From the NCBI RefSeq assembly GCF_947499845.1, contig NZ_CANMPM010000003.1, forward strand, positions 1-64,000: a stretch of DNA of 64,000 nt, written 5' to 3'. How positions within the stretch are numbered: position 1 is the first letter of the stretch; each line of letters begins with the position of its first letter. This document shows, piece by piece, positions 1-64,000 of the stretch. This DNA comes from an uncultured Pseudokineococcus sp. GTDB lineage: Bacteria; Actinomycetota; Actinomycetes; Actinomycetales; Quadrisphaeraceae. Position numbers and translations under genes: made by a program. The notes beneath the pieces are model-generated. The model did no database searches, was not told the origin of the DNA, and saw only the letters and a program-made list of their open reading frames with translations.

Positions 1-442
1 TCTGCGCGCCGCGGTCGAGAACCTCACCGACCGCCAGCTGTCCCGCCTGGACGCGGCGTTCGCCGCCCACCCTGAGCACGAGCAGGTCGCCGTGGCGTGG
101 CAGTGCGCCCAGCAGCTGCGGTCGATCTACCACCAGCCCACCCCCGCGGCCGGTAGGGCGGTCGCGGAGAAGGTCCTGGCCTCCTTCGCGTCCTGCCCGA
201 TCCCCGAGGTCGCCCGCCTCGGCCGGACCTTGCGGCAGTGGCGGTCGGCGCTGCTGGCCTACTTCGACACCGGCGGCGCGTCCAACGGCGGCACCGAAGC
301 GATCAACGGGCTCATCGAGCTCCACCGCCGCATCGCCCGCGGCTTCCGCAACCGGGCCAACTACCGGCTCCGGATGCTCCTCATCGGCGGAGGCCTACGC
401 CACCCCCGACTGGCATGAGCCCCACCGCAGGTACGAAGAGCC
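1..442 (+). mobile_element. Right end of an ISL3-family insertion sequence
   Basis: The window opens inside an insertion sequence. The transposase stops at 418 and the element ends at 442 with GGTACGAAGAGCC, whose reverse complement GGCTCTTCGTACC has the GGCTCTTC start known for ISL3-family terminal repeats. The boundary is confirmed independently: from 443 onward the sequence aligns with the intact paralogous locus at 5753, and left of 443 it does not. The left end lies outside the window, so the target duplication (expected to be the 8 bases CGAATACC at 443-450) cannot be checked. Confidence 0.85.
2..418 (+). CDS. ISL3-family transposase, C-terminal part
   Basis: This is the last 138 codons of a DDE transposase; the 5' part is outside the window and frame 2 is open from the first base. 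The motif [17 protein letters not shown] followed by [14 protein letters not shown] is the C-terminal signature of ISL3 transposases and includes the glutamate expected to complete the DDE catalytic triad. It catalyses cut-and-paste movement of its own element. The stop at 416-418 lies 24 bases before the element end, the usual spacing. The visible part shows no frameshift, so the element may still be active, but that depends on the missing half. Confidence 0.88.
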
Positions 443-578
443 CGAATACCAGCGCGAGGGCGCAGCCGACCACCACAAGCAGTCCTGCGCCGGTCAGCAC
501 GGCGACGAGCGCACCCCTGGAGACGACAGCCACTGGCATCGCGCTCGCGGACCCACGGACGTCGTCCCGACTGCTCAC
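443..578 (-). pseudogene. Small membrane protein gene truncated by the IS (copy 1 of gene B)
   Basis: This is the third gene of the X-A-B membrane operon, copy 1. It starts with GTG at 578, overlapping the stop of gene A by GTGA, as its intact paralog at 5549-5887 does. About 45 codons remain, covering the N-terminus and first hydrophobic segment ([17 protein letters not shown]). The similarity ends exactly where the IS begins at 443; beyond that the frame reads into IS sequence. It is therefore an insertional disruption. The protein family is not recognised. Confidence 0.75.
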
Positions 579-994
579 CGGACGGGCGACCTCGCCGCAG
601 GAGCCCGCCGCGGGGCCACCACCCCACCGATGAGGCTCGCCAGAGCGGCGGGGCCGCTGACGAGGAGGCTCAACTGGGGGAACAGGCTCCCGCTGGCCAC
701 CAGCGCCAGCCCTCCCGTCAGCACCACGGGGACCAGCACCGCTCCCCACGCCCACGTGGGCGCCTGCAGCACCGACCCCGCCGTCGCTGCGGCTATGACG
801 AAGAGGACGCACGCGAGCACGAGGACCAGCCAGCCAGTCCGTGCCTGCTCGAGCGCCTCATCCGTGGGTGCGAAGTAGACGGTGGCCCAGAGCCCGTACC
901 CGAGCAGGGCGAAGGCCACCAGGACGACGGCCGCCCACGGCAGGCGCCACGCCCACCCCGCCCGATGCGAGGTCACGGCAACGGGAGGCGTCAC
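575..994 (-). CDS. Four-helix membrane protein of the duplicated X-A-B operon (copy 1 of gene A)
   Basis: The protein is 139 residues long and mostly hydrophobic, with four predicted membrane segments at about residues 15-40, 50-70, 75-95 and 100-125, and a basic tail ending RRAPAAR. The GTG start at 994 is chosen because it overlaps the TGA of the preceding frame as GTGA, and its own stop overlaps the next start the same way, so translation is probably coupled. Gene A2 at 5884-6261 is a close paralog from the motif [10 protein letters not shown] onward. I do not recognise the family. Function is unknown; being translated with two partner proteins suggests a small membrane complex. Confidence 0.6.
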
Positions 995-1173
995 CGGCGA
1001 ATGACGACGCGGGCGGTGTGGACGTGCCCGTCGTCGAGCTCCGACGTCGGTCGAGTCGGCGTGGATCCTCGGCACTCCGTCCTCGTGCTCGCGGACGAAG
1101 GCATGGCGGACCGCCTGCGGTCGGAGGGGGCGATGCCGGCGCTGAGCAGGGCGTCGCCGAGGGTCAGGGTCAT
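991..1173 (-). pseudogene. Chimeric remnant of gene X of the duplicated operon (copy 1)
   Basis: Only the last 16 codons ([16 protein letters not shown]) match gene X2 at 6135-6584. The upstream part has no counterpart there. It starts MTLTLGDALLSAGI and in a second frame reads HAFVREHEDGVPRIHADSTD, so it looks like the decayed 5' end of an unrelated gene joined to the tail of X. The TGA at 991-993 overlaps the GTG of gene A. The open frame is probably a recombination product, not a working protein. Confidence 0.45.
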
Positions 1174-1234
1174 CGGTTGCGCTCCGGGGTGGTCGTCGAG
1201 GAGATGGCGGGCCGTCGGAGGCCCCTGCGGCGGC

Positions 1235-1870
1235 TCACACGACGTCGTACCCGATGAGCCCGGCCGCCTGCGCTGCCGCGTCGCCCATCGCGACCTCGTC
1301 GAGCGGGCGGGAGAAGTCGGGGTGCGCGGGCAGCGCGGTCGTGGCGTCCGCCTGCGGGCCGATGACTAGGCAGACGCAGTCGCCGCCGTCCATGGCCGAG
1401 CGGTGCCAGAAGCCGTCGACGGTGGGGAAGGCGTCGACGAGGGCCCGCGCCCACGCCTGGGTGCGTGACCGGCGGGCGGTGCCGTTGATGGACTCCGCCG
1501 CGCCGAGGCGCAACGCTGCCTGTCCCTGGAGGTCGACGAGGGTCAGGTCGCGGGTCGTCAGCCATGACGTCGCGGTCGGGCGCAGGTGCGTGCGGTCGAC
1601 GACACGGGTCGCCTGGAAGACCTCGGCGAGGCAGGTCACGAGAGTCGTCGCGGTGTAGATCACGCCGACGCCCGCGTGGACCTGCGGCGGTGGCGGGTGC
1701 GGGTCGAAGCGCTCGACCGGGCCGTAGCGGCGAGGCGCGTTCCACGGAAGTGCGTGCGAGCCCAGAGCCATGTGCACGCGCCACAGCGGGGTGCCGGCCG
1801 GGAGCTCGACCGGCGTGAAGCCCCGCCGCCGCAGCTCGCTCTGCGACGGCGGGTCGGGCAGGTGCGTCAC
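1235..1870 (-). CDS. RES-domain toxin (first RES/Xre pair)
   Basis: This is a 211-residue RES-domain protein. RES toxins such as MbcT and ParT act on NAD+ (phosphorolysis or ADP-ribosyl transfer) and stop growth. Visible family features are the early arginine in TPLWRVHMALGS, the tyrosine in GVIYTATTLVTCLAEVF with the downstream catalytic-type glutamate, and the C-terminal GLIGYDVV. The GTG start at 1870 overlaps the antitoxin stop as GTGA, giving antitoxin-first order and translational coupling, the rule for this class. A longer in-frame extension upstream is low-complexity arginine and is rejected. Sequence divergence from the second RES protein (17272-17922) suggests separate origins. Confidence 0.85.
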   Translation of the reverse strand: MTHLPDPPSQSELRRRGFTPVELPAGTPLWRVHMALGSHALPWNAPRRYGPVERFDPHPPPPQVHAGVGVIYTATTLVTCLAEVFQATRVVDRTHLRPTATSWLTTRDLTLVDLQGQAALRLGAAESINGTARRSRTQAWARALVDAFPTVDGFWHRSAMDGGDCVCLVIGPQADATTALPAHPDFSRPLDEVAMGDAAAQAAGLIGYDVV

Positions 1871-2529
1871 CCGCGGTCGCGGGAGCCGAGCGCCCGCTCG
1901 GCGGTGCGTGCACCCGCTCGCACGCCGACCGCCTGCGCGACGGCGACGACGTCGGCGACCGCGCCACCCTGCAGGAGCCACGAGCGCGGGCTGACCTGCT
2001 CGTCGTCGATGAGGAGGTCGGTGTCGGGCGTCGTCAGGAACCGCTCGACCGACAGCGGGTGCAGGCCGGCCGGCAGGGCGGCGAGCACCTCGCGGAGGCC
2101 GGACATCGGTCGACCGTCCTCACCGAGCTGGAAGGTGGGGAAGCGACGTCCCCGGGCCGCGGGGACGGAGACGACCTCCCCCCGCCGCACCCAGTGGCGC
2201 ACCGTCGAGTCATCCACGCCGGCGCCGCGGGCGAGCTCCGCCGCCGACAGGCTCGAGGCGACCAGGCGCGCCGCGGAGGCGCCACCTGCGTCGACGGCGG
2301 CCTGGGCGAGTTCGGCGCCACCACTCTCCGGGAGCCCCGAGTGCTGCTGCAGGTAGTCGTGCTCGGCCGCCGTCATCGGCACCTCGGCCCGGCCAGGCCC
2401 GCCTGGCAGCAGCGCACGCAGGCCTGCGGCCAGGTCGCCCACCGACAGGCTCGTGCCGGCGTCGGCGAGGACGTCCCGCAGCTCGCGGGCGTCAGCGGGC
2501 GTCACCTCGCGGCCTGCAGTGGCGGTCAT
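1867..2529 (-). CDS. Xre/MbcA/ParS-type antitoxin (first RES/Xre pair)
   Basis: The protein is 220 residues long. The C-terminal half is the antitoxin domain paired with RES toxins: a helix-turn-helix-like region (LSAAELARGAGVDDSTVRHW), then RRFPTFQLGEDGRP and an SPRSWLLQGG motif typical of the DUF2384 toxin-binding part. The first 85 or so residues are unusually long for the family. The role is to bind and neutralise the RES toxin and probably repress this operon. The ATG at 2529 is preceded by GAGGAG-like purines. An open frame running antisense into nhaC is a shadow and is excluded. Confidence 0.8.
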   Translation of the reverse strand: MTATAGREVTPADARELRDVLADAGTSLSVGDLAAGLRALLPGGPGRAEVPMTAAEHDYLQQHSGLPESGGAELAQAAVDAGGASAARLVASSLSAAELARGAGVDDSTVRHWVRRGEVVSVPAARGRRFPTFQLGEDGRPMSGLREVLAALPAGLHPLSVERFLTTPDTDLLIDDEQVSPRSWLLQGGAVADVVAVAQAVGVRAGARTAERALGSRDRG

Positions 2530-2613
2530 GAGGAGACGGTACCGCTGCAGCGCACGGGCGGCCACGGCGTGCGTCGACGTGTCAGCCGGCCGCTGGCGCG
2601 CAAGGACCGCACG

Positions 2614-2631
2614 CTGACCGCGATCGGTCAG
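2614..2631. terminator. Hairpin at the nhaC 3' end, upstream of the antitoxin
   Basis: CTGACCG-CGAT-CGGTCAG forms a perfect 7-bp stem with a 4-base loop, overlapping the nhaC stop codon. It could end nhaC transcription or serve as an operator for the autoregulated toxin-antitoxin operon that starts about 85 bases further on. Confidence 0.4.
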
Positions 2632-4151
2632 GCGCGGGCGTCCTCCGGCGTCTGTCGGTGGGCGTGCGCGTCGGCGTCGCCGAGCCGCCGGATGCCGAAG
2701 CCGCCCGTGACCGGCGCGAGCACGGCGATGAGCGCGGAGAAGAGGAAGCCGGCCCAGTTGGTGACCGCCCAGGGCAGGAACGCGAAGTTGCCGACGCCGA
2801 GGGTGGTGGCGATGAAGACGCCGGAGACGGTCCAGGGCATGAGGACCTCGGTGAGCGTGGCGGAGTTCTCCATGCTGCGGGAGAGGTTGACCGGGTGCAG
2901 GCGGCGGCGGGCGAAGGCGCCGCCGAAGAGGTCGCGGACGAGGAAGTAGGTGATGAGCGCGTTGGACGTCGCGCTCACGATGGCGAAGCCGGAGACGAGC
3001 GTCGTCACGACGACGCCGCCGGTGGAGCGCAGGCGGCTGACGACGGGCTCGAGCAGGCTGCGCAGCACCTTGGAGGCCTCGAGGCCGGAGGCGAAGAAGA
3101 AGGCCGCGAAGACGAAGAACGTCGCCGTGTACATGGAGTAGAGGCCGCCTCGCTCGACGAGCGTCGTCAGCGCGTCGCTGGCCTCGCCGCCGGTGGGGAG
3201 CATGTCGGTGGTGAAGCCGGACGTCGTCGCGGCCAGCACGGTGCCCAGCGAGGAGCCCTGCACGACGAGCGCCAGGACGACGGCGACCGTCGAGGAGGCG
3301 AAGAGCACGACGAGCGGCGGCTTGCGCAGGATGGACCCGGCGAGGACGACCAGCGGCGGCAGCAGCAGCCACGGGGTGAGCACGAACGAGGTGTCGAGCT
3401 CGGTGAGGATCGCCTCGACGTCGCCGAGCTGGGCGTCCGAGCCGCCGAGCGAGCGGCCGACGAGCAGGTAGATGACCACGGCGAGGACCGAGGCGGGGAT
3501 GGTCGTGTAGAGCATGTGCCGGATGTGCTCGTAGAGGTTGGCCCCGGCGGCGATGGCGCTCATGTTCGTGGTGTCTGACAGCGGCGACATCTTGTCGCCG
3601 AAGTACGCCCCGGAGACGACCGCGCCGGCGGTGACGGCGAGGGGGACGTCCATCGCGGCGGCCACGCCCATGAGGGCGACGCCGATGGTCCCGGCCGAGC
3701 CCCACGAGGTGCCCGTGAAGGTGGAGACGACGGCCGTCGTCGCGAAGGCCAGGACGTAGAGGAAGGCCGGGTCGATGACCCGCAGGCCGTAGGAGACGAG
3801 CAGCGGGATGGTCCCGGCCGCCATCCACGAGCCGATGATCACGCCGATCATGAAAAGGATGAGGATGGCGGGCAGGGCCTGCTTGATCTTCTCGCCCATG
3901 CCGGTGACGACCTGCTCGAAGCGGGCGCCGCGGGCGACGGCGAAGCCGGCGAAGAGGACGCCGGCGAGGACGAGCATGAGCTCGGCCGGGTAGCCGAGGA
4001 CGCCGATGCCGCCGACGAAGATCGCGAGCGCGAGCAGCGCCGGGACGGCGGCGACCTTGGCGCTGGGGCGGCGGGCGTCGCTGCGCGCCTCCTCGGGGCC
4101 GGGCGGCTCGTCGCCGCGGTCGTCGTGAGTGGTGTCGAGGGCCTGCGCCAT
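2628..4151 (-). CDS. nhaC: NhaC-family Na+/H+ antiporter
   Basis: This 507-residue integral membrane protein has about 11-12 hydrophobic segments after a charged cytoplasmic N-terminus. Family landmarks are the stretch TFTGTSWGSAGTIGVAL and GAVVSGAYFGDKMSPLSDTT, the conserved core of NhaC carriers. It exchanges Na+ (or a related cation or amine) for protons across the cell membrane. The ATG at 4151 follows an AGGGG box; the longer upstream frame is proline-rich read-through from the neighbouring gene. The gene starts 19 bases after the PLP lyase stop, so the two are probably co-transcribed. Some NhaC members exchange organic acids or methylthio compounds, so a link to amino-acid catabolism is possible but inferred. 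Confidence 0.88.
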   Translation of the reverse strand: MAQALDTTHDDRGDEPPGPEEARSDARRPSAKVAAVPALLALAIFVGGIGVLGYPAELMLVLAGVLFAGFAVARGARFEQVVTGMGEKIKQALPAILILFMIGVIIGSWMAAGTIPLLVSYGLRVIDPAFLYVLAFATTAVVSTFTGTSWGSAGTIGVALMGVAAAMDVPLAVTAGAVVSGAYFGDKMSPLSDTTNMSAIAAGANLYEHIRHMLYTTIPASVLAVVIYLLVGRSLGGSDAQLGDVEAILTELDTSFVLTPWLLLPPLVVLAGSILRKPPLVVLFASSTVAVVLALVVQGSSLGTVLAATTSGFTTDMLPTGGEASDALTTLVERGGLYSMYTATFFVFAAFFFASGLEASKVLRSLLEPVVSRLRSTGGVVVTTLVSGFAIVSATSNALITYFLVRDLFGGAFARRRLHPVNLSRSMENSATLTEVLMPWTVSGVFIATTLGVGNFAFLPWAVTNWAGFLFSALIAVLAPVTGGFGIRRLGDADAHAHRQTPEDARA

Positions 4152-4170
4152 CGGGGCCCCTGGGGTCGGG

Positions 4171-5352
4171 TCAGCGGGCGAGGGAGTCGAGGGCCTGGGC
4201 GAGGTCGGCGATCTGGGCGTCGGCGCCCTCAAGGCCGACCGACAGGCGGACCATGCCGGGAGAGAAGCCCTGGGCGACCATCGCGGCCTCGCCGCCGGGC
4301 CTGCTCGGTGAGGTGACGAGGCTCTCGTAGCCGCCCCAGCTGGGGCCGATGCGGAACAGGCGCAGGGCGTCGACGAACCGCGCGACGGCCTGCGGGGTGG
4401 CCTCGGCGAGGTCGAGGCTCAGCAGGCCGGTGACGCCGGTCAGCTGCTCGCGGCGCAGCCGGTGGTCGGCGGGCAGGTCGGCGTGGGGGTGGTGGACGGC
4501 CGCGACCTCGGGGCGGTTGCGGAGGTAGTCGACGACGCGGAGGGCGTTGCGCTGGTGCTCGGCCATCCGCACCGGCAGCGTCCGCAGGCCGCGGAGGACG
4601 AGCGAGGCCTCGAGGGCCGACATGACCGAGCCCTGCAGCTGGAAGCCGGCGTAGAAGAGGTCGCGGATGAACGCGGCGGAGCCGATGACGGCGCCGCCGA
4701 GGACGTCGCTGTGGCCGCCGACGTACTTGGTGAGGGAGTGCACGACGACGTCGATGCCGTGCTCGAGCGGCTTCTGGAACAGCGGCGTCGCCCACGTGCC
4801 GTCGATGACCGTGGTGATGCCGCGGGCGCGGGCGACGTCGGCGATCGCCTGCAGGTCGAGGACCTTCATCCGGTAGGTGCCCGGGCTCTCGAGGTGGACG
4901 AGCCGCGTGCTCGGGCGCAGGTGCTGCTCCCAGTCCTCGCCCGGCGAGCGGACGAGGGTGTGCTCGACGCCGTAGCGCTCGAGGTGCTGGGCCAGCTGCA
5001 GCGTGGGGCCGTAGACGTCGTTGAGCAGGAGCACGTGGTCGCCGGCGCGCAGGAGCGTCGACCACACCGCGCTGATGGCGCCCATGCCGGAGCCGAAGCA
5101 CTGGGCGGCCTCGCCGCGCTCGAGCTCGGCCAGCGCGCGGGCGAGGACGGCGACCGTGGGGTTGGCGCCGCGGCTGTAGACGAAGTCCTCGTGCTCGGAG
5201 GCCTGGTGCTCGGCGAAGACCGCCATCGACGGCTGCGCGAACAGGCTCGTCTGGTAGATCGGCGGGGCGACCGCGCCGTGGTGGGAGCCGGGGTCCATGC
5301 CCGCGGTCGTGCAGAGCTCGGCGTCGGACCTCGTGACGGCGTGCCCCGTCAT
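4171..5352 (-). CDS. Cys/Met-metabolism PLP enzyme (cystathionine beta-lyase-like)
   Basis: This 393-residue enzyme belongs to the trans-sulfuration family (aspartate aminotransferase fold). It contains SRGANPTV near the N-terminus, ECFGSGMGA-like cofactor-phosphate residues (QCFGSGMGAISA) and the Schiff-base lysine in HSLTKYVGGHSDVLGG. These enzymes cleave or form C-S bonds in cystathionine, cysteine or methionine. The segment TYRMKVLDLQ and the C-terminal SWGGYESL point to cystathionine beta-lyase or methionine gamma-lyase, but substrate cannot be fixed by eye. The ATG at 5352 has AGGAGG 9 bases upstream. It leads a two-gene operon with nhaC and is preceded by a palindrome overlapping a TTGACA box. 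Confidence 0.85.
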   Translation of the reverse strand: MTGHAVTRSDAELCTTAGMDPGSHHGAVAPPIYQTSLFAQPSMAVFAEHQASEHEDFVYSRGANPTVAVLARALAELERGEAAQCFGSGMGAISAVWSTLLRAGDHVLLLNDVYGPTLQLAQHLERYGVEHTLVRSPGEDWEQHLRPSTRLVHLESPGTYRMKVLDLQAIADVARARGITTVIDGTWATPLFQKPLEHGIDVVVHSLTKYVGGHSDVLGGAVIGSAAFIRDLFYAGFQLQGSVMSALEASLVLRGLRTLPVRMAEHQRNALRVVDYLRNRPEVAAVHHPHADLPADHRLRREQLTGVTGLLSLDLAEATPQAVARFVDALRLFRIGPSWGGYESLVTSPSRPGGEAAMVAQGFSPGMVRLSVGLEGADAQIADLAQALDSLAR

Positions 5353-5429
5353 GGCAGTGCTCCTCCTGGGTCGTGACGTCGTCGTCGTCCCCGGGGGAAC
5401 GGGGTGAGGGTGGCGAGTGCGCGGTGGGC

Positions 5430-5443
5430 TGTCAACGTTGGCA
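5430..5443. promoter_or_regulatory. Palindromic operator-like site over a TTGACA box, PLP lyase promoter
   Basis: TGTCAACGTTGGCA is a 14-base near-perfect palindrome with a central CG, one mismatch between arms. Read on the minus strand it contains TTGACA, a consensus -35 element, about 80 bases before the lyase start. No clear -10 follows, so the promoter call is tentative. Confidence 0.4.
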
Positions 5444-5462
5444 GAGGATGGCGCGGGAGCTC

Positions 5463-5517
5463 GAGCGCGGACTTCGTGGGGCGACACGCCGTCGCCTGGC
5501 CCTCGAAGTCCGCCCTC
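5463..5517. repeat. Intergenic hairpin repeat, copy 1
   Basis: The arms GCGGACTTCG (5467-5476) and CGAAGTCCGC (5504-5513) are perfect inverted repeats separated by 27 bases; inside is a second stem GGCGAC/GTCGCC. The outer stem can be extended by GAG/CTC. The same arms and the same 27-base spacing recur at 29226-29272 and 41299-41345. This copy lies between the end of gene B2 and the start of the PLP lyase. Confidence 0.75.
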
Positions 5518-5548
5518 GGCGCTCCCGCTCCGCGACCTCGAACGCCGC

Positions 5549-5887
5549 TCAGGACGTGACGCCGAGGAGCGCCACCACGACGGCAGCTGCGAGGACCGCG
5601 GCGGTGCCCGCCACCCACCGACGACCGCCCGGCAGGAGGACACCGGCGGCCGCAGCGGGCACGAGCACCCCTGCGACGACGCCGGTCCCGTAGCCGACGA
5701 GGTGCCACGTCCTCGGCCCGGAGTCCCGCGGGACACCGAAACCCTGGACCTCGAAGACCAGCGCGAGGGCGAAGCCGACCACCGCGAGCAGTCCCCCGGC
5801 GCTCAGCACGGCGACGAGCGCACCTCTGGTGACGACTCCCTGTGCCACCGCGCCCGCGCGCCGCCGGACGTCAGCCGGACTGCTCAC
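5549..5887 (-). CDS. Small membrane protein (copy 2 of gene B, intact)
   Basis: The protein is 112 residues long with three hydrophobic segments (about 22-45, 62-85 and 88-110), separated by a short loop containing GPRTWHLVGYGTG. The GTG start at 5887 overlaps the stop of gene A2 as GTGA. The truncated relative at 443-578 matches its first 45 codons. The gene is followed by the hairpin repeat at 5463-5517, which may serve as terminator. The family is not recognised. It is presumably a partner of the A and X proteins because the order and overlaps are kept in both copies. Confidence 0.6.
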   Translation of the reverse strand: MSSPADVRRRAGAVAQGVVTRGALVAVLSAGGLLAVVGFALALVFEVQGFGVPRDSGPRTWHLVGYGTGVVAGVLVPAAAAGVLLPGGRRWVAGTAAVLAAAVVVALLGVTS

Positions 5888-6261
5888 GAGACGGAGGAGC
5901 GCGCCGCAGGAGCCCGCCGCGGTGCCACCACCCCACCGACCAGGCCGGTCAGGGCGGCCGGACCGCTGACGACCAGGCTGAGCTGGGGGAAGAGGCTCTC
6001 GCCGGCGACCAGCGCCAGCCCGCCGGTCAGCACCACGGGTACGAGGAGCGCTACCCACGCCCACGTGGGCGCCTGCAGCAGCGTCCTCGCCGTCGCGACG
6101 GCGACCAGGAGGAGCACGCACGCGAGGACGAGCATCAGCCGACCGGTCCGAGCCTGCTCGAGCGCCTCCCCTGCGGGTTCGACGTAGAGGGTCGCCCAGA
6201 GTCCATCCCCGAGCAGGGCGAGAGCCGCCAGCACGACCGCAGCCCAGGGCAGGCGCCACAC
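5884..6261 (-). CDS. Four-helix membrane protein (copy 2 of gene A)
   Basis: This is a paralog of the protein at 575-994, with matching segments [46 protein letters not shown] and [13 protein letters not shown]. Start choice is a problem. The GTG that starts copy 1 is GCG here, and the overlapping TGA of gene X is CGA, so the coupled start is gone; the frame is open to 6492. I place the start at the GTG at 6261, just before the first membrane helix, but translation may instead depend on readthrough from gene X2. Function is unknown. Confidence 0.5.
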   Translation of the reverse strand: MWRLPWAAVVLAALALLGDGLWATLYVEPAGEALEQARTGRLMLVLACVLLLVAVATARTLLQAPTWAWVALLVPVVLTGGLALVAGESLFPQLSLVVSGPAALTGLVGGVVAPRRAPAARSSVS

Positions 6262-6584
6262 CCAGCTCGCCCGACCCGGTGCCGTGGTCCCGAGGGTGCT
6301 CGCCGGCGGACGTCGACGCGGGCGGTGTGGACGCTCCCGTCGTCGAGCTCCAACGTGAAGGTCCGACAGGTGCCGGCCCAGCTCGGCTCGGTCGTCCGGA
6401 CCCAGGTGCCCGTGGCGACGTCGGGGGACAGGGCGCTGCGGCTGGGCGCGACGACTGGTGCTGACTGCCCGCCGAGGGCTCGGCTCGTGCACTCGCTCCG
6501 TACCGACGTGGGTGAGCCGTCGGCGACCACGTCGACACCGTCCTCAACGACCGGGCCGAAGGTCATGGGAGTCGCTCGCGTCAT
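6135..6584 (-). CDS. Gene X of the duplicated operon (copy 2)
   Basis: The ATG at 6584 is well supported by AGGAGAAG five bases upstream. The first 93 or so residues form a soluble, acidic protein (MTFGPVVEDGVDVVADG to TLELDDGSVHTARVDVRR) with no membrane segment. In copy 1 the frame stops after [10 protein letters not shown]; here that stop has mutated, so the frame runs on for 50 arginine/serine-rich residues on top of gene A2. The tail is probably meaningless. The family is not recognised. Confidence 0.5.
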   Translation of the reverse strand: MTRATPMTFGPVVEDGVDVVADGSPTSVRSECTSRALGGQSAPVVAPSRSALSPDVATGTWVRTTEPSWAGTCRTFTLELDDGSVHTARVDVRRRAPSGPRHRVGRAGCGACPGLRSCWRLSPCSGMDSGRPSTSNPQGRRSSRLGPVG

Positions 6585-6715
6585 GCCCTTCTCCTGGTGG
6601 TCGTCCGTGCTGGTGGCGGACAGAGAACCAGGCGTAGCGCGCCTCCGATGGGCGTGACCGCGAAGGCACCCGTTCGGCTGCTGGCGGCGCGAGCGGCACG
6701 CGGTGTCGGGCGCGC

Positions 6716-7126
6716 TCAGCCGGTCGGCGACGTGGAGAGGACCTGCACCTCGCACACGCCCCCGGCGGCCGCGGCGAGCCGAGCGTCCCCGGTGACGAGG
6801 CGGCACCCCAGCACCTCGGCCAGCGCGACGTGGCACCCGTCGTACGCAGTGACGTTCCGTCGCAGGGCGAGGGCCCGCCGGACCAGCCGCAGGGCGGGGA
6901 CGCGCTCCAGGTCCAGCTGCTCGAGATGGCCGATCGCGGTGTCGAGGCGGGCGTCGTCGAGGTGGCCTCGCAGCCAGCGCTTCCGGAGCACCGACGCGGT
7001 CTCCACGTCGACGAGGTCAGGCGCCGTCAGCCCGCCCGAGGATCGCAGGGCGGCCCGGGCGAGGGCGCCGTCCTCGCCGTTGTCAGCGAGGGCGTTGGCC
7101 AGGACGGACGCGTCGACGACGATCAC
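6716..7126 (-). CDS. vapC: PIN-domain toxin (VapC family)
   Basis: This 136-residue PIN-domain ribonuclease is the toxin of a VapBC pair. The N-terminal VIVVDASVLANAL supplies the first acidic residue, DLVDVETASVLRKRW the central glutamate, and YDGCHVALAEVLGCRLVTGD the C-terminal acidic residues that bind Mg2+/Mn2+. VapC enzymes cut tRNA or rRNA and block translation. The GTG at 7126 is chosen because the PIN fold begins there; upstream sequence in frame is the antitoxin gene in another frame. The gap from the antitoxin stop is 19 bases. Confidence 0.85.
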   Translation of the reverse strand: MIVVDASVLANALADNGEDGALARAALRSSGGLTAPDLVDVETASVLRKRWLRGHLDDARLDTAIGHLEQLDLERVPALRLVRRALALRRNVTAYDGCHVALAEVLGCRLVTGDARLAAAAGGVCEVQVLSTSPTG

Positions 7127-7145
7127 CGCGCGGTGCTCGTCGAGG

Positions 7146-7376
7146 TCATCGCCCGGTGCGGTCGTCGTCGAGGTCGGCGACGGCGGCCGCCATGCCGACG
7201 TGGCCGCCCCGCTGCTGCTCGACCTCGTCCAGCAGCTCGGCGACGGACCGCCGTCGGGCGACCTCGCGCAGCTCCTCGACGAGGAGCTGCTGCATCGACT
7301 GGTGGCGCCGCGCGGCGGTGCGCTGCAGAGCCGCATGGACGTCGTCCGGCACGTCACGGACGAGGATGTTCACCAT
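7146..7376 (-). CDS. vapB: FitA/VapB-type ribbon-helix-helix antitoxin
   Basis: This 76-residue protein starts MVNILVRDVPDDVHAAL, the ribbon-helix-helix DNA-binding motif of FitA-like antitoxins, followed by RRHQSMQQLLVEELREVA. The C-terminal 30 residues, ending in an acidic LDDD, would wrap around the toxin active site. It should neutralise the PIN toxin downstream and repress the operon as a dimer. The ATG at 7376 is preferred over upstream starts because it begins exactly at the RHH strand. Confidence 0.85.
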   Translation of the reverse strand: MVNILVRDVPDDVHAALQRTAARRHQSMQQLLVEELREVARRRSVAELLDEVEQQRGGHVGMAAAVADLDDDRTGR

Positions 7377-7530
7377 GCTTGCAGTGTGCTTTCGCGAGAT
7401 GGCATCCGACAAGCCTTCGACGGAGATCTTCACCGCAGTGGTGGAGGACGACTCGCGGTGTCCCTCCCAGTGGCGCGCTCGCACGGTGCGGACGCAGGCG
7501 GACGTCACGCCCGACCGGCTCGTCGTCCTC

Positions 7531-8661
7531 TCAGATCAGCGTGCCCGTGAGCCGGAGGACCGCGACGACGGCGTCGGCGCACTGGTCGAGGAACGCGGGG
7601 TTGCGGGGCTGGGCGGAGGCGTTGCCGTTGGGGACGGCCTGCGCGAGGGTCACCTCCTGCGTCTCCGTGAGGACGGCGTGGACGCGCGCCTCCAGGTACT
7701 TGATGTCGTCGCTGCTGAACGGGGTCGCGCCGGATCGGACCAGCAGGGCTCGGCGCCACTCCTCCTTCGACTGCCGGTGGCTGCTCATGCGGTCGAAGAA
7801 CTTCTCGCTCAGGCCGACGTAGGCCCACGGGCGGACGATCGACGTCATCGTCAGGGTCCGCTCGGGCCCGGTCCGTGTCGTCGTCTGGTGCAGCTCGGTG
7901 CCGGTCAGGACGTACACGCCCGGGACGGCGCGCCAGTCGTCCTCCGGGTCGACGTGCCGCGGGACCTGCTGCATCACAAGCGCCGGGTGGTCGCAGGTGA
8001 TCGTCGCCCGCCCGCGGCCGCTGAGGCGGACGTCGACCTGGAGGGGGACGTCCGCTGGTGTGGGCGTGACCCTCGCGGCTGCGGCCGGCAGCGGCGGCGT
8101 CGCCTGCGACGTCTGGGGTGTCGTCACGGGCGTGGCGGGCTCCGTGGCCGCGCTGGGGCCGTCGCTCCTGTGCGACGTCGTCGCGGCGCCCTCCCACGGC
8201 GTGAGGTCGGTGAGCAGGTTCCGCAGCTCGGCCTCGACCTTGGTCGGCCGGAAGACCGTCTGGATGGCGCCGAGCGTGTTGACGCCCTCGGGACTCAGGG
8301 CGTCCCGGTCGAACTCCCCGAGCCACCGGACGGGCCGCCGGTGCGGGCCTGACAGCGGGAAGGGAGCTAGGTGCGTGTACCCGCCGGTGACCTCGCCGAC
8401 CAGGTACGACCGCCGCAGCGGCAGCTGCGGGACCACGACGAGGTCGCCGACGTCCATCCTGAAGGCGAAGGCGATGAGCTGGCTCGCGTACGTCCGCTCG
8501 GCCTGGCTGGTGACCTTGTCGAGCAGCCCGGCGTCTCCGACGGCGGTGAGGTCGCCGTCCTCGAAGGTGGCGAAGTTGACGGCGACGACGCCGTCCTGGC
8601 GCCACTCGTCGACGTAGGCGGCCGCCCGTCCGGCCCGCACGACCCACAGCTGTGCGCTCAT
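7531..8661 (-). CDS. Putative nuclease: N-terminal Mrr-N/EVE-like module plus C-terminal GIY-YIG-like domain
   Basis: The protein is 376 residues long. Residues 1-105 (LWVVRAGRAAAYVDEW, then GDLVVVPQLPLRRSYLVGEV) resemble the small beta-barrel modules found at the N-terminus of type IV restriction enzymes. Residues 160-215 are a Thr/Pro/Ala-rich linker. The C-terminal part shows the GIY-YIG order: GVYVL, then AYVGLSEKFFDRMSSH, then a Trp-containing helix and the glutamate of KYLEARVHAVL. GIY-YIG enzymes cut DNA with one metal ion. Expected role is modified- or foreign-DNA cleavage, which is inference. The start has a TAGCGT box 6 bases upstream, so the mRNA is probably leaderless. It is divergent from the Xre gene at 8811. 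Confidence 0.6.
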   Translation of the reverse strand: MSAQLWVVRAGRAAAYVDEWRQDGVVAVNFATFEDGDLTAVGDAGLLDKVTSQAERTYASQLIAFAFRMDVGDLVVVPQLPLRRSYLVGEVTGGYTHLAPFPLSGPHRRPVRWLGEFDRDALSPEGVNTLGAIQTVFRPTKVEAELRNLLTDLTPWEGAATTSHRSDGPSAATEPATPVTTPQTSQATPPLPAAAARVTPTPADVPLQVDVRLSGRGRATITCDHPALVMQQVPRHVDPEDDWRAVPGVYVLTGTELHQTTTRTGPERTLTMTSIVRPWAYVGLSEKFFDRMSSHRQSKEEWRRALLVRSGATPFSSDDIKYLEARVHAVLTETQEVTLAQAVPNGNASAQPRNPAFLDQCADAVVAVLRLTGTLI

Positions 8662-8667
8662 CCCGTG

Positions 8668-8673
8668 ACGCTA
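8668..8673 (-). promoter_or_regulatory. Leaderless -10 element of the GIY-YIG gene
   Basis: On the minus strand TAGCGT lies six bases before the ATG at 8661. This matches the actinobacterial TANNNT -10 at leaderless spacing, with transcription expected to start on the A of the start codon. Confidence 0.55.
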
Positions 8674-8750
8674 GCGGGATCACCAGGAAGTCGGACCGCG
8701 CTGCGCGCCGCCCGGACCTGCTGAGTCCCCGACGTCAGTCGCCGACTTCA

Positions 8751-8788
8751 TGACTGACACATCAGTCGTCAAGGCCGATAATGACTGA
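8751..8788 (+). promoter_or_regulatory. Promoter and operator array of the Xre-NERD operon
   Basis: A -35 CTGACA (8754-8759) and a -10 GATAAT (8777-8782) are separated by 17 bases. The half-site TGACTGA occurs at 8751 and 8782, with the inverted form TCAGTC at 8762, and a related GTCAGTC near 8734. The first two form TGACTGA-caca-TCAGTC over the -35, the third overlaps the -10. This is the layout expected for an autorepressor, most likely the Xre protein encoded next. Confidence 0.65.
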
Positions 8789-8810
8789 TTCGTCCGGCAT
8801 GAGGAGCGTC

Positions 8811-9194
8811 ATGACCGTCAAAACGACATCCGCCCGCGTCCGCCGCGCCGGCCAGGACATCGGCGCCCAGCTCGCCGCGTGGCGCAAGCTGCAGGACCTC
8901 ACCGCTCAGCAGGTCGCCGAGCGCGCGGGCATCTCCCGCGACACCTTGCGGCGCCTCGAGCACGGAGAGGTCGGCGTCAGCCTCGAGACCGTGCTCGGCG
9001 TCGCTCGGGCGCTCGGGGCGCTGGACCGCCTCGTCGAGGCGCTCGACCCGTGGCAGACCGACCTCGGTCGTGCCCGGGCGGGGCAAGTCGCTGCCGCAAC
9101 GGGTGCGGCGGGGGAGGCCGACGGCATCCGGGTGATCCACCCTCGAGGCTCACTCCGGTCGTCACGGAGTGCTCGAGCCTTCGACGATGATTGA
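8811..9194 (+). CDS. Xre-family HTH regulator (HipB-like) overlapping the NERD gene
   Basis: This 127-residue protein has one HTH_3 domain at residues 15-75 (LAAWRKLQDLTAQQVAERAG, then SRDTLRRLEHGE), followed by DPWQTDLGRARAG, a tail normally seen in HipB-like antitoxins that precede hipA kinases. Here no hipA follows; the next gene is a NERD protein. Of three in-frame ATGs (8781, 8799, 8811) the last is chosen because GAGGAG sits 4 bases upstream and the first lies inside the promoter. It probably represses its own operon through the TGACTGA sites. Confidence 0.8.
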   Translation: MTVKTTSARVRRAGQDIGAQLAAWRKLQDLTAQQVAERAGISRDTLRRLEHGEVGVSLETVLGVARALGALDRLVEALDPWQTDLGRARAGQVAAATGAAGEADGIRVIHPRGSLRSSRSARAFDDD

Positions 9195-10140
9195 CCTCGA
9201 GGTCCGGCGCTGGCAGCGGTACGGCCACGACCGCCTGTACGTGCGGAGACTGGACGGGGAGCGGCTCGGCTACTGGGACTGCAGGACCGGAACCGCTGTC
9301 CTCGCCGACGGCTGCGACGACGCGGGGCGCGCCGCCTTCGACGCCGCGCTGGCGGCTCATCCCGACGTGGTGCGCCCGCGGGTCTCGCCCGAGCAGACCG
9401 ACGGCGCACTCGAGGAGGTGGCGCCCGTCCCGGCGCCCCGCGCGCCTGCCGCACCGGAGGCTGTGGCTGAGCCCACGTCTGCCGCGGGCGAGACCGCTGC
9501 CGTCGAGCTGCCGTGGACCGACCTCACCTCACACCGGCCTGGCGCGGCTGCGCGGGCGAAGGCCGTCGAGCTGCGCCGCGCGGCGCCCGTCCGGACTCTC
9601 CTCGCCCGGCTGCTCGGCGTCCACACCGAGGAGCGGGCGTGGCGGATCGGCGCGGACGGCGAGGAGGCCGTCGCCGCCGAGCTGGCCCGTCTCGGTGACC
9701 GGTGGCGGGTCCTGCACGCCGTGCCCGTGGGGGAGCGGGGCAGCGACATCGACCACGTCGTCGTCGGCCCGGGCGGCGTCTTCACCGTCAACGCCAAGCA
9801 CCACCCGCGCGCGCGGGTGTGGGTCGGCGGCAGCACCGTGATGGTCGACGGGCAACGGGTGCCGTACGTGCGCAACAGCCGGCACGAGGCGCGCCGCGCG
9901 GGCCGGCTCCTCGCTGCGGCGGGCGCGGGACCCGTGGACGTGACCGGCGTCGTCGCCGTCGTCGGCGCCCGCGGCGGCCTGACCGTCCGCTCGCAGCCGG
10001 GCGACGTCGTCGTCACGAGTCGGCGGCAGCTGGCCCGGTGGCTGGTGGGCCAGCCGCAGCGCTTGACCGACGAGGAGGTCGCCCGCGTCGACGACGTCGC
10101 CCGCCGCTCGAGCACCTGGGTGCGTCACCGGCCGGACTGA
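9187..10140 (+). CDS. NERD (nuclease-related) domain protein
   Basis: The protein is about 317 residues long. An N-terminal module (RRWQRYGHDRLYVRRLDG to residue 45) is followed by an Ala/Pro/Glu linker, then a NERD domain at about 145-260: GADGEEAVAAELARLGDRW, a GSDIDHVVVGPGGVFTVNAKH core with the Asp and Lys of PD-(D/E)XK-like nucleases, and VPYVRNSRHEARRAGRLL. NERD proteins are predicted DNA-processing nucleases; biological role here is unknown. The ATG at 9187 overlaps the Xre stop by 8 bases, so the two are coupled; a GTG at 9169 is possible. A decayed copy of the NERD core lies at 18053. Confidence 0.75.
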   Translation: MIDLEVRRWQRYGHDRLYVRRLDGERLGYWDCRTGTAVLADGCDDAGRAAFDAALAAHPDVVRPRVSPEQTDGALEEVAPVPAPRAPAAPEAVAEPTSAAGETAAVELPWTDLTSHRPGAAARAKAVELRRAAPVRTLLARLLGVHTEERAWRIGADGEEAVAAELARLGDRWRVLHAVPVGERGSDIDHVVVGPGGVFTVNAKHHPRARVWVGGSTVMVDGQRVPYVRNSRHEARRAGRLLAAAGAGPVDVTGVVAVVGARGGLTVRSQPGDVVVTSRRQLARWLVGQPQRLTDEEVARVDDVARRSSTWVRHRPD

Positions 10141-10325
10141 CGGCGCGCTCCGCGCGCGACGCGGAGCGGGAGCCGCCGGTCGACGACGAGCTCTCGACCG
10201 TGCCACGGGGTGCCTTGCAGGGCGCCGGCCGCACCTCCGGCCCGTCGTCCACCGCCCGAGCCCGGCGCCGCAGCCCGCACGCGCGACCAGCCGGACCGTC
10301 CGTCAAGGCATCCTTGTGCCGTCAC

Positions 10326-10364
10326 GGTCTACTCGTGTAGAACCACCGTCTACACGAGTAGACC
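10326..10364. promoter_or_regulatory. Double LacI-type operator upstream of the nucleoside operon
   Basis: GGTCTACTCGTGTAGA (10326-10341) and TCTACACGAGTAGACC (10349-10364) are perfect inverted copies with a 7-base spacer. Each contains TCTAC-N4-GTAGA, a 14-base pseudo-palindrome; in the right copy it is centred on CG as in LacI-family operators. Centre-to-centre distance is 21 bases, two helical turns, placing both on one DNA face. The likely ligand is the LacI protein encoded at the end of this operon. Confidence 0.75.
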
Positions 10365-10413
10365 ACTCGTCGCCCTCGCTGACACCGACGTCGCACCGCT
10401 GAGGAGACCGCCC

Positions 10414-11366
<953 letters not shown>

Positions 11367-11370
<4 letters not shown>

Positions 11371-12692
11371 GCGCGAGGACCATGCGGACGATCGGCGCGC
11401 TGGCGGCCGGTGCGCTGCTGCTCAGCGGCTGCGGCGGCGGGGACGGCGGCGACGCCGCAGGGGCCGGCGGCGACTGGACCATCCCCTCGAGCGACCCCGA
11501 GGCGTCGATCACCGTGGTCGGCCACCTCGACCCGGTGGCGGAGGACATGGACGACGTCGTGGCGGCCTTCGAGGAGGAGCACCCGAGCATCGACGTCACC
11601 TACCAGCAGGTCCCCTTCGACGACCTCAACAGCGTGCTCGACTCGCGCATCACGTCGAAGAGCGGTGACCCGGACGTCTTCTGGGTCGACCAGCCGCGCG
11701 TGTCGGCGCTGGCCACCCGCGGCTACCTCGAGGACCTGACGGACCAGTTCGGCGACCTGACGGACGGCCTGCAGGAGGCCACCGTGGAGAACAGCTCCTA
11801 CGACGGGAAGCTGTGGAGCCTGCCCATCGCCAACTCGACGCAGATCCTCTACTACAACAAGACGCTGCTCGAGCAGGCCGGCCTGACCCCGCCGTCGACG
11901 GACCCCGACGAGCGCATCACGTGGCAGCAGCTCAAGGAGGACGCCGCGGCGGCCAAGGCGGCGGGCGCCACGTACGGGCTCCTCTTCGGCCAGCCGAACC
12001 GCTACTACCAGCTCGAGCCGCTGCCGGTCTCGGCCGGCGGGGGCATCGGCGCCGAGGGGGACGGCAACCTCACCCCGGCGGTGGTCGACGAGGGCTGGGT
12101 CGACGCCATGACGTACTACGGCTCCCTCTACGCGGACGGCGTCTCGCCGCGCGGCATCACCGCCGAGCAGACCGACGCGACCTTCCTCGAGGGCGGGACC
12201 GCGTACATGGTCCAGGGGAACTGGCTCGTGCCCCAGCTCGCCGACTCCGACGTCGACTGGGGTGCCGCCCTCAACCCCGTGTGGGAGGGCGGTGAGCCGG
12301 TTACGCCCAACGGCTCGTGGTCGGTGGGGATGAACCCGTTCTCGCAGAACAAGGAGGCCGCTGCCGTCTTCATGAAGTGGCTGGCGATCGACGGCGAGAG
12401 CGGCTACGCCACGAACCGCTCCTTCTCGGAGCTGCCCGCCAACACGGCCGGGCTCGAGTCCTACCTCACGAGCGACGCCTTCACCGGCAGCGAGGCGGGC
12501 CAGCAGGCCGCCGAGGTCGTCGAGCTCGAGTCCACCACCACCGGCGTGGGCCGCGTCGCCACGGTCGGCTACGTGGAGTTCGAGGACATCATGGGGCGGG
12601 CCTTCTCCGACATCGCCAACGGCAGCGACCCGGCCGCCGCCCTGGAGAGCGCGCAGAGCCAGCTCGAGACGGCCTGGGCGCAGTACCAGTGA
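11367..12692 (+). CDS. ABC transporter substrate-binding lipoprotein (CUT1 type)
   Basis: This 441-residue lipoprotein has the signal sequence and lipobox TIGALAAGALLLSGCG, so it is anchored outside the membrane. The mature part is an MalE-type binding protein (ITVVGHLDPVAEDMDDVV, later YYNKTLLEQAGLTPP and GGTAYMVQGNW). It captures the substrate for the two permeases downstream. Because the operon also encodes a nucleoside hydrolase and a ribokinase, the substrate is probably a nucleoside or pentose, although the family is better known for oligosaccharides; this is inferred from context only. Confidence 0.88.
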
Positions 12693-12720
12693 GGTCGGCG
12701 ACGACGATGAGGCGGCTCCC

Positions 12721-13689
12721 GTGAGCGCGGAGGCGCCGGAGGGAACGCGGCGCGCCGCGGCGCAGGAACGGTCTGGCGCGAGCTCGGCCGGTGCCCCGTC
12801 GTCGCGTCCCGGCCGGCGGCCCGGACGCGGCCGGGACCTCCGCACGGCCGTCCTCTTCCTCGGCCCGGCGCTCGCGGCCATCGTGCTGCTGCGGCTCGTG
12901 CCCTTCGCCGGGGCCGCGTGGTCGACGCTCTTCGAGCGCGTCGGCGTCGGCCTGCTCGCCGAGCAGCGCTTCGCCGGGTTCGCCAACTACCAGCAGCTGC
13001 TGAGCGACCCGCTCTTCCTGGGCACCCTGTGGCGCACCATCGCCTTCAACCTCGTCATCAACCCCGTGCAGATCGCGCTGGCCATGGCGATCTCGGTGCT
13101 GCTCGTGCAGCGACTGCCCGGGCGCGGGCTGTGGCGGGTCTTCGTCTTCGTCCCCTGCACCGTCCCGCTCGTCGGCTCGTCCGTCGCGTGGGGGGTGGCG
13201 CTGCGCCAGGACGGCCCGGTCAACGGCATCCTCACGGCGCTCGGGCTGGCGCCGCAGCCCTTCTTCACGTCACCGCAGCAGGCCCTGGCGAGCATCGCCC
13301 TGGTCGCCTCCTGGATCGGCATCGGCTACTGGATGCTCTTCCTCATCGGCGGTCTCAACGACGTCAACCGCGAGCTCTACGAGGCCGCGAGCCTCGACGG
13401 GGCGGGCCGGTGGCGCACGTTCACGTCGGTGACCGTCCCGATGATGAAGCGGCCGCTGCTCTTCGTGCTCGTGGCGGACACGGTGGCCAACTTCGTGCTC
13501 TTCGTGCCCGTGCAGCTGCTCACCAACGGCGGGCCGGACCAGTCGACGACGATGCTCATGTTCGACGCCTACCGCCGGACCTACACCTACTCGCAGCCCA
13601 ACCTCGGCGCGACGGCGATCCTCATCCTGACGCTCATCATGCTGGCGATCGTCGCCGTCCAGTTCCGCCTGCTCAAGGAGGAGGACTGA
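12721..13689 (+). CDS. ABC transporter permease, MalF-like
   Basis: The protein is 322 residues long with six predicted membrane helices after a 40-residue basic, Ser/Pro-rich cytoplasmic extension. The EAA loop that contacts the ATPase is present as YEAASLDGAGRWRTFTSVTVP. It is the first of two permease subunits of the importer. The GTG start at 12721 keeps a GAGG box upstream; the extension is longer than usual, so the start is uncertain by some 30 codons. It is 28 bases from the binding protein and 1 base from the second permease. Confidence 0.86.
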   Translation: MSAEAPEGTRRAAAQERSGASSAGAPSSRPGRRPGRGRDLRTAVLFLGPALAAIVLLRLVPFAGAAWSTLFERVGVGLLAEQRFAGFANYQQLLSDPLFLGTLWRTIAFNLVINPVQIALAMAISVLLVQRLPGRGLWRVFVFVPCTVPLVGSSVAWGVALRQDGPVNGILTALGLAPQPFFTSPQQALASIALVASWIGIGYWMLFLIGGLNDVNRELYEAASLDGAGRWRTFTSVTVPMMKRPLLFVLVADTVANFVLFVPVQLLTNGGPDQSTTMLMFDAYRRTYTYSQPNLGATAILILTLIMLAIVAVQFRLLKEED

Positions 13690-13690
13690 C

Positions 13691-14584
13691 GTGGCGGTCC
13701 ACCAGTCGACGCGTCCCACCATCGCAGCAAATGACCGCCGCCCCGCGCCCCGACGCTGGGTCGGGACGGCGCTGCTCACCCTGCTGGCGGCCGTCATCGG
13801 CGTCGCCTTCCTGCTGCCCGCCGTCTGGATGCTGCTCGGCTCCCTGCGCCCGGGCAGCGAGGTCATCGGCAGCGTCAGCCCGCTGAGCTGGCGGACGCTC
13901 GTCCCCGACACCTGGACGCTCGACAACTACGGCGCCCTGTTCGGCCAGCTCGGCTTCGGGCGCAGCCTGGCCAACTCGCTGCTCGTGGCCCTGGTGTCGG
14001 TCCTGCTGGGTCTGGCGCTCTCGGTCCCGGCCGCGTACGCCCTGACGGTGCTGCGCTTCCCCGGGCGCGAGGGCGTCTTCGCCCTCCTCGTCGTCGGGTT
14101 CATGGTGCCCTTCGAGGCCATCGCCATCCCCATGGCCCAGCTCTTCACGCAGTGGCACCTCGACAACACCTACGTGGGCCTCATCCTCCCGGGCATCGGC
14201 AACGGGCTGGCCATCTTCAACCTGCGGCAGTTCTTCCGCGGGGTGCCGTCGTCGCTGCGCGAGGCGGCCATCGTGGACGGCGCGGGCGAGTTCCGGATCA
14301 TGACGCGGCTCTACGTGCCGCTCAGCACGACGGCGCTCATCAACTCCGCCCTGCTCATCTTCCTCGGGCAGTGGTCGGCGTACCTGTGGCCGCTCCTGCT
14401 CGTCTCCGACCAGGAGAAGCAGGTGGCCGCCATCGCGATCGCCCGCACGTTCTCTGACACCGAGTTCAACTTCGGGCAGATGTTCGGCGGCGCCCTGCTC
14501 ATCTCCGTCGTGCCCGCCGTGCTCCTGCTGCTCCTGCAGCGCTACTTCGCCACCTCCATCGCCAGCAGCGGGGAGAAGGGGTGA
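13691..14584 (+). CDS. ABC transporter permease, MalG-like
   Basis: The protein is 297 residues long with six membrane helices. The EAA loop reads REAAIVDGAGEFRIMTRLYV. It pairs with the preceding permease to form the channel. No ATP-binding subunit is encoded nearby, as is common for CUT1 systems in actinobacteria, where one MsmK-type ATPase elsewhere serves many importers. The stop overlaps the ribokinase start as GTGA. Confidence 0.86.
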   Translation: MAVHQSTRPTIAANDRRPAPRRWVGTALLTLLAAVIGVAFLLPAVWMLLGSLRPGSEVIGSVSPLSWRTLVPDTWTLDNYGALFGQLGFGRSLANSLLVALVSVLLGLALSVPAAYALTVLRFPGREGVFALLVVGFMVPFEAIAIPMAQLFTQWHLDNTYVGLILPGIGNGLAIFNLRQFFRGVPSSLREAAIVDGAGEFRIMTRLYVPLSTTALINSALLIFLGQWSAYLWPLLLVSDQEKQVAAIAIARTFSDTEFNFGQMFGGALLISVVPAVLLLLLQRYFATSIASSGEKG

Positions 14585-15507
14585 GCGCCGGCGCCACGGT
14601 TCCGGCCGCGGTGACGGTCGCCGTCGTGGGGTCGGTGCACCAGGACCTGCACCTCCACGTGGGAGAGCTGCCCCGGCCGGGGGAGACCCTCATGGCCCGC
14701 GAGTGGGGCCGGGCCCCGGGCGGTAAGGGGGCCAACCAGGCCGTCGCCTGCGCGACGGCGGGTGCGGGCACGACGATGGTCGGTGCCGTCGGGGACGACG
14801 TGGCCGCGGACGCGGTCCTGGCGGCGCTGCGGACGGCGGGCGTCGACGTCGCCCTCGTGCAGCGTCTGGCCTCCCGGGCGACGAGCACGGCCGTCGTCAC
14901 CGTCGCCGCGGACGGCGCCAACAGCATCGTCGTCGCGGCCGACGCGAGCAGCGCCCTCGACCCCCGGTCGGTGGAGGCCGCCCTGGCCGGCCTGCCGGCC
15001 GTGGCCGTGGTGCTCAGCCAGGCGGAGGTGCCGGAGGAGGTCGTGCGCGCCGCCGCTGCGGGTGCCGTCGCGGCGGGGGCCCGCACGGTGCACAACCTCG
15101 CGCCGTACCGCCCCGTCGGCGCGGCGCTGCTCGCCTGCTGCGACCCGCTCGTCGTCAACGAGGTCGAGGCCGCGTCCCTGGCGCACGACCTCGGGCTCGA
15201 CGCGAGCGCCCCCGAGCAGCTGGCCGGTCGGCTCGCGGACGCCTGCGCGTCGGTCGTCGTGACGCTGGGAGCCCAGGGCGCGGTGTGGGCCCGCGGCGCC
15301 GAGGGCGGCCACGTGCCGTCGCCCGAGGTGCCGGTCGTGGACACGAGCGGGGCGGGTGACGCCTTCGTCGGCGCCCTGTGCGCGTCCTTGGCTCGAGGTG
15401 ACGCGCTGCCGCAGGCGTGCTCCGCCGGCGTCGAGGCGGGCGCCCGCGCCGTGCAGCACCGCGGCGCGCAGGCGGCGGCCCCACCGGCCGGGGCGACACT
15501 GCTCTGA
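14581..15507 (+). CDS. rbsK: PfkB-family sugar kinase (ribokinase-like)
   Basis: The protein is 308 residues long. It has both PfkB signatures: GRAPGGKGANQAVACATAGAG-type motif near residue 45 and the C-terminal DTSGAGDAFVGALC with the catalytic aspartate. Ribokinase phosphorylates ribose at O5, which fits removal of the ribose released by the nucleoside hydrolase at the head of the operon. The GTG start overlaps the permease stop. The symbol is tentative because PfkB kinases differ widely in substrate. Confidence 0.8.
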   Translation: MSAGATVPAAVTVAVVGSVHQDLHLHVGELPRPGETLMAREWGRAPGGKGANQAVACATAGAGTTMVGAVGDDVAADAVLAALRTAGVDVALVQRLASRATSTAVVTVAADGANSIVVAADASSALDPRSVEAALAGLPAVAVVLSQAEVPEEVVRAAAAGAVAAGARTVHNLAPYRPVGAALLACCDPLVVNEVEAASLAHDLGLDASAPEQLAGRLADACASVVVTLGAQGAVWARGAEGGHVPSPEVPVVDTSGAGDAFVGALCASLARGDALPQACSAGVEAGARAVQHRGAQAAAPPAGATLL

Positions 15508-16523
15508 TGGCGATCACCCGGGCGGACGTGGCGCGGACGGCGGGCGTCTCGCCGGCCGTCGTCAGCTACGTGCTCAACAACGGCCCGAGGCCCGTCTCCG
15601 CGAGCGCCCGCGAGCGCGTCGAGGAGGCCGTGCAGCAGCTGGGCTACCGGCCCAACCGCCTCGCGAGGGCGCTGCGCGCCAACCGGAGCCGGTCGATCGG
15701 CATGCTCATGCCCGACCACGTCAACCCGCACTTCGCCGAGCTGGCCCAGGCCGTCGAGGACGAGGCGTTCGCCCGGGACCAGGTGCTGCTCTTCGGGACG
15801 ACGAGCAACGCCGCCGAGCACGAGGGGACGCACCTGAGAGCCCTCCTCGACCACCAGGTCGACGGGCTGCTGCTCATCTCCTCCCTGCAGCACCCCGACA
15901 CCTCGGGCCTCGAGGGCGCGGGCATGCCGACGGTGCTCCTGGACCGTGCACCGGCGGGCTCGCGCGACAGCACCGTGGCCATCGACAACCGCGGCGCCGC
16001 CCTCACGGCCGCACGACACCTGCTCTCGCACAGGCGGGTCCGCCCGGCGGCCGTCCTCGGGCCGCGGGGCATCAGCGCCGTCGTCGAGCGGCAGGCGGGG
16101 TGGGCCGAGGCGCTGGCGGAGGCCGGGCTCGAGGAGGTCGTGCCTCCGGAGCACGAGCCCTTCTCGCGCGAGGGCGGCCACGCGGCGGCGCAGCGCCTCC
16201 TGCAGCGATCACCCGAGCAGCGCCCGGACGCCCTCTTCGTCGCGAGCGACGCGCAGGCCATCGGGGCCGTGCGCGCCTGCCACGACCTCGGTCTGCGGGT
16301 CCCGGAGGACGTGGCGCTCGTCAGCATCGACGGGTCGTCGGCGGGCCGCTTCATGACGCCGTCCATCACCTCCGTCGTCCAGGACGTCGCCGAGATCGCC
16401 CGCGTGGCGGTCGCCACGCTGCTCGAGCGGATCGAGCACCCCGACGCTCCCGCCGTCCACGAGGTGCTCGGGGCGGAGCTGCGCCTCGGTGAGTCCTGCG
16501 GCTGCGGGCGCGACGGCGCCTGA
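15507..16523 (+). CDS. LacI-family transcriptional repressor of the nucleoside operon
   Basis: The protein is 338 residues long. The N-terminal HTH reads ITRADVARTAGVSPAVVSYV, followed by the hinge helix region NRLARALRANRSRSIGML, then a periplasmic-binding-protein-like ligand domain ending DVALVSIDGSSAGRFMTPSI. The ATG at 15507 shares bases with the ribokinase stop (TGATG). As the last gene of the operon it is likely autoregulated through the double operator at 10326-10364. The effector is probably ribose, a nucleoside or a phosphate ester (inferred). Confidence 0.88.
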   Translation: MAITRADVARTAGVSPAVVSYVLNNGPRPVSASARERVEEAVQQLGYRPNRLARALRANRSRSIGMLMPDHVNPHFAELAQAVEDEAFARDQVLLFGTTSNAAEHEGTHLRALLDHQVDGLLLISSLQHPDTSGLEGAGMPTVLLDRAPAGSRDSTVAIDNRGAALTAARHLLSHRRVRPAAVLGPRGISAVVERQAGWAEALAEAGLEEVVPPEHEPFSREGGHAAAQRLLQRSPEQRPDALFVASDAQAIGAVRACHDLGLRVPEDVALVSIDGSSAGRFMTPSITSVVQDVAEIARVAVATLLERIEHPDAPAVHEVLGAELRLGESCGCGRDGA

Positions 16524-16624
16524 GCAGGCGCGCGGGGATGGTGGGCCGGCACCCGCCCGTCGACCCACGAGGTCCCGGTCGCTCGCGCCCTTCGAGGCCG
16601 AGCAGGCACCACGCGCGACGCACG

Positions 16625-16654
16625 GTCGACCCGCGCCCCCTCCGCAGGGTCGAC
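16625..16654. terminator. Inverted repeat after the LacI gene
   Basis: GTCGACCC and GGGTCGAC form an 8-bp stem separated by 14 bases, between the repressor stop at 16523 and the antitoxin start at 16712. It may terminate the nucleoside operon or act as operator for the toxin-antitoxin pair; position does not decide. Confidence 0.35.
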
Positions 16655-16711
16655 GGCGTTGAGGGAGAGGCGCACTTCGGGTTGACGGGGTGGACGAGGA
16701 CAGGGGTGCTC

Positions 16712-17272
16712 ATGACGGACGCAGCCACGGTCCCGGACGCCCTCCCGTCCTCGACCCCGGCGCCCACCACGGGCGCCCAGCGGTCCTTCGTCGAGCAGGT
16801 GCTCCGCGAGCTCGTGCTCCGCGACCCCGACGGCGCCGCGCTCGCCCGGGTGGACGCCGCCTCGGCCGCACGGGCCGCGGTCGACCACGTGCTCGACGCG
16901 GCCGAGCGGTGGACCGACCACCTCGGTGGCTTCTACGACGTCGACGGCGTGCGCCACCTGCTGTCGCGATCCGGTCGGCTCGTCTCCAAGCAGGCCGTGA
17001 GCAAGCGTCGGGGCCTGTTGGCGCTCACTACGGGGTCGGGGCGGGTCGTCTACCCGACCTTCCAGTTCTCCGGCGGCTCACCGCTGCCGGGGCTGGACGC
17101 CGTGCTGCGCGAGGTCCCCGAGCCCCTGGTGTCCCGGTGGACCCTGGCGTCCTGGCTCGTGTTCCCGCAGCCGGACCTGGGGGGCACGACGCCGGTGCAG
17201 CTGCTGCGTGAGGGGGCCGAGGACGTGGTGGTCGCCGCGGCCCGCGACTGGGCGCGGGCGCTGGCCGCCTGA
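16712..17272 (+). CDS. Xre/MbcA/ParS-type antitoxin (second RES/Xre pair)
   Basis: The protein is 186 residues long. The N-terminal 85 residues are helical; then comes LSRSGRLVSKQAVSKRRGLL, a helix-turn-helix-like stretch, GRVVYPTFQFSGG and the C-terminal helix region TTPVQLLREG that binds RES toxins. It is analogous to the antitoxin at 1867-2529 but only distantly similar. The ATG at 16712 follows AGGGG. Its stop overlaps the toxin start (TGATG), so the two are translationally coupled. Confidence 0.78.
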   Translation: MTDAATVPDALPSSTPAPTTGAQRSFVEQVLRELVLRDPDGAALARVDAASAARAAVDHVLDAAERWTDHLGGFYDVDGVRHLLSRSGRLVSKQAVSKRRGLLALTTGSGRVVYPTFQFSGGSPLPGLDAVLREVPEPLVSRWTLASWLVFPQPDLGGTTPVQLLREGAEDVVVAAARDWARALAA

Positions 17273-17922
17273 TGCCGGCGACCGCACCGCCGGCGTCGCT
17301 CGGGGGACTGCCTCGGCACGACGTCAGCACCGGTGACGCCGTCCACCGCGTCGTCCGGGCGCGCGACGACGAGGGGCGCCCGCGGGAGCCGTTGTTCTTC
17401 TCCAGCGCCACGGCGGGCGCCCTCGGCCCGAGACGCTTCGACCTGCCCGCGCCCGCGGGATCCTGCTACCTCAGCGACCGCCGCGCGGGGGCGTGGCTGG
17501 AGGTCTTCCGCGGCACGGGACTCGTCGACCGGGTCGACGTCGAGCGGCGCCGGATGGTCACCGCCGAGCGCACCGGGGGACCGTCGGCGCTCGCCGACCT
17601 CCACGCCCCGGGCGCGCGGGCCCTCGGCGCGGCCCTCGACCTCGTGGCGGGCGACGACTACGCGCTGCCGCAGCGGTGGGCGCGCGCCGTGCGCGCGGCG
17701 GGCTTCCCCGGTCTCGTCGCTCCCGTCCGCCACGACCCGACGGCGCGCGCCCTGGCCGTCGTCCTCTTCGGCGCCGCCGGCCCACGGCAGCGCCTGCGCG
17801 GATGGCGCTCCCGCGTGACGCCGCTCGTCGAGGACACCGACCTCCTCGCCGAGCTGCGTCCCTACGGCACCGGGGTGCAGGACCGGCCCTACGACGTGCC
17901 GGTGGTCGCGCCGCGGGGGTGA
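17272..17922 (+). CDS. RES-domain toxin (second RES/Xre pair)
   Basis: This 216-residue RES protein begins with HRVVRARDDEGRPREPLFF (early Arg), then RFDLPAPAGSCYLSDRRAGAW with Tyr and the following LEVF glutamate, in the order expected of NAD+-consuming RES toxins. It differs from the first RES protein in spacing and sequence, so the pairs are unlikely to be a recent duplication. It is followed by the remnant of a NERD gene, suggesting that NERD and toxin genes have moved together. Confidence 0.8.
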   Translation: MPATAPPASLGGLPRHDVSTGDAVHRVVRARDDEGRPREPLFFSSATAGALGPRRFDLPAPAGSCYLSDRRAGAWLEVFRGTGLVDRVDVERRRMVTAERTGGPSALADLHAPGARALGAALDLVAGDDYALPQRWARAVRAAGFPGLVAPVRHDPTARALAVVLFGAAGPRQRLRGWRSRVTPLVEDTDLLAELRPYGTGVQDRPYDVPVVAPRG

Positions 17923-18052
17923 GGCGGTCGGAGAGGACGAGCCCGAGATGGACCTCGCTCGGCGAGCCGCGGCAGTGCCGCCTCGACGCCACAAGGGGCC
18001 GGGGCGCAGGGGCGACCGACGGGAGCGCGCGGGCAGCGGCACTGTGAGGGCC

Positions 18053-18169
18053 GACGGCAGCGGGTGCCGCACGTGCGCACCAGCCGGCAGGAGGCGCGTC
18101 GCGTCGCGGCTGCCGCTCGCCGCGGGTGCCGGACCGGTGGCCGTGACCGGCGTCGTCGTCGGCGCCTGC
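18053..18169 (+). pseudogene. Decayed fragment of a NERD-domain gene
   Basis: About 117 bases match positions 9848-9972 of the NERD gene: CGGGTGCCGCACGTGCGC corresponds to CGGGTGCCGTACGTGCGC, and GTGACCGGCGTCGTCGTC follows in the same order, with small gaps that break the frame. Translated piecewise it gives VPHVRTSRQEARR and GAGPVAVTGVV. Nothing else of the gene is visible, so this 333-base gap between the RES toxin and the AraC gene contains only this relic. Confidence 0.6.
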
Positions 18170-18255
18170 AGGGTCTTCCTGGGTCGCTGACACCTCCGGC
18201 ACCATGACCTTCGTCCGGATCGCTCAGGTATCGGCCGGTGAGGCGGCGAAGGCGC

Positions 18256-19272
18256 ATGGCTCTGCAGTCCGCGAGCGTCGTGCGACTGCTCGTGTCCGCC
18301 TACGCCGGCCCCCTCGAGCAGGACCAGCTGCTCGCGAGCGTGGGGCTGCCGGTCGAGCCCCGCGCCGACGACCCCGTCGTGATCCCGGCGGACGACGCGT
18401 GGGGCCTCGTCGAGCGGATGGCCACCCACGGCGGCGCGGACCTGCCGGTCCGCTTCGCAGCGGTGGTCACCCCTGACCGGTACGGCGTGCTGGGGCTCGT
18501 GCTCGAGACGGCCACTTGCGTGCGGGAGGCGCTGGAGCGCTCGGCGCGCTGGTACCGCGCGGCCACCGGCTCAGCCACCTACGAGCTGCGCGAGACGACC
18601 GGCGGCGGCGAGCTCGTGCTGCGCCGCGACCACCACCGGCCGGGCCTGCGCATGGCCAACGAGTGCGGTCTGGCCGCCTTCGTCGCCATGCTGGGCCAGG
18701 TCGCGGCCTCGCCGGTGCGGCCGCGGGCGGTCTGCTTCCGCCACCAGCGTCCCGCCTCGACCGCTGACTACCGCCGCCTGTTCGGGTGCCCGGTCGGCTT
18801 CGGCGCCCCGGAGAACGTCGTCGTCCTCGACGAGACCGCTCTGCGGACGCCGACGCGGCTGGCCGACGAGGGTCTGTGCGACCACCTCCCCCTCCGTCCC
18901 GGAGAGGCGTGGCGGCGCACCCACGAGGCGACCACCCTCGAGGGGCGCGTGCGCGAGGCCGTGGTGGACGACCTCGGTGGCGGGGTGCCGCGCATGACGC
19001 TGACGGCGTCACGCCTGGGCATGAGCGAGAGGACGCTGCAGCGCCGGCTGGCCGAGCGCGGCATGGCCTACTCCGGGCTCGTCGACCAGGCCCGCCGCGA
19101 GGTGGCGGAGGTGCTGCTCGTGCACACCGACAGCCCCTTCGCCGAGATCGCCCAGCTGGCCGGCTTCTCCGAGCAGAGCGCCTTCTGCCGGGCGTTCCGA
19201 CGATGGACCGGCAGCACGCCCTCAGCCGTCCGCGCGGCGGTCACCGCGCCGGTGGGTCCGACGCCGTCGTGA
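18256..19272 (+). CDS. AraC-family transcriptional regulator (OruR/ArgR-like N-terminal domain)
   Basis: The protein is 338 residues long. Residues 10-200 form the arabinose-binding-like ligand domain typical of OruR-type regulators. The C-terminal AraC domain spans about 235-330, with ASRLGMSERTLQRRLAERG as first HTH and FAEIAQLAGFSEQSAFCRAF as second. It would activate a catabolic or virulence-like target, not identified; the nearest downstream gene in the same direction is the unknown 747-residue protein 224 bases away, a plausible target. The ATG at 18256 is chosen over one 18 bases upstream that adds only basic residues. Confidence 0.82.
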   Translation: MALQSASVVRLLVSAYAGPLEQDQLLASVGLPVEPRADDPVVIPADDAWGLVERMATHGGADLPVRFAAVVTPDRYGVLGLVLETATCVREALERSARWYRAATGSATYELRETTGGGELVLRRDHHRPGLRMANECGLAAFVAMLGQVAASPVRPRAVCFRHQRPASTADYRRLFGCPVGFGAPENVVVLDETALRTPTRLADEGLCDHLPLRPGEAWRRTHEATTLEGRVREAVVDDLGGGVPRMTLTASRLGMSERTLQRRLAERGMAYSGLVDQARREVAEVLLVHTDSPFAEIAQLAGFSEQSAFCRAFRRWTGSTPSAVRAAVTAPVGPTPS

Positions 19273-19496
19273 TGGCGCCGTGCGTCAAGACCGGGCGCCC
19301 GCCGCGCTCCTAGCGTGCACTCCTGCCCGAGAGCCGGTCCGGTGCGAGCAGACCGACGTGCCGCCCGCCACGTCCGAGGCGGACGGCGTCGTCTCCCGGA
19401 GACGGGCCCGCAGCAGGTGCAGCACGCCGAGGGCGTGCCACGAGCAGCACGTGCACGAGGGCGCGCGTGCCCCACAGCGACCACGAGGAGGACGAC

Positions 19497-21740
19497 ATGG
19501 CCCGGGCAGGCGGACCGATGGAGGCCGGCGGCTTCGAGGAGTACGTGCTGGACGACGGAGGAGGGGGCGGCGAGGGCTACGCGGTCAGGCTCTTCCCCGA
19601 CCTCAACAACGAGGAGCTGCAGCGGGACGGGCAACCCCCGCAGTTCTACTGGTCGCCGCAGCAGCTCCGGCTCGCGCGGTTCCCCGACACCGGCGACTTC
19701 AAGTTCTCGCACACGCACTTCCGCGGGGTGCTCGACGAGTCCCACGTCGGCGTGGAGGAGACGACCGAGACGGTCGGCGGCCTGCTCAACCTCACCGTCA
19801 CCAGCCGCATGCCACCCGCCGTCATGGCCCAGCTGCAGGAGCAGGTGACCGAGCGGCTCCGCGGCGACAGCCGGCCCTTCTGGCGGGTCCTCGGCAACCG
19901 GCAGCCGGACATCACGATGGTGCCGGTGCGCAGCAACACCGCGTCGATGAGCAGCCTGGCCCCGGACAGCCCCGGCCTCCAGGACGCCACCCCGGTCGAC
20001 GACCCGGGCTCGGGCCTCGAGCGGAGCCTGCGCACGAAGCGCGGGATCGTCGCCGACCGAGACCTGCGCGGCACGTCGAACCTCGACCTGTGGGCGGTGC
20101 AGCTCGACGGCATCGGGCCCGGCTCCATCACCGGCGGGGAGAACGCCTACGGCGGGCTGCTGGGCGGCATCCCGTCCGAGCTCGTCTGGGCGGCGATGCA
20201 CGGCAACGCCAGCCCCTTCTTCGTCAGCCAGACGCTGATGATCCCGATGGCGACACCGGTCGTCGAGATCAGCATCGTCGGGCACTGGCAGAAGTGCCTC
20301 GACCACTTCTCGGCCGAGGCCACCGGCGGCGTCGCCTTCTTCGCGGCGGACGTCGCCGTCCAGCTCGAGGAGATGCAGCGCTCCGGCGACATCGAGGTGA
20401 CGATGGTCGTCGACCAGACCGTCCCGGGCGCCGACGCCGTCGCCGAGCGGCTGGAGAAGACGAAGGACCTCGTCACGCAGAAGTTCATCGACCTCGCCAA
20501 GGAGACCATCTTCGCACCGGCGACGCCCGTGGAGGCGGCCGAGGCCCGCAAGAAGAAGGGCTGGTGGAACCTCGGCGTGGCGATGAAGGTCGTCAAGAAG
20601 AAGGAGCTGGTCGACCTCCGGTACACGGAGAGCCAGATCTGGAAGTACAACCGCCAGGACGTCATCTCCAGCACGCTGGAGGGCCTGCGTCGCGAGATCG
20701 CCGCCGACGAGCAGGCGGCGGGCAAGTACTTCCACCTCGTCTCGCTGGGCGACCTCAACCGCAAGGTGCGCCGCATCACCCGGCCCGTCGCCAACTGGCT
20801 GCCCGACCCCGAGCAGCAGTGGGCCGGCGATCCGGTCAAGGGTCTCGCCGTCGAGTTCGGCTACCCGAACACCCGCGGCGAGATCGGCTGGAAGGGCAAC
20901 CAGTTCGTGCCCGCCGGTGGTGCCGACCAGGTCTGGGAGCCCGAGTGGGTGCAGCTCACGGACGAGGAGATGAGCGACCGGCCGGACGGCTGGGAGCCCG
21001 ACCAGACCTACGTCCGCCGCAAGGTCATCCTCGGCGAGAGCAGCTCGGCGCTCGCCGACCCCTACAACCGGGTCGTCGTGGAGCGGAACACCGTCGACCT
21101 CGACCCGGAGCCGCGGCTGTCGGACGAGATCTCGGTCGACGTGCGGGCCGACAACGCCGGCGTGCTCGAGGTCGGGCCCATCCAGCTCGGCGTCGTGCTC
21201 GACGGCAGCAGCCAGGTCGTCGAGGTGTCGGTGCGCCCGCTGGGCACGACGGTCGACGGCCGCGCGCGCGAGGTCGTGACGTTCTCCTTCAACGGCACCG
21301 ACCAGGACGTGCCGCGCCGGCTGAAGATCTACACCGGCGACCCCGACTACGTGCCCGCGTACGAGTACCAGGTGAGGGTCGTCGTGAAGGGCACGCTCTT
21401 CACCGACGGGATGGAATGGGGGCACGACGAGGACACCTGGTTGTCGGGCCTCGGCAACGGCCCCCTGACCGTCTCCGTGCCCAGGCCGGGCACCGAGGGC
21501 ACCGGTCAGCCCCGGGCGCTCCGCCGCGAGCAGGTCCTCTCGCTGCCCAGCGGGAGCGAGGACGCCCGAGGTGAGCGAGGCCAGCCCCGCGAGCGCCAGG
21601 CGTCCGGCGAGCGGCCGACCTCGAACGGGTCGACCCCCAACGGGTCGGGCAGGTCCGCTGAGCGGCGCGTGACCGTCGACGGGTACGACCTGTCCGCCTC
21701 CCCTCCGGCGCCACCCGAGTTCACCGGACATGCGCGGTGA
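19497..21740 (+). CDS. Large unrecognised protein, first gene of the subtilase locus
   Basis: The 747-residue protein is not recognised. No signal peptide or membrane helix is seen. Recognisable blocks are an N-terminal beta-rich part (YAVRLFPDLNNEELQR, FYWSPQQLRLARFPDTGDF), a central region with VVEISIVGHWQKCLDHFSAE followed by a helical Lys-rich stretch (EARKKKGWWNLGVAMKVVKK), and a C-terminal beta-sandwich-like part. The last 80 residues are Ser/Gly/Arg-rich and probably disordered. The ATG at 19497 follows GAGGAGGACG; an ATG at 19467 is possible. It overlaps the next gene by 11 bases and appears co-transcribed with the subtilase. Confidence 0.65.
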   Translation: MARAGGPMEAGGFEEYVLDDGGGGGEGYAVRLFPDLNNEELQRDGQPPQFYWSPQQLRLARFPDTGDFKFSHTHFRGVLDESHVGVEETTETVGGLLNLTVTSRMPPAVMAQLQEQVTERLRGDSRPFWRVLGNRQPDITMVPVRSNTASMSSLAPDSPGLQDATPVDDPGSGLERSLRTKRGIVADRDLRGTSNLDLWAVQLDGIGPGSITGGENAYGGLLGGIPSELVWAAMHGNASPFFVSQTLMIPMATPVVEISIVGHWQKCLDHFSAEATGGVAFFAADVAVQLEEMQRSGDIEVTMVVDQTVPGADAVAERLEKTKDLVTQKFIDLAKETIFAPATPVEAAEARKKKGWWNLGVAMKVVKKKELVDLRYTESQIWKYNRQDVISSTLEGLRREIAADEQAAGKYFHLVSLGDLNRKVRRITRPVANWLPDPEQQWAGDPVKGLAVEFGYPNTRGEIGWKGNQFVPAGGADQVWEPEWVQLTDEEMSDRPDGWEPDQTYVRRKVILGESSSALADPYNRVVVERNTVDLDPEPRLSDEISVDVRADNAGVLEVGPIQLGVVLDGSSQVVEVSVRPLGTTVDGRAREVVTFSFNGTDQDVPRRLKIYTGDPDYVPAYEYQVRVVVKGTLFTDGMEWGHDEDTWLSGLGNGPLTVSVPRPGTEGTGQPRALRREQVLSLPSGSEDARGERGQPRERQASGERPTSNGSTPNGSGRSAERRVTVDGYDLSASPPAPPEFTGHAR

Positions 21741-24700
21741 CGGAGGGCGGGGCGACGTCGCCCAGCAGGTCCGATCGCTGGAGCTGAGCGACGGGACCCT
21801 GGCCTTTGTGCACGGGAGCGGCGCGGACGCCCGGCCCGCTGTGGCGGTCAGCCCCGCTGTCGGTGAGGTGCTCGGCCCGGTCCTCGCCCTCGTGCTGCGC
21901 CGCCACCCCCGCTCCGACGAGCACGCCGTCGGGCACCTGGTCTGCGCCGCCAACCTGCGCCTCGACCTGTCGGTGGTGGCGAGCCCGGCGCAGCGCGAGG
22001 AGGTCGCCGGGCTGGTCGGGAGCCCGGTCGAGGCGCTGCGACCCCGGTCCGGCCTGGTCGAGCTCGTCGAGGCGGGTGGTGCGCACCTGCAGGTGCCGGT
22101 CACGGCTGCCGGGACGGCGAACCTCACCGGCACGCTCGGCGAGCACCCCGCCCGGCTCCTCGTGGCCGCGCTCGCCGGTGACCCGGCGCTCGTGGTGCGC
22201 ACGTGCCTCGAGGTCGTCGAGCAGCCGACGAGCACCCGGCTGCACCTGGCCGGTCGGTGGCGGGACCTGCACGACGGCCTGGGGGTGACGGGGGAGGAGG
22301 TGACGCGGCTGGGCTTCGTCCAGGTGGCCCGCCGGCTGGTGGCCGACGGGCTGGTGACGGCGACCGCCGACCCGCCCGCCCCCCCGGCGCAGCTGGCGGT
22401 CGCCGCTGCCGAGCTGCTCTGGCAGTGGCGGACCTTCCTCGGCGACGAGACCGCCGACGGGCTCGTGCTCGGCGCGCGGCCCGCCGCCGCCGACGCCCTG
22501 TCCTTCGGCACCACCACCGTGGTCGGGGTCCCGGGGCAGCTCCGGTGCCAGCAGCCGTTCGCCGACGTGCTCGCCCGGGGGCTCGAGCGGTCCGGACACC
22601 GCTCCCTCGACGACCTCGTCGACCTGGTGGTCGCCGGCGCGACGGGCCCCGAACCGGTGGCGCCCCGGCGGGTCGCGGCCCGCCGTCGACGGTCCGCGCC
22701 GCGGCCCCTCGCGCTGGCGTCGAGCACGGTCTCGACGCTGCTCACCCCCACCGCCGTGCTCGCCGCCAGCCCGGTGCACCGGCCCGGCGTCCTCTCCGGC
22801 GCGCTCTCCAACGCGATGGCCGCCGCCGTCCGGCCCGTGCGGCCGGCACCGGGACCGCTCGTGCAGGACCCCCGGGCCGCGTCGTGGTCCGACCACGCCG
22901 ACCCGGACGTGCGCTGGCACGCGCCGAGGCTCGAGTTGCGGCTCGACGAGGCCACCGGCCCGCTGCTCGAGCTGCACGACGAGGGCCTCACGTCGGAGGG
23001 CACCGCCGCGCTGCGGGCGGTCGTCGAGGTGCCGTTCGCCCTGGTGCCGTCGAGCACGGGCAGGACCGTCGACGTCCACGACCTGACCGTCGAGCTGGCG
23101 GTGCCCTTCCGGGACGCCGCCCGGGGCAACGCCCCGGCGACGCACCGGCTGCGGGGCGTCGTCTCCGGCGGGGAGGGGGCGCGCGTCGCCCGCTTCGAGG
23201 CCCTCAACCAGTGGAGCCGGCTGGCGTACCGGGCGCTGTCGGACCCGGCCGCCGAGCCCGCCGAGCTCGTCGTCGGCTACGCCGTCGCGGGCTACCGGCG
23301 GGTCAGCACGACCGACCCCCCGAAGCTCGTCTTCGGCGCGCAGCTCGCGAAGGCCGGACTGGCCTCGCACGCGCTGGTCCTCGACCCGGTGACGCGCTCG
23401 GTGCCGCTCGGCGTGGGGCGGCTGACGCTCGACGCGCGCCGCGCGGGCGCTCTCCGCCCGGGCCTGCTCGCCGGGCGGTTCCAACGGCCCGGGACGACGA
23501 GGTCGCGGCTCACCGCAGGCCGCTTCCCGCGCTCGGAGAGCGCAGCGGTGGCGGTCGACTGCGCCGAGCGGCCGGACGCCTACGTCGAGCGCCGGGGGGA
23601 CGCGCTCGCGGTGATCGGCCGGCCGGCCGGCGCTCGAGCTGGGGGAGGTGGCGTACGTCCAGTTCCGGGAGGTGACCGGGCTGCGCACCCCGCTTGCCCG
23701 GGTGCACCAGTCGCAGACCGACGGCGGGCAGTACCTGGTCGTGCCGACCGCGTACCAGGTGGGGCGGCGGGCCGACGACGGGACGGAGGCGGCCCACCGG
23801 CCCCTGGTCGTGCTCCACGCCGCGGTCGGCACCGGCCCCGACGAGGTCGAGGTGCTCTTCGAGGCGGGCCTGCAGCCCGCGCTGCGCCCGCTCGACGTCG
23901 CCGACCTGACCCGCGAGGTCCGCCGCCGCGACGAGCGGGCGTCCCTCGTCTGGCCGACCGAGGTGTCGGGGGTCAGCGCCACCTTCTCGTGGGCCGGCGT
24001 GGCGGCGCTCGGGGCGCGGCTCGAGACCACGGCGCTGCCCGGGGGCACGCTCCGGCTCGGGGCCGGTGTCGACGTGGCGCAGTGGATGGTGCTGCGGGGG
24101 GTGCTGGCCCACGGCGGGCTGGCCGGCGCGGCCACCTTCACCTTCCCCGACGGCTCGTCGGTGTCGTCCTCCCTGGCCGTCGACCTGCGCCGCGTCGTCG
24201 GGCCGTGGGCCACCGGGCCGCTGCGCGTCGAGCGCGACGGCGCCGCCGTCGTGGTCAGCAACCCGACGGAGGCGCCGGTCGTCCTCCACCAGCTCGTCGC
24301 GCACGGCCCCGACGGCGTCGTCGGCGCGACGGCCGTCGAGCGCACGGTCGAGGCCGGCGCGTCGACGACCGTCGAGTGGCAGCCGCCGGCGGGCGCCGTC
24401 GTCCTGACCGACCACGAGACGGTCTCGACCGGACCCGCGACCGTGGAGGAGATCCGCAGCTTCGTCGAGGAGGTCGACGTCACCGTCGTCTTCCTGCACG
24501 AGCAGCCGGGCGACCAGGAGGTGGCCGTCGACGCCCGGGTCGCCGGCCTCGACGAGGTCCAGCGGGTGGTGCTGGGCCCCGACGCGCCGGCGGCCGAGGT
24601 GACCTTCCCGCTGCCGCTCACCGCGGCGCTCGCGTCCCCCGCCGTCGAGTACCGGGTGGCCGGGGCGCCCTCCGCGGCCTGGCGGCGGCACCTGCTGAGC

Positions 24701-24742
24701 GACAGCGCCTTCGTGGTCATCACGGACGACGCGCAGACCTGA
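21730..24742 (+). pseudogene. Large unrecognised protein with a frame break, second gene of the subtilase locus
   Basis: Coding character runs in one frame from the ATG at 21730 to about 23635 (to DALAVIGRPAG), then switches by one base to the frame that continues LELGEVAYVQFREVTGL and ends at 24742. Together the two parts make about 1000 residues. The break falls in the repeat GGCCGGCCGGC, so it is a simple indel, a sequencing error or, less likely, programmed slippage. Content is beta-rich (FTFPDGSSVSSSLAVDLRR; VEEVDVTVVFLHEQPGD), with no signal peptide or membrane span. The family is not recognised. The stop lies 28 bases before the subtilase start. Confidence 0.6.
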
Positions 24743-24770
24743 GAGCAAGGACACCACCGAGGAGGAACCG

Positions 24771-27737
24771 ATGACCACCGCGAGCGACGCCGCCCTGTCC
24801 TACCGGTCCGGCGGACGGGACGTCCCGATCAGTCCGGACCCGGAGCTGATCGCCGTGCGCTTCGTGCCGAGCGGGCGCGACGCCGGCTCGGCCCTGGAGC
24901 CCCGCGCCGCCGAGGTGGTGCGGCGCGCCAGCGGCGTCGCCTTCCTCGCCCAGCACGGCGTGCGGGTGCTGCGGGTGCCGGAGGGCGCGTCGGGCGGCGC
25001 GCTGGCCCTGGACCGCGACTCGGCCGTCGACTTCTCGGCGCCGCTCGTGCGCATCGACGGCGACGAGCGCCACGTCGCCGTCGTGCTCCCCCAGGTCGTC
25101 GCCGTCTTTCCGCCGGACCAGCCGCGGGCCGAGGTCGAGCGCCTGCTCGACGGCTACGGCGCCACGGTCGTCGAGGCCAAGCCCTTCCTCGGCAACGCCT
25201 ACGTCGTGCGCTCGGCCGAGGGGTCCGGGGAGCGGGGCCCGGTGGCGCTGGCCAACCGCCTCGTCGACGACGGCCACGCGCTCATGGCCTCCCCCGACCT
25301 GGTGCGGCGCATCGAGACGCGCGTCCTCGTCGCGGAGCCCGAGGCCGGGAGCGCGCGCGAGGACCGCGCGGCCTTCGACGACGAGCAGTGGCACCTGGAC
25401 ACCGCCCGGGTCCGGGGCGCGTGGGCCCGCACCCGCGGTGAGGGCGTCACGGTGGCCGTCCTCGACGACGGGGTCGCGGTCGACCACCCCGAGTTCGCCG
25501 GCAAGGTCCGGGCCCAGCGCGACTTCGCCGGCGGCGCCGCCGGCGCCCAGCCCGCCGGGCCGGACGACAACCACGGCACGGCCTGCGCCGGCGTCGCGGT
25601 CGCCGCCGGGGTGAAGGCCTCGGGGGCGGCCCCCGAGGCCGGGCTCGTGGCCGCCCGCACGCCCCTGTGGCTCGGCACGGCCGACGAGGTGGAGATGTTC
25701 CGGTGGGCCGTCGACGAGGGCGCCCAGGTCATCTCATGCTCGTGGGGCCCCGCCCAGCCCTTCGCGCTGCCGGACGTCACCGAGGAGGTGCTGCGCTGGT
25801 GCGCGCAGGACGCCCGCCGCGGCAAGGGCGTCGTCGTGCTCTTCGCCGCCGGCAACGAGTCCGAGGACATGACCACCGACGGCTACGCCGCGAGCCCGCA
25901 CGTGCTCGCGGTGGCCGCGAGCACCGACGCCGACGAGCCGGCGTGGTACTCCGACTTCGGCCCCGCGGTCGACATCGCCGCGCCGTCCAACGGCGGCACC
26001 CGCGCGATCTTCACCACCGACCGCCCCGGTGGCGACGGCTACAACGACGGGTCCGAGCCCCACGGCGACGACGGCTACACCGCCACCTTCGGCGGCACCT
26101 CGTCGGCCACGCCCCTCGTGGCCGGCGTCGCCGCGCTCGTGCTGTCGGCGAACCCCGCGCTCACGGCCGCCGAGGTGCGCGACGTCCTGCTCTCGACCGC
26201 CGCGAAGGTCGGGGGTGCGGACGAGTACGACGCCGACGGGCACAGCACCCGCTTCGGCCACGGCCGGGTCGACGCCGCCGCCGCCGTCGACGAGGCCGTG
26301 CGCCGTCAGGCGGCGGGTCCGGGTACCGCGCTCGGCCCGGTGCGGGTGACGGGCCCGGCGGTGGCTCCCCGCCTCGGCCCGCCGCCGACGTTCCAGGTCG
26401 ACACCGGGGGGCGCTCGCTCTTCGCCGTCGAGGTGGCCACCGAGGCCGAGCTGCTCGACGCCGCGCACAGCCACCGCCGCACCGACTCCACCTTCTTCTC
26501 CTCCTGGGAGGACGGGCCGGAGACCTCGAGCCCCTACACGCTGCCCGGGGCGGTCTGGGAGCGGCTGCGGCACGCCGAGGTCCTCGCCTACCGGGCCCTC
26601 GCGGCGGACGACGCCCACGGCGCCGACCTGGCCTACAGCACACCTGACGCGGCGGCCGCCTCGGCGCCCAGCACGAGGATCACCGAGGAGCCCTCGTCCA
26701 CCACCACGCTGCGCTTCCCGAGCGGTGCGCGCTTCGCGCAGGTCGACGACCCCCAGGACGGCGCGGACTACGGCGACCCCGTCGCGAACGGAATCGTCGC
26801 CCTGCTGGACACGTCGGGGCGCCTCGACGAGAAGCTGGCCGCCAGCTTCAGCCTGCGGGAGCTGGCCGCCCAGTCGGGCCCGTACCGCTACGCGCGGGTG
26901 TCGGTCGAGCTGGTGGAGGGGCTGCAGGCCATGCGGTCCGCGGCCGGCGCGCCGCTGACGGTGCGCTCGGCCTACCGCCCACCGGCGCTCAACACGTCCG
27001 TGGGCGGTGCTCGCCGCAGCCAGCACCTCGTCGGTCGGGCGGCGGACATCCGCGTCAAGGGCCTGACGCCGCTCGAGGTCGCCGAGCTCGCGCTGGAGCA
27101 CCTCGGCCTCGACATCGGCCTCGGCCTGGGCAGCACCACCACCCACGTCGACCTGCGGGGCACGCTCGCGACGTGGGTGTACACCGGCGCCGAGCTCTCG
27201 GAGGAGGGCTTCGACGACTGGGCGCGACAGCAGGCCCGACGACGCGGCCGCCGACGGGTCGAGCGGGAGGAGGCCGCCGAGCGCGACTGGCCCGCGGTGC
27301 TCGGACCCGAGGAGTGGTCCGTCGGCGAGCCCGCGCCCGCCTTCCGCGTGCGGTCGGGCCGGCACCCGTGGGTGGCCCTCGAGCTGGCCACCGACCCGAG
27401 GCTGTTCTGGCCCGCCGCGACGGGGCGGACGCGCACGCCGGGCACCTTCGCCGCCACGTGGGAGCAGGGCATGACCTCCACGGGCAGGGCCCTGGAGACC
27501 ACCGTCACGGTGCCTGCGGAGCTGTGGCGCCGCCTCGAGCAGCCGACCCGGGTGCACTACCGCTGCGTCACCGCCGCTCGGAGGGACGACTGGGACGAGG
27601 CCGAGAGCTCGCTCGCGCTCGAGGACGCCGACCGGGCGCCGTCGGTCCGGGTGAGCCGCAGCCGGCGCAGCGACGCGTGGGTCGACGACGCGACGCACCG
27701 GCGGACGGTCGAGCGCCGGTGGACGCAGCGCGGGTAG
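24771..27737 (+). CDS. S8 subtilase fused to an M15-type peptidase domain with a duplicated unknown domain
   Basis: The protein is 988 residues long. Residues 1-200 are a propeptide-like region. The S8 domain spans about 205-510, with catalytic Asp232 (VAVLDDGVAVDH), His268 (NHGTACAG), oxyanion Asn362 (FAAGNES) and Ser444 (FGGTSSATP). Residues about 660-815 match peptidase M15: RSAYRPP, then SQHLVGRAADIR with likely zinc ligands His752 and Asp759, and THVDLRG with His792. On both sides (about 540-625 and 860-950) is the same unknown domain, starting FQVDTGGRSLFAVEVAT and FRVRSGRHPWVALELAT. No signal peptide is present, which is unusual for either peptidase class. The ATG follows GAGGAGG. Confidence 0.85.
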   Translation: MTTASDAALSYRSGGRDVPISPDPELIAVRFVPSGRDAGSALEPRAAEVVRRASGVAFLAQHGVRVLRVPEGASGGALALDRDSAVDFSAPLVRIDGDERHVAVVLPQVVAVFPPDQPRAEVERLLDGYGATVVEAKPFLGNAYVVRSAEGSGERGPVALANRLVDDGHALMASPDLVRRIETRVLVAEPEAGSAREDRAAFDDEQWHLDTARVRGAWARTRGEGVTVAVLDDGVAVDHPEFAGKVRAQRDFAGGAAGAQPAGPDDNHGTACAGVAVAAGVKASGAAPEAGLVAARTPLWLGTADEVEMFRWAVDEGAQVISCSWGPAQPFALPDVTEEVLRWCAQDARRGKGVVVLFAAGNESEDMTTDGYAASPHVLAVAASTDADEPAWYSDFGPAVDIAAPSNGGTRAIFTTDRPGGDGYNDGSEPHGDDGYTATFGGTSSATPLVAGVAALVLSANPALTAAEVRDVLLSTAAKVGGADEYDADGHSTRFGHGRVDAAAAVDEAVRRQAAGPGTALGPVRVTGPAVAPRLGPPPTFQVDTGGRSLFAVEVATEAELLDAAHSHRRTDSTFFSSWEDGPETSSPYTLPGAVWERLRHAEVLAYRALAADDAHGADLAYSTPDAAAASAPSTRITEEPSSTTTLRFPSGARFAQVDDPQDGADYGDPVANGIVALLDTSGRLDEKLAASFSLRELAAQSGPYRYARVSVELVEGLQAMRSAAGAPLTVRSAYRPPALNTSVGGARRSQHLVGRAADIRVKGLTPLEVAELALEHLGLDIGLGLGSTTTHVDLRGTLATWVYTGAELSEEGFDDWARQQARRRGRRRVEREEAAERDWPAVLGPEEWSVGEPAPAFRVRSGRHPWVALELATDPRLFWPAATGRTRTPGTFAATWEQGMTSTGRALETTVTVPAELWRRLEQPTRVHYRCVTAARRDDWDEAESSLALEDADRAPSVRVSRSRRSDAWVDDATHRRTVERRWTQRG

Positions 27738-27910
27738 ACGCTCGAGACGGGGCTCCGCACACGGGTCACGGGTCGGGGTCGGGTCGACCGCGGAGCTCGC
27801 GCAGCACGGTCGGCGACCGGTCACGGGACGAGGTCCTCCGCACGTCCCGGGTGGAGGCGGCCGCGAGCACGTCGTCGCGCCGCCCTCCCGGCGACGCCGC
27901 CGCTCGGGCC

Positions 27911-27916
27911 TACGTT
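27911..27916 (+). promoter_or_regulatory. Leaderless -10 element of the AGE-family gene
   Basis: TACGTT lies six bases before the GTG at 27923, fitting the TANNNT consensus at leaderless spacing and supporting that start over longer upstream frames. Confidence 0.5.
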
Positions 27917-27922
27917 GGACCG

Positions 27923-29179
27923 GTGATCCTCCCGGGCAGCGCCGACCACCTCGCCGACCAGCGAGCGGACCTGCTGCGCTTCGCGGCGGGCTCCCGGCAC
28001 GACCTGGGCTTCGGGAACCTCGACGACGTCGGGGGCGTCGACCCCGCGTCTCCGGTCGAGCTGTACGTCACCTGCAGGATGACGCACGTCTTCGCCCTCG
28101 GGGCCCTCGCGAACGAGCCGCCCGCGCCCGGCGGGCCCGGCCGCGCGGAGATGCTCGACCTCGTCGCGCACGGGGTGCGCTCGCTGCTCGGCCCGCTGCG
28201 GGACGCCGAGCACGGCGGGTGGTCCGCCGTCGTCGGGGCGGACGGCCCCGTCGACGACTCCAAGCAGGCCTATGCGCACTCCTTCGTCGTCCTCGCCGGG
28301 TCCTCCGCCCTCGCGGCCGGGGTGGAGGGGGCTGAACGGCTGCTCGCCGAGGCGCTCGAGGTCCAGGAGCGCCGCTTCTGGGACGAGGCAACCGGTCTCG
28401 TGGTCGAGCGGTGGGACCAGGCGTGGACGCGCGCCGACCCCTACCGCGGGGTCAACGCGGTGATGCACACCGTGGAGGCGTACCTGGCCGCCACCGACGT
28501 CACCGGTGACGAGCGGTGGGCTCTCCGCGCCGGGCGGATGGCGGCGCGCGTCGTCGGGTGGGCGCGGGCGAACGGCTGGCGCATCCCCGAGCACTTCGAC
28601 GCCGACTGGTCGCCCCTCCTCGAGCACAACCGCGACCGCCCGGCCGACAAGTTCCGCCCCTACGGCGCGACGGTCGGGCACGGGCTGGAGTGGGCGCGGC
28701 TGCTCGTGGCGGTGGACGCCACGCTCGGCCAGCGCGCCCCGGCCGGGCTCGTGGACGCCGCCGTGGCCCTGCACGACCGCGCCGTCGCCGACGGCTGGGC
28801 GGTCGACGGCGCGGACGGCTTCGTCTACACGACGGACTGGTCGGGCCGGCCCGTCGTCCGGAACCGCCTGCACTGGGTGCTGGCCGAGGCCGTGGCCGCG
28901 GCGTCCGTGCTGGAGCGCACCACCGGCGGGAGCCGCTACGCCGCCGAGGCGGCCGCGTGGTGGGCGTACGCCGACCGCTGCCTCGTGGACCACGAGCGGG
29001 GCTCCTGGCACCACGAGCTCGACCCGGACAACGTGCCGACGTCGCAGACCTGGGCCGGCAAGCCCGACGCGTACCACGCCTACCAGGCGGCGCTCGTGCC
29101 CGAGGTGCCGACGACGCCGTCCTTCGCGACCGCGCTGCGGCGGGGGCTGAGGGCGGGAGCGCCTCAGCGGCAGGTGTAG
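27923..29179 (+). CDS. AGE-family sugar isomerase/epimerase
   Basis: This 418-residue (alpha/alpha)6-barrel enzyme of the N-acylglucosamine 2-epimerase superfamily carries YVTCRMTHVFALG near residue 50, SKQAYAHSFVVLAGSSA with the catalytic-type His, HTVEAYLAATDVTGD, a KFRPYGATVGHGLEWARLL segment and SWHHELDPDN. These match the mannose/sulfoquinovose isomerase (YihS-like) branch more closely than true GlcNAc epimerases. It would interconvert an aldose and ketose in the cytoplasm; the substrate is not defined by context. The GTG start agrees with a leaderless -10 box. Confidence 0.82.
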   Translation: MILPGSADHLADQRADLLRFAAGSRHDLGFGNLDDVGGVDPASPVELYVTCRMTHVFALGALANEPPAPGGPGRAEMLDLVAHGVRSLLGPLRDAEHGGWSAVVGADGPVDDSKQAYAHSFVVLAGSSALAAGVEGAERLLAEALEVQERRFWDEATGLVVERWDQAWTRADPYRGVNAVMHTVEAYLAATDVTGDERWALRAGRMAARVVGWARANGWRIPEHFDADWSPLLEHNRDRPADKFRPYGATVGHGLEWARLLVAVDATLGQRAPAGLVDAAVALHDRAVADGWAVDGADGFVYTTDWSGRPVVRNRLHWVLAEAVAAASVLERTTGGSRYAAEAAAWWAYADRCLVDHERGSWHHELDPDNVPTSQTWAGKPDAYHAYQAALVPEVPTTPSFATALRRGLRAGAPQRQV

Positions 29180-29225
29180 CCGCCCTCCAGCCGCGGGACG
29201 ACGCCCGTCGCCATCACCACGACCC

Positions 29226-29272
29226 GCGGACTTCGAGGGACGGCGCGCCGTTCCCAGGCCCGCGAAGTCCGC
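29226..29272. repeat. Intergenic hairpin repeat, copy 2
   Basis: GCGGACTTCG (29226-29235) and CGAAGTCCGC (29263-29272) flank 27 bases containing an inner GGCG/CGCC palindrome. Arms and spacing are identical to the copy at 5467. It lies between two convergent genes and may act as a bidirectional terminator. Confidence 0.75.
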
Positions 29273-29321
29273 TCTCGTCGACGGCGTCGTAAGAGGCCCT
29301 GGCACGGTGCTGCCGGTCAGG

Positions 29322-29954
29322 TCAGTCGCACGTGTCGCACTGCCCGCTGCGCGGCAGCTGCGTGAAGCAGCTGGGGCAGACGGCGGGCAGCGGCTCGGGT
29401 GCGGGGGCCGGCTTGGCGGGCTTCGCCACCGCGGTGCGCCGACGGGGCTGCGCCGTGGTGCGGGCCGTGAGGACGGGGTGGCCGCCGTCCTCGGGGAGGT
29501 CGCGGGAGAGCGCGCGGTAGCAGGCGAGGCGCGCCTCGGCGGCGTGCTGCTCGACGTCGCGGGGCCGGGTGCCGCTGTTCCGCTCGACCGCGTCGGCGTA
29601 CCCGCCGCCGACGGCGCCGTCCGTCCCCCGGATGACCAGGGCGTCCAGCGGCGGGTGGTCGTTCGACGGGGCGGCGCAGGCGTCGGCGACCCGTGCGAGG
29701 ACGTCCCCGATCCAGCTCTGCAGCAACGACCTCGTCGCGACGCCGGAGCGCGCGAAGAGGGCGCGGGCGAGGTCGCCGTAGGTGACGGTCGCGCCGTAGG
29801 TGCGGGCGCGGGCGGTGAGGACGGCGAAGGCCGCGCTCGTCCACGCGTCGAGGGCCTCGGGGAAGGGGACGGCCGAGCCGTCGGCCGTCCGGTAGGTGCC
29901 CGGCGAGGTGGTCGCAGCGGCGGCGGGTGCGGCGGGGGCGGGGCTGTCGACCAT
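29322..29954 (-). CDS. Hypothetical protein with C-terminal zinc ribbon
   Basis: The protein is 210 residues long. The middle part (RARTYGATVTYGDLARALF, WIGDVLARVADACA, PPLDALVIRG) resembles a compact alpha/beta domain seen in actinobacterial proteins of unknown function. The C-terminus has two CxxC pairs (CPSCF and CDTC) that should bind zinc, after a proline/lysine linker. A nucleic-acid-related role is plausible but only inferred. TATCGT seven bases before the ATG suggests a leaderless mRNA. Confidence 0.6.
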   Translation of the reverse strand: MVDSPAPAAPAAAATTSPGTYRTADGSAVPFPEALDAWTSAAFAVLTARARTYGATVTYGDLARALFARSGVATRSLLQSWIGDVLARVADACAAPSNDHPPLDALVIRGTDGAVGGGYADAVERNSGTRPRDVEQHAAEARLACYRALSRDLPEDGGHPVLTARTTAQPRRRTAVAKPAKPAPAPEPLPAVCPSCFTQLPRSGQCDTCD

Positions 29955-29961
29955 GGTGACG

Positions 29962-29967
29962 ACGATA
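29962..29967 (-). promoter_or_regulatory. Leaderless -10 element of the zinc-ribbon gene
   Basis: On the minus strand TATCGT sits seven bases before the ATG at 29954, again TANNNT at leaderless spacing. Confidence 0.45.
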
Positions 29968-30003
29968 GATCGGCTGCGGGGCGACGACGCCCGGCCGCGC
30001 GCC

Positions 30004-30513
30004 TCACGGCATCAGCGGCAGCCGGCCGACGACCTCGTCGACACGTTCGCGCGGCCCGACCACGCTGACGGCCAGGTGGTCGAGCTCCTCGGCCTCCGCG
30101 GCGCCCACCGCCGCCAGGTACTCGTCGTACACGCGCGTCGACTGGGCCGCAGCGGGCATGTCGCTCACGTGGACGCCCTCGGACCGCGCCGCCTTCGCGC
30201 GCACGGCGGCGAGGTGCTCGCGGGGGGCCACGAGCACGCTGCACCCCGCCCACGGCAGCCCGGGGTGGGTCGAGCCCGACGCGTCGACGGCGTCGGGGCC
30301 CAGCAGCCCCTCGACGGCCCGGGCGGTGGCGCTCGCGACGCACACCGCCGCGTTGACGGCGCGCCCGGGCTCGAGCCCCTCCGCCACGACGACCACCCAC
30401 TTCAGCCGGGCGGAGCGGGTCGGCTCCCCGGTGCGGACCTCGTCGGGCGTGAAGCCGACGGTCGGGACGACGGACGCCTCGGACGCCGCTGCGGCGTCGA
30501 TCGTGCTGCTCAT
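30004..30513 (-). CDS. DUF2000 family protein
   Basis: This 169-residue protein contains LKWVVVVAEGLEPGRAVNA and the central WAGCSVLVAPREHLAAVRAK, characteristic of DUF2000, a peptidyl-tRNA-hydrolase-like fold of unknown function. The DUF2000 gene and the Lrp gene are divergent with only 70 bases between starts, an arrangement common for an Lrp regulator and its target. The role is unknown; a link to amino-acid metabolism would fit the regulator. Confidence 0.75.
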   Translation of the reverse strand: MSSTIDAAAASEASVVPTVGFTPDEVRTGEPTRSARLKWVVVVAEGLEPGRAVNAAVCVASATARAVEGLLGPDAVDASGSTHPGLPWAGCSVLVAPREHLAAVRAKAARSEGVHVSDMPAAAQSTRVYDEYLAAVGAAEAEELDHLAVSVVGPRERVDEVVGRLPLMP

Positions 30514-30520
30514 GTCGCGA

Positions 30521-30577
30521 ACGCTAAGCCGGTGCGGGCATCTCGCGCGGCCGATCCGTACGTCGTCCGCCTAACCT
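30521..30577. promoter_or_regulatory. Divergent leaderless promoters between DUF2000 and Lrp genes
   Basis: TAGCGT on the minus strand (30521-30526) lies seven bases before the DUF2000 ATG; TAACCT on the plus strand (30572-30577) lies six bases before the Lrp ATG. The 44 bases between the hexamers would hold both -35 regions and any Lrp site. Confidence 0.55.
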
Positions 30578-30583
30578 GCCGCC

Positions 30584-31081
30584 ATGGTGGACATGGACGA
30601 CGTCGATGCGGCGATCCTGCGGGTCCTGCAGTCAGACGCACGGCGGACGAACCGCGACGTGGCCGCGGCCGTGGGCGTCTCGCCGACCACGGCGCTCGAG
30701 CGGACCCGGTCGCTGCGCGAGCGCGGGGTCATCCGCGGCGCGAGCCTGGACGTCGACCTCGCGCGGATCGGGCGCCCCGTCCAGGCGCTCATCGCCGTCC
30801 GCGTCCGGCCGCCGTCGCGGGTCCGCATCGAGGGCTTCCGCACCTGGGTGGCCGCCCTGCCGGAGGTCGTGGGCGTCTTCGTCACCAGCGGCACCGAGGA
30901 CTTCCTCGTCCACGTCGCCGTGCCCGACAACGACCACCTGTACGCCTTCGTCATCGACCGCCTCACCGAGCGGCCCGAGATCGTCGACGTGCGCACCTCG
31001 GTCGTCTACGAGCACGTCCGCGTCGCCGAGGTGGCGCCGGTGCGCGAGCACGCCGGGCCGCGGCGGCGCACCCGGCGCTGA
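30584..31081 (+). CDS. Lrp/AsnC-family transcriptional regulator
   Basis: The protein is 165 residues long. The AsnC-type HTH is at residues 5-50 (DAAILRVLQSDARRTNRDVA, then SPTTALERTRSLRERGVI), followed by the RAM effector domain with PEVVGVFVTSGTEDFLVHV. It likely senses an amino acid and controls the divergent DUF2000 gene. The C-terminus is a short basic tail (RRRTRR). Confidence 0.87.
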   Translation: MVDMDDVDAAILRVLQSDARRTNRDVAAAVGVSPTTALERTRSLRERGVIRGASLDVDLARIGRPVQALIAVRVRPPSRVRIEGFRTWVAALPEVVGVFVTSGTEDFLVHVAVPDNDHLYAFVIDRLTERPEIVDVRTSVVYEHVRVAEVAPVREHAGPRRRTRR

Positions 31082-31115
31082 GCGCCGCGGGTGCGGGCCG
31101 TCGTCAGGGCCGCGC

Positions 31116-31976
31116 TCAGCCCGCGGGAGGGCCGTCGAGGTGCACGACCGGCGGTCCTTCCGCGGCGGAGACCACCTCGGCCAGCCGGGCCTCGTCCCGC
31201 GAGCCGGGCGCGGCGGTGAGCACCAGCGCCCCGAGGTCGTCGCCCGGGATCGCGAGCAGGTCGCCGACGAGCGTCACGGGCTCGCCGTCGGAGCGCAGGA
31301 AGGTCGCGCTGCTGCCGTACGCCGTCACCGGTCGCGAGTCGCGCCAGAGCCCGTCGAAGAGCGAGCTGCGGGAGCGGATGTCGTCGACGAGCGCTGCGAG
31401 CCCGGCGTCGCGCGGGTAGCGCAGCGCCGCGTCCTTGAGGCGCGCGGCGAGGATGGCCTCGTGGTCGGTCGCGTCGGCGGCCGACTGCCGGAAGTTGGCG
31501 AAGGGGCTGCAGAACTGCCGCCAGGCGACGTTCCACTCGAAGCGGTCCCCCGTGCGCTCCCAGTGCTCGAGCGCCAGGAAGGGGCTCGTGACGGCGAGCA
31601 GGTTCATCGCCGCGTCGGCCACGAACATCGGGGTGTCCGAGAAGCGCTCCAGGAGGCGGGTGGCCCCGGGGCCGAGGTCGGCCGGGACCTGGCCGTCCGC
31701 GGCGGCGTACCCGGCGAGGACGCACAGGCGCTCGTAGTCCGCGCGGCCCGCCCCCAGCGCCCGGGCGAGCGCGTCGACGACGGCGGCGGAGGGGTGGCTG
31801 CGGCCCTGCTCGAGCCGGCGCACGTAGTCGGCCGACATCCCGGCCAGCTCGCCGAGCTCCTCGCGCCGCAGCCCGCGGACCCGCCGGCCGCCGACGCCGA
31901 GCGGCACCCCGGCGGCGGACGGGTCGGCGGCCTCGCGCAGCTGGCGCACCGCGGTGCCGAACGCGCGTCCCGTCAC
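31116..31976 (-). CDS. XRE-family regulator with MmyB-like ligand-binding domain
   Basis: The protein is 286 residues long. The HTH domain shows GLRREELGELAGMSADYVRR and LEQGRSHPSAAVVDALARAL; the C-terminal two-thirds is the PAS-like MmyB domain (DTPMFVADAAMNLLAVTSPF; WRQFCSPFANFRQ). Such regulators bind fatty-acid-like or other small ligands and usually control a divergent oxidoreductase; here the MDR gene at 32332 is divergent. The GTG at 31976 is chosen because longer frames run through the repeat-rich intergenic region. Confidence 0.84.
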   Translation of the reverse strand: MTGRAFGTAVRQLREAADPSAAGVPLGVGGRRVRGLRREELGELAGMSADYVRRLEQGRSHPSAAVVDALARALGAGRADYERLCVLAGYAAADGQVPADLGPGATRLLERFSDTPMFVADAAMNLLAVTSPFLALEHWERTGDRFEWNVAWRQFCSPFANFRQSAADATDHEAILAARLKDAALRYPRDAGLAALVDDIRSRSSLFDGLWRDSRPVTAYGSSATFLRSDGEPVTLVGDLLAIPGDDLGALVLTAAPGSRDEARLAEVVSAAEGPPVVHLDGPPAG

Positions 31977-32048
31977 GGCGGGAGTGTGCCCCCGCGCGCT
32001 GCTCGGGCGGGAGGGCTTCGTGCTCGCGGCCCCCATCTCCCCTCCAGG

Positions 32049-32200
32049 CACTTCGTCGTCGATGTGCTGTGCGGGTCGGCCTTCCTGAGCCACGTCGTCG
32101 TCGAAGTGCTCCCGGGGAGGGGCTCCGGGCGGCGACGTGACGACGACGTGCGGAGGAGGGGCGCCTCGGTCGGCCATGTGTCGACGACGTGCCTTGAGAG
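32049..32200. repeat. Cluster of CGTCGTCGA-type repeats between XRE and oxidoreductase genes
   Basis: The 355-base gap holds no gene. It contains GCACTTCGTCGTCGATGTGC near 32049, CACGTCGTCGTCGAAGTG near 32091, GACGACGACGTGC near 32139 and GTGTCGACGACGTGCC near 32178. The first two are imperfect inverted copies, each framed by CAC and GTG. They could be binding sites for the XRE regulator or a folded leader. Confidence 0.5.
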
Positions 32201-32331
32201 GGCTGGGGCGGGCCACGTCGGGGTCGTGAGGGTGGGCCGACCTGGCCCAGGTACGCCGTCGCGCGGAGCGCCACGGTGGGCGCACGCCGACACGGTCGGC
32301 ACCCCACCACGACGCGAGAGCAGGCGATGAG

Positions 32332-33276
32332 ATGAAGGCGATGCGCTTCCACGAGACGGGCGGCCCCGAGGTCCTGCGGGCCGAGGAGGTCGAGACGCCC
32401 GAGCCCGGCCCGGGCGAGGTCCGCGTGCGGGTGGCGGCCTCGGCGTACAACGCCGCGGACGGCGGCATGCGCGGCGGCTTCCTCCCCATCCCCGTCGAGC
32501 TGCCGCACGTGCCGGGCTACGACGTCTCCGGCACGGTCGACGCCGTCGGCCCGTCCGACGGCGGCGGCGACAGCGGCTGGCAGGTGGGCGACGCCGTCGT
32601 CGGGTTCCTGCCCATGGAGCGCGACGGCGGGGCCGCCGAGTTCGTCCTCGCCCCCGTCGACGCGCTCGTCGCCGCCCCGACGACCCTCCCGCTCGCCGAC
32701 GCCGCGGCCCTGCCGTCGGTGGCGCTGACGGCGTGGCAGGCGCTCTTCGACGACGGCGAGCTGACGGCCGGGCAGCGGGTGCTCGTCAACGGCGCGGGCG
32801 GCGTCGTCGGCACCTACGCCGTGGCGCTGGCGAAGCGCGCCGGGGTGCACGTCGTCGCGACCGTCAGCCCGCGCAGCCGGGACGCCGTGCTCGCCGCCGG
32901 GGCCGACGAGGTGGTCGACCGCACGACGACCGACCTGCTCGACGCGGTGGCCGAGCCCGTCGACGTCCTGCTCAACCTCGCCCCGGTCGAGCCCGAGCGC
33001 TTCGCCGCGCTCGTGGCGCTCGTCCGCGACGGCGGGAAGGTCGTCAGCACGACCGCCTTCATGGCCACCCCGAGCGACGATGCGCGCGGCGTCACGGCCG
33101 CGACCGTCTTCGTCCTGCCCGACCGCGACCGCCTGGCCGAGCTCGTGCGGATGGTCGACGCCGGCGAGCTGCGCGTCCAGGTCGACCGGCGCATCCCCCT
33201 CGACGAGCTGCCCGCGCTCCACGCCGAGGGCGCCCAGGGGCGCGTCGCGGGCAAGGTCGTGGTGGTGGTCGGCTGA
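32332..33276 (+). CDS. Zinc-free MDR oxidoreductase (NADPH:quinone reductase-like)
   Basis: The protein is 314 residues long. The N-terminal GroES-like domain starts MKAMRFHETGGPEVLRAEEV; the Rossmann part has VNGAGGVVGTYAVALAKRAG. The cysteines that bind structural and catalytic zinc in classical alcohol dehydrogenases are absent, so it belongs to the quinone reductase-like branch, reducing quinones or enones with NADPH. It is divergent from the XRE regulator and probably its target. Confidence 0.86.
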   Translation: MKAMRFHETGGPEVLRAEEVETPEPGPGEVRVRVAASAYNAADGGMRGGFLPIPVELPHVPGYDVSGTVDAVGPSDGGGDSGWQVGDAVVGFLPMERDGGAAEFVLAPVDALVAAPTTLPLADAAALPSVALTAWQALFDDGELTAGQRVLVNGAGGVVGTYAVALAKRAGVHVVATVSPRSRDAVLAAGADEVVDRTTTDLLDAVAEPVDVLLNLAPVEPERFAALVALVRDGGKVVSTTAFMATPSDDARGVTAATVFVLPDRDRLAELVRMVDAGELRVQVDRRIPLDELPALHAEGAQGRVAGKVVVVVG

Positions 33277-33357
33277 GCCCCCGGTCGGGTGCCGGGCGCC
33301 CGTGACGCCCGGCGGGGAGCGCTCTCGTCGCTACGGTCGTCGTGAGGGGGTGGTCCG

Positions 33358-33468
33358 GTGGGTGCGAGCACGACGCGTGCCGGCGACGACCTGCCGGCTC
33401 CGGGCGACGACCCGCTCGAGGGCCTCGTCACGCACCGCGGCCGACGGGGCTCGTGGGCCGCGCGGTGA
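33358..33468 (+). CDS. Possible 36-residue leader ORF overlapping the lipoprotein gene
   Basis: A GTG at 33358 opens a 36-codon frame (GASTTRAGDDLPAPGDDP and on to GSWAAR) whose TGA overlaps the GTG at 33465 of the lipoprotein as GTGA. It is too short for a firm call; the overlap, seen between many real genes in this window, is the main support. It may be chance. Confidence 0.3.
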   Translation: MGASTTRAGDDLPAPGDDPLEGLVTHRGRRGSWAAR

Positions 33469-34064
33469 CGGCGACCGCCCGGGTCACCGGCGGTGCGGTC
33501 CTCCTCGTCGTCCTCGTCCTCGTCGGGGCGTGCACCGGAGGCCCGTCCACCCCCGACGAGCGGGGCAGCGCCTCGGAGCGCCGCCAGGCCCAGAGGGCCG
33601 CCGTCGCCGAGCTGCTGGCCGACGGCACGCTCGTCCTCGACCTCGACGACCCGCCGTCCCGGACCGACCTCGCCCTCCCCGACGGGCGCACGTCGATCCC
33701 GCTCGAGCGGGAGGGCGGCGGGCTGGAGGTCCTCGTCGCCGCCGGCGGGCAGGACCTGCTGCGGACGCCCGCCGACACCGTGGTCGTCACCGCCGCCGAC
33801 GGCACCGCCCCGCCGGGTTCCGTCGTCGTCGTGCGCCGAGGGCTCACGGAGGGCCAGCTGCGCGCCGTCGTGGACGGCGCGGTCGCCGACCTCGGCGTCG
33901 ACCCGTCGCAGGCCGACCTCGCGCTGCGCGACGTCAGCGGGGACCTCGAGCTCGACACCACGCGCGTCCTCGCGACCGACGTGCCGTCGGCGTCCCTCGA
34001 GGTCGAGGTCGGGCGCACGGCGCTCGAGGGCGAGGGCTTCGTCGCCTACCACCTCGACTGGTAG
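33465..34064 (+). CDS. Secreted lipoprotein of unknown function
   Basis: The protein is 199 residues long. The N-terminus has a signal peptide with lipobox (GAVLLVVLVLVGAC), so the mature protein is a lipid-anchored surface protein. The rest is acidic and beta-rich, with no motif I recognise. The GTG at 33465 gives a normal-length signal peptide; a GTG at 33453 is also acceptable, while the longer frame from 33342 is not. It is convergent with the LysR gene 25 bases downstream. Confidence 0.6.
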   Translation: MTATARVTGGAVLLVVLVLVGACTGGPSTPDERGSASERRQAQRAAVAELLADGTLVLDLDDPPSRTDLALPDGRTSIPLEREGGGLEVLVAAGGQDLLRTPADTVVVTAADGTAPPGSVVVVRRGLTEGQLRAVVDGAVADLGVDPSQADLALRDVSGDLELDTTRVLATDVPSASLEVEVGRTALEGEGFVAYHLDW

Positions 34065-34089
34065 GCCGCCGCCCGCGGACGGGGAGGTC

Positions 34090-34938
34090 TCAGAGCCGCG
34101 TCGCCGTCCCCACGAGCCGGGCGACGGCGAGGGACCGGCTGTGCGGCGGCCAGGCGATGACGGTCGTCACCTCGGGCGCGTCGACGACGGGCACGGCGGT
34201 GACGCCCCCGCGCAGGTGCGAGCGGGCGACCTCGGGCACGACGACCGCCGTCCGCCCGAGGGAGACCAGCTGGACGAGCTGGGCGTGGTCGTGGACCTCC
34301 GACCCCGGGCCCTCGGGGTAGGTGCCGTCCACGCGCGGGTAGCGCGGCGGGGGCAGGCCGGGCAGGTCCTCGAGGTCGGCGAGGCGCAGGCTCGTGCGGG
34401 TGCTCAGCGGGTGGCCGGCGGGCAGCAGCGCCACCTGCCCCTCGGTGCGCAGCGCCTCGACGTCGAAGCCCTCGACGTCGTCGATGGGCGGGTGCAGCAG
34501 CGCGACGTCGACCCGGCCGGTCCGCAGCAGCCGCGCCTGCTGGCCCGGCCCGCACAGCACGACCTCGACGGGGACGGCGCCGGGCTCTGCGGCGTGGGCG
34601 TCGAGCAGCTTCGCCAGGAGCTCGTCGGACGCGCCGGCCTTCGTCGCGATCGCGATGCCCGGCGTCCCGGTCGGAGCAGGGGCCGCGCGCCGCGTGCGGT
34701 GCTCGGCCGCCTCCAGGGCGTCGAGGGCCGCCCGGCCCTCGCGCAGCAGCACCGCCCCGGCCTCCGTGAGCGCCACCGAGCGGCTGCTGCGCTCGAGCAG
34801 CGGCGTCCCTAGCCGGCGCTCGAGCTGGGCGACCGCCCGCGACAGCGGCGGCTGCGCCATGCCCAGGCGCTCGGCGGCGCGCGAGAAGTGCAGCTCCTCG
34901 GCGACGGCGACGAAGTACCGCAGCTCCCGTGACTCCAC
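34090..34938 (-). CDS. LysR-family transcriptional regulator
   Basis: The protein is 282 residues long. The winged HTH begins immediately (ESRELRYFVAVAEELHFSRA, then MAQPPLSRAVAQLERRLG), followed by an effector domain with the early IAIATKAGASDELLAKL strand. The GTG at 34938 is preferred over an ATG at 34962 because the latter lies inside a T-N11-A LysR box and because family members start at this point. It is divergent from an SDR gene, its probable target. Confidence 0.86.
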   Translation of the reverse strand: MESRELRYFVAVAEELHFSRAAERLGMAQPPLSRAVAQLERRLGTPLLERSSRSVALTEAGAVLLREGRAALDALEAAEHRTRRAAPAPTGTPGIAIATKAGASDELLAKLLDAHAAEPGAVPVEVVLCGPGQQARLLRTGRVDVALLHPPIDDVEGFDVEALRTEGQVALLPAGHPLSTRTSLRLADLEDLPGLPPPRYPRVDGTYPEGPGSEVHDHAQLVQLVSLGRTAVVVPEVARSHLRGGVTAVPVVDAPEVTTVIAWPPHSRSLAVARLVGTATRL

Positions 34939-34960
34939 GACCGGCACGCTACGCGCGCCC

Positions 34961-34993
34961 ATACCCGTGCGGTATCGCTGCGGCCCGTGCGGT
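34961..34993. promoter_or_regulatory. LysR box and direct repeat in the LysR/SDR divergent promoter
   Basis: ATACCCGTGCGGTAT (34961-34975) is a perfect 5-bp inverted repeat with T-N11-A spacing, the LysR recognition pattern. CCCGTGCGGT occurs at 34964 and again at 34984, 20 bases apart, giving a likely recognition and activation site on one helix face. Confidence 0.65.
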
Positions 34994-35032
34994 CTTGGAC
35001 GGCCGTCCCGCCCCGCGCGCACGCTCGTGGGC

Positions 35033-35764
35033 ATGAGCGAGACGACGACGGCCCTGGTCACCGGGGCGAACAAGGGCATCGGCTACGAGATCGCGGCCGG
35101 CCTCGGCGCCCTCGGGCTCCGCGTGGGCGTCGGGGCGCGGCACGACGCGCGGCGCGAGGACGCCGTCGCGCGGCTGCGCGCGAGCGGGGTGGACGCCTTC
35201 GGCGTGCCGCTCGACGTCACGGACGACGCGAGCGTCCGGGCGGCGGCGGAGCTCCTCGAGCGGCAGGAGGGTCGGCTCGACGTCCTGGTCAACAACGCCG
35301 GCATCACCGGGTCCCTGCCGCAGCAGCCCTCGGCCGTCGACCTCGACGTCGTCCGGACGGTGGTGGAGACGAACGTCTACGGCGTCATCCGCGTCACGAA
35401 CGCGGTGCTGCCGCTGCTGCGCCGGGCGGCGTCGCCGCGCGTCGTCCACGTCTCCAGCGGCGTCGGGTCGCTGACCCGGCAGGCGGCCCCCGCGGACGCG
35501 GCGGCCCAGGGGCCGGTCGCGGTGGCGTACGCGCCGTCGAAGACCTTCCTCAACGCCGTGATGCTCCAGTACGTCCACGAGCTCGAGGGCACGGGGATCC
35601 TCATGAACGCCGCGTGCCCGGGCTTCGTGGCCACGGACCTCAACGGCTTCCGCGGGACGGGGACGCCGCAGGAGGGCGCGCGGACACCGGTCCGGCTCGC
35701 CACGCTCCCGGACGGCGGCCCGACCGGCGGCTTCTTCGAGGACGCGGGCGTCGTGCCCTGGTGA
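35033..35764 (+). CDS. Short-chain dehydrogenase/reductase
   Basis: This 243-residue classical SDR contains the nucleotide-binding motif TGANKGIGYEIA, NNAG (VLVNNAGITGS), the catalytic Ser in VVHVSSGVGSL and YAPSK with catalytic Tyr and Lys. It reduces or oxidises carbonyl/alcohol substrates with NAD(P)H; the TGANKG variant and the C-terminal GPTGGFFED are typical of carbonyl reductase-like members. A paralog with the same motif is at 61191. Confidence 0.87.
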   Translation: MSETTTALVTGANKGIGYEIAAGLGALGLRVGVGARHDARREDAVARLRASGVDAFGVPLDVTDDASVRAAAELLERQEGRLDVLVNNAGITGSLPQQPSAVDLDVVRTVVETNVYGVIRVTNAVLPLLRRAASPRVVHVSSGVGSLTRQAAPADAAAQGPVAVAYAPSKTFLNAVMLQYVHELEGTGILMNAACPGFVATDLNGFRGTGTPQEGARTPVRLATLPDGGPTGGFFEDAGVVPW

Positions 35765-35776
35765 ACGTCGCCGCGG

Positions 35777-36236
35777 TCACGGCCCGGGGCAGCCGAGTGG
35801 TCCGTCGAGCGCCACGGTGAACGAGGTGGCGGGGTCGGCCCGGCGGGGGGAGGCCGAGCAGGTCGTCGTGCGGGTGGACGAGGCGGTCGGTGCCGGTCCA
35901 GCCGCCGGCCTCGACGGGCGGCACCGGGCTCCCGCAGGACGTCGGCAGACGGCCTGTCATGCGGATGGGCAGCGACCGCCCGGGCTCGAGGACCACGCCG
36001 TCGCGGACGGCGCGCGCGTCGTCGACGGGAACGGCGACGCGCACGTCCTCGAGGACTCGCACGGGCTCGTCGGCGGCGAGCGACGGGACGACGTCGAGGC
36101 GCACCGGGAGCAGGCCCTCGTTCGTCACGGAGACGACGAGGTCGAGCCACCGGCCGTCCGACGGAGCGACGTGGTGCTCGGTGCCGTAGCGGTCGGTGAA
36201 GTCGGTGACGGCGCCGTTGACGAGGGCCGCGTCGTC
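35777..36236 (-). pseudogene. Decayed gene of unknown function
   Basis: On the minus strand an open frame begins abruptly after a stop (LDDAALVNGAVTDFTDRYG), continues with LDLVVSVTNEGLLPVRLDVV, and near 35860 loses sense; another frame then resumes with TTTCSASPRRADPATSFTVALDG to LGCPGP and a stop at 35777-35779. It looks like the C-terminal two-thirds of a secreted or membrane-anchored protein with a lost N-terminus and one frameshift. No other gene is seen in the 580 bases between the SDR and sigma-factor genes. Confidence 0.45.
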
Positions 36237-36344
36237 GAGTCACCCGGTTCCTCGATCGTCCGGTTCGCGTCCGTGCCCGGTGCTGCTGCGCCAGGATGCC
36301 GGGATGGACAGGCTTGTCGGGCCTGTCAGCGACCGGGGGACTAG

Positions 36345-37043
36345 ATGGACGAAGAGGTCTACCAGCGGACCTTCGTGGCGATGCAGGCCCAGGTCCTGCG
36401 GTACGCGTCCCGACGCTGCTCACGAGCGACGGCGGAGGAGGTCGTGGCGGAGACGTTCGCAGCGTTGTGGCGCGGACGGGACCGTGCTCCCGACGAGCCG
36501 GACGGGCTGCGGGCGTGGGTCTTCGGCATCGCGAGGCGACAGCTGGCCCAGGCCCAGCGCAAGGACCGTCGGGTGCTCGACCTGGGACGGAGCATCCGCG
36601 AGGCGCTGCAGTCCGGGATCCCTGTGGTGGGGCCGGATCCCGCCACCCAGGTCGTCGAGGCGGACTCGGCTCGCCGGGTCCACGACCAGCTCACGCCCCG
36701 CGAGCAGGAGGTTCTCCAGCTGGTGTGCTGGGCGGGTCTGTCCGTCGAGGAGGTGGCGACGGCGCTCGGCGCCTCACCCTCCACGGTCCGCACGAGGTTG
36801 TGGCGAGCGCGCCAGCGGCTGTCCGCCCTCGTGATGGACGACGAGCTGCTGGCTGAGGACGTGGGGGCGGCGCCCGGGGGCGGGGCGACGACTGGGGCGC
36901 CGCCGTCGGCCGAAGACCTCGCGCGTCGCCTCGGCTACGTGCCGGACCGGGACCAGGACGAGCGCGCGGGTCGAGGAGGCCTTCCGGACCGGAGCGCGTC
37001 GAGCGGGTCGGTCGTTCCTGCCGCGACCGGCGCCGACGTGTGA
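36345..37043 (+). CDS. ECF-type RNA polymerase sigma factor
   Basis: The protein is 232 residues long. Sigma region 2 is at about 5-70 (QVLRYASRRCSRATAEEVVA ending LRAWVFGIARRQ), and region 4 at about 105-160 (HDQLTPREQEVLQLVCWAG, then VATALGASPSTVRTRLWRAR). A 70-residue Gly/Ala-rich tail follows, which is unusual for ECF factors and may regulate activity. No anti-sigma gene is adjacent. It directs transcription of a small regulon; the genes immediately downstream are candidates. Confidence 0.84.
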   Translation: MDEEVYQRTFVAMQAQVLRYASRRCSRATAEEVVAETFAALWRGRDRAPDEPDGLRAWVFGIARRQLAQAQRKDRRVLDLGRSIREALQSGIPVVGPDPATQVVEADSARRVHDQLTPREQEVLQLVCWAGLSVEEVATALGASPSTVRTRLWRARQRLSALVMDDELLAEDVGAAPGGGATTGAPPSAEDLARRLGYVPDRDQDERAGRGGLPDRSASSGSVVPAATGADV

Positions 37044-37055
37044 CCTAGATCACAC
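37038..37055. promoter_or_regulatory. Crp/GlxR-type binding site upstream of the ParB-like gene
   Basis: GTGTGA-CCTAGA-TCACAC is a perfect palindrome containing TGTGA-N6-TCACA with central TA, the known actinobacterial GlxR/Crp pattern. It overlaps the sigma factor stop and lies about 75 bases before the ParB-like start, so it may make that gene respond to cAMP. Confidence 0.7.
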
Positions 37056-37127
37056 GGCTCGGCCGGGACGGCCGAGGTCACCGAGACATGAGATCAACGC
37101 CACGTCCGCCGGAACGGGGGGTAGCTC

Positions 37128-38195
37128 ATGGACCGACTTCGAGGTGTCATCGGTGCTGACGGCGGCCGGTCGTCGTTGACCGGCGTGGTCGCAGAGACGG
37201 CACTCATGGCCGTCGTCGACCTGGGCGAAGCCCTCTCCCCGAGACGGGGACCCCTCGACGACGCCCACGTGGCGGAGCTCGTCCAGGTGCTGGCGGCGCT
37301 GCCTCCCGTCCTCGTGCATCGGGGCAGTCTCCGCGTCGTCGACGGCCAGCACCGACTGGCAGCCGCGAGGCGCAGCGGCGCGACGCACGTCCGCGTCGAG
37401 TACTTCGACGGCGACGCGGAGGACGCCTTCGTCGAGGCGGTGCGGCGCAATGCCCGCCACGGGTTGCCTCTGACGCTCGAAGACCGTCGCGCGGCTGCCC
37501 GCAGGATCTTGACGTCCCATCCGGACTGGTCCGACGGCGTGGTCGCGGACCACGCCTGCCTATCGACGTCGACGGTCGCTGCTCTTCGCCGGACGGGTGA
37601 CCATGAGGAGACCCCCATGCGCACCGGCCGGGACGGGCGCAGCCGTCCCGTCGACGGGATCGCGCGACGTCGTGCGGTGGAGCGGTACCTCGCCGACCAC
37701 CCGGGGTGCTCCCTCAGGCAGGCGGCCGCTGCCGGCGGCGTGTCCGCCTCGACCGTCAAGCTCGTCCGTGATGCGCTGGGTCAGCAGTGGACACGCGGCA
37801 CCCGCGCCGTCGCGCTCGTCGCCGAGGTCACCGGTCCCCCGGTCTCCGAGGTGGTCCCCTGCCCGTCGCGGGCACCGGATCGAGGAGCTCCCAGTCGAGA
37901 ACGGCGCGGAGGGCCAGGAGTCCCGTCGTCCGAGCTGGTCAGGCGGGTCTCCGCTGATCCCTCCTTCCGTGGCAGTGAGGGCGGTCGGACCCTGCTGCGG
38001 GTCATCAGCCTCTCAGTCGCGCTGGTCGGCGATCCACGGTGCGTGCCCGTGCACCGCCGTGAGGACGTGGCCGTCCTCGCGCGCCGGTGCGCCGAGAGGT
38101 GGACGGCCCTCGCCGTCTCGTTGGAGGACGAGCGCTCGTCGCAGGAGGTGTTCGACCTCGCGAGACGGCCGGTCGAACGACGCCGCGGTGTGTGA
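37128..38195 (+). CDS. ParB-fold regulator, StrR-like
   Basis: The protein is 355 residues long. The N-terminal ParB/Srx-like domain has PPVLVHRGSLRVVDGQHRLAA and EDAFVEAVRRNARHGLPLTL; further on are an HTH-like ILTSHPDWSDGVVADHAC and a second HTH (GCSLRQAAAAGGVSASTVKL). This matches StrR-type activators of antibiotic clusters rather than chromosome-partition ParB. The ATG follows GGGGGG. Located between a sigma factor and a bacteriocin-like gene, it may activate that cassette (inferred). Confidence 0.75.
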   Translation: MDRLRGVIGADGGRSSLTGVVAETALMAVVDLGEALSPRRGPLDDAHVAELVQVLAALPPVLVHRGSLRVVDGQHRLAAARRSGATHVRVEYFDGDAEDAFVEAVRRNARHGLPLTLEDRRAAARRILTSHPDWSDGVVADHACLSTSTVAALRRTGDHEETPMRTGRDGRSRPVDGIARRRAVERYLADHPGCSLRQAAAAGGVSASTVKLVRDALGQQWTRGTRAVALVAEVTGPPVSEVVPCPSRAPDRGAPSRERRGGPGVPSSELVRRVSADPSFRGSEGGRTLLRVISLSVALVGDPRCVPVHRREDVAVLARRCAERWTALAVSLEDERSSQEVFDLARRPVERRRGV

Positions 38196-38485
38196 TCCGC
38201 AGGGCGCCCCTCCTGGTCCGGTCCGTCGTGGGCGCGATGCTGCGCGGACCCTCGCCGTCGTGCGGCACGAGGGCCGGCGCCGAGCTCGGCTCGGCGGCCG
38301 CGTGACCGGCCACTGAGCCGGGGAGGTCGGGCGGCCCCCGGGTGACCGTCCGGGAGGGCGGTCGCCTGCTCCGGACGTCCTCGTCCGTCGACGTGCCACG
38401 CGCGCGAGATCCCGTCAGAGGAGGTCGTCCGCCAGCGAGCGACGAGAGATCTGCACCGATGTTCGACCGCACATCCGGTCGCGTC
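38196..38485. other. Intergenic stretch without a recognised feature
   Basis: Between the ParB-like stop and the promoter of the secreted-protein gene are 290 bases. I see no convincing open frame, RNA structure or repeat beyond GC-rich short palindromes (for example GGGCGGCCCCCGGG). The last 70 bases become clearly AT-richer. Confidence 0.5.
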
Positions 38486-38514
38486 TTGTCGGACATGCCG
38501 GTGGTCATTACTTT
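38486..38514 (+). promoter_or_regulatory. Promoter of the bacteriocin-like cassette
   Basis: TTGTCG (38486-38491), a 17-base spacer and TACTTT (38509-38514) form a plausible sigma-70 promoter in an AT-rich patch (ATTACTTTTCCATAA) that stands out from the surroundings. The expected start near 38521 leaves a 36-base leader with an AGGGGG ribosome site before the ATG at 38557. Confidence 0.55.
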
Positions 38515-38556
38515 TCCATAACCGCCAAAGGGGGCGGACATTCTCAGGGGGTCATC

Positions 38557-39189
38557 ATGAAGTCGACGCAGCTGCAGAACAGGCGTCCATCGCACGCACG
38601 GGCCAGCGTGACGGCCCTCGCCGTCGCCGCGGCGCTCACGGCCTACGGCGCGGTCGTGCCCACGCAGGCTGAGGCCGCGGACGGGGCGCCGGCCGCCGCG
38701 GCACCCGTAGGACCTGCGGCGGTCGCGGAGGTCGACGCGGCGCGTGTGGCCGCCGCTGTCGCGGAGATCAAGCAGTCCGGTGAGGCGTACGAGACCGTCG
38801 TCTCGGACGGTCAGCGCTACGTCACGCTGGAGTTCGGCCACGGTTCGCGCCTGTACCTCCCCGACACGACGACGACACGTACGGCGGCCGCCTCGGGGCC
38901 CGGCATGAAGACGCCCCAGTACCTCGGTGGAGGCGGGGGCGTGACGAAGCCGTACGTCTCCTTCAACCGCGTGGACCAGGCCGCCCTCATCGCCGGGGGC
39001 GGTGCGGCGTTGGCCGGCGCGATCTGCCTCATCCCGGCCGTCGGTCAGGTCGCCTGCGTCGTAGCGGGGGTCATCGTCGCGATCGCCACCACGTACCTGG
39101 CGGCCTACGGGCGGTGCTCGACCTCACGACCCAACCTGCGGATCCACGTGTACACGTGGCAGCGCAGCTCCAACGGCTGCTACCGCTGA
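38557..39189 (+). CDS. Secreted protein with bacteriocin-like hydrophobic C-terminus
   Basis: The protein is 210 residues long. A Sec signal peptide (TALAVAAALTAYGAVVPTQA, cleavage near AEA-AD) is followed by an Ala-rich segment and a middle part with DGQRYVTLEFGHGSRLYLP. From about residue 140 a Gly/Ala/Val-rich helix region (AALIAGGGAALAGAICLIPA, then VACVVAGVIVAIATTY) ends in an Arg/Cys/Trp-rich tail (YTWQRSSNGCYR). Four cysteines in this region could form disulfides. It resembles secreted actinobacterial peptides with membrane-active C-termini; an antibacterial role is inferred. Confidence 0.6.
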   Translation: MKSTQLQNRRPSHARASVTALAVAAALTAYGAVVPTQAEAADGAPAAAAPVGPAAVAEVDAARVAAAVAEIKQSGEAYETVVSDGQRYVTLEFGHGSRLYLPDTTTTRTAAASGPGMKTPQYLGGGGGVTKPYVSFNRVDQAALIAGGGAALAGAICLIPAVGQVACVVAGVIVAIATTYLAAYGRCSTSRPNLRIHVYTWQRSSNGCYR

Positions 39190-39228
39190 TCCTCGACCGC
39201 CACCACTTCCGTGACTAGGGTCCGAGAG

Positions 39229-39447
39229 ATGAAGAGACCAGGCGAGCCCGAGAGCCGGACGCTGATCCAGCGGCTGGCTCCCGCGGCGGTCGTGGCCCTG
39301 GTCCTCTGGGGCGTCGTGTCGGTCGTGGCCGGCGGCTCCGTGCTCGCATGGGTAGCCGTCGGAGCCTGCGTCCTGGCCGCTCTGGTCGTGGTCTACCTGG
39401 TCGCCCGGGCGGCGTCCCGGTCCACCGCCCGCGAGGCCGGGCGGTGA
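39229..39447 (+). CDS. Small two-helix membrane protein, possible immunity protein
   Basis: The protein is 72 residues long with hydrophobic segments at about 15-35 and 40-60 (AAVVALVLWGVVSVVAGGSV; LAALVVVYLVARA), and charged ends. The ATG at 39229 has GGGTCCGAGAG upstream. It begins 39 bases after the secreted protein, in the same direction. Size, topology and position match bacteriocin immunity proteins, but there is no sequence motif to prove it. Confidence 0.5.
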   Translation: MKRPGEPESRTLIQRLAPAAVVALVLWGVVSVVAGGSVLAWVAVGACVLAALVVVYLVARAASRSTAREAGR

Positions 39448-39527
39448 TCGCGTCACCGGGTTCGAGCGGGCACCCGCCCGCTCGAACCCGCTCCTCGGAT
39501 GTGCCAACGCGTTGTGAGGGAGTAGTC

Positions 39528-39821
39528 ATGGCGGATCACACGAGGACGCCCGGGAGAAGCGCCCGGACGTGCCTCCTGATGGGGGCGGCGGTGGGCGTCG
39601 TGTCGCAGATCCCCGTCGGCCACGACATCTACGGTTGGATCGAGGTCCTCGCCGTCATCGGCGTCTCCCTGGCCGCCGTCTACCTGCTCAGCCGGCTCTT
39701 GCGCGCGGCGGTCCCTCGCGCCGTCTCCGCCGGCGGGGGGAGCGACAGCCAGGACGTGAGCGACGGGGGCGTCGAGCTGGCCCGTCCCGGGCGCTCCAGG
39801 GCGGGAGAGCCCCGCGCCTGA
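39528..39821 (+). CDS. Small membrane protein, third gene of the cassette
   Basis: The protein is 97 residues long with two hydrophobic segments (CLLMGAAVGVVSQIP and WIEVLAVIGVSLAAVYLL) and a polar C-terminal tail. The ATG at 39528 has GTGAGGGAG upstream. It follows the previous small membrane protein by 80 bases and is closed by a strong hairpin at 39847. The family is not recognised; it may be a second immunity or export helper. Confidence 0.5.
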   Translation: MADHTRTPGRSARTCLLMGAAVGVVSQIPVGHDIYGWIEVLAVIGVSLAAVYLLSRLLRAAVPRAVSAGGGSDSQDVSDGGVELARPGRSRAGEPRA

Positions 39822-39846
39822 CCTGGTGCCCCGACGAGGGCACGGG

Positions 39847-39892
39847 CGACCTCGCACCACGACGACGCACGCAGCGTCGAGGTGCGAGGTCG
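39847..39892. terminator. Strong nested hairpin after the bacteriocin-like cassette
   Basis: CGACCTCGCACC (39847-39858) pairs perfectly with GGTGCGAGGTCG (39881-39892); inside, CGACGC pairs with GCGTCG around a 5-base loop. It starts 25 bases after the last gene stop and is probably an intrinsic terminator without a U tract. Confidence 0.65.
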
Positions 39893-40044
39893 TTCCGCGT
39901 CCAGTGCCACAGGTCATCTCCACCCTCGGGCTGGGCGGGCGAGGTCGCGGTGCACCCCCGCCCATCCACCGGATCGGCCGAGGGCGCCCTCCGCGGGGCA
40001 CCGCCGACGGGGCGGTGCTCCTCAGCGACCGGTGGTCGCCCGCG

Positions 40045-40131
40045 CCAGGCGGCGCGCGGGTCCGCCAGCACGGCGCGCCACGACTGCTGCGGCTCGTCTT
40101 CGAGCAGCCGGCGGGCCTCCTCGACGGAGTG
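40045..40131 (-). pseudogene. C-terminal relic of a sugar epimerase gene
   Basis: Read on the minus strand this gives HSVEEARRLLEDEPQQSWRA then VLADPRAAW, matching the end of the intact epimerase at 44416 (YSIDKARRLLGYEPQHSWRD then VLADPRAQG). Nucleotide identity is also high over about 70 bases (40054-40122 against 44429-44497). Nothing upstream matches, so only the last 29 or so codons survive. Confidence 0.65.
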
Positions 40132-40158
40132 GCGTCCGTGGGCTTCTCCCCTCGAGCG

Positions 40159-40443
40159 GTGCCCGCTTACGACGAGGACCACGGCCCTGGCAGCTGGGAC
40201 CCCGACCTGCCACGGGGGCACGCCGTCGCCGTCCGGCGCCTGGTCGCCGTGGTCGTCGGCCTCGTGCTGCTGCTGGTGCTAGTGCTGCCGGTCGGCGAGC
40301 GGGTGCGGGCGGCCGCCTCCTGGGGTGCCCCGCCGCCGCGGTCGTGGCCGCCGCGGGGATGGTCTGGGCCGTCGTCACCGACAGGCGGCTGCGGCGGGGG
40401 CGGTGGACCGCCGCGCCGGCGCCCGGCCGTCGACCTAGCCTGA
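40159..40443 (+). pseudogene. Possible two-helix membrane protein with a frame break
   Basis: From a GTG at 40159 the frame reads PAYDEDHGPGSWDPDLPRGH and a strong helix (LVAVVVGLVLLLVLVLPVGE). Near 40320 the sense moves to another frame, GCPAAAVVAAAGMVWAVVTD then RRLRRGRW, a second helix with a basic end. Read across the break it makes a plausible 90-residue membrane protein. The stop of the first frame is at 40443. The call is tentative. Confidence 0.35.
40436..40441 (+). promoter_or_regulatory. Leaderless -10 element of the Fpg/Nei gene
   Basis: TAGCCT lies exactly six bases before the GTG start at 40448, matching TANNNT at leaderless spacing. Confidence 0.5.
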
Positions 40444-40447
40444 GCCG

Positions 40448-41281
40448 GTGCCCGAGCTGCCCGAGGTCGAGCTGGCCCGCTCCACCATCGCGGAGGCGGC
40501 CCTCGACCGCGTGGTCGCGGACGTCGACGACGCCGACGACTGGGTCTGCCGGCCCCACGTGCCGGGCGAGGTCCGCGACGCCCTCGTCGGGCGGCGCCTG
40601 ACGGCGGCGCACCGGCGGGGCAAGACGATGTGGTGCGACACGTCCGGTGACGACGGCCGCGGCGAGGACGGCCCGCGTCTGGGCCTCCACCTCGGCATGA
40701 GCGGGCGGATCATCGTCCGGACCGGCGACGGCGGCACCGTCCACGGCGGCGACCCCGTGCGCGGCGTCGACGGCACCGACGAGGCCGTGGCCAAGCCCGA
40801 GTGGTACCGCTTCACGCTCGTCTTCGAGGACGGCGGCTCGATGCGGCTCTTCGACAAGCGGCGGCTCGGCCGGGTGCGACTGGACCCGTCGCTCGACGAC
40901 CTCGGGCCCGACGCCGGCGAGATCGGCGTCGGGGAGTTCCGCGAGCGCGTCGGGCGGGGGACGGCGCCGCTCAAGGCGCGCCTGCTCGACCAGTCCGCGC
41001 TCGCCGGCGTGGGCAACCTCCTCGCCGACGAGACGCTGTGGCAGGCGCGGCAGGACCCGCACCGGCCGGCCGGCGACCTGTCGGACGACGAGTTCACGGC
41101 CCTCCACCGGGCGCTGCGCGCCGCCACCCGCGCGGCCATCCGCCACGGTGGCGTCCACACCGGCGAGGTCATCGGCGCCCGGAAGAAGGGGCAGCACTGC
41201 CCGCGGTGCGGCGCCGACATGGCGACGGGCCAGGTCGGCGGACGCACGACGTGGTGGTGCACCGCCGAGCAGCAGGGCTGA
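40448..41281 (+). CDS. Fpg/Nei-family DNA glycosylase
   Basis: This 277-residue enzyme excises oxidised bases and nicks the abasic site. After Met removal it begins PELPEVE with catalytic Pro and Glu; the lysine in RRGKTMW and the helix-two-turn-helix segment (LLDQSALAGVGNLLADETLW) are present. The C-terminal zinc finger is atypical: CPRC, then the third cysteine in TWWCTAEQ, but the fourth position is Glu rather than Cys. Binding of zinc may be altered. The GTG start is fixed by the conserved N-terminus. Confidence 0.9.
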   Translation: MPELPEVELARSTIAEAALDRVVADVDDADDWVCRPHVPGEVRDALVGRRLTAAHRRGKTMWCDTSGDDGRGEDGPRLGLHLGMSGRIIVRTGDGGTVHGGDPVRGVDGTDEAVAKPEWYRFTLVFEDGGSMRLFDKRRLGRVRLDPSLDDLGPDAGEIGVGEFRERVGRGTAPLKARLLDQSALAGVGNLLADETLWQARQDPHRPAGDLSDDEFTALHRALRAATRAAIRHGGVHTGEVIGARKKGQHCPRCGADMATGQVGGRTTWWCTAEQQG

Positions 41282-41298
41282 CGCGGGCCGGGGCCGGT

Positions 41299-41386
41299 GC
41301 GGACCTCGCGGGGCGCCACGCCGCGCGTCGGCCCGCGAAGTCCGCGCTCGTCGTGGAGGGCCGGCGTGTCGGCCCTCGAGGTCCGC
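41299..41386. repeat. Intergenic hairpin repeat, copy 3, with an extra half-unit
   Basis: GCGGACCTCG (41299-41308) and CGAAGTCCGC (41336-41345) flank 27 bases, as in copies 1 and 2 (one mismatch in the left arm). A further CGAGGTCCGC follows at 41377 after a GAGGGCC/GGCCCTC stem (41356-41377), giving a tandem hairpin. It lies between convergent genes, where it could terminate both. Confidence 0.7.
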
Positions 41387-41394
41387 GCCCGGCG

Positions 41395-43383
41395 TCACCG
41401 CGCGGCGTCGAGCCGCCGCAGGAGGTCGTCGACCGGGCCGACGGCGAGCATCCCGCTGCCCGCCCCGGCCACCTCGCCGGCGGCCGGAGCCAGGGCCTCA
41501 CGGGCCCGGGCGGCCGTGCGGGCGTCGCCGAGGACGAGCGCCGCCTCCCCGGCCAGCGCCCACTGCGCCTCGAGCAGGTGGCCCGGCAGCGGGTCGGGCG
41601 TGCGGGCGAGCGCTCGCGCCGCCTCCCGCCGCCGCTCGGCCGCGAGCAGCGCCCACGGCCGCAGCCACGGGCCGTAGGGGCCGGGGTCGAGGTCGGCCCA
41701 GCCGTCCGGGTCGAGGCCGGGGTCGCCGCCGCGCACCCGCGCGGCGAGGACGGCCATCGGCAGGAGGCCGGCGACGACGCCCGGCATGGCGTCCCCCGGT
41801 GTCGTGGAGGATGCCTCGCGCGCGAGCGCCTCGACGACGTCGGCCGGCTCGCCGACGAGGGACGCGCGGACCGCGCGGTACCAGCGGGTGAAGACGCCGA
41901 CGAGGGGCGCCTCGGAGCGCTCGCCGAGGTCGTCGGCGGCCGCCGCGGCGGCGTCGGCGCCCGCCACGTCCCCCAGCGCGCACCGCGCCTGCAGGAGGAC
42001 GAGGTGGCCGAGCACCTCGTGGGCGACGAGGTCGTGCCGCGCGGAGACACGGACCAGCTCGGCCCCGACCTCCGCGCGGCGGCGCGCGAGACCGGCCCGG
42101 TCGAAGGCGTGCAGGTGGGCGCCGGTGAGGGCGTGCACGAGCAGGCCCGGGTCGCCGAGGTCCCGCGCCAGGGCCTCGGCCTCGCGGCCCGCCGACGCGC
42201 CGCGGGCCGCGACGGCGCCGCCGGCGCCGCGCGTCTCGACCGCGACCGTCGCCAGCAGCCGGCCCCGCAGCGCCGGCGGCGCGCCCGGGCCGAGGTCGGC
42301 CAGCGCCCGTTCGGCGAGGACGACGAGGCGCTGGGCCTGGCCCGGGTCGTCGGGGCGCGTCCACAGGGCCGGGACGTCGTGCTCGCCCACGAGCCGCGCG
42401 AGGAGCAAGGCGTCCCCGGTGGCCTCGGCGGCGTCCACCAGGGCGGAGCGCTCCCGGCGCGCCGCGACCAGCCCCGGCCCGCCCGTCGTCGCCAGCACGC
42501 GCAGCAGCTCACCCGTCGCGCGCAGGCGCGCCCGGGACGCCGGGCCGACGGCGAGCCCGTACGCCGCCGCCGTCCGGTCCCACGCCGCGGCGGCGCCGTC
42601 CGCCGGCGTCGGGCCGCCGGCCTCGTGGTGCAGGACGTCGCGCTCGAGGCGCGCGAGGGCGGGGGAGGGGTCCAGGCCGAGGTCGTCCGCGAGCACGGCC
42701 CGGGCCCGCCGCAGGGCGGCGAGCGCGTCGCCCTGCCGGCCGTCGCGGTAGAGCGCCAGCGCGAGCAGGCGCCAGCCCTCCTCGCGGTGCGGGTGCGCGC
42801 GGACGTGGGCCTCGAGGTCGGGCACCGCCGCCCCGGGGGCGCCGGCGTCCACGCGGGCCGCGGCCAGCCGCTCGACGGCGCCCCGGCGGACCTCCTCGAG
42901 CCGCGTCGCCTCGCCCGCCGCCCAGGGCCGCCCGGCGACGTCGGCGAGCGCCGGGCCGCGCCACGTCGCCAGCGCCGCGGCCAGCCGCTCCTGCGCCACG
43001 GCCGCCGGCAGGCCGCGCGCCGCGGCGACGTCCTCCTCGAAGGCGGTGGCGTCCAGCGCGCGACCGGGCAGGTGCAGGGCGTACCCCGCTCCCTGCGTGC
43101 GCAGGACGCGGGCCGGGGCACGGGGCGGTCGGTGCGGCTCGAGAGCGCGGCGCAGGGCCGCGACGAAGGTGCGCACGGCCGCCGTGCGCCCGCGCTCGTC
43201 GTCGGGACCCGCTGCCTCCCAGAGGTCCTCGACCAGAACGGCGACGGGGACGACGGCGCCGCGCGCGACGGCCAGGCGCACGAGCAGCTCGCGGTGGCGC
43301 GGCCCGGGCAGCGTCAGCTCGCGGCCGCTCGCCTCCCAGGTGGTGGTGGGACCGAGGACGCCGAGGCGCAGCGGCGCGCTCAT
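41395..43383 (-). CDS. SARP/BTAD-type transcriptional regulator
   Basis: The protein is 662 residues long. The N-terminal OmpR-like winged helix (LGVLGPTTTWEASGRELTLP; RTQGAGYALHL) is followed by the bacterial transcriptional activator domain at about 105-250 (FEEDVAAARGL; HPHREEGWRLLALALYRDGR). The C-terminal 400 residues are Ala/Arg-rich TPR-like helices; the NB-ARC ATPase of AfsR is absent. It is divergent from the alpha/beta hydrolase 34 bases away, which may be its target. Confidence 0.82.
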   Translation of the reverse strand: MSAPLRLGVLGPTTTWEASGRELTLPGPRHRELLVRLAVARGAVVPVAVLVEDLWEAAGPDDERGRTAAVRTFVAALRRALEPHRPPRAPARVLRTQGAGYALHLPGRALDATAFEEDVAAARGLPAAVAQERLAAALATWRGPALADVAGRPWAAGEATRLEEVRRGAVERLAAARVDAGAPGAAVPDLEAHVRAHPHREEGWRLLALALYRDGRQGDALAALRRARAVLADDLGLDPSPALARLERDVLHHEAGGPTPADGAAAAWDRTAAAYGLAVGPASRARLRATGELLRVLATTGGPGLVAARRERSALVDAAEATGDALLLARLVGEHDVPALWTRPDDPGQAQRLVVLAERALADLGPGAPPALRGRLLATVAVETRGAGGAVAARGASAGREAEALARDLGDPGLLVHALTGAHLHAFDRAGLARRRAEVGAELVRVSARHDLVAHEVLGHLVLLQARCALGDVAGADAAAAAADDLGERSEAPLVGVFTRWYRAVRASLVGEPADVVEALAREASSTTPGDAMPGVVAGLLPMAVLAARVRGGDPGLDPDGWADLDPGPYGPWLRPWALLAAERRREAARALARTPDPLPGHLLEAQWALAGEAALVLGDARTAARAREALAPAAGEVAGAGSGMLAVGPVDDLLRRLDAAR

Positions 43384-43416
43384 CCGTCGCTCATCCGCCC
43401 GCCGGAGGCTCGAGGC

Positions 43417-44346
43417 ATGACGGACACGACGACCGACCCGCTCGCGCGCAGCACGGCCCCGGCTCCCACGGTCCCCAGCATCCCCGGCTTCGACGCCGTC
43501 GACGTCCCCGTCGCGGATGGCGTCACCCTCCACGCCGCGGTCGGCGGCTCGGGCAGGCCCGTGGTGCTGCTGCACGGCTTCCCGCAGACCCACCTCATGT
43601 GGCGGCACGTGGCGGCCCGCCTCGCCGCCGACCACACCGTCGTCTGCCCGGACCTGCGCGGCTACGGGGCCAGCAGCAAGCCCGCGGCGACGAGCCCCGA
43701 CACCTACAGCAAGCGCACGATGGCGGCCGACGTCGTCGCCCTCGCCCGCGCGCTGGGGCACGAGCGCTTCGCGCTCGTCGGCCACGACCGGGGGCTGCTC
43801 GTGGCGCTGCGGGCCGGCCTGGACCACCCGGACGCCGTCACCCACCTCGGGTTGCTCGACGCCGTCCCCACGCTCGACACGTGGGCCGTGCTGCAGGGCC
43901 GCTCGGCGGCCGCGGCCTTCCACCTGTACCTCATGGCCCAGCCGCCCGGGCTGCCCGAGGCCCTCATCGGCGCGAGCCCCGACGTCTTCTTCGGCCACTT
44001 CCTCGACGCCTGGACCACCGACCCCGGGGCGATGCCGGACGACGTCCGCGCCGCGTACCTGCGCGCCAGCGCGGCGGCGGTGCCGTCCATCGTCGCGGAC
44101 TTCCGCGCCACCGCCGGCGTCGACGTCGAGCACGAGCAGGCCGACCGGGACGCCGGGCGGCGCCTCGCCATGCCGGTCAGCGTGGTGCAGCAGGACTGGG
44201 GCGCGGCGCTCGGCTACGACGCCGCGGCGGTCTGGCGCCCCTGGGCCGACGACCTCGAGCTCCGCCTCACGGGCGCCGGGCACTTCCTGGCGGAGACGGC
44301 GCCCGACGAGGTCGTCGCCGACGTCCGGGCGCTCCTCGAGCGGTGA
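43417..44346 (+). CDS. Alpha/beta hydrolase (epoxide hydrolase/dehalogenase-like)
   Basis: The protein is 309 residues long. It has LLHGFPQTHLMWRHVAARLA with the oxyanion HGFP motif, the nucleophile elbow GHDRGLLVALR in which Asp replaces Ser, and the catalytic His in GAGHFLAETAPDEV. An Asp nucleophile indicates epoxide hydrolase, haloalkane or fluoroacetate dehalogenase. No signal peptide is present. The ATG at 43417 follows GGAGG-like purines. Confidence 0.85.
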   Translation: MTDTTTDPLARSTAPAPTVPSIPGFDAVDVPVADGVTLHAAVGGSGRPVVLLHGFPQTHLMWRHVAARLAADHTVVCPDLRGYGASSKPAATSPDTYSKRTMAADVVALARALGHERFALVGHDRGLLVALRAGLDHPDAVTHLGLLDAVPTLDTWAVLQGRSAAAAFHLYLMAQPPGLPEALIGASPDVFFGHFLDAWTTDPGAMPDDVRAAYLRASAAAVPSIVADFRATAGVDVEHEQADRDAGRRLAMPVSVVQQDWGAALGYDAAAVWRPWADDLELRLTGAGHFLAETAPDEVVADVRALLER

Positions 44347-44350
44347 CGCA

Positions 44351-44400
44351 CGACCGGCGGCACGACGACGCGGCGGAGCGCGTCCTCGTGCCGCCGGTCG
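44351..44400. terminator. Bidirectional hairpin terminator
   Basis: CGACCGGCGGCACGA (44351-44365) pairs perfectly with TCGTGCCGCCGGTCG (44386-44400) around a 20-base loop. It lies between the convergent hydrolase and epimerase genes. Confidence 0.75.
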
Positions 44401-44415
44401 ACCCGAGGGGGCGGG

Positions 44416-45336
44416 TCAGCCCTGTGCGCGCGGGTCCGCGAGCACGTCGCGCCACGAGTGCTGCGGCTCGTAGCCGAGCAGCCGGCGAGCCTTGTCGATC
44501 GAGTAGAAGGTCTCGTCGCGGCCCATCTCCTTGCGGACCTCGACGCCGTCGTAGAAGCGCTCGACGACCTCCTGCGTCGTCGCGGCCACCGACATGTCGG
44601 CGTTGGCGACGTTGAACATCTCGAAGCCCAGACCGTCGGTCTCCAGCGCCTTCAGCGTCGCCTGCCCGAGGTCGCGCGTGTCGATGTAGGCGAAGATGTT
44701 CCGCCGCCGCAGCGACGGATCCTCGAGGAACGCGGGGAACTTCTCCTCGTACTCGTGCGGCTCGATGACGTTGTTGATGCGGAACCCGTAGACGTCAGCC
44801 CCGGTGCGGGCGTGGAACGAGCGGGAGACGACCTCGCCCGCGACCTTCGACATCGCGTAGGAGTCCTCCGGCACGACCGGGTGCTCCTCGTCGACCGGCA
44901 CGTAGAGCGGCTTGCGCTCGCCCTGGGCGAAGCAGACGCCGTACGTCGTCTCCGACGAGGCGAAGACGACCTTGCGGATCCCGAGCCGGGTCGCGGCCTC
45001 GAGCACGTGGTAGTGCGCCAGGATGTTCGTCTCGAAGGTCGCGGAGTCGGGCGCGATGCCGATGGCGGGGACGGCCGCGAAGTGGACGACGGCGTCGTAG
45101 GCCGACCCGCTGCCGCCCTGGACCAGCTCGGGCGCCTCGAGGTCGGCCATCGTCGGCATGCCGGCCATCGCGGAGTACACCTGGCCGGCGTCGGTGAGGT
45201 CGACCCGCAGGTCGGTGACGTCGGGGTGGCTGAGCTTCGTCAGGTCGGCGTTGGTGACCTGGTGGCCCTGCGACGCGAGGTACGGGGCCACGTGGTGACC
45301 GGCCTTGCCGCTGCCGCCGGTGAAGAAGATGCGCAT
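44416..45336 (-). CDS. NAD-dependent epimerase/dehydratase
   Basis: This 306-residue extended SDR has the Rossmann motif FFTGGSGKAGHHVAPYLAS, VVHFAAVPAIG, FASSETTYGVC and catalytic YAMSK. It acts on nucleotide sugars or sugar acids. The ATG at 45336 begins right at the first strand; an upstream ATG adds MLGGR only. It is divergent from the GH2 glycosidase 110 bases away, suggesting a shared sugar pathway. The last 29 codons have a decayed duplicate at 40045. Confidence 0.86.
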   Translation of the reverse strand: MRIFFTGGSGKAGHHVAPYLASQGHQVTNADLTKLSHPDVTDLRVDLTDAGQVYSAMAGMPTMADLEAPELVQGGSGSAYDAVVHFAAVPAIGIAPDSATFETNILAHYHVLEAATRLGIRKVVFASSETTYGVCFAQGERKPLYVPVDEEHPVVPEDSYAMSKVAGEVVSRSFHARTGADVYGFRINNVIEPHEYEEKFPAFLEDPSLRRRNIFAYIDTRDLGQATLKALETDGLGFEMFNVANADMSVAATTQEVVERFYDGVEVRKEMGRDETFYSIDKARRLLGYEPQHSWRDVLADPRAQG

Positions 45337-45432
45337 GCGGCCACCCAACATCGGCCGCGGCGGTTCCGCACGTCCCGGGGCGGCCCCGCCCGACCGCGGG
45401 ACCCTTCGCGCCGCGCGGGGGAGTGGGCGTCC

Positions 45433-45438
45433 TAGCGT
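45433..45438 (+). promoter_or_regulatory. -10 element close to the GH2 start
   Basis: TAGCGT lies eight bases before the ATG at 45447, so the transcript would have little or no leader. Confidence 0.45.
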
Positions 45439-45446
45439 GCCGGCGC

Positions 45447-47342
45447 ATGAGCACCCCCGGCAGCGACGCCGCGACCCCGTCGAACCGCTCGTCCTCGGCC
45501 CTGCCGAGGGCCAGCGCGCAGGACGGCACCCACCCCCGCCCGCAGATGCTGCGCGCCGCGTGGGCGAGCCTCGACGGCCCGTGGGCCTTCCGCCACGACG
45601 ACGACGACGTCGGCCTCGCCGAGGGCTGGGCCGCCGGGCTGCCGGACGCCGGTGAGATCCGGGTCCCCTTCCCGCCCGAGTCGTCGGCGTCCGGCGTCGA
45701 GGCCCGGGGCTTCCACCCGGTGGTCTGGTACGCCCGCCGGCTCACGGCGGACGACCTCGCCCGCGCGGGCGCCGGTGACCCCTCGGGGAGGGTGCTGCTG
45801 CACCTCGGCGCCGTCGACCACAGCGCGCGCGTGTGGGTGGACGGCGCCCTCGTCGGCGAGCACGTCGGCGGGCACACGCCCTTCACCGTCGACGTGACGA
45901 GTGCGGTGCGCGCCGCGGGCGACGGGGAGCTCCTCGTCGTCGTCCGCGCGGAGGACGACCCGCACGACGCGGCGCAGCCGCGCGGCAAGCAGGACTGGCA
46001 CGAGGAGCCCCACGGCATCTGGTACCACCGCACGACCGGCATCTGGCAGACGGTCTGGCTCGAGGCCGTCCCGGCCACGAGCGTCGAGCACCTGCGGTGG
46101 CTGCCGGCGCCCGGTGCGCTGGGGCGCTCGGCGCTCGACCTCACGGTGCGGCTGCGCGGTCGCGCCCCGGCGGGCTCCCGGGTGCGCGTGGTGCTGCGGC
46201 ACGAGGACGAGGTCCTCGTCGAGACGACGCAGGCCGTGCGGGCGGGCGCCCGCGAGGTGGACCTGCGCGTGCCCGTCGCCGGGCAGCGCAACGGGCAGGC
46301 GGAGCACGAGCTGACCTGGTCCCCGGAGACGCCGCGCCTGCTCGACGCCGTCGTCACCCTCGAGGCCGTCGGTGACGACGGTGCCGCGACGACGGCCGAC
46401 GCCGTCTCCAGCTACGTCGGCCTGCGCACCGCCGAGGTCGCGCACGGTGCGTTCCTCCTCAACGGGCACCCGTACGACGTGCGGAGCGTGCTCAACCAGG
46501 GCTACTGGCCCGAGTCGCACCTCGCGGCGCCGTCCCCGCAGGCGCTGCGGCGCGAGGTCGAGCTCGTCCGCGAGCTGGGTTTCACCGCCTGCCGGGTCCA
46601 CCAGAAGGTCGAGGACCCGCGGTTCCTCTTCTGGGCCGACCGGCTCGGGCTGCTCGTCTGGGGGGAGGCGCCCGGGGCCTACGAGTTCTCCGCCCGCGCC
46701 GTCCGGCTCCTCGTCGCGGAGTGGGCCGAGGTCGTCGACCGCGACGCCTCGCACCCGTGCGTCGTCACCTGGGTCCCCTTCAACGAGTCCTGGGGCGTCC
46801 AGCAGGTGCGGGTCGACCCCGCCCAGCAGGCGTACGTCCGCGGCCTCGTCGACCTCACCCGGGCGCTCGACCCGAGCCGGCCCGTCGTCGGCAACGACGG
46901 GTGGGAGCAGCCGAGCACCGACATCGCGACCGTCCACGACTACGAGGGCGACGGCGCCGTCCTCGCCCCCCGGTACGCTGACGACGCCGCGCGCGAGCGC
47001 CTGCTGGCGGGGCTCGGGCCGGCGGGGCGCCCGATGCTCGTCGGGGGTGCGGTCGACGCCGGCCAGCCGGTGATGCTCACGGAGTTCGGCGGCGTCTCCT
47101 TCCAGCCGGGCGGCGAGCGGGAGGGCTCCTGGGGGTACACCGCCGCCGAGGACGCCGGCGACTGGACGGCGCGCATCGCCGCGCTCTACGACGCCGTCCG
47201 CGCCAGCTCCTTCCTCGCGGGCTCCTGCTACACGCAGCTGACGGACACCGAGCAGGAGACCAACGGCCTGCTCGACGCCCAGCGGCGGCCCAAGGCGCCG
47301 GTCGAGGACATCCGCCGGGCGGTGAGGGGCGGCGCCGGCTGA
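45447..47342 (+). CDS. Glycoside hydrolase family 2 protein
   Basis: The protein is 631 residues long. The N-terminal sugar-binding domain has HLGAVDHSARVWVDGALVG and the conserved WYHRTTGIWQTVWLE; an Ig-like domain follows, then the TIM barrel with acid/base Glu in VPFNESWG and nucleophile Glu in MLTEFGGV. GH2 includes beta-galactosidases, beta-glucuronidases and beta-mannosidases; the substrate is not resolved. No signal peptide is present, so it is cytoplasmic. The N-terminal 30 residues are poorly conserved. Confidence 0.88.
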   Translation: MSTPGSDAATPSNRSSSALPRASAQDGTHPRPQMLRAAWASLDGPWAFRHDDDDVGLAEGWAAGLPDAGEIRVPFPPESSASGVEARGFHPVVWYARRLTADDLARAGAGDPSGRVLLHLGAVDHSARVWVDGALVGEHVGGHTPFTVDVTSAVRAAGDGELLVVVRAEDDPHDAAQPRGKQDWHEEPHGIWYHRTTGIWQTVWLEAVPATSVEHLRWLPAPGALGRSALDLTVRLRGRAPAGSRVRVVLRHEDEVLVETTQAVRAGAREVDLRVPVAGQRNGQAEHELTWSPETPRLLDAVVTLEAVGDDGAATTADAVSSYVGLRTAEVAHGAFLLNGHPYDVRSVLNQGYWPESHLAAPSPQALRREVELVRELGFTACRVHQKVEDPRFLFWADRLGLLVWGEAPGAYEFSARAVRLLVAEWAEVVDRDASHPCVVTWVPFNESWGVQQVRVDPAQQAYVRGLVDLTRALDPSRPVVGNDGWEQPSTDIATVHDYEGDGAVLAPRYADDAARERLLAGLGPAGRPMLVGGAVDAGQPVMLTEFGGVSFQPGGEREGSWGYTAAEDAGDWTARIAALYDAVRASSFLAGSCYTQLTDTEQETNGLLDAQRRPKAPVEDIRRAVRGGAG

Positions 47343-47413
47343 CCCGGTGCCGCCGGGCCCGGGCGGGGCTGGGCGAGTCGGGCTGGGCGAGTCGGGCTGG
47401 CCGGGGCCGGGTC
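47341..47413. terminator. Convergent terminator region with a 14-base tandem repeat
   Basis: GACCCGG (47341-47347) and CCGGGTC (47407-47413) form outer arms. Between them GGCTGGGCGAGTCG occurs twice in tandem (47367-47380, 47381-47394) plus a partial third copy. The region separates the GH2 gene from the convergent efflux operon. Confidence 0.5.
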
Positions 47414-47418
47414 GTGCG

Positions 47419-48752
47419 TCAGACCCCGCCGCGCAGCGCGGTGATCGGCTCGACCGTGGCGGCCTTGACCGCCGGGTACGCGCCGGCGACGAGCCCGATG
47501 AGCCCGCCGAGCAGCGCGGAGCCGAAGGCGGTCGGCAGGTCGAGGACGGGGGTCCACGCCTGCACCACCGAGACGCCGACGACGACGAGCACGCCGAGCG
47601 AGGCGCCGACCACCCCGCCGAGGAGGCCGAGGACGACCGACTCGACGAGGAACTGGCCCGCGACCTGGCGACGCGTGGCGCCGACGGCTCGGCGCAGGCC
47701 GATCTCGCCGCGCCGCTCCAGCACCGACAGGAGCGTGACGTTGGCGATGCCGAGGCCGCCGACGAGCAGCGCCACCGCCCCGAGGGCGAGGAAGGTCGCG
47801 TTGAGGTCGGCCTGGACGGCCTCGCGGGCGCGCGACCGCTCGGGCGGCGCCTCGACGTCGAAGGCGTCGTCGCTCCCCGGGTCCAGCGCCACCGGGGCCT
47901 GGCGGGCGACGAGCGGGCCCGCTCCCACCTCGATGCGCACCTGCAGCTCCTCCGGCGCGGCGAGCCCGAGGTCGGCGCGCGCGGTGCCCAGGGGCACGAG
48001 CACGGCGTCGAGCAGGTCGGTGCGCCGCTGCACGCCGTCGACGACGCCGATGACCGTGTACGGCACCTCGCCGAGGAAGACGGTGGGCTGACGGTCGACC
48101 CGGCCCACCCCGAGGCGCTCGGCGGCCCGGGCCCCGAGCACGACCACCCGGTCGGCGCGGGCGTCGTGCCCGGCGTCGAAGGAGCGACCGGTGACGACGC
48201 GGCCGCGGACGGCGTCGAGCAGCCCGGGGGAGGCGGCGACGACCGGCGGCGAGACCGCGGCCGGCGCCGACGGGTCGTTGACGGGCACGGCGGTGACGGG
48301 CGCCCCGCCGAGGTCGACGGCGGCGAGCGCCCCGGCGTCCTCCACGCCGGCCAGCCGCTCGACGCGCTCCTCGGCGTCCCAGGGCAGGCGCCCCGTCGCG
48401 CGCTCCTCGCCGGACTGGGTGAGGACGCTGCCGGGGCGGACGACGACCTGCGTGGCGGCGACGGCGTCGAACTGGCGGCCCACCTGCCCGGCGGCGGTCT
48501 GCGCCAGGCCCACGGTGACGACGAGCGAGGCGATGCCGAGCACCGTGCCGAGCATCGTCAGCGCCAGGCGGCCCGGGCGGGCGCCGACGCTGGCGACGCC
48601 CTCGGCGAGCAGGTCCCGCAGGTCGAAGCCGTCGCCCCGCCGCCACGGACGGCCCCACCACCGCCGCCGGCGCGGGGGAGGGGGCGGTGGCGGGGTCTCC
48701 GCCTCGGCCAGCTCGAGCACGTCCTCGAGCGCCACCGGCGCGGCGCGCCGCC

Positions 48753-48756
<4 letters not shown>
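47419..48756 (-). CDS. MacB-like ABC permease (FtsX superfamily)
   Basis: The protein is 445 residues long. One membrane helix near residue 60 (LALTMLGTVLGIASLVVTVG) precedes a large extracytoplasmic MacB-PCD domain; three more helices lie in the C-terminal FtsX domain (LGIANVTLLSVLERRGEIGL; RRAVGATRRQVAGQFLVES). The proline-rich cytoplasmic N-terminus (PPPPPPPRRRRWW) is unusual. It is the permease of the four-gene efflux operon; its GTG start overlaps the ATPase stop as GTGA. Confidence 0.87.
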
Positions 48757-49423
<667 letters not shown>

Positions 49424-49427
<4 letters not shown>

Positions 49428-50968
49428 CGCCCCACGACGACGAGGTCGCCCTCGTCCAGGCCCGGGCCGGAGACCTCGGCGTAGCCGTCCGCGGCGAGCC
49501 CCGTCTCGACGACGACGAGCTCGGTGCCGCCGTCGTCGCCGGCGACCTCGACCCGGGACTCGCCGCCGGGCCCGGCCGTCAGCGCGGCCAGGGGCACGGC
49601 GAGGACCTCCCCGCCGGTCGAGCTGACCGGCACCGTGACCCGCACGTTCTGGCCCTGCAGCGCGGTCAGCTGCTCGTCGGTGAGCGCGCCGACGGCGAAG
49701 GTGACGGTGGAGCGCGCCGTCCGCGGCTCGCCGGAGCCCCCGCCGCCGGAGCCCTCCCCGCCGGAGCTGTCACCGCCCTCGCCCTCGGCGCCCGCCGGCG
49801 CGCCGCCGGCCTCGTCGTCGGTGACGGCCGACACCTCGACGGGGACCTCCTCGCCGTCGGGGCCCGCGAGCACCGCCGGCATCCCCGGCGCCAGCAGCGC
49901 GGCGTCGCTCGTCGACGCCGAGGCCGAGACCTCGAGCGTCGCGCCGGAGACCTGCACGACCGCCCCGTCCACGAGGCCGCCGCGGCGCACGGACACCTCG
50001 TCCACGCGGCGGGGCAGCGACGGCAGGTACACGACCTCGCCCGCCGGCAGCCCCGTCAGCGCCTCGTCCCGCGCCTGCACCAGGGCCTCCTGCGCGCCGT
50101 CGCGGGCGTCCTCGGCCGCCGCGACCGCCTGCTGCTCCGCGACGGGCTCGGGGACGGCGAGGGCCTCGCGCCGCTGCGCGCGGGCCAGCTCGAGGGCGTC
50201 CGCCGCCGTGGCGACGGCCATGGCGTCGCCGCCCTCGCGGGCGGCGGCCAGCTGGCGCTCGGCCTCGCGGACGCCGTTGTCGGCCTCCACCCGCGTCGAC
50301 TCGGCGGGGCCCGACCGGGCCTCCTGCAGCGCGGCGCGGGCCGCCGCGAGGTCGGCCTCCGCCTGCTCGAGCGCCGCCTCGGCGTCCTCCACGAGGGCGT
50401 CCACCTCCTCGCCGGCAGACGGCGGGGCGTAGCCGGCGCGGTCGAAGAGCGCCCGGACCCCGGCGGCGGTGCCGCTGTCGTAGGTGTTGCCCGGCTCGCC
50501 CACGTCGATGCCGAGGGCGGTGAGGGCCTCCTCGAGCTGGACGACGTCGGGCCCCGAGGAGCCCGCCCGCAGGCTGCGGTAGACCGGCAGCTCGCCGGGC
50601 AGCACGAGCACGGGGCGGCCCGTCACCTCGAGGAGGACGGCGCCCGCCTCGAGCGTCGCGCCCACCTCGGGCACGGCACCGGTGACGACGGCGGGACCGC
50701 CCTCGCCCCGGTCACCCGTCTCCACGGCGACGGGCGCCGGGTCGTCGTAGCGGACGTCGCCCCGCAGGACGACGTCGTCGGAGATCACCCGCCGCTCGAC
50801 GGGCACCGTGATGGGTCCTGCCGCCGGCGGTTCCGCCTCCGCGGCCGCCTCGGCCGGCGAGGTGACCGCGCGCCCGGCGAGCAGGCCCGCCCCCAGGGCC
50901 AGCGCGGCGGTGACGCCGACGACCGCGACGGTGCGGCCGCCCCGGCCCGCGCGGGACCGCTCGCTCAC
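49424..50968 (-). CDS. Efflux periplasmic-adaptor-like protein with a peptidoglycan-binding domain
   Basis: The protein is 514 residues long. A single N-terminal helix (VAVVGVTAALALGAGLLAGR) anchors it outside the membrane. A peptidoglycan-binding domain lies at about 125-175 (GPDVVQLEEALTALGIDVGE), then an Ala/Glu-rich coiled coil at about 180-275, and beta-barrel domains with VRRGGLVDGAVVQVSG. A Gly/Ser/Glu-rich loop interrupts the C-terminal half. It would link the MacB-type transporter to the cell wall. The GTG start overlaps the lipoprotein stop as GTGA. Confidence 0.82.
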
Positions 50969-51996
50969 GGCTCCTGGCCCGCGGCCTCGACCATGGCGTC
51001 GAGCTCGGCGCGGTGGGCGTCGACGAACTCCTGCTCGACCCGCGACGAGACCTCCTGGTAGGTCCCGTCGTAGTCGACCTCCTCCTGGCAGCGGTGGTCG
51101 GCCAGGGCGGTGTCGATCTCGAGCTGCTGCAGCTCGTCCATCGCCGCCGGGTCGGGCTCGGGGGAGGTGTTGCTCGTCGCGGCGTAGAGCTCGTCGCTGC
51201 GGTCGCTGATGTCCTGCCACGCGTCGTCGGGCGTCGCGAAGTCGTAGCCGGCCTCCGCCATGCAGGCCGACCAGTCGCCGTCGAGGGAGGAAACGGCCGG
51301 GTCGTCCTGCACGGAGGTGTACATCCGGTCCATCTCCTCCTGCAGCGAGGAGAAGGCCGGGTCGCTGAAGGGGTCGACCGTCTCGCCCTCCACCTCGTGC
51401 TGCGCCTCGCCGCTGCAGCCCGCGGTGGTCCAGTCGTACTCGACCATCTCGGCCTCGGGGTCGGTCTCCTCCACGACGTCCATGGGCCCGTAGAGCGCCT
51501 CGTAGAAGGCGTTCTGCTCGCTCTCGGACATGCCGGCGACGTAGTCCTCGTTCGGGTCGACCCACACCTCCTCCTCGGCAGGGGTCGCCTCGGTCTCCCA
51601 CGTCGTCATGCCGTAGCCGTGGGTGGCGATGTACTCCTCGGACTCGTAGTCGACGTCCTCCTCGACGGTCATGTCGCCGAAGGCCTGCGAGGTGTCCATG
51701 GGTGTGTAGTCGAAGCCCTGCTCCTGCATGCAGGCGGCGGTGAGCTCCTCGACCTCGCGCATCTGCGCGGCCATGTCCTCCTCGGACTGCTCGGGGTACA
51801 TCTGCGCGAAGTACTCGCCGAGCGGGCCGACCTCCCCCTCCGCCTCGGGGTCGGTGCTGGAGCCTCCGCCGCACCCCGCGAGGAGCAGGGCCCCGCCCAG
51901 GAGGGCGGCGACGAGCGCCCGTGAGCCCGTCCCGCGAGCAGGTCCTGTCCGGCGAGCAGAGCCCGTCCCGCGAGAGGACGTCGTCGAGAGCGCCAT
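50965..51996 (-). CDS. Acidic surface lipoprotein of the efflux operon
   Basis: The protein is 343 residues long. The signal peptide has lipobox GALLLAGCG. The mature protein is strongly acidic and Met/Tyr-rich, with spaced cysteines in ACMQEQGFDY, SACMAEAGYDF, TAGCSGE and HRCQEEVDYD, suggesting disulfides. The family is common in actinobacterial MacAB-type operons; its function is unknown, possibly substrate capture. The ATG at 51996 is the first gene of the operon; 108 bases separate it from DUF2200. Confidence 0.7.
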   Translation of the reverse strand: MALSTTSSRGTGSARRTGPARGTGSRALVAALLGGALLLAGCGGGSSTDPEAEGEVGPLGEYFAQMYPEQSEEDMAAQMREVEELTAACMQEQGFDYTPMDTSQAFGDMTVEEDVDYESEEYIATHGYGMTTWETEATPAEEEVWVDPNEDYVAGMSESEQNAFYEALYGPMDVVEETDPEAEMVEYDWTTAGCSGEAQHEVEGETVDPFSDPAFSSLQEEMDRMYTSVQDDPAVSSLDGDWSACMAEAGYDFATPDDAWQDISDRSDELYAATSNTSPEPDPAAMDELQQLEIDTALADHRCQEEVDYDGTYQEVSSRVEQEFVDAHRAELDAMVEAAGQEP

Positions 51997-52104
51997 GAGT
52001 ACCCCCTGCGCCCGGGCGCAGCAGCGCCGAGGGCCCCCGTCGGCAGCTCGTCGGAGGCGACCTCTGCCCGCAGGGCGGACGCTAGGGGAGCGGAGGCCCT
52101 CCGG

Positions 52105-52431
52105 TCAGGGAGTTGCCGGAACGTGATCCGGCGCAGCGCCGTCGGTGGTGGTGGGGCTGTCGAGCCCCGCCCGGCCCGCGGCGTCGTAGCCCGTGAGCCA
52201 GCACACGACGAGGTCGACGTCGGCCCGGCTGCGCCCCTCGCGCTCGGCCTTGGCCACGTGGTGGGGGTGGATGCTCGCCAAGGGGGTGCGGAAGACGCGG
52301 TGCCCGGCCACGACCGCCTCCTGCGACGTCGGGCGGCCGGGCCCTCCCGGCCGCGGGTCGACGGTCCCCCCGGTAGCCGGCCGCCGTCCAGGGGCCTCCC
52401 CGGGGCCCGTGGCGGCGGGCGACCGGCTCAC
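52105..52431 (-). CDS. DUF2200 family protein
   Basis: The protein is 108 residues long. The core HRVFRTPLASIHPHHVAKAE, GRSRADVDLVVCWLTGYD is the DUF2200 signature, preceded here by a 45-residue Pro/Gly-rich extension absent from most members. Function is unknown. The GTG at 52431 overlaps the stop of the GGDEF-EAL gene as GTGA. If the extension is not translated, a shorter start is possible. Confidence 0.7.
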   Translation of the reverse strand: MSRSPAATGPGEAPGRRPATGGTVDPRPGGPGRPTSQEAVVAGHRVFRTPLASIHPHHVAKAEREGRSRADVDLVVCWLTGYDAAGRAGLDSPTTTDGAAPDHVPATP

Positions 52432-54422
52432 CAGGCGGCGAGCCGGTCCGTGACCTCGTCGGTCGGCAGCGGTCGCGTGAGGTGGTAGCCCTGCAGGTGC
52501 GTCGCGCCCAGCGCGAGCAGCGCCTGCAGCGTGCCCTCGTCCTCGACGCCCTCGACGACGACCGTGCGCTGCAGCGTCCGGCCCAGCTGCACCGCGGCGG
52601 TGACGACGGCCGCGGCGGCGGGGCTCGTGCGCAGGTCCCGGGTGAAGGACCGGTCGACCTTGAGGCAGGTGGCCGGCAGGTCGACGAGCCGGCGCAGCGA
52701 GGAGTAGCCGGTGCCGAAGTCGTCGATGGCGAGCTCGCAGCCGAGGGCGACGAGGGAGCGGACGGTGGCGGCCGTCGTCTCGACGTCGCCGCTGAGGCTC
52801 GTCTCGGTCACCTCGAGCACGAGGCGCCCGGGCGCCGTGCCGGTCTCGTGCAGCGTCCGCCGCACCCGGTCGGCGAGACCGGGGTCGGCGAGCTCCACGG
52901 CCGAGACGTTGACGAAGACCCTGGGCGGGGAGAGGGCGCCGAGCGCCTCGTCCCAGGCGCGCAGCTGCGCGCACACCTCCCGCAGCACCCAGGCCCCCAG
53001 CTCGACGACGAGGCCGCTGCGCTCGGCGGCGAGGATGAACTCCTCCGCGCGCACGAGCCCGTGCCCGGGGCGGCGCCACCGCAGCAGGGCCTCGACGGCG
53101 TGCAGCCTCCCGACCGCGCGGCGCGGGCGGGCCGTGTCGGACGGCGACGCGCGCGGCGGCGGCCCCGGGGGCGCGTCGCCGCCCGCCGGCGGGTGCCCGT
53201 CCAGGCCGTCGCCGAGGTCGTGCAGCGGCTGGAAGCACAGCTCGAGCCCGCCGTCCTCGAGCGCCGCCCGCAGCGCGGGCAGGAGCTGGTCCGGGTTGGT
53301 GGCCTCGGCCCGGTGGCTCTCGTAGGCGGCCGCGTCGAAGGAGTCCACGCGCCCCCGGCCGCCCGCCTTGGCGCGGTACATCGCCGAGTCCGCGTGGGCC
53401 ACGAGGGTCTCGGGGGCCAGGTCCGCGTCGTCGGTCAGCGCGACGCCGATGCTGGCCGAGGGCATGAGGACCACGCCCGCCGACACGTGCGGGAGGCTCA
53501 CGCGCGCCAGGAGCCGCTGGGCGACGTCGGTGGCCTCGGCGGGCTCGACGAGGTCGTCCAGCAGCACGAGGAACTCGTCGCCGCCCACGCGCGCGACGAG
53601 GTCGCTCGGGCGCAGCACCTCCCGCATCCGCTGGGCGCAGGCGGTGAGGAGGTCGTCGCCGGCCGCGTGCCCGTGGGTGTCGTTCACGTACTTCAGCCCG
53701 TCGAGGTCGACGAAGAGCACGGCCACCCGGCCGCCGCGGCGCGCCAGGCGGGCCAGGGACCGCTGCAGCTGCTCGACGAGGACCCAGCGCACGGGCAGGT
53801 CCGTGAGCGGGTCGTGCATGGCGCGGTGCGCGAGCTGGGCCTGCGCGCGCTCGGCCGTGTCGCGGTCGGCGGCGACGACGAGGTAGGAGGTCGCGACGTC
53901 GGCGAGCGTCCGCGCGGCGGCGAGCTCGTGCGGGGCCAGCCGGCGGGTGTCGCTCCGGTACAGGTCGAGGACGCCCCACCCGCGACCACGGGCGCGCAGC
54001 GGGACGGACGTCACCGCGCGCAGCCCCAGGCGCTCGGCCGCCGCCTGGTAGGCGGGCCACCGTCCCTCGAGCCGGAGGTCGGCCACGTCGACGACGCGAC
54101 CCGTGTCGTGGCTCTCCCGGCAGGGCCCGTCCTGCAGCACCTCCTGCAGGCGCTCCGCCTCCTCGACGATCGGGCGCAGGGGGCCGTGGGCCTCGGCGAA
54201 GCGCAGGAGGACGTCGTCGTCGGCCACCATGACGGCGGACCCGTCGACGGCGAGGACGTCGGTGACGGCGCGGACCAGCTGGGTCAGCACCGTCCGCGTC
54301 GTGAACGCGTGGGTGACGGAGCTCGCGAACGTGCTCAGCACCGCCGTCAGGGCGCCGTGGTCGACACCGGGGTCCGGGGAGGGCTCGACGACGGCGTCCG
54401 TCCCACCCGGTGTCGCAGCCAC
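52428..54422 (-). CDS. GAF-GGDEF-EAL protein (cyclic di-GMP turnover)
   Basis: The protein is 664 residues long. A GAF-like sensor is at about 20-180 (DGPCRESHDTGRVVDVADLR), the GGDEF domain at about 190-350 with intact RVGGDEFLVLL, and the EAL domain from about 370 with VEALLRWRRPGHG, NVSAVELADPGL, DDFGTGYSSL and KVDRSF. Both catalytic motifs look complete, so it could make and break cyclic di-GMP in response to a GAF ligand. A Pro/Gly-rich insert lies early in the EAL domain. Confidence 0.88.
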   Translation of the reverse strand: MAATPGGTDAVVEPSPDPGVDHGALTAVLSTFASSVTHAFTTRTVLTQLVRAVTDVLAVDGSAVMVADDDVLLRFAEAHGPLRPIVEEAERLQEVLQDGPCRESHDTGRVVDVADLRLEGRWPAYQAAAERLGLRAVTSVPLRARGRGWGVLDLYRSDTRRLAPHELAAARTLADVATSYLVVAADRDTAERAQAQLAHRAMHDPLTDLPVRWVLVEQLQRSLARLARRGGRVAVLFVDLDGLKYVNDTHGHAAGDDLLTACAQRMREVLRPSDLVARVGGDEFLVLLDDLVEPAEATDVAQRLLARVSLPHVSAGVVLMPSASIGVALTDDADLAPETLVAHADSAMYRAKAGGRGRVDSFDAAAYESHRAEATNPDQLLPALRAALEDGGLELCFQPLHDLGDGLDGHPPAGGDAPPGPPPRASPSDTARPRRAVGRLHAVEALLRWRRPGHGLVRAEEFILAAERSGLVVELGAWVLREVCAQLRAWDEALGALSPPRVFVNVSAVELADPGLADRVRRTLHETGTAPGRLVLEVTETSLSGDVETTAATVRSLVALGCELAIDDFGTGYSSLRRLVDLPATCLKVDRSFTRDLRTSPAAAAVVTAAVQLGRTLQRTVVVEGVEDEGTLQALLALGATHLQGYHLTRPLPTDEVTDRLAAW

Positions 54423-54607
54423 GGCAGCCTCCGCCCGCGGTCGGCGCTGCCGACCGTCCTCACGGCAGGTCGCCCCCGTCGCCAGCAGTGATCCAAGCCA
54501 CTGCGGACCCTGGTGTCCACCCCCTCCGGGGAGACCCGCCCGCGACGCCCTCCTCAGGCCGCCGGCGCCCGGAGGGGGGGAGGGAGCGCCGTCCCCGCCG
54601 GCAGGCC

Positions 54608-55678
54608 TCAGGGCCGGGGTCGCGCCAGGGCGGCCGTGACCTCCGCGACCGCGTCCCGCCCCGCCCGGTTGGCGCCGACGGTCGACTGCGCTGGCCCGTA
54701 CCCGACGAGGTGGACGCGCGGCTCGCGCACCACCCGCGTCCCGCGCACCTCGACGCCGCCGTCGGCGCTGCGCAGGCCCAGCGGCTCGAGGTGGCCGAGC
54801 GCGGGGCGGAACCCGGTGGCCCACAGGACGACGTCGACGGACGTGGACGTGCCGTCCGCCTCCCGGACGCCGTGCGGCTCGAGCGCCGTGAACATCGGGC
54901 GGCGCCGCAGGGCGCCGCGCTCGCGGGCGGCCACGGCGTACGGCGTCCAGGAGAGGCCGGTGTAGGAGACGACGCTGCGCGGCGCCCTGCCCGCCTCGGC
55001 GTCGGCCGCGACGCGGGCGACGACGTCGCGCCCCGTCTCCGACGTGAAGGGGCCCTCCCGGAAGACGGGCTCGCGCCGCGTGTACCAGGCGGTCCACGCG
55101 ACCCGCGACACCTCCTCGAGCAGCTGGACCGCCGAGATGCCACCGCCCACGACGGCGACCCGGCGCCCGCGGAGGTCCTCGGCCGAGGCGTACTGGCTCG
55201 TGTGGAGCTGGCGCCCGCGGAAGACCTCGGCGCCCGGGTAGCGGGGGAGCAGCGGGTTCGTCCACGTGCCCGTGGCGCTGAGGAGGAAGCCGGCCCGCCA
55301 GGTCCCGGCGTCGGTGCGGACGAGCAGGTTGCCCTCGGGGTCGCCGTCGGCGCGCTCGACGCGCCTCACCCGCACCGGGCGCAGGACCGGCAGCCCCTGG
55401 TCGCGCTCGTAGGCCGCGAAGTAGCGGGGCACGGCCGTGCGCGCGGGCTCCTCGGGGTCGACGGGCGGGAGCGGGGCGCCGGGCAGGTCGAAGATCCCGT
55501 TCACCGTGCTCATGCGCAGCGAGGGCCACCGGTGCTGCCACGCGCCGCCCGGGGCGGCGTCGGCGTCGAGGACGACGAAGGACCGGTCCCCGTCGCCGTC
55601 GAGCGCGCTCGCGAAGCCGCGGCGCCGCAGGTGGTGCGCGGCCGACAAGCCGGCCTGCCCGGCGCCGACGACGACCAC
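54608..55678 (-). CDS. Flavin-containing monooxygenase-like protein
   Basis: The protein is about 356 residues long. The FAD motif VVVVGAGQAGLSAAHHL starts at once, with a second nucleotide motif VAVVGGGISAVQLLEEV and the conserved LWATGFRPALGHL. It would oxygenate N- or S-containing substrates with NADPH and O2. The start is uncertain: the GTG at 55678 is the only canonical start near the fold, yet about 20 more residues could be encoded back to a CTG next to the preceding stop. Confidence 0.8.
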   Translation of the reverse strand: MVVVGAGQAGLSAAHHLRRRGFASALDGDGDRSFVVLDADAAPGGAWQHRWPSLRMSTVNGIFDLPGAPLPPVDPEEPARTAVPRYFAAYERDQGLPVLRPVRVRRVERADGDPEGNLLVRTDAGTWRAGFLLSATGTWTNPLLPRYPGAEVFRGRQLHTSQYASAEDLRGRRVAVVGGGISAVQLLEEVSRVAWTAWYTRREPVFREGPFTSETGRDVVARVAADAEAGRAPRSVVSYTGLSWTPYAVAARERGALRRRPMFTALEPHGVREADGTSTSVDVVLWATGFRPALGHLEPLGLRSADGGVEVRGTRVVREPRVHLVGYGPAQSTVGANRAGRDAVAEVTAALARPRP

Positions 55679-55737
55679 GGTCGCCGCCCCGCCGGGGGCG
55701 GAGGAGGCCGGGGCGGAGCCGGTCGGGGCGCCGGGCG

Positions 55738-56511
55738 TCAGCCCCGCGGCAGCGTCAGCACCTCGACGCCGTCCTCGGTGACGGCGACGGTGTGCTCGCT
55801 GTGCGCCGTCCGGCAGCCGGTGGCGCTGCGGAGGGTCCAGCCGTCGTCGTCCGTCACGAGCTCGTCGGTGTCGGCCATGACCCACGGCTCGAGCGCCAGG
55901 AGCAGCCCGGGGCGCAGCCGGTACCCGCGGCCGGGCCGCCCGAGGTTCGGCACGTGCGGGTCCTGGTGCATCGTCGCGCCGATGCCGTGGCCGCCGAAGT
56001 CGGTGTTGACCGGGTACCCCTCGCCGGTGAGGACCTCGCCGATGGCGTGCGAGACGTCGCCCAGCCGCGCGCCCGGGCCGACCGCGGCGATGCCGGCGTC
56101 GAGCGCCCGGCGCGTGACGTCGATCAGCGCGAGGTCCGCCTCGTCGCGCGCCTCGCCGACGACGAAGCTCACGGCCGAGTCGGCGGCGATGCCGTCGACG
56201 AGCACGGCGATGTCGAGGGTGAGGAGGTCGCCGTCCTCGAGCGCCTGGTCGCGGGGGAGGCCGTGCAGGACGCCGTCGTTGACCGACGTGCAGATGTAGT
56301 GGCCGAAGGGCCCGCGGCCGAAGGACGGCGCGTAGTCGACGTAGCAGGAGACGCCGCCGCCCTCGGCCATGAGCTCCTGGGCCCAGCGGTCGATCTCGAG
56401 GAGGTTGGTGCCCACCCGCGTCCGCTCCCGGCAGGTCTGCAGGATGTGCGCCACCAGGGCGCCCGCGGACCGCGCCCGCTCCACCTCGCGGGGGCTGAGG
56501 ATCTCGATCAC
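55738..56511 (-). CDS. map: Type I methionine aminopeptidase
   Basis: This 257-residue enzyme removes the initiator methionine. Metal-binding residues are visible: two aspartates in LTLDIAVLVDGIAADSA, His in GHGIGATMHQDPHVPN, Glu in LLALEPWVM and the last Glu in HSEHTVAVTEDG. The GTG at 56511 has GAGGGAG upstream. Being away from secY/adk and next to a monooxygenase, it is probably a second, accessory MAP; a bound-substrate role is not indicated. Confidence 0.88.
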   Translation of the reverse strand: MIEILSPREVERARSAGALVAHILQTCRERTRVGTNLLEIDRWAQELMAEGGGVSCYVDYAPSFGRGPFGHYICTSVNDGVLHGLPRDQALEDGDLLTLDIAVLVDGIAADSAVSFVVGEARDEADLALIDVTRRALDAGIAAVGPGARLGDVSHAIGEVLTGEGYPVNTDFGGHGIGATMHQDPHVPNLGRPGRGYRLRPGLLLALEPWVMADTDELVTDDDGWTLRSATGCRTAHSEHTVAVTEDGVEVLTLPRG

Positions 56512-56726
56512 GCGTGGCTCCCTCGAGCGGCTGGCGACGGCACCGCAGGAGGCTACCCGCGCCCGCGGCGGACCCCTCCGCCCGGCCGCCTCCGCCCGGC
56601 ACCTCCTCCCGGCCCCCGCGCCCCCGACGGCCGGTCGTCGTGACGGCCCGCACCACCTCTCCCGTGGGAGCGCTCCCGCGCGCGAGCATGCCGTCGGCGG
56701 CGTGGAGAGCGGCTCCCCCACGGACC

Positions 56727-56755
56727 TTGACACCCGTCATGTGACCGTTCACATT
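56727..56755 (+). promoter_or_regulatory. Promoter and operator of the second sugar ABC operon
   Basis: TTGACA (56727-56732), a 17-base spacer and CACATT (56750-56755) form a good sigma-70 promoter. The palindrome TGTGACCGTTCACA (56740-56753) fills the spacer and -10, as expected for a repressor site. The 371-base region between the divergent MAP and binding-protein genes shows nothing else. Confidence 0.7.
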
Positions 56756-56882
56756 GCGGCCATCGAGCCTCGACGGAGAGGACGGAGGGCGCAGGGCGCG
56801 GCGACGGCGACGGGGGCCGCGCGCACCGGCGGTGGTACCCAGCAGACCCAGCCCAGGCCAACGGCGGCCGGGAAGGATGTCC

Positions 56883-58229
56883 ATGACGACGACCCCAGGT
56901 TGGTCCCGACGGCGCCTGCTCCAGAGCGCCCTCGCGGTCGGGGGGCTGGGCGCCGCGGGCGCCCTCTCCGGCTGCGGCAGCCCGCTCGCCGCCGGTCTCG
57001 CCGGCACGCCGCTCAACCCCGGGACGGTGACCTTCTGGAACCTCTTCGGCGGCGGCGACGGCGCCCGGCTCCAGACGATGCTCGACGTCTACGTGCAGGA
57101 GCACGGCGGCTCGTCCTCGCTCCAGGCGGCGACCTTCGCCTGGGGCAACCCGTACTACACGAAGGTCTCGCTGGCCACGCTCGGCGACAAGCCGCCGGAC
57201 GTGGCCGTCGCGCACCTCACGCGCTCGCAGAACCTCGCGAACGCCGACCTCCTGACGCCCATCACCGACGAGATGCTCGCCCTGGTCGACCTCTCGCCGT
57301 CGGACTTCACGCCGAAGGTGTGGGACGGCCAGAAGATCGACGGCACGTCCTACGCCATCCCGCTCGACACCCACCCCTTCGTCCTCTTCTACAACAAGGA
57401 CGTCTGCGAGCAGGCGGGTCTCCTCGACGGCTCGGGCACGCTCGCCCCGATCCAGGGCGTGGAGCAGTGGGAGGCGGCGCTCACGGCGGCCCAGGAGGTG
57501 ACGGGCGCCTTCGCCGTCAGCTCGGCCAACGTGTCGGAGAACGCGACCCCCTGGCGCCTCTTCCAGACGCTCTACCAGCAGCACGCCGGGGCGACGCCCT
57601 TCCTCGGCGACGGCGGGACGCAGCTGACCGTCGACGAGGACGCCGCGCTCGACACCCTCGCCTACATCCGCCGCATGTCCGAGCAGGGGTGGCTGCCCCG
57701 CGCCATCGACTACGCCGGGTCGCAGACGCAGATGTTCACGGGCGAGGCGGCCTTCTACCTGCAGGGCGAGTGGGAGATCACCACGGCGCAGGGCGTCGAG
57801 GGGCTCGACTTCGGCATGGTGCCCATCCCGCAGCTGTACGACCAGCCGGCGGCGCAGGGCGACTCGCACACGTTCGTCCTGCCCCGCATGGACCGGACCC
57901 CCGAGCAGATGCAGCTCGCCATGGGCTTCGTCCGGTCGATGCTCGACCAGAGCCTCACGTGGGCGAAGGGCGGGCACATCCCGGCGTACATCCCGACGCT
58001 GGAGAGCCAGGAGTACCTGGAGCTCACACCGCAGGCGGACTACGCGCAGGCCGCCGAGTACGTCGTCTACGACGCCCCCGCCTGGTACTCGGGCTCCGGC
58101 TCGACCTTCGAGAACACCGTCGGGGCCCAGGTCGGCCTCGTGCAGCAGCAGCGGCTCACCCCGGAGCAGGCCATGGCGGCCATCCGGCAGCAGCTGGCCG
58201 TCTACCTCGACACCCAGAGCCCGGTGTGA
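56883..58229 (+). CDS. ABC transporter substrate-binding lipoprotein (CUT1 type), Tat-like signal
   Basis: The protein is 448 residues long. The N-terminus SRRRLLQSALAVGGLGAAGA followed by LSGC combines a twin-arginine pattern with a lipobox, so it is probably exported folded and lipid-anchored. The mature part is a sugar-binding protein (VTFWNLFGGGDGARL; VLFYNKDVCEQAGL; AAFYLQGEWEI). The ATG at 56883 is preferred over 56877 because of the spacing from GGAAGG. It leads a three-gene importer operon. Confidence 0.87.
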   Translation: MTTTPGWSRRRLLQSALAVGGLGAAGALSGCGSPLAAGLAGTPLNPGTVTFWNLFGGGDGARLQTMLDVYVQEHGGSSSLQAATFAWGNPYYTKVSLATLGDKPPDVAVAHLTRSQNLANADLLTPITDEMLALVDLSPSDFTPKVWDGQKIDGTSYAIPLDTHPFVLFYNKDVCEQAGLLDGSGTLAPIQGVEQWEAALTAAQEVTGAFAVSSANVSENATPWRLFQTLYQQHAGATPFLGDGGTQLTVDEDAALDTLAYIRRMSEQGWLPRAIDYAGSQTQMFTGEAAFYLQGEWEITTAQGVEGLDFGMVPIPQLYDQPAAQGDSHTFVLPRMDRTPEQMQLAMGFVRSMLDQSLTWAKGGHIPAYIPTLESQEYLELTPQADYAQAAEYVVYDAPAWYSGSGSTFENTVGAQVGLVQQQRLTPEQAMAAIRQQLAVYLDTQSPV

Positions 58230-58296
58230 CGGGCCGTCGCCGCGCGGCCGCGGCGCCCGCACCGTCCCCCCGGCCGGCCCTGCAGGAGGTCCCCCG

Positions 58297-59229
58297 ATGA
58301 CGACCCAGACCCTCAGGCCCCCCGCCGAGGCCACCACGACCGCGCGGCGGACCTCGGAGCGGCGGCCGGACAGCCGGCCGGCCTGGCTCTTCCTGGCGCC
58401 GTTCGGCGTCTTCTACCTGGCCTTCCTCATCGGGCCGACCGTCTACATGTTCGTCGTCAGCTTCTTCAACACGAGCATCGTCCAGCCGGGGCTCGGCACC
58501 TTCGCGGGGCTCGGCAACTACGCCGAGATGCTCACCCGCTCGGACTTCTGGTCCGCGATGTGGCACACCCTGCAGTTCACGCTCTACACGGTGCCGCCGC
58601 TCGTCGTCCTGTCCTTCGTCTTCGCCGTGCTCGCCAACCGGGTGCAGCGCGGCCAGTGGTTCTTCCGGCTGGCCTTCTTCGTGCCTTTCGTGCTTCCCTC
58701 GGCGTCGATCTCGCTCATCTGGATCTTCCTCTTCACGCCGGCGTCCGGCCTCTGGCCCCAGTTCCAGTCCCTCATCGGCCTGGAGCCCGACGCCGTCCTC
58801 GCCGACCCGTCGCTCGCGATGGTGGGGATCGCCGTCGCCACGATCTGGTGGACCATCGGCTTCAACTTCGTGCTCTACCTGGCGGGGCTGCAGGACATCC
58901 CGCGGGAGCTGTACGAGGCGGCGTCGGTCGACGGGGCGAGCCCCTGGCACCAGATCCGCTACATCACCGTCCCGCTGCTCGGCCGGACGACGACGCTCGT
59001 CATCATCCTGCAGATCATCGCGAGCCTGAAGATCTTCGACCAGGTCTACCTGATGACCGCCGGTGGCCCCGGGATCTCGACGCAGGTCGCCCTGGGCCTC
59101 ATCACCAACACGGCCTTCACCGACTACCGGGTCGGCGCCGCCTCCGCCGCGTCGGTCCTGCTCTTCATCGTCATCGTCGTCATCGCGGTGGCGCGCCAGC
59201 TGCTCGACCGCTCCGACCGGGAGGCCTGA
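58297..59229 (+). CDS. ABC transporter permease, MalF-like
   Basis: The protein is 310 residues long with six membrane helices. The EAA loop reads YEAASVDGASPWHQIRYITV. The start follows AGGAGG at ideal spacing, 67 bases after the binding-protein stop. It forms the channel with the next gene. As in the first importer, no ATPase is encoded here. Confidence 0.88.
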   Translation: MTTQTLRPPAEATTTARRTSERRPDSRPAWLFLAPFGVFYLAFLIGPTVYMFVVSFFNTSIVQPGLGTFAGLGNYAEMLTRSDFWSAMWHTLQFTLYTVPPLVVLSFVFAVLANRVQRGQWFFRLAFFVPFVLPSASISLIWIFLFTPASGLWPQFQSLIGLEPDAVLADPSLAMVGIAVATIWWTIGFNFVLYLAGLQDIPRELYEAASVDGASPWHQIRYITVPLLGRTTTLVIILQIIASLKIFDQVYLMTAGGPGISTQVALGLITNTAFTDYRVGAASAASVLLFIVIVVIAVARQLLDRSDREA

Positions 59230-59230
59230 G

Positions 59231-60145
59231 ATGGCGACCACGACCGACCGCAGCACCAGGACGCGCGGCGGCAACGGCGTCTCCGCCGCAGCGCCCGCCC
59301 GGACGGACCCCACGAGGATCCGGAGCCCGCGGACCTTCAACATCGTCGCCGGGATCGTCCTCGGGGTCTTCGCCTTCCTGTGGCTCGTCCCGAGCTTCTG
59401 GGCCATCAAGACGTCGCTGGTCTCGAACGAGACCGCCTCGCTCGGCGCCGACGCCATCCTCCGCAGCACCGACCCGACGCTCGCGAGCTACGCCACCCTG
59501 CTGCAGTCCGGGCAGATCTGGAACTGGTACCTGGCGAGCTTCGTCACCTCGGCCGGCACGGTGGTGCTGACCGTGGTCTTCGCCTCGATGGCGGCCTACG
59601 CGCTCTCCCGGCTGCGCTTCCGCGGCCGGAAGCTCGTGTTCGTGCTCATCCTCGCCGGGATCATGATCCCGGCGCAGGTGCTCATCGTGCCCATCTTCCA
59701 GCTGCTCGACAGCTTCTCGCTGCTCAACACCTACTGGTCGGTCATCTTCCCGCAGGTGCCCGCCGTCATCGCCGTCTTCATCTTCAAGCAGTTCTTCGAC
59801 GGGCTGCCCAAGGAGCTCGACGAGGCGGCGCGCATCGACGGCGCGGGCGTGTGGCGGACCTTCTGGTCGGTCATCATGCCGCTGTCGCGGCCCGTCATCG
59901 CGGCCGTCTCGATCCTCACCTTCGTGACGGTGTGGAACAACCTCATCCTGCCGCTGTTCGTGCTCTCGAACCCCGACCTCATGACCATCCCGGTCGGGCT
60001 CGCGACGGTGCAGGGCTCCTACGGCCAGCGCTTCGCCGACATCCAGGCGTCCGCCGTGCTCGGTGCGCTGCCGCTCGTCATCCTCTACCTGCTCTTCCAG
60101 CGCCGGATCGTCGAGGGCGTCGCGGGGACGGGCCTCAAGGGCTGA
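59231..60145 (+). CDS. ABC transporter permease, MalG-like
   Basis: The protein is 304 residues long with six helices after a 35-residue polar N-terminus. The EAA loop is DEAARIDGAGVWRTFWSVIM. It starts 1 base after the stop of the previous permease. The operon is closed by a perfect 34-base palindrome at 60158. Confidence 0.88.
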   Translation: MATTTDRSTRTRGGNGVSAAAPARTDPTRIRSPRTFNIVAGIVLGVFAFLWLVPSFWAIKTSLVSNETASLGADAILRSTDPTLASYATLLQSGQIWNWYLASFVTSAGTVVLTVVFASMAAYALSRLRFRGRKLVFVLILAGIMIPAQVLIVPIFQLLDSFSLLNTYWSVIFPQVPAVIAVFIFKQFFDGLPKELDEAARIDGAGVWRTFWSVIMPLSRPVIAAVSILTFVTVWNNLILPLFVLSNPDLMTIPVGLATVQGSYGQRFADIQASAVLGALPLVILYLLFQRRIVEGVAGTGLKG

Positions 60146-60157
60146 CGCCGCACCGCC

Positions 60158-60191
60158 ACGGCGCCCGGGGCCGGCCGGCCCCGGGCGCCGT
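60158..60191. terminator. Perfect 34-base palindrome, bidirectional terminator
   Basis: ACGGCGCCCGGGGCCGG (60158-60174) is followed directly by its exact reverse complement (60175-60191). It lies between convergent genes, 12 bases after the permease stop, and would form a very stable hairpin. Confidence 0.75.
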
Positions 60192-60220
60192 CGCGAGTCC
60201 GCGGACGTCCGCAGCCGCGG

Positions 60221-61048
60221 TCACCCGACGGTCGCCGCGGGGCGCCGCTGCCGGTGCAGCCGGGCGATGGCGTCGCCGTCGGGCGTCCCGGGGGCTGCGG
60301 TCCACACGACGACCCGCAGGTCGGTGCCGCGGGCCTCGAGCACGTCGCAGTCCACCGTCACCCGCCCGACGTCCGGGTGCGTGAAGGTCTTGCGCGAGAC
60401 CGTGTGGACTCCCGCCGGCCGCTGGTCCCACAGCGCGGCGAAGCGCGGCGAGCCGGCGCGCAGCTGCGCGACGACGGCGCCCAGGCGCTCGTCGTCGGGG
60501 TGCCGGACGCGCTGGCGGTGCAGCTCGCCGACGAGGTCGCGCTCGAAGGCCGCGTCGTCCGCGGGCGCCCGCTCGCCCCACGGGGCGCCGAGGAACTGCC
60601 GGCAGGCGGCGTTCTGGCCCACGGGGTCGTCCTCGGAGAGGAAGGCGGTGGCCAGCTCGTTCGCGGCGACGACGTCCCACGCGACGTCGACGACGATGAG
60701 CGGCACGTCGTCGAAGCGCTCGACGAGGCGTCGCAGGGACGGCGACATCGTCCGGTCGGCCGTCCGACCCAGCGGGGCGGCGAGCCCGGCCAGCAGGTGC
60801 AGGTGCTCGGCCTCGTCGCCCGGCAGGCGCAGCGCCCGGGCGAGCGCGGCGACGACGGAGGCCGACGGCGCCTGCGCCCGCCCCTGCTCGAGGCGCACGA
60901 GGTAGTTCACCGAGATGCCCGCCCGGGCCGCGACCTCCTCGCGGCGCAGGCCCGTCGCCCGGCGCGAGCCGCTGCGGGGCAGGCCCACGTCCGCAGGGTC
61001 GAGGCGGGAGCGCCACGCCCGCAGGCAGGCGGCCAGGTCCTCGTGCAC
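60221..61048 (-). CDS. XRE-family regulator with MmyB-like ligand-binding domain
   Basis: The protein is 275 residues long. The HTH contains GLRREEVAARAGISVNYLVR and LEQGRAQAPSASVVAALARA; the MmyB part has DVPLIVVDVAWDVVAANELA and CRQFLGAPWG. It is related to the regulator at 31116 but not a recent duplicate. It is divergent from the SDR at 61191, its likely target. The GTG at 61048 matches the family start. Confidence 0.84.
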   Translation of the reverse strand: MHEDLAACLRAWRSRLDPADVGLPRSGSRRATGLRREEVAARAGISVNYLVRLEQGRAQAPSASVVAALARALRLPGDEAEHLHLLAGLAAPLGRTADRTMSPSLRRLVERFDDVPLIVVDVAWDVVAANELATAFLSEDDPVGQNAACRQFLGAPWGERAPADDAAFERDLVGELHRQRVRHPDDERLGAVVAQLRAGSPRFAALWDQRPAGVHTVSRKTFTHPDVGRVTVDCDVLEARGTDLRVVVWTAAPGTPDGDAIARLHRQRRPAATVG

Positions 61049-61190
61049 GCCCGTGATGCTGCCACCGCCCCGGGCCGGGGGCAGGCGGTGCCGGGCGGGC
61101 GGGGTGGGACGGGCGGCGAGGGTGGGACCGGTGGTGGTACCTCCGACCGACCCGTTGTGCGCCGTCCGCGCCGGGCGCAGCGTGGTCGCC

Positions 61191-61889
61191 ATGTCCACCA
61201 TCCTCATCACCGGAGCCAACAAGGGCCTGGGCCGCGAGTCCGCCCGCCAGCTGCGCGACCTCGGCCACGACGTCTGGGTCGCGGCCCGCGACGAGGGGCG
61301 GGGCCGCGAGGCCGCCGACGCCCTCGGCGCCCGCTTCGTCCAGCTCGACGTGACCGACGACGCCAGCGCCGCCGCGGCCGCCGAGCACGTCGCCGCCGCG
61401 ACCGGCGGCTCCCTCGACGTCCTCGTCAACAACGCCGGCGTCTCCGGCACCTCCGCCCCCACGCCCGACATCACGGCCGCGGACGTGGAGGAGGTCTTCG
61501 CCGTCAACGTCCTCGGACCGGTCCGCGTGCTGCACGCCTTCCTGCCGCTCCTGCGGCGCTCGCCGGCCGGCGTCGTCGTCAACGTCTCGAGCGGCCTCGG
61601 CTCCCACGCCGTCACGTCCGAGCCGGGACGCGTCGAGAGCTCCTTCCAGGCGCCCGCGTACACGTCGTCCAAGGCCGCCCTCAACATGCTGACCAGCCAG
61701 TGGGCCGCCGCCCTGCCCGAGCTGCGGGTCAACTGCGTCGACCCGGGCTACACCGCCACGGAGTTCAACGGCCACAGCGGCCCGCAGACCGTCGAGGAGG
61801 GCGCCGAGGTCATCGTGCGCATGGCGACGATCGGCGCCGACGGCCCCACCGGCACCTACACCGACCGGCACGGCCCGCTGGGCTGGTGA
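61191..61889 (+). CDS. Short-chain dehydrogenase/reductase
   Basis: The protein is 232 residues long. It has TGANKGLGRESARQL, VLVNNAGVSGT, the Ser of NVSSGLGSH and YTSSKAAL with catalytic Tyr and Lys. It is paralogous in type to the SDR at 35033; both share TGANKG and a C-terminal DGPTG. The reaction is carbonyl reduction or alcohol oxidation with NAD(P)H, substrate unknown. It is divergent from the XRE regulator with 142 bases between starts. Confidence 0.87.
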   Translation: MSTILITGANKGLGRESARQLRDLGHDVWVAARDEGRGREAADALGARFVQLDVTDDASAAAAAEHVAAATGGSLDVLVNNAGVSGTSAPTPDITAADVEEVFAVNVLGPVRVLHAFLPLLRRSPAGVVVNVSSGLGSHAVTSEPGRVESSFQAPAYTSSKAALNMLTSQWAAALPELRVNCVDPGYTATEFNGHSGPQTVEEGAEVIVRMATIGADGPTGTYTDRHGPLGW

Positions 61890-61912
61890 GGCGGCCGCCA
61901 CCGGCTGCCGAC

Positions 61913-61996
61913 GGGGAGGACGAAGCCGCGGCGACGGAGCGTCGCCGCAGGTCAGCGGCTCGCCGGGTGCTCCCGTGACGAGCTCGTCCTCCCCGG
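61913..61996. terminator. Nested inverted repeats after the SDR gene
   Basis: GGGGAGGACGA (61913-61923) and TCGTCCTCCCC (61986-61996) form an 11-bp outer stem; inside, GCGGCGAC pairs with GTCGCCGC (61928-61948) around a 5-base loop. This lies in the 259-base gap before the flavoprotein gene; I see no gene in the gap. Confidence 0.5.
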
Positions 61997-62148
61997 CGGC
62001 GGGTGGTCTCGCGCCCGGGCCACCGCGGACGCCTCCCGGCGGCCGCAGGGTCGGGGGCGGGTCCGCCGGGCCGGCGACGGCTTGACCGGCACGGGCGAGC
62101 GGCACGGGACGAGTGGCAGGCGCGGGCGGGGGCGCCCATGGTCGAGGG

Positions 62149-63372
62149 GTGACCCTCTCGCCCCCGCGCGCCCCCGCACTGCCCGACCCGACCGCCGACC
62201 GGGCCGAGGTGCTCGTCGTGGGCGGCGGCAACGCCGGGATCTCCCTGGCCGCCCGCCTGCGGCGGGACGGGTGGCGCGACGTCGTCCTCGTCGAGCCCTC
62301 GCCCGTGCACCGCTACCGGCCCCTGCTCAACTACGTGGGCGCGGGCGAGGCGTCGATGCGCTCGCTCGAGAAGCCCATGGGCCGCGTCGTCCCAGACGGC
62401 GTCCGCTGGGTGCGGGACGCGGTGGCCTCCGTCGACCCCGCGGCGAAGGTCGTGACGACCGGCCGCGGCCGTCGCCTGCGGTACACGACGCTCGTCGTCT
62501 GCCCCGGCACGCAGGAGGACTGGGAGGACACCCCGGGCCTGCAGTCGGCGTACACGGCCGGCTGGGCCACCTCGACGTACGTCCCGAGCGCGGCCCCCCT
62601 CGTCTGGCCGGCCCTGCGCGGCGTGCGCTCCGGCACCGTGCTCTTCACCGTCCCGCCCGAGCCGGCGCCCTGCGCGGCCACCGCGCTGAAGCCCCTGCTC
62701 ATGGCGTGCGACGCGTGGCGGCGTGCGGGAGTCCTCGACGACCTCGACGTCGTCCTCGCCCTGCCGGGCGAGCACGTGACCGAGGTGCCGATGGCCGACG
62801 CCCGCCTCGAGCGGGCCTTCGAGCGGTACGGCGTCCGCGTCCTGCGCGGCACCCGGGTGGCCCGCGTCGACCCGGTCCTGCGGTCCGTCGAGCTGACGAC
62901 GTCCACGGGGACGGTGCGGCTCGACGACCTCGCCCACGCGCACGTCGTCCCCCACTACCGGGGGCCGCGCTGGGTGTCCGACGCCGGGCTCGGGACGCCC
63001 GCCGGGCAGGTCGACGTCGACCCGGAGACCCTGCGCTCCCGCGCGTCGGACGCCGTGTGGGCCATCGGCGACGTCGCCGCCATGGCCACGAGCTCCTCGG
63101 GCGGTGGGCTGCGCAAGCAGGTCGACGTCCTCGCGAAGAACCTCACGGCGGTGGCGAAGGGGAGGAAGCTCCACCACTACGACGGCTTCACCGTCATGCC
63201 GGTGACGACGAGCCACCGGCGGCTCGTGCTCGTGGAGCGGGACCGGAAAGGCCCGCGGCCCCGGCACCTGCCGGTCCTGCGCCGCTTCCGCCCCCGGCGG
63301 CTCACCTGGCTGTTCGACCGGTACGGGCTGCCGGTCCTCTACTGGCACCGCATCCTTCGCGGGAAGGTCTGA
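62149..63372 (+). CDS. SQR-like FAD-dependent oxidoreductase
   Basis: The protein is 407 residues long. The FAD motif [20 protein letters not shown] is followed by [23 protein letters not shown] and the C-terminal [20 protein letters not shown] that binds the flavin. It resembles the sulfide:quinone oxidoreductase/type II NADH dehydrogenase superfamily. The few cysteines (CPGTQ, PCAATA, MACDAW) do not form an obvious SQR redox pair, so sulfide oxidation is not assured. The GTG at 62149 is chosen; the C-terminus may touch the membrane. Confidence 0.78.
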
Positions 63373-63431
63373 CGGCCTCGCTCGACACCTCTCGCCGAGC
63401 CGTGCCGCCCGCCGAGGCGCACGCTGGTGGC

Positions 63432-64000
63432 ATGGCAGACACCATCCCGACCCGCACGCTCGGCAGCGCCGCGAACGGCACGGAGCTGACCGTCTCGTCC
63501 CTCGGCCTCGGCTGCATGGGCATGAGCGCCTTCTACGGCGCCCTCGACGAGGACGAGTCGACCGCGACGGTCCACGCGGCGCTCGACGCCGGCGTCACCC
63601 TCCTCGACACCGCCGACATGTACGGCCCGTTCACGAACGAGGAGCTCGTCGGCCGGGCGATCGCCTCGCGCCGCGACGAGGTCGTCCTCGCCACGAAGTT
63701 CGGCAACGAGGCCCTGCCCGACGGCGGGTTCCGCGTCAACGGGCGCCCCGAGTACGTGCGGTCGGCGTGCGACGCCAGCCTGCAGCGGCTCGGCGTCGAC
63801 GTCATCGACCTCTACTACCAGCACCGCGTCGACACCTCCGTGCCCGTGGAGGACACGTGGGGCGCCATGGCCGAGCTCGTCCGGGCGGGCAAGGTGCGCC
63901 ACCTCGGCATCAGCGAGGCGGCGCCCGAGAGCATCCGGCGGGCCCACGCGACGCACCCCGTCACCGCGCTGCAGACCGAGTGGTCGCTGTGGACCCGCGA
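63432..64000 (+). CDS. Aldo/keto reductase (3' end outside the window)
   Basis: The first 189 codons are present. The (beta/alpha)8 enzyme shows [15 protein letters not shown], the catalytic Asp and Tyr in [11 protein letters not shown], Lys in ATKFGN and His in YYQHRVD, giving the complete tetrad. It reduces aldehydes or ketones with NADPH; the GCMGMS form is common in the general-stress YajO/AKR13-like group. The ATG is 60 bases after the flavoprotein stop, so the genes may be co-transcribed. Confidence 0.87.

What the first reader, a model, noticed from the sequence alone, without database searches (positions are those of the whole stretch)
19497..27737. Candidate new system: two giant unknown proteins with a dual-protease subtilase
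Three consecutive large genes (747, about 1000 and 988 residues) without signal peptides occupy 8.2 kb. The third combines an intact S8 catalytic triad with an M15 peptidase domain. The first two are not recognised, and are beta-rich like structural or binding proteins. A protease that lacks export signals next to big partner proteins suggests an intracellular conflict or assembly system, or export by a non-Sec route. An AraC regulator lies just upstream.
Basis: partly seen in the sequence, partly recalled or inferred. Interest (0 to 1): 0.8.

Follow-up and report, generated by a model that had tools for sequence, protein, structure and literature searches.

The report
Two-subunit core with interchangeable hydrolase partners
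Two large bacterial proteins of unknown family are inherited together in distant bacteria and sit beside an interchangeable, usually cell-wall-directed enzyme (subtilisin, caspase, papain or a lysin-like protein), which looks like an undescribed modular weapon or self-destruct system whose target is still unknown.

Summary
The genes are real: gene 1 (19497-21740), gene 2 (21730-24742, frame broken near 23.6 kb), gene 3 (24771-27737, S8 + M15_3). Genes 1 and 2 match nothing in Pfam, NCBIfam, PHROGs, PADLOC or, by sequence, the PDB. The third gene is not fixed: subtilisin-M15 here, caspase + PG_binding_1 (Deinococcus; G485), papain + PG_binding_1 (G471), or hemopexin + a phage-like, perhaps lysin, domain (one genus). 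The window subtilisin and the Deinococcus caspase share an otherwise unseen beta-sandwich. Gene 1 belongs to a wider superfamily forming multi-gene arrays in Actinomycetota and Alphaproteobacteria, near caspase, CHAP, PLD, tyrosinase, CHAT-TPR or EAD1/STAND-like genes; gene 2 resembles the first array gene. Best reading: a constant carrier or control complex with interchangeable, mostly envelope-directed hydrolases, probably for biological conflict. The linkage and exchange are well supported; whether it acts on the producer or on other cells is unresolved, and no function was tested.

The parts
18256..19272 (+). AraC-type transcriptional regulator, probable local regulator of the operon
   Evidence: NCBIfam AraC-like hits; 224 bp upstream, same strand. 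Other loci have a different adjacent regulator (BTAD in L007, LuxR-type in L018), so its role is inferred from position only.
19497..21740 (+). Gene 1: 747 aa core subunit, no known family; conserved central module about aa 196-312
   Evidence: Homologue at 38% in Deinococcus, full length in G485, G520, G703, G1005, G471; 40-member superfamily; profile match to array proteins at 97-98.7%.
21730..23622 (+). Gene 2, N-terminal two thirds (frame of 21730); overlaps the end of gene 1 by 11 bp
   Evidence: GC3 0.89-1.0 in this frame; homology to gene 2 of L007 and L018.
23615..23640 (+). Approximate site where the reading frame of gene 2 changes, in or near a GGCC repeat
   Evidence: Frame switch of GC3 and of tblastn matches; homologues are single ORFs.
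23627..24742 (+). Gene 2, C-terminal third (frame of 23627)
   Evidence: tblastn 30% to Deinococcus gene 2, E 4e-35; A5 profile E 1.6e-134 (this stretch is itself in A5).
24771..27737 (+). Gene 3: 988 aa, N-terminal about 215 aa, S8 subtilase (aa 223-498), beta-sandwich, M15_3 (aa 693-794), second beta-sandwich
   Evidence: Pfam; own Shine-Dalgarno, 28 bp after gene 2.
26319..26705 (+). Accessory beta-sandwich domain, copy 1 (aa 517-645), shared with the Deinococcus caspase protein
   Evidence: blastp 8e-18 to the caspase protein; found only in this system in PLSDB; AF2 pLDDT 70, FN3/MG-like, Z up to 6.3 and not distinctive.
27282..27674 (+). Accessory beta-sandwich domain, copy 2 (aa 838-968)
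   Evidence: 34% to copy 1; blastp 4e-13 to the caspase protein.

Best explanation
Genes 1 and 2 encode the constant, beta-rich core of a modular effector system. They probably form a complex that holds, positions or triggers the product of an adjacent, exchangeable hydrolase gene. In this genome the hydrolase is a subtilisin joined to a peptidoglycan peptidase; elsewhere it is a caspase or papain joined to a wall-binding domain, or a hemopexin protein with a phage-like, possibly lysin, domain. When released or activated the effector would cut proteins and the cell wall and kill the target cell. Shown here: co-inheritance and adjacency of genes 1 and 2, exchange of the effector, a shared accessory domain between two unrelated proteases, and apparent absence of Sec signals. 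Inferred: complex formation, activation, killing, and the target. I cannot separate action on the producer (suicide, abortive defence) from delivery or lysis-release onto other cells.
For: Gene 1 and gene 2 profiles hit strongly in the same 5 of 346 genomes, adjacent each time, and are adjacent in Deinococcus and G1005. The gene 2 profile was built partly from those loci, but nothing else in the sample scored comparably. Third-gene exchange: S8+M15_3, caspase+PG_binding_1 twice, papain+PG_binding_1, hemopexin plus a domain 40% identical to a phage-encoded sequence. Shared beta-sandwich. In the wider superfamily, same-strand neighbours include caspase, CHAP+PG_binding_1, and PLD, tyrosinase and trypsin with EAD1 and ATP-binding genes. 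A chagasin-type papain inhibitor lies beside the papains in G471. Patchy spread over two phyla for the gene 1-gene 2 pair and three for the superfamily.
Against: No function was tested. No secretion machinery was recognised in the compact loci, so delivery to other cells has no visible route. Caspase and S8 partners have no recognised immunity gene. Only five gene 1-gene 2 lineages were found. The AlphaFold model of gene 1 was worthless (pLDDT 32.5), so a known fold may hide in it. Some enzymes near the arrays may be chance neighbours. Gene 2 appears frameshifted here, so this copy may not be functional.
Confidence: 0.55

Rival explanations
1. Intracellular immune or cell-death system: genes 1 and 2 sense phage infection or damage and unleash the hydrolase inside the producer, whose wall-directed domain helps lyse the cell.
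For: No Sec signals apparent; caspases and trypsins are typical cell-death effectors; EAD1, ATP-binding and trypsin genes directly upstream of the Paracoccus array; CHAT-TPR and S8 genes beside arrays in one actinomycete family; published EAD1 systems include lysozyme- and papain-like wall enzymes (PMC7159879).
Against: No PADLOC match for the core; no NTPase sensor recognised in the compact loci; wall-binding domains would act outside the membrane.
Confidence: 0.3
2. Extracellular weapon or digestion complex, exported by an unknown route or released by lysis, that attacks competitors, prey or host surfaces.
For: Wall-binding or wall-cutting domains in effectors without signal peptides, as in endolysins; hemopexin, tyrosinase, Tle1 and PLD neighbours; chagasin inhibitor as possible self-protection.
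Against: No tail, needle or pore genes recognised; core not found in phages or viral contigs.
Confidence: 0.3
3. A developmental or housekeeping protease operon of the producer (wall remodelling, maturation of the two large proteins).
For: Zymogen-like N-terminal regions in the S8 and papain proteins (judged by eye); local regulators next to several loci.
Against: Presence in about 1% of sampled genomes, no hit in 58 related genomes and cross-phylum spread do not fit housekeeping.
Confidence: 0.12
4. Chance neighbourhood: two unknown proteins with an unrelated subtilisin.
For: S8 genes are common (5 in this genome).
Against: A protease or wall-type protein next to genes 1-2 in five of five lineages, and the shared beta-sandwich between subtilisin and caspase.
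Confidence: 0.04

Closest known systems
EAD1 / NTP-dependent conflict systems with caspase, trypsin and papain effectors (eLife 2020, PMC7159879)
   Same: Interchangeable proteases and wall enzymes; EAD1, ATP-binding and trypsin genes adjoin a superfamily array in Paracoccus.
   Different: A text search of that paper gave no sign of the gene 1 and gene 2 families; no EAD or NTPase was recognised in the compact loci.
Polymorphic toxin systems (PMC3482391)
   Same: Constant part with exchangeable catalytic domains, proteases among them, and inhibitor-like neighbours.
   Different: The effector is a separate gene, not a C-terminal cassette; no known trafficking domain or secretion route.
Prokaryotic metacaspases with peptidoglycan-binding domains (PMC3501461)
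   Same: 11 metacaspases with a putative peptidoglycan-binding domain were counted in 2012.
   Different: That survey found none in Deinococcus-Thermus, and the passages read name no partner like genes 1 and 2.
Type VII-associated mycosin (TIGR03921)
   Same: The S8 catalytic domain matches.
   Different: 147.8 bits against a 278.75 cut-off; no signal peptide apparent; different architecture.

Membership tests
Peptidase S8 (PF00082), gene 3 | Score over the curated cut-off and intact Asp/His/Ser | tested here: met
   144.8 bits against 21.8; D232, H268, S444.
Peptidase M15_3 (PF08291), gene 3 | Score over the curated cut-off and zinc ligands H-x6-D...H | tested here: met
   66.7 bits against 23.2; H752, D759, H792.
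Type VII mycosin (TIGR03921) | Curated cut-off 278.75 bits | tested here: not met
   147.8 bits.
Known anti-phage defence proteins (PADLOC), core genes | Match to a PADLOC model | tested here: not met
   No match for genes 1 and 2; only stray weak single-member hits for the superfamily.
EAD/STAND/caspase conflict systems | EAD or NTPase component in the locus | tested here: inconclusive
   None recognised in the window locus, but neighbours were not all scanned; EAD1 and ATP-binding genes adjoin the related Paracoccus array.
EAD/STAND/caspase conflict systems | Infection- or damage-triggered activation of effectors | not testable with these tools
   Needs experiments.
Extracellular contractile injection / PVC systems | Sheath, tube and baseplate genes in the locus | tested here: inconclusive
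   No such gene was recognised among the proteins scanned with Pfam and PHROGs, but not every neighbour was scanned.
Polymorphic toxins | C-terminal toxin cassette behind a constant trafficking domain, with cognate immunity gene | tested here: not met
   The exchangeable part is a separate gene; only one inhibitor-like neighbour seen.

The most novel reading that the evidence does not exclude
A previously undescribed, cross-phylum biological-conflict system built on a new superfamily of large beta-rich proteins (a compact two-subunit form and multi-gene arrays) that deploys exchangeable hydrolases, mostly aimed at the cell envelope, without a known secretion route.
Probability: 0.5. Interest if true: 0.82.

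Novelty: categorically new. Interest (0 to 1): 0.7.

Why it matters
Two protein families with no assigned relatives recur with unrelated proteases that carry wall-directed domains. If this is a conflict system it adds a new kind of core to bacterial immunity or warfare, ties some bacterial caspases and subtilisins to one mechanism, and gives an immediately testable gene set. The caveat is that a fold-level relationship to a known family was not excluded, because no usable model of genes 1 and 2 could be made.

Tried and rejected
Two genome-contig scans and two viral scans found no relative. Order and phylum searches with the single gene 1 sequence found none; only the two-sequence profile did. 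The beta-sandwich model gave only common FN3/MG-like matches, and no link between this domain and the large proteins was found. Direct homology of gene 1 and gene 2 was tested and not supported. PDB sequence searches of gene 1 and of the superfamily gave no credible hit. A suspected OmpA-like stretch in array proteins was not confirmed. The lysozyme nature of the hemopexin protein's C-terminus was not confirmed by Pfam or PDB sequences; there is only a phage match. The M15-like character of a small neighbour in G520 was not confirmed. Literature searches found no description of the core, but the library lacks many journals.

Full report
Observation. The window is high-GC actinobacterial DNA (G000 contig C3; kin are within one order of Actinomycetota by the relatives drawn; the phylum is inferred from composition and kinship). 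Genes 1-3 lie head to tail on the plus strand. Gene 1 runs from 19497 to 21740; gene 2 starts 11 bp before its end; gene 3 starts 28 bp after the end of gene 2 with its own Shine-Dalgarno. Codon-position GC shows that gene 2 changes frame around 23.56-23.64 kb, within or near a GGCC run; tblastn with the Deinococcus homologue gives matches in two frames, while homologues are single ORFs. Gene 3 has complete S8 and M15_3 catalytic residues. An AraC-type regulator precedes the operon. A hydropathy scan shows no signal peptide or clear membrane span in these or in the homologues checked.

Genes 1 and 2 are unassigned. Neither matches NCBIfam or PADLOC, PHROGs or Pfam above noise. Profiles of gene 1 and of the wider superfamily find nothing credible among PDB sequences.

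Linkage. tblastn against 72,556 plasmid records finds one relative of gene 1, on a Deinococcus taeanensis plasmid; the same locus holds gene 2 next door, followed by a caspase-family protein. A profile made from the two gene 1 sequences then finds relatives in five further genomes of 346 sampled from the class, one of them (G649) only over the central module. A gene 2 profile over the same sample scores strongly only in the window genome, G471, G485, G520 and G703, exactly those with full-length gene 1, and the genes are adjacent in all. G1005 has the same pair. Several of these loci contributed sequences to the gene 2 profile, so their recovery is not independent, but no other genome scored comparably. 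In 396 genomes across the phylum only the window genome has full gene 1.

Exchange of the third gene. Window: S8, beta-sandwich, M15_3, beta-sandwich. Deinococcus: caspase C14, the same beta-sandwich, PG_binding_1. G485: caspase C14, PG_binding_1 and a Gly/Ser tail. G471: papain C1 + PG_binding_1 upstream of gene 1, with a second papain, an S8 protease and a chagasin I42 inhibitor downstream. G520, G703, G1005: a hemopexin protein whose C-terminal part is 40% identical to a phage-encoded sequence lies directly upstream of gene 1; in G520 an S8 gene lies further upstream, with clustered homologues in the other two. The beta-sandwich gives blastp E-values of 8e-18 and 4e-13 between the caspase and subtilisin proteins, and in PLSDB occurs only in this system. 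Gene 1 of G485 is closer to Deinococcus (48%) than to the window (37%), which suggests transfer between phyla.

Wider superfamily. Gene 1 connects by blastp (E below 1e-6, single linkage) to 39 other proteins in the fetched loci. In G796, G814 and G921 five large genes stand in a row, and at least four of these types in G999, G963 and G649. Profile-profile comparison matches gene 1 to the third, fourth and fifth array families at 97-98.7% probability, and gene 2 to the first at 94%, while most other pairings involving genes 1 and 2 give under 1% (E-values are for single comparisons). A profile built without the window finds window gene 1 in its genome at E 8e-5, with no other match there. Same-strand neighbours of arrays include a caspase 11 bp downstream in G796, CHAP + PG_binding_1 in G921, and PLD, tyrosinase and trypsin genes with EAD1 and ATP-binding genes in Paracoccus. 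S8 and CHAT-TPR genes recur beside both types in one actinomycete family. The array proteins scanned have no Pfam, PHROG or PADLOC family beyond stray weak hits.

Interpretation. A constant core with exchangeable hydrolases, patchy distribution and probable cross-phylum transfer is the pattern of conflict systems (established knowledge of such systems; PMC3482391, PMC7159879). Wall-binding or wall-cutting domains recur in the effectors. Complex formation, activation and killing are inferred. Two directions remain open: action on the producer during infection or damage, or release onto other cells. Published EAD1 systems with lysozyme- and papain-like effectors (PMC7159879) are the nearest analogue, and one array adjoins EAD1 genes, but no EAD or NTPase part was recognised in the compact loci, so membership is not claimed.

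Limits. Sampling covered 1997 genome scans (some genomes more than once) within one phylum, plus plasmids, phages and viral contigs. No usable structure of the core exists. Gene boundaries in unannotated loci come from a simple codon-usage predictor. Literature coverage is open-access only.

Noticed in passing
window 22633-22723 (-): ARAGORN reports a tRNA-Val inside the gene 2 coding sequence; probably a false positive.
   Followed up: partly
window 23590-23660: GGCC repeat at the frame change of gene 2; slippage or phase variation is conceivable but so is an assembly error.
   Followed up: partly
L019, L020, L022, L040, L044: CHAT-TPR, S8 subtilase, ECF sigma factor and a small protein recur together beside both the gene 1-gene 2 pair and the arrays in one actinomycete family.
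   Followed up: partly
L046 7541-12428: Trypsin, EAD1 protein and ATP-binding protein directly upstream of a superfamily array on a Paracoccus plasmid.
   Followed up: no
L021 12455-12808: Chagasin-family inhibitor I42 between gene 2 and a second papain gene, a possible immunity or control protein.
   Followed up: partly
L018 7232-8746: Caspase + PG_binding_1 protein with a long Gly/Ser-rich C-terminal tail.
   Followed up: no
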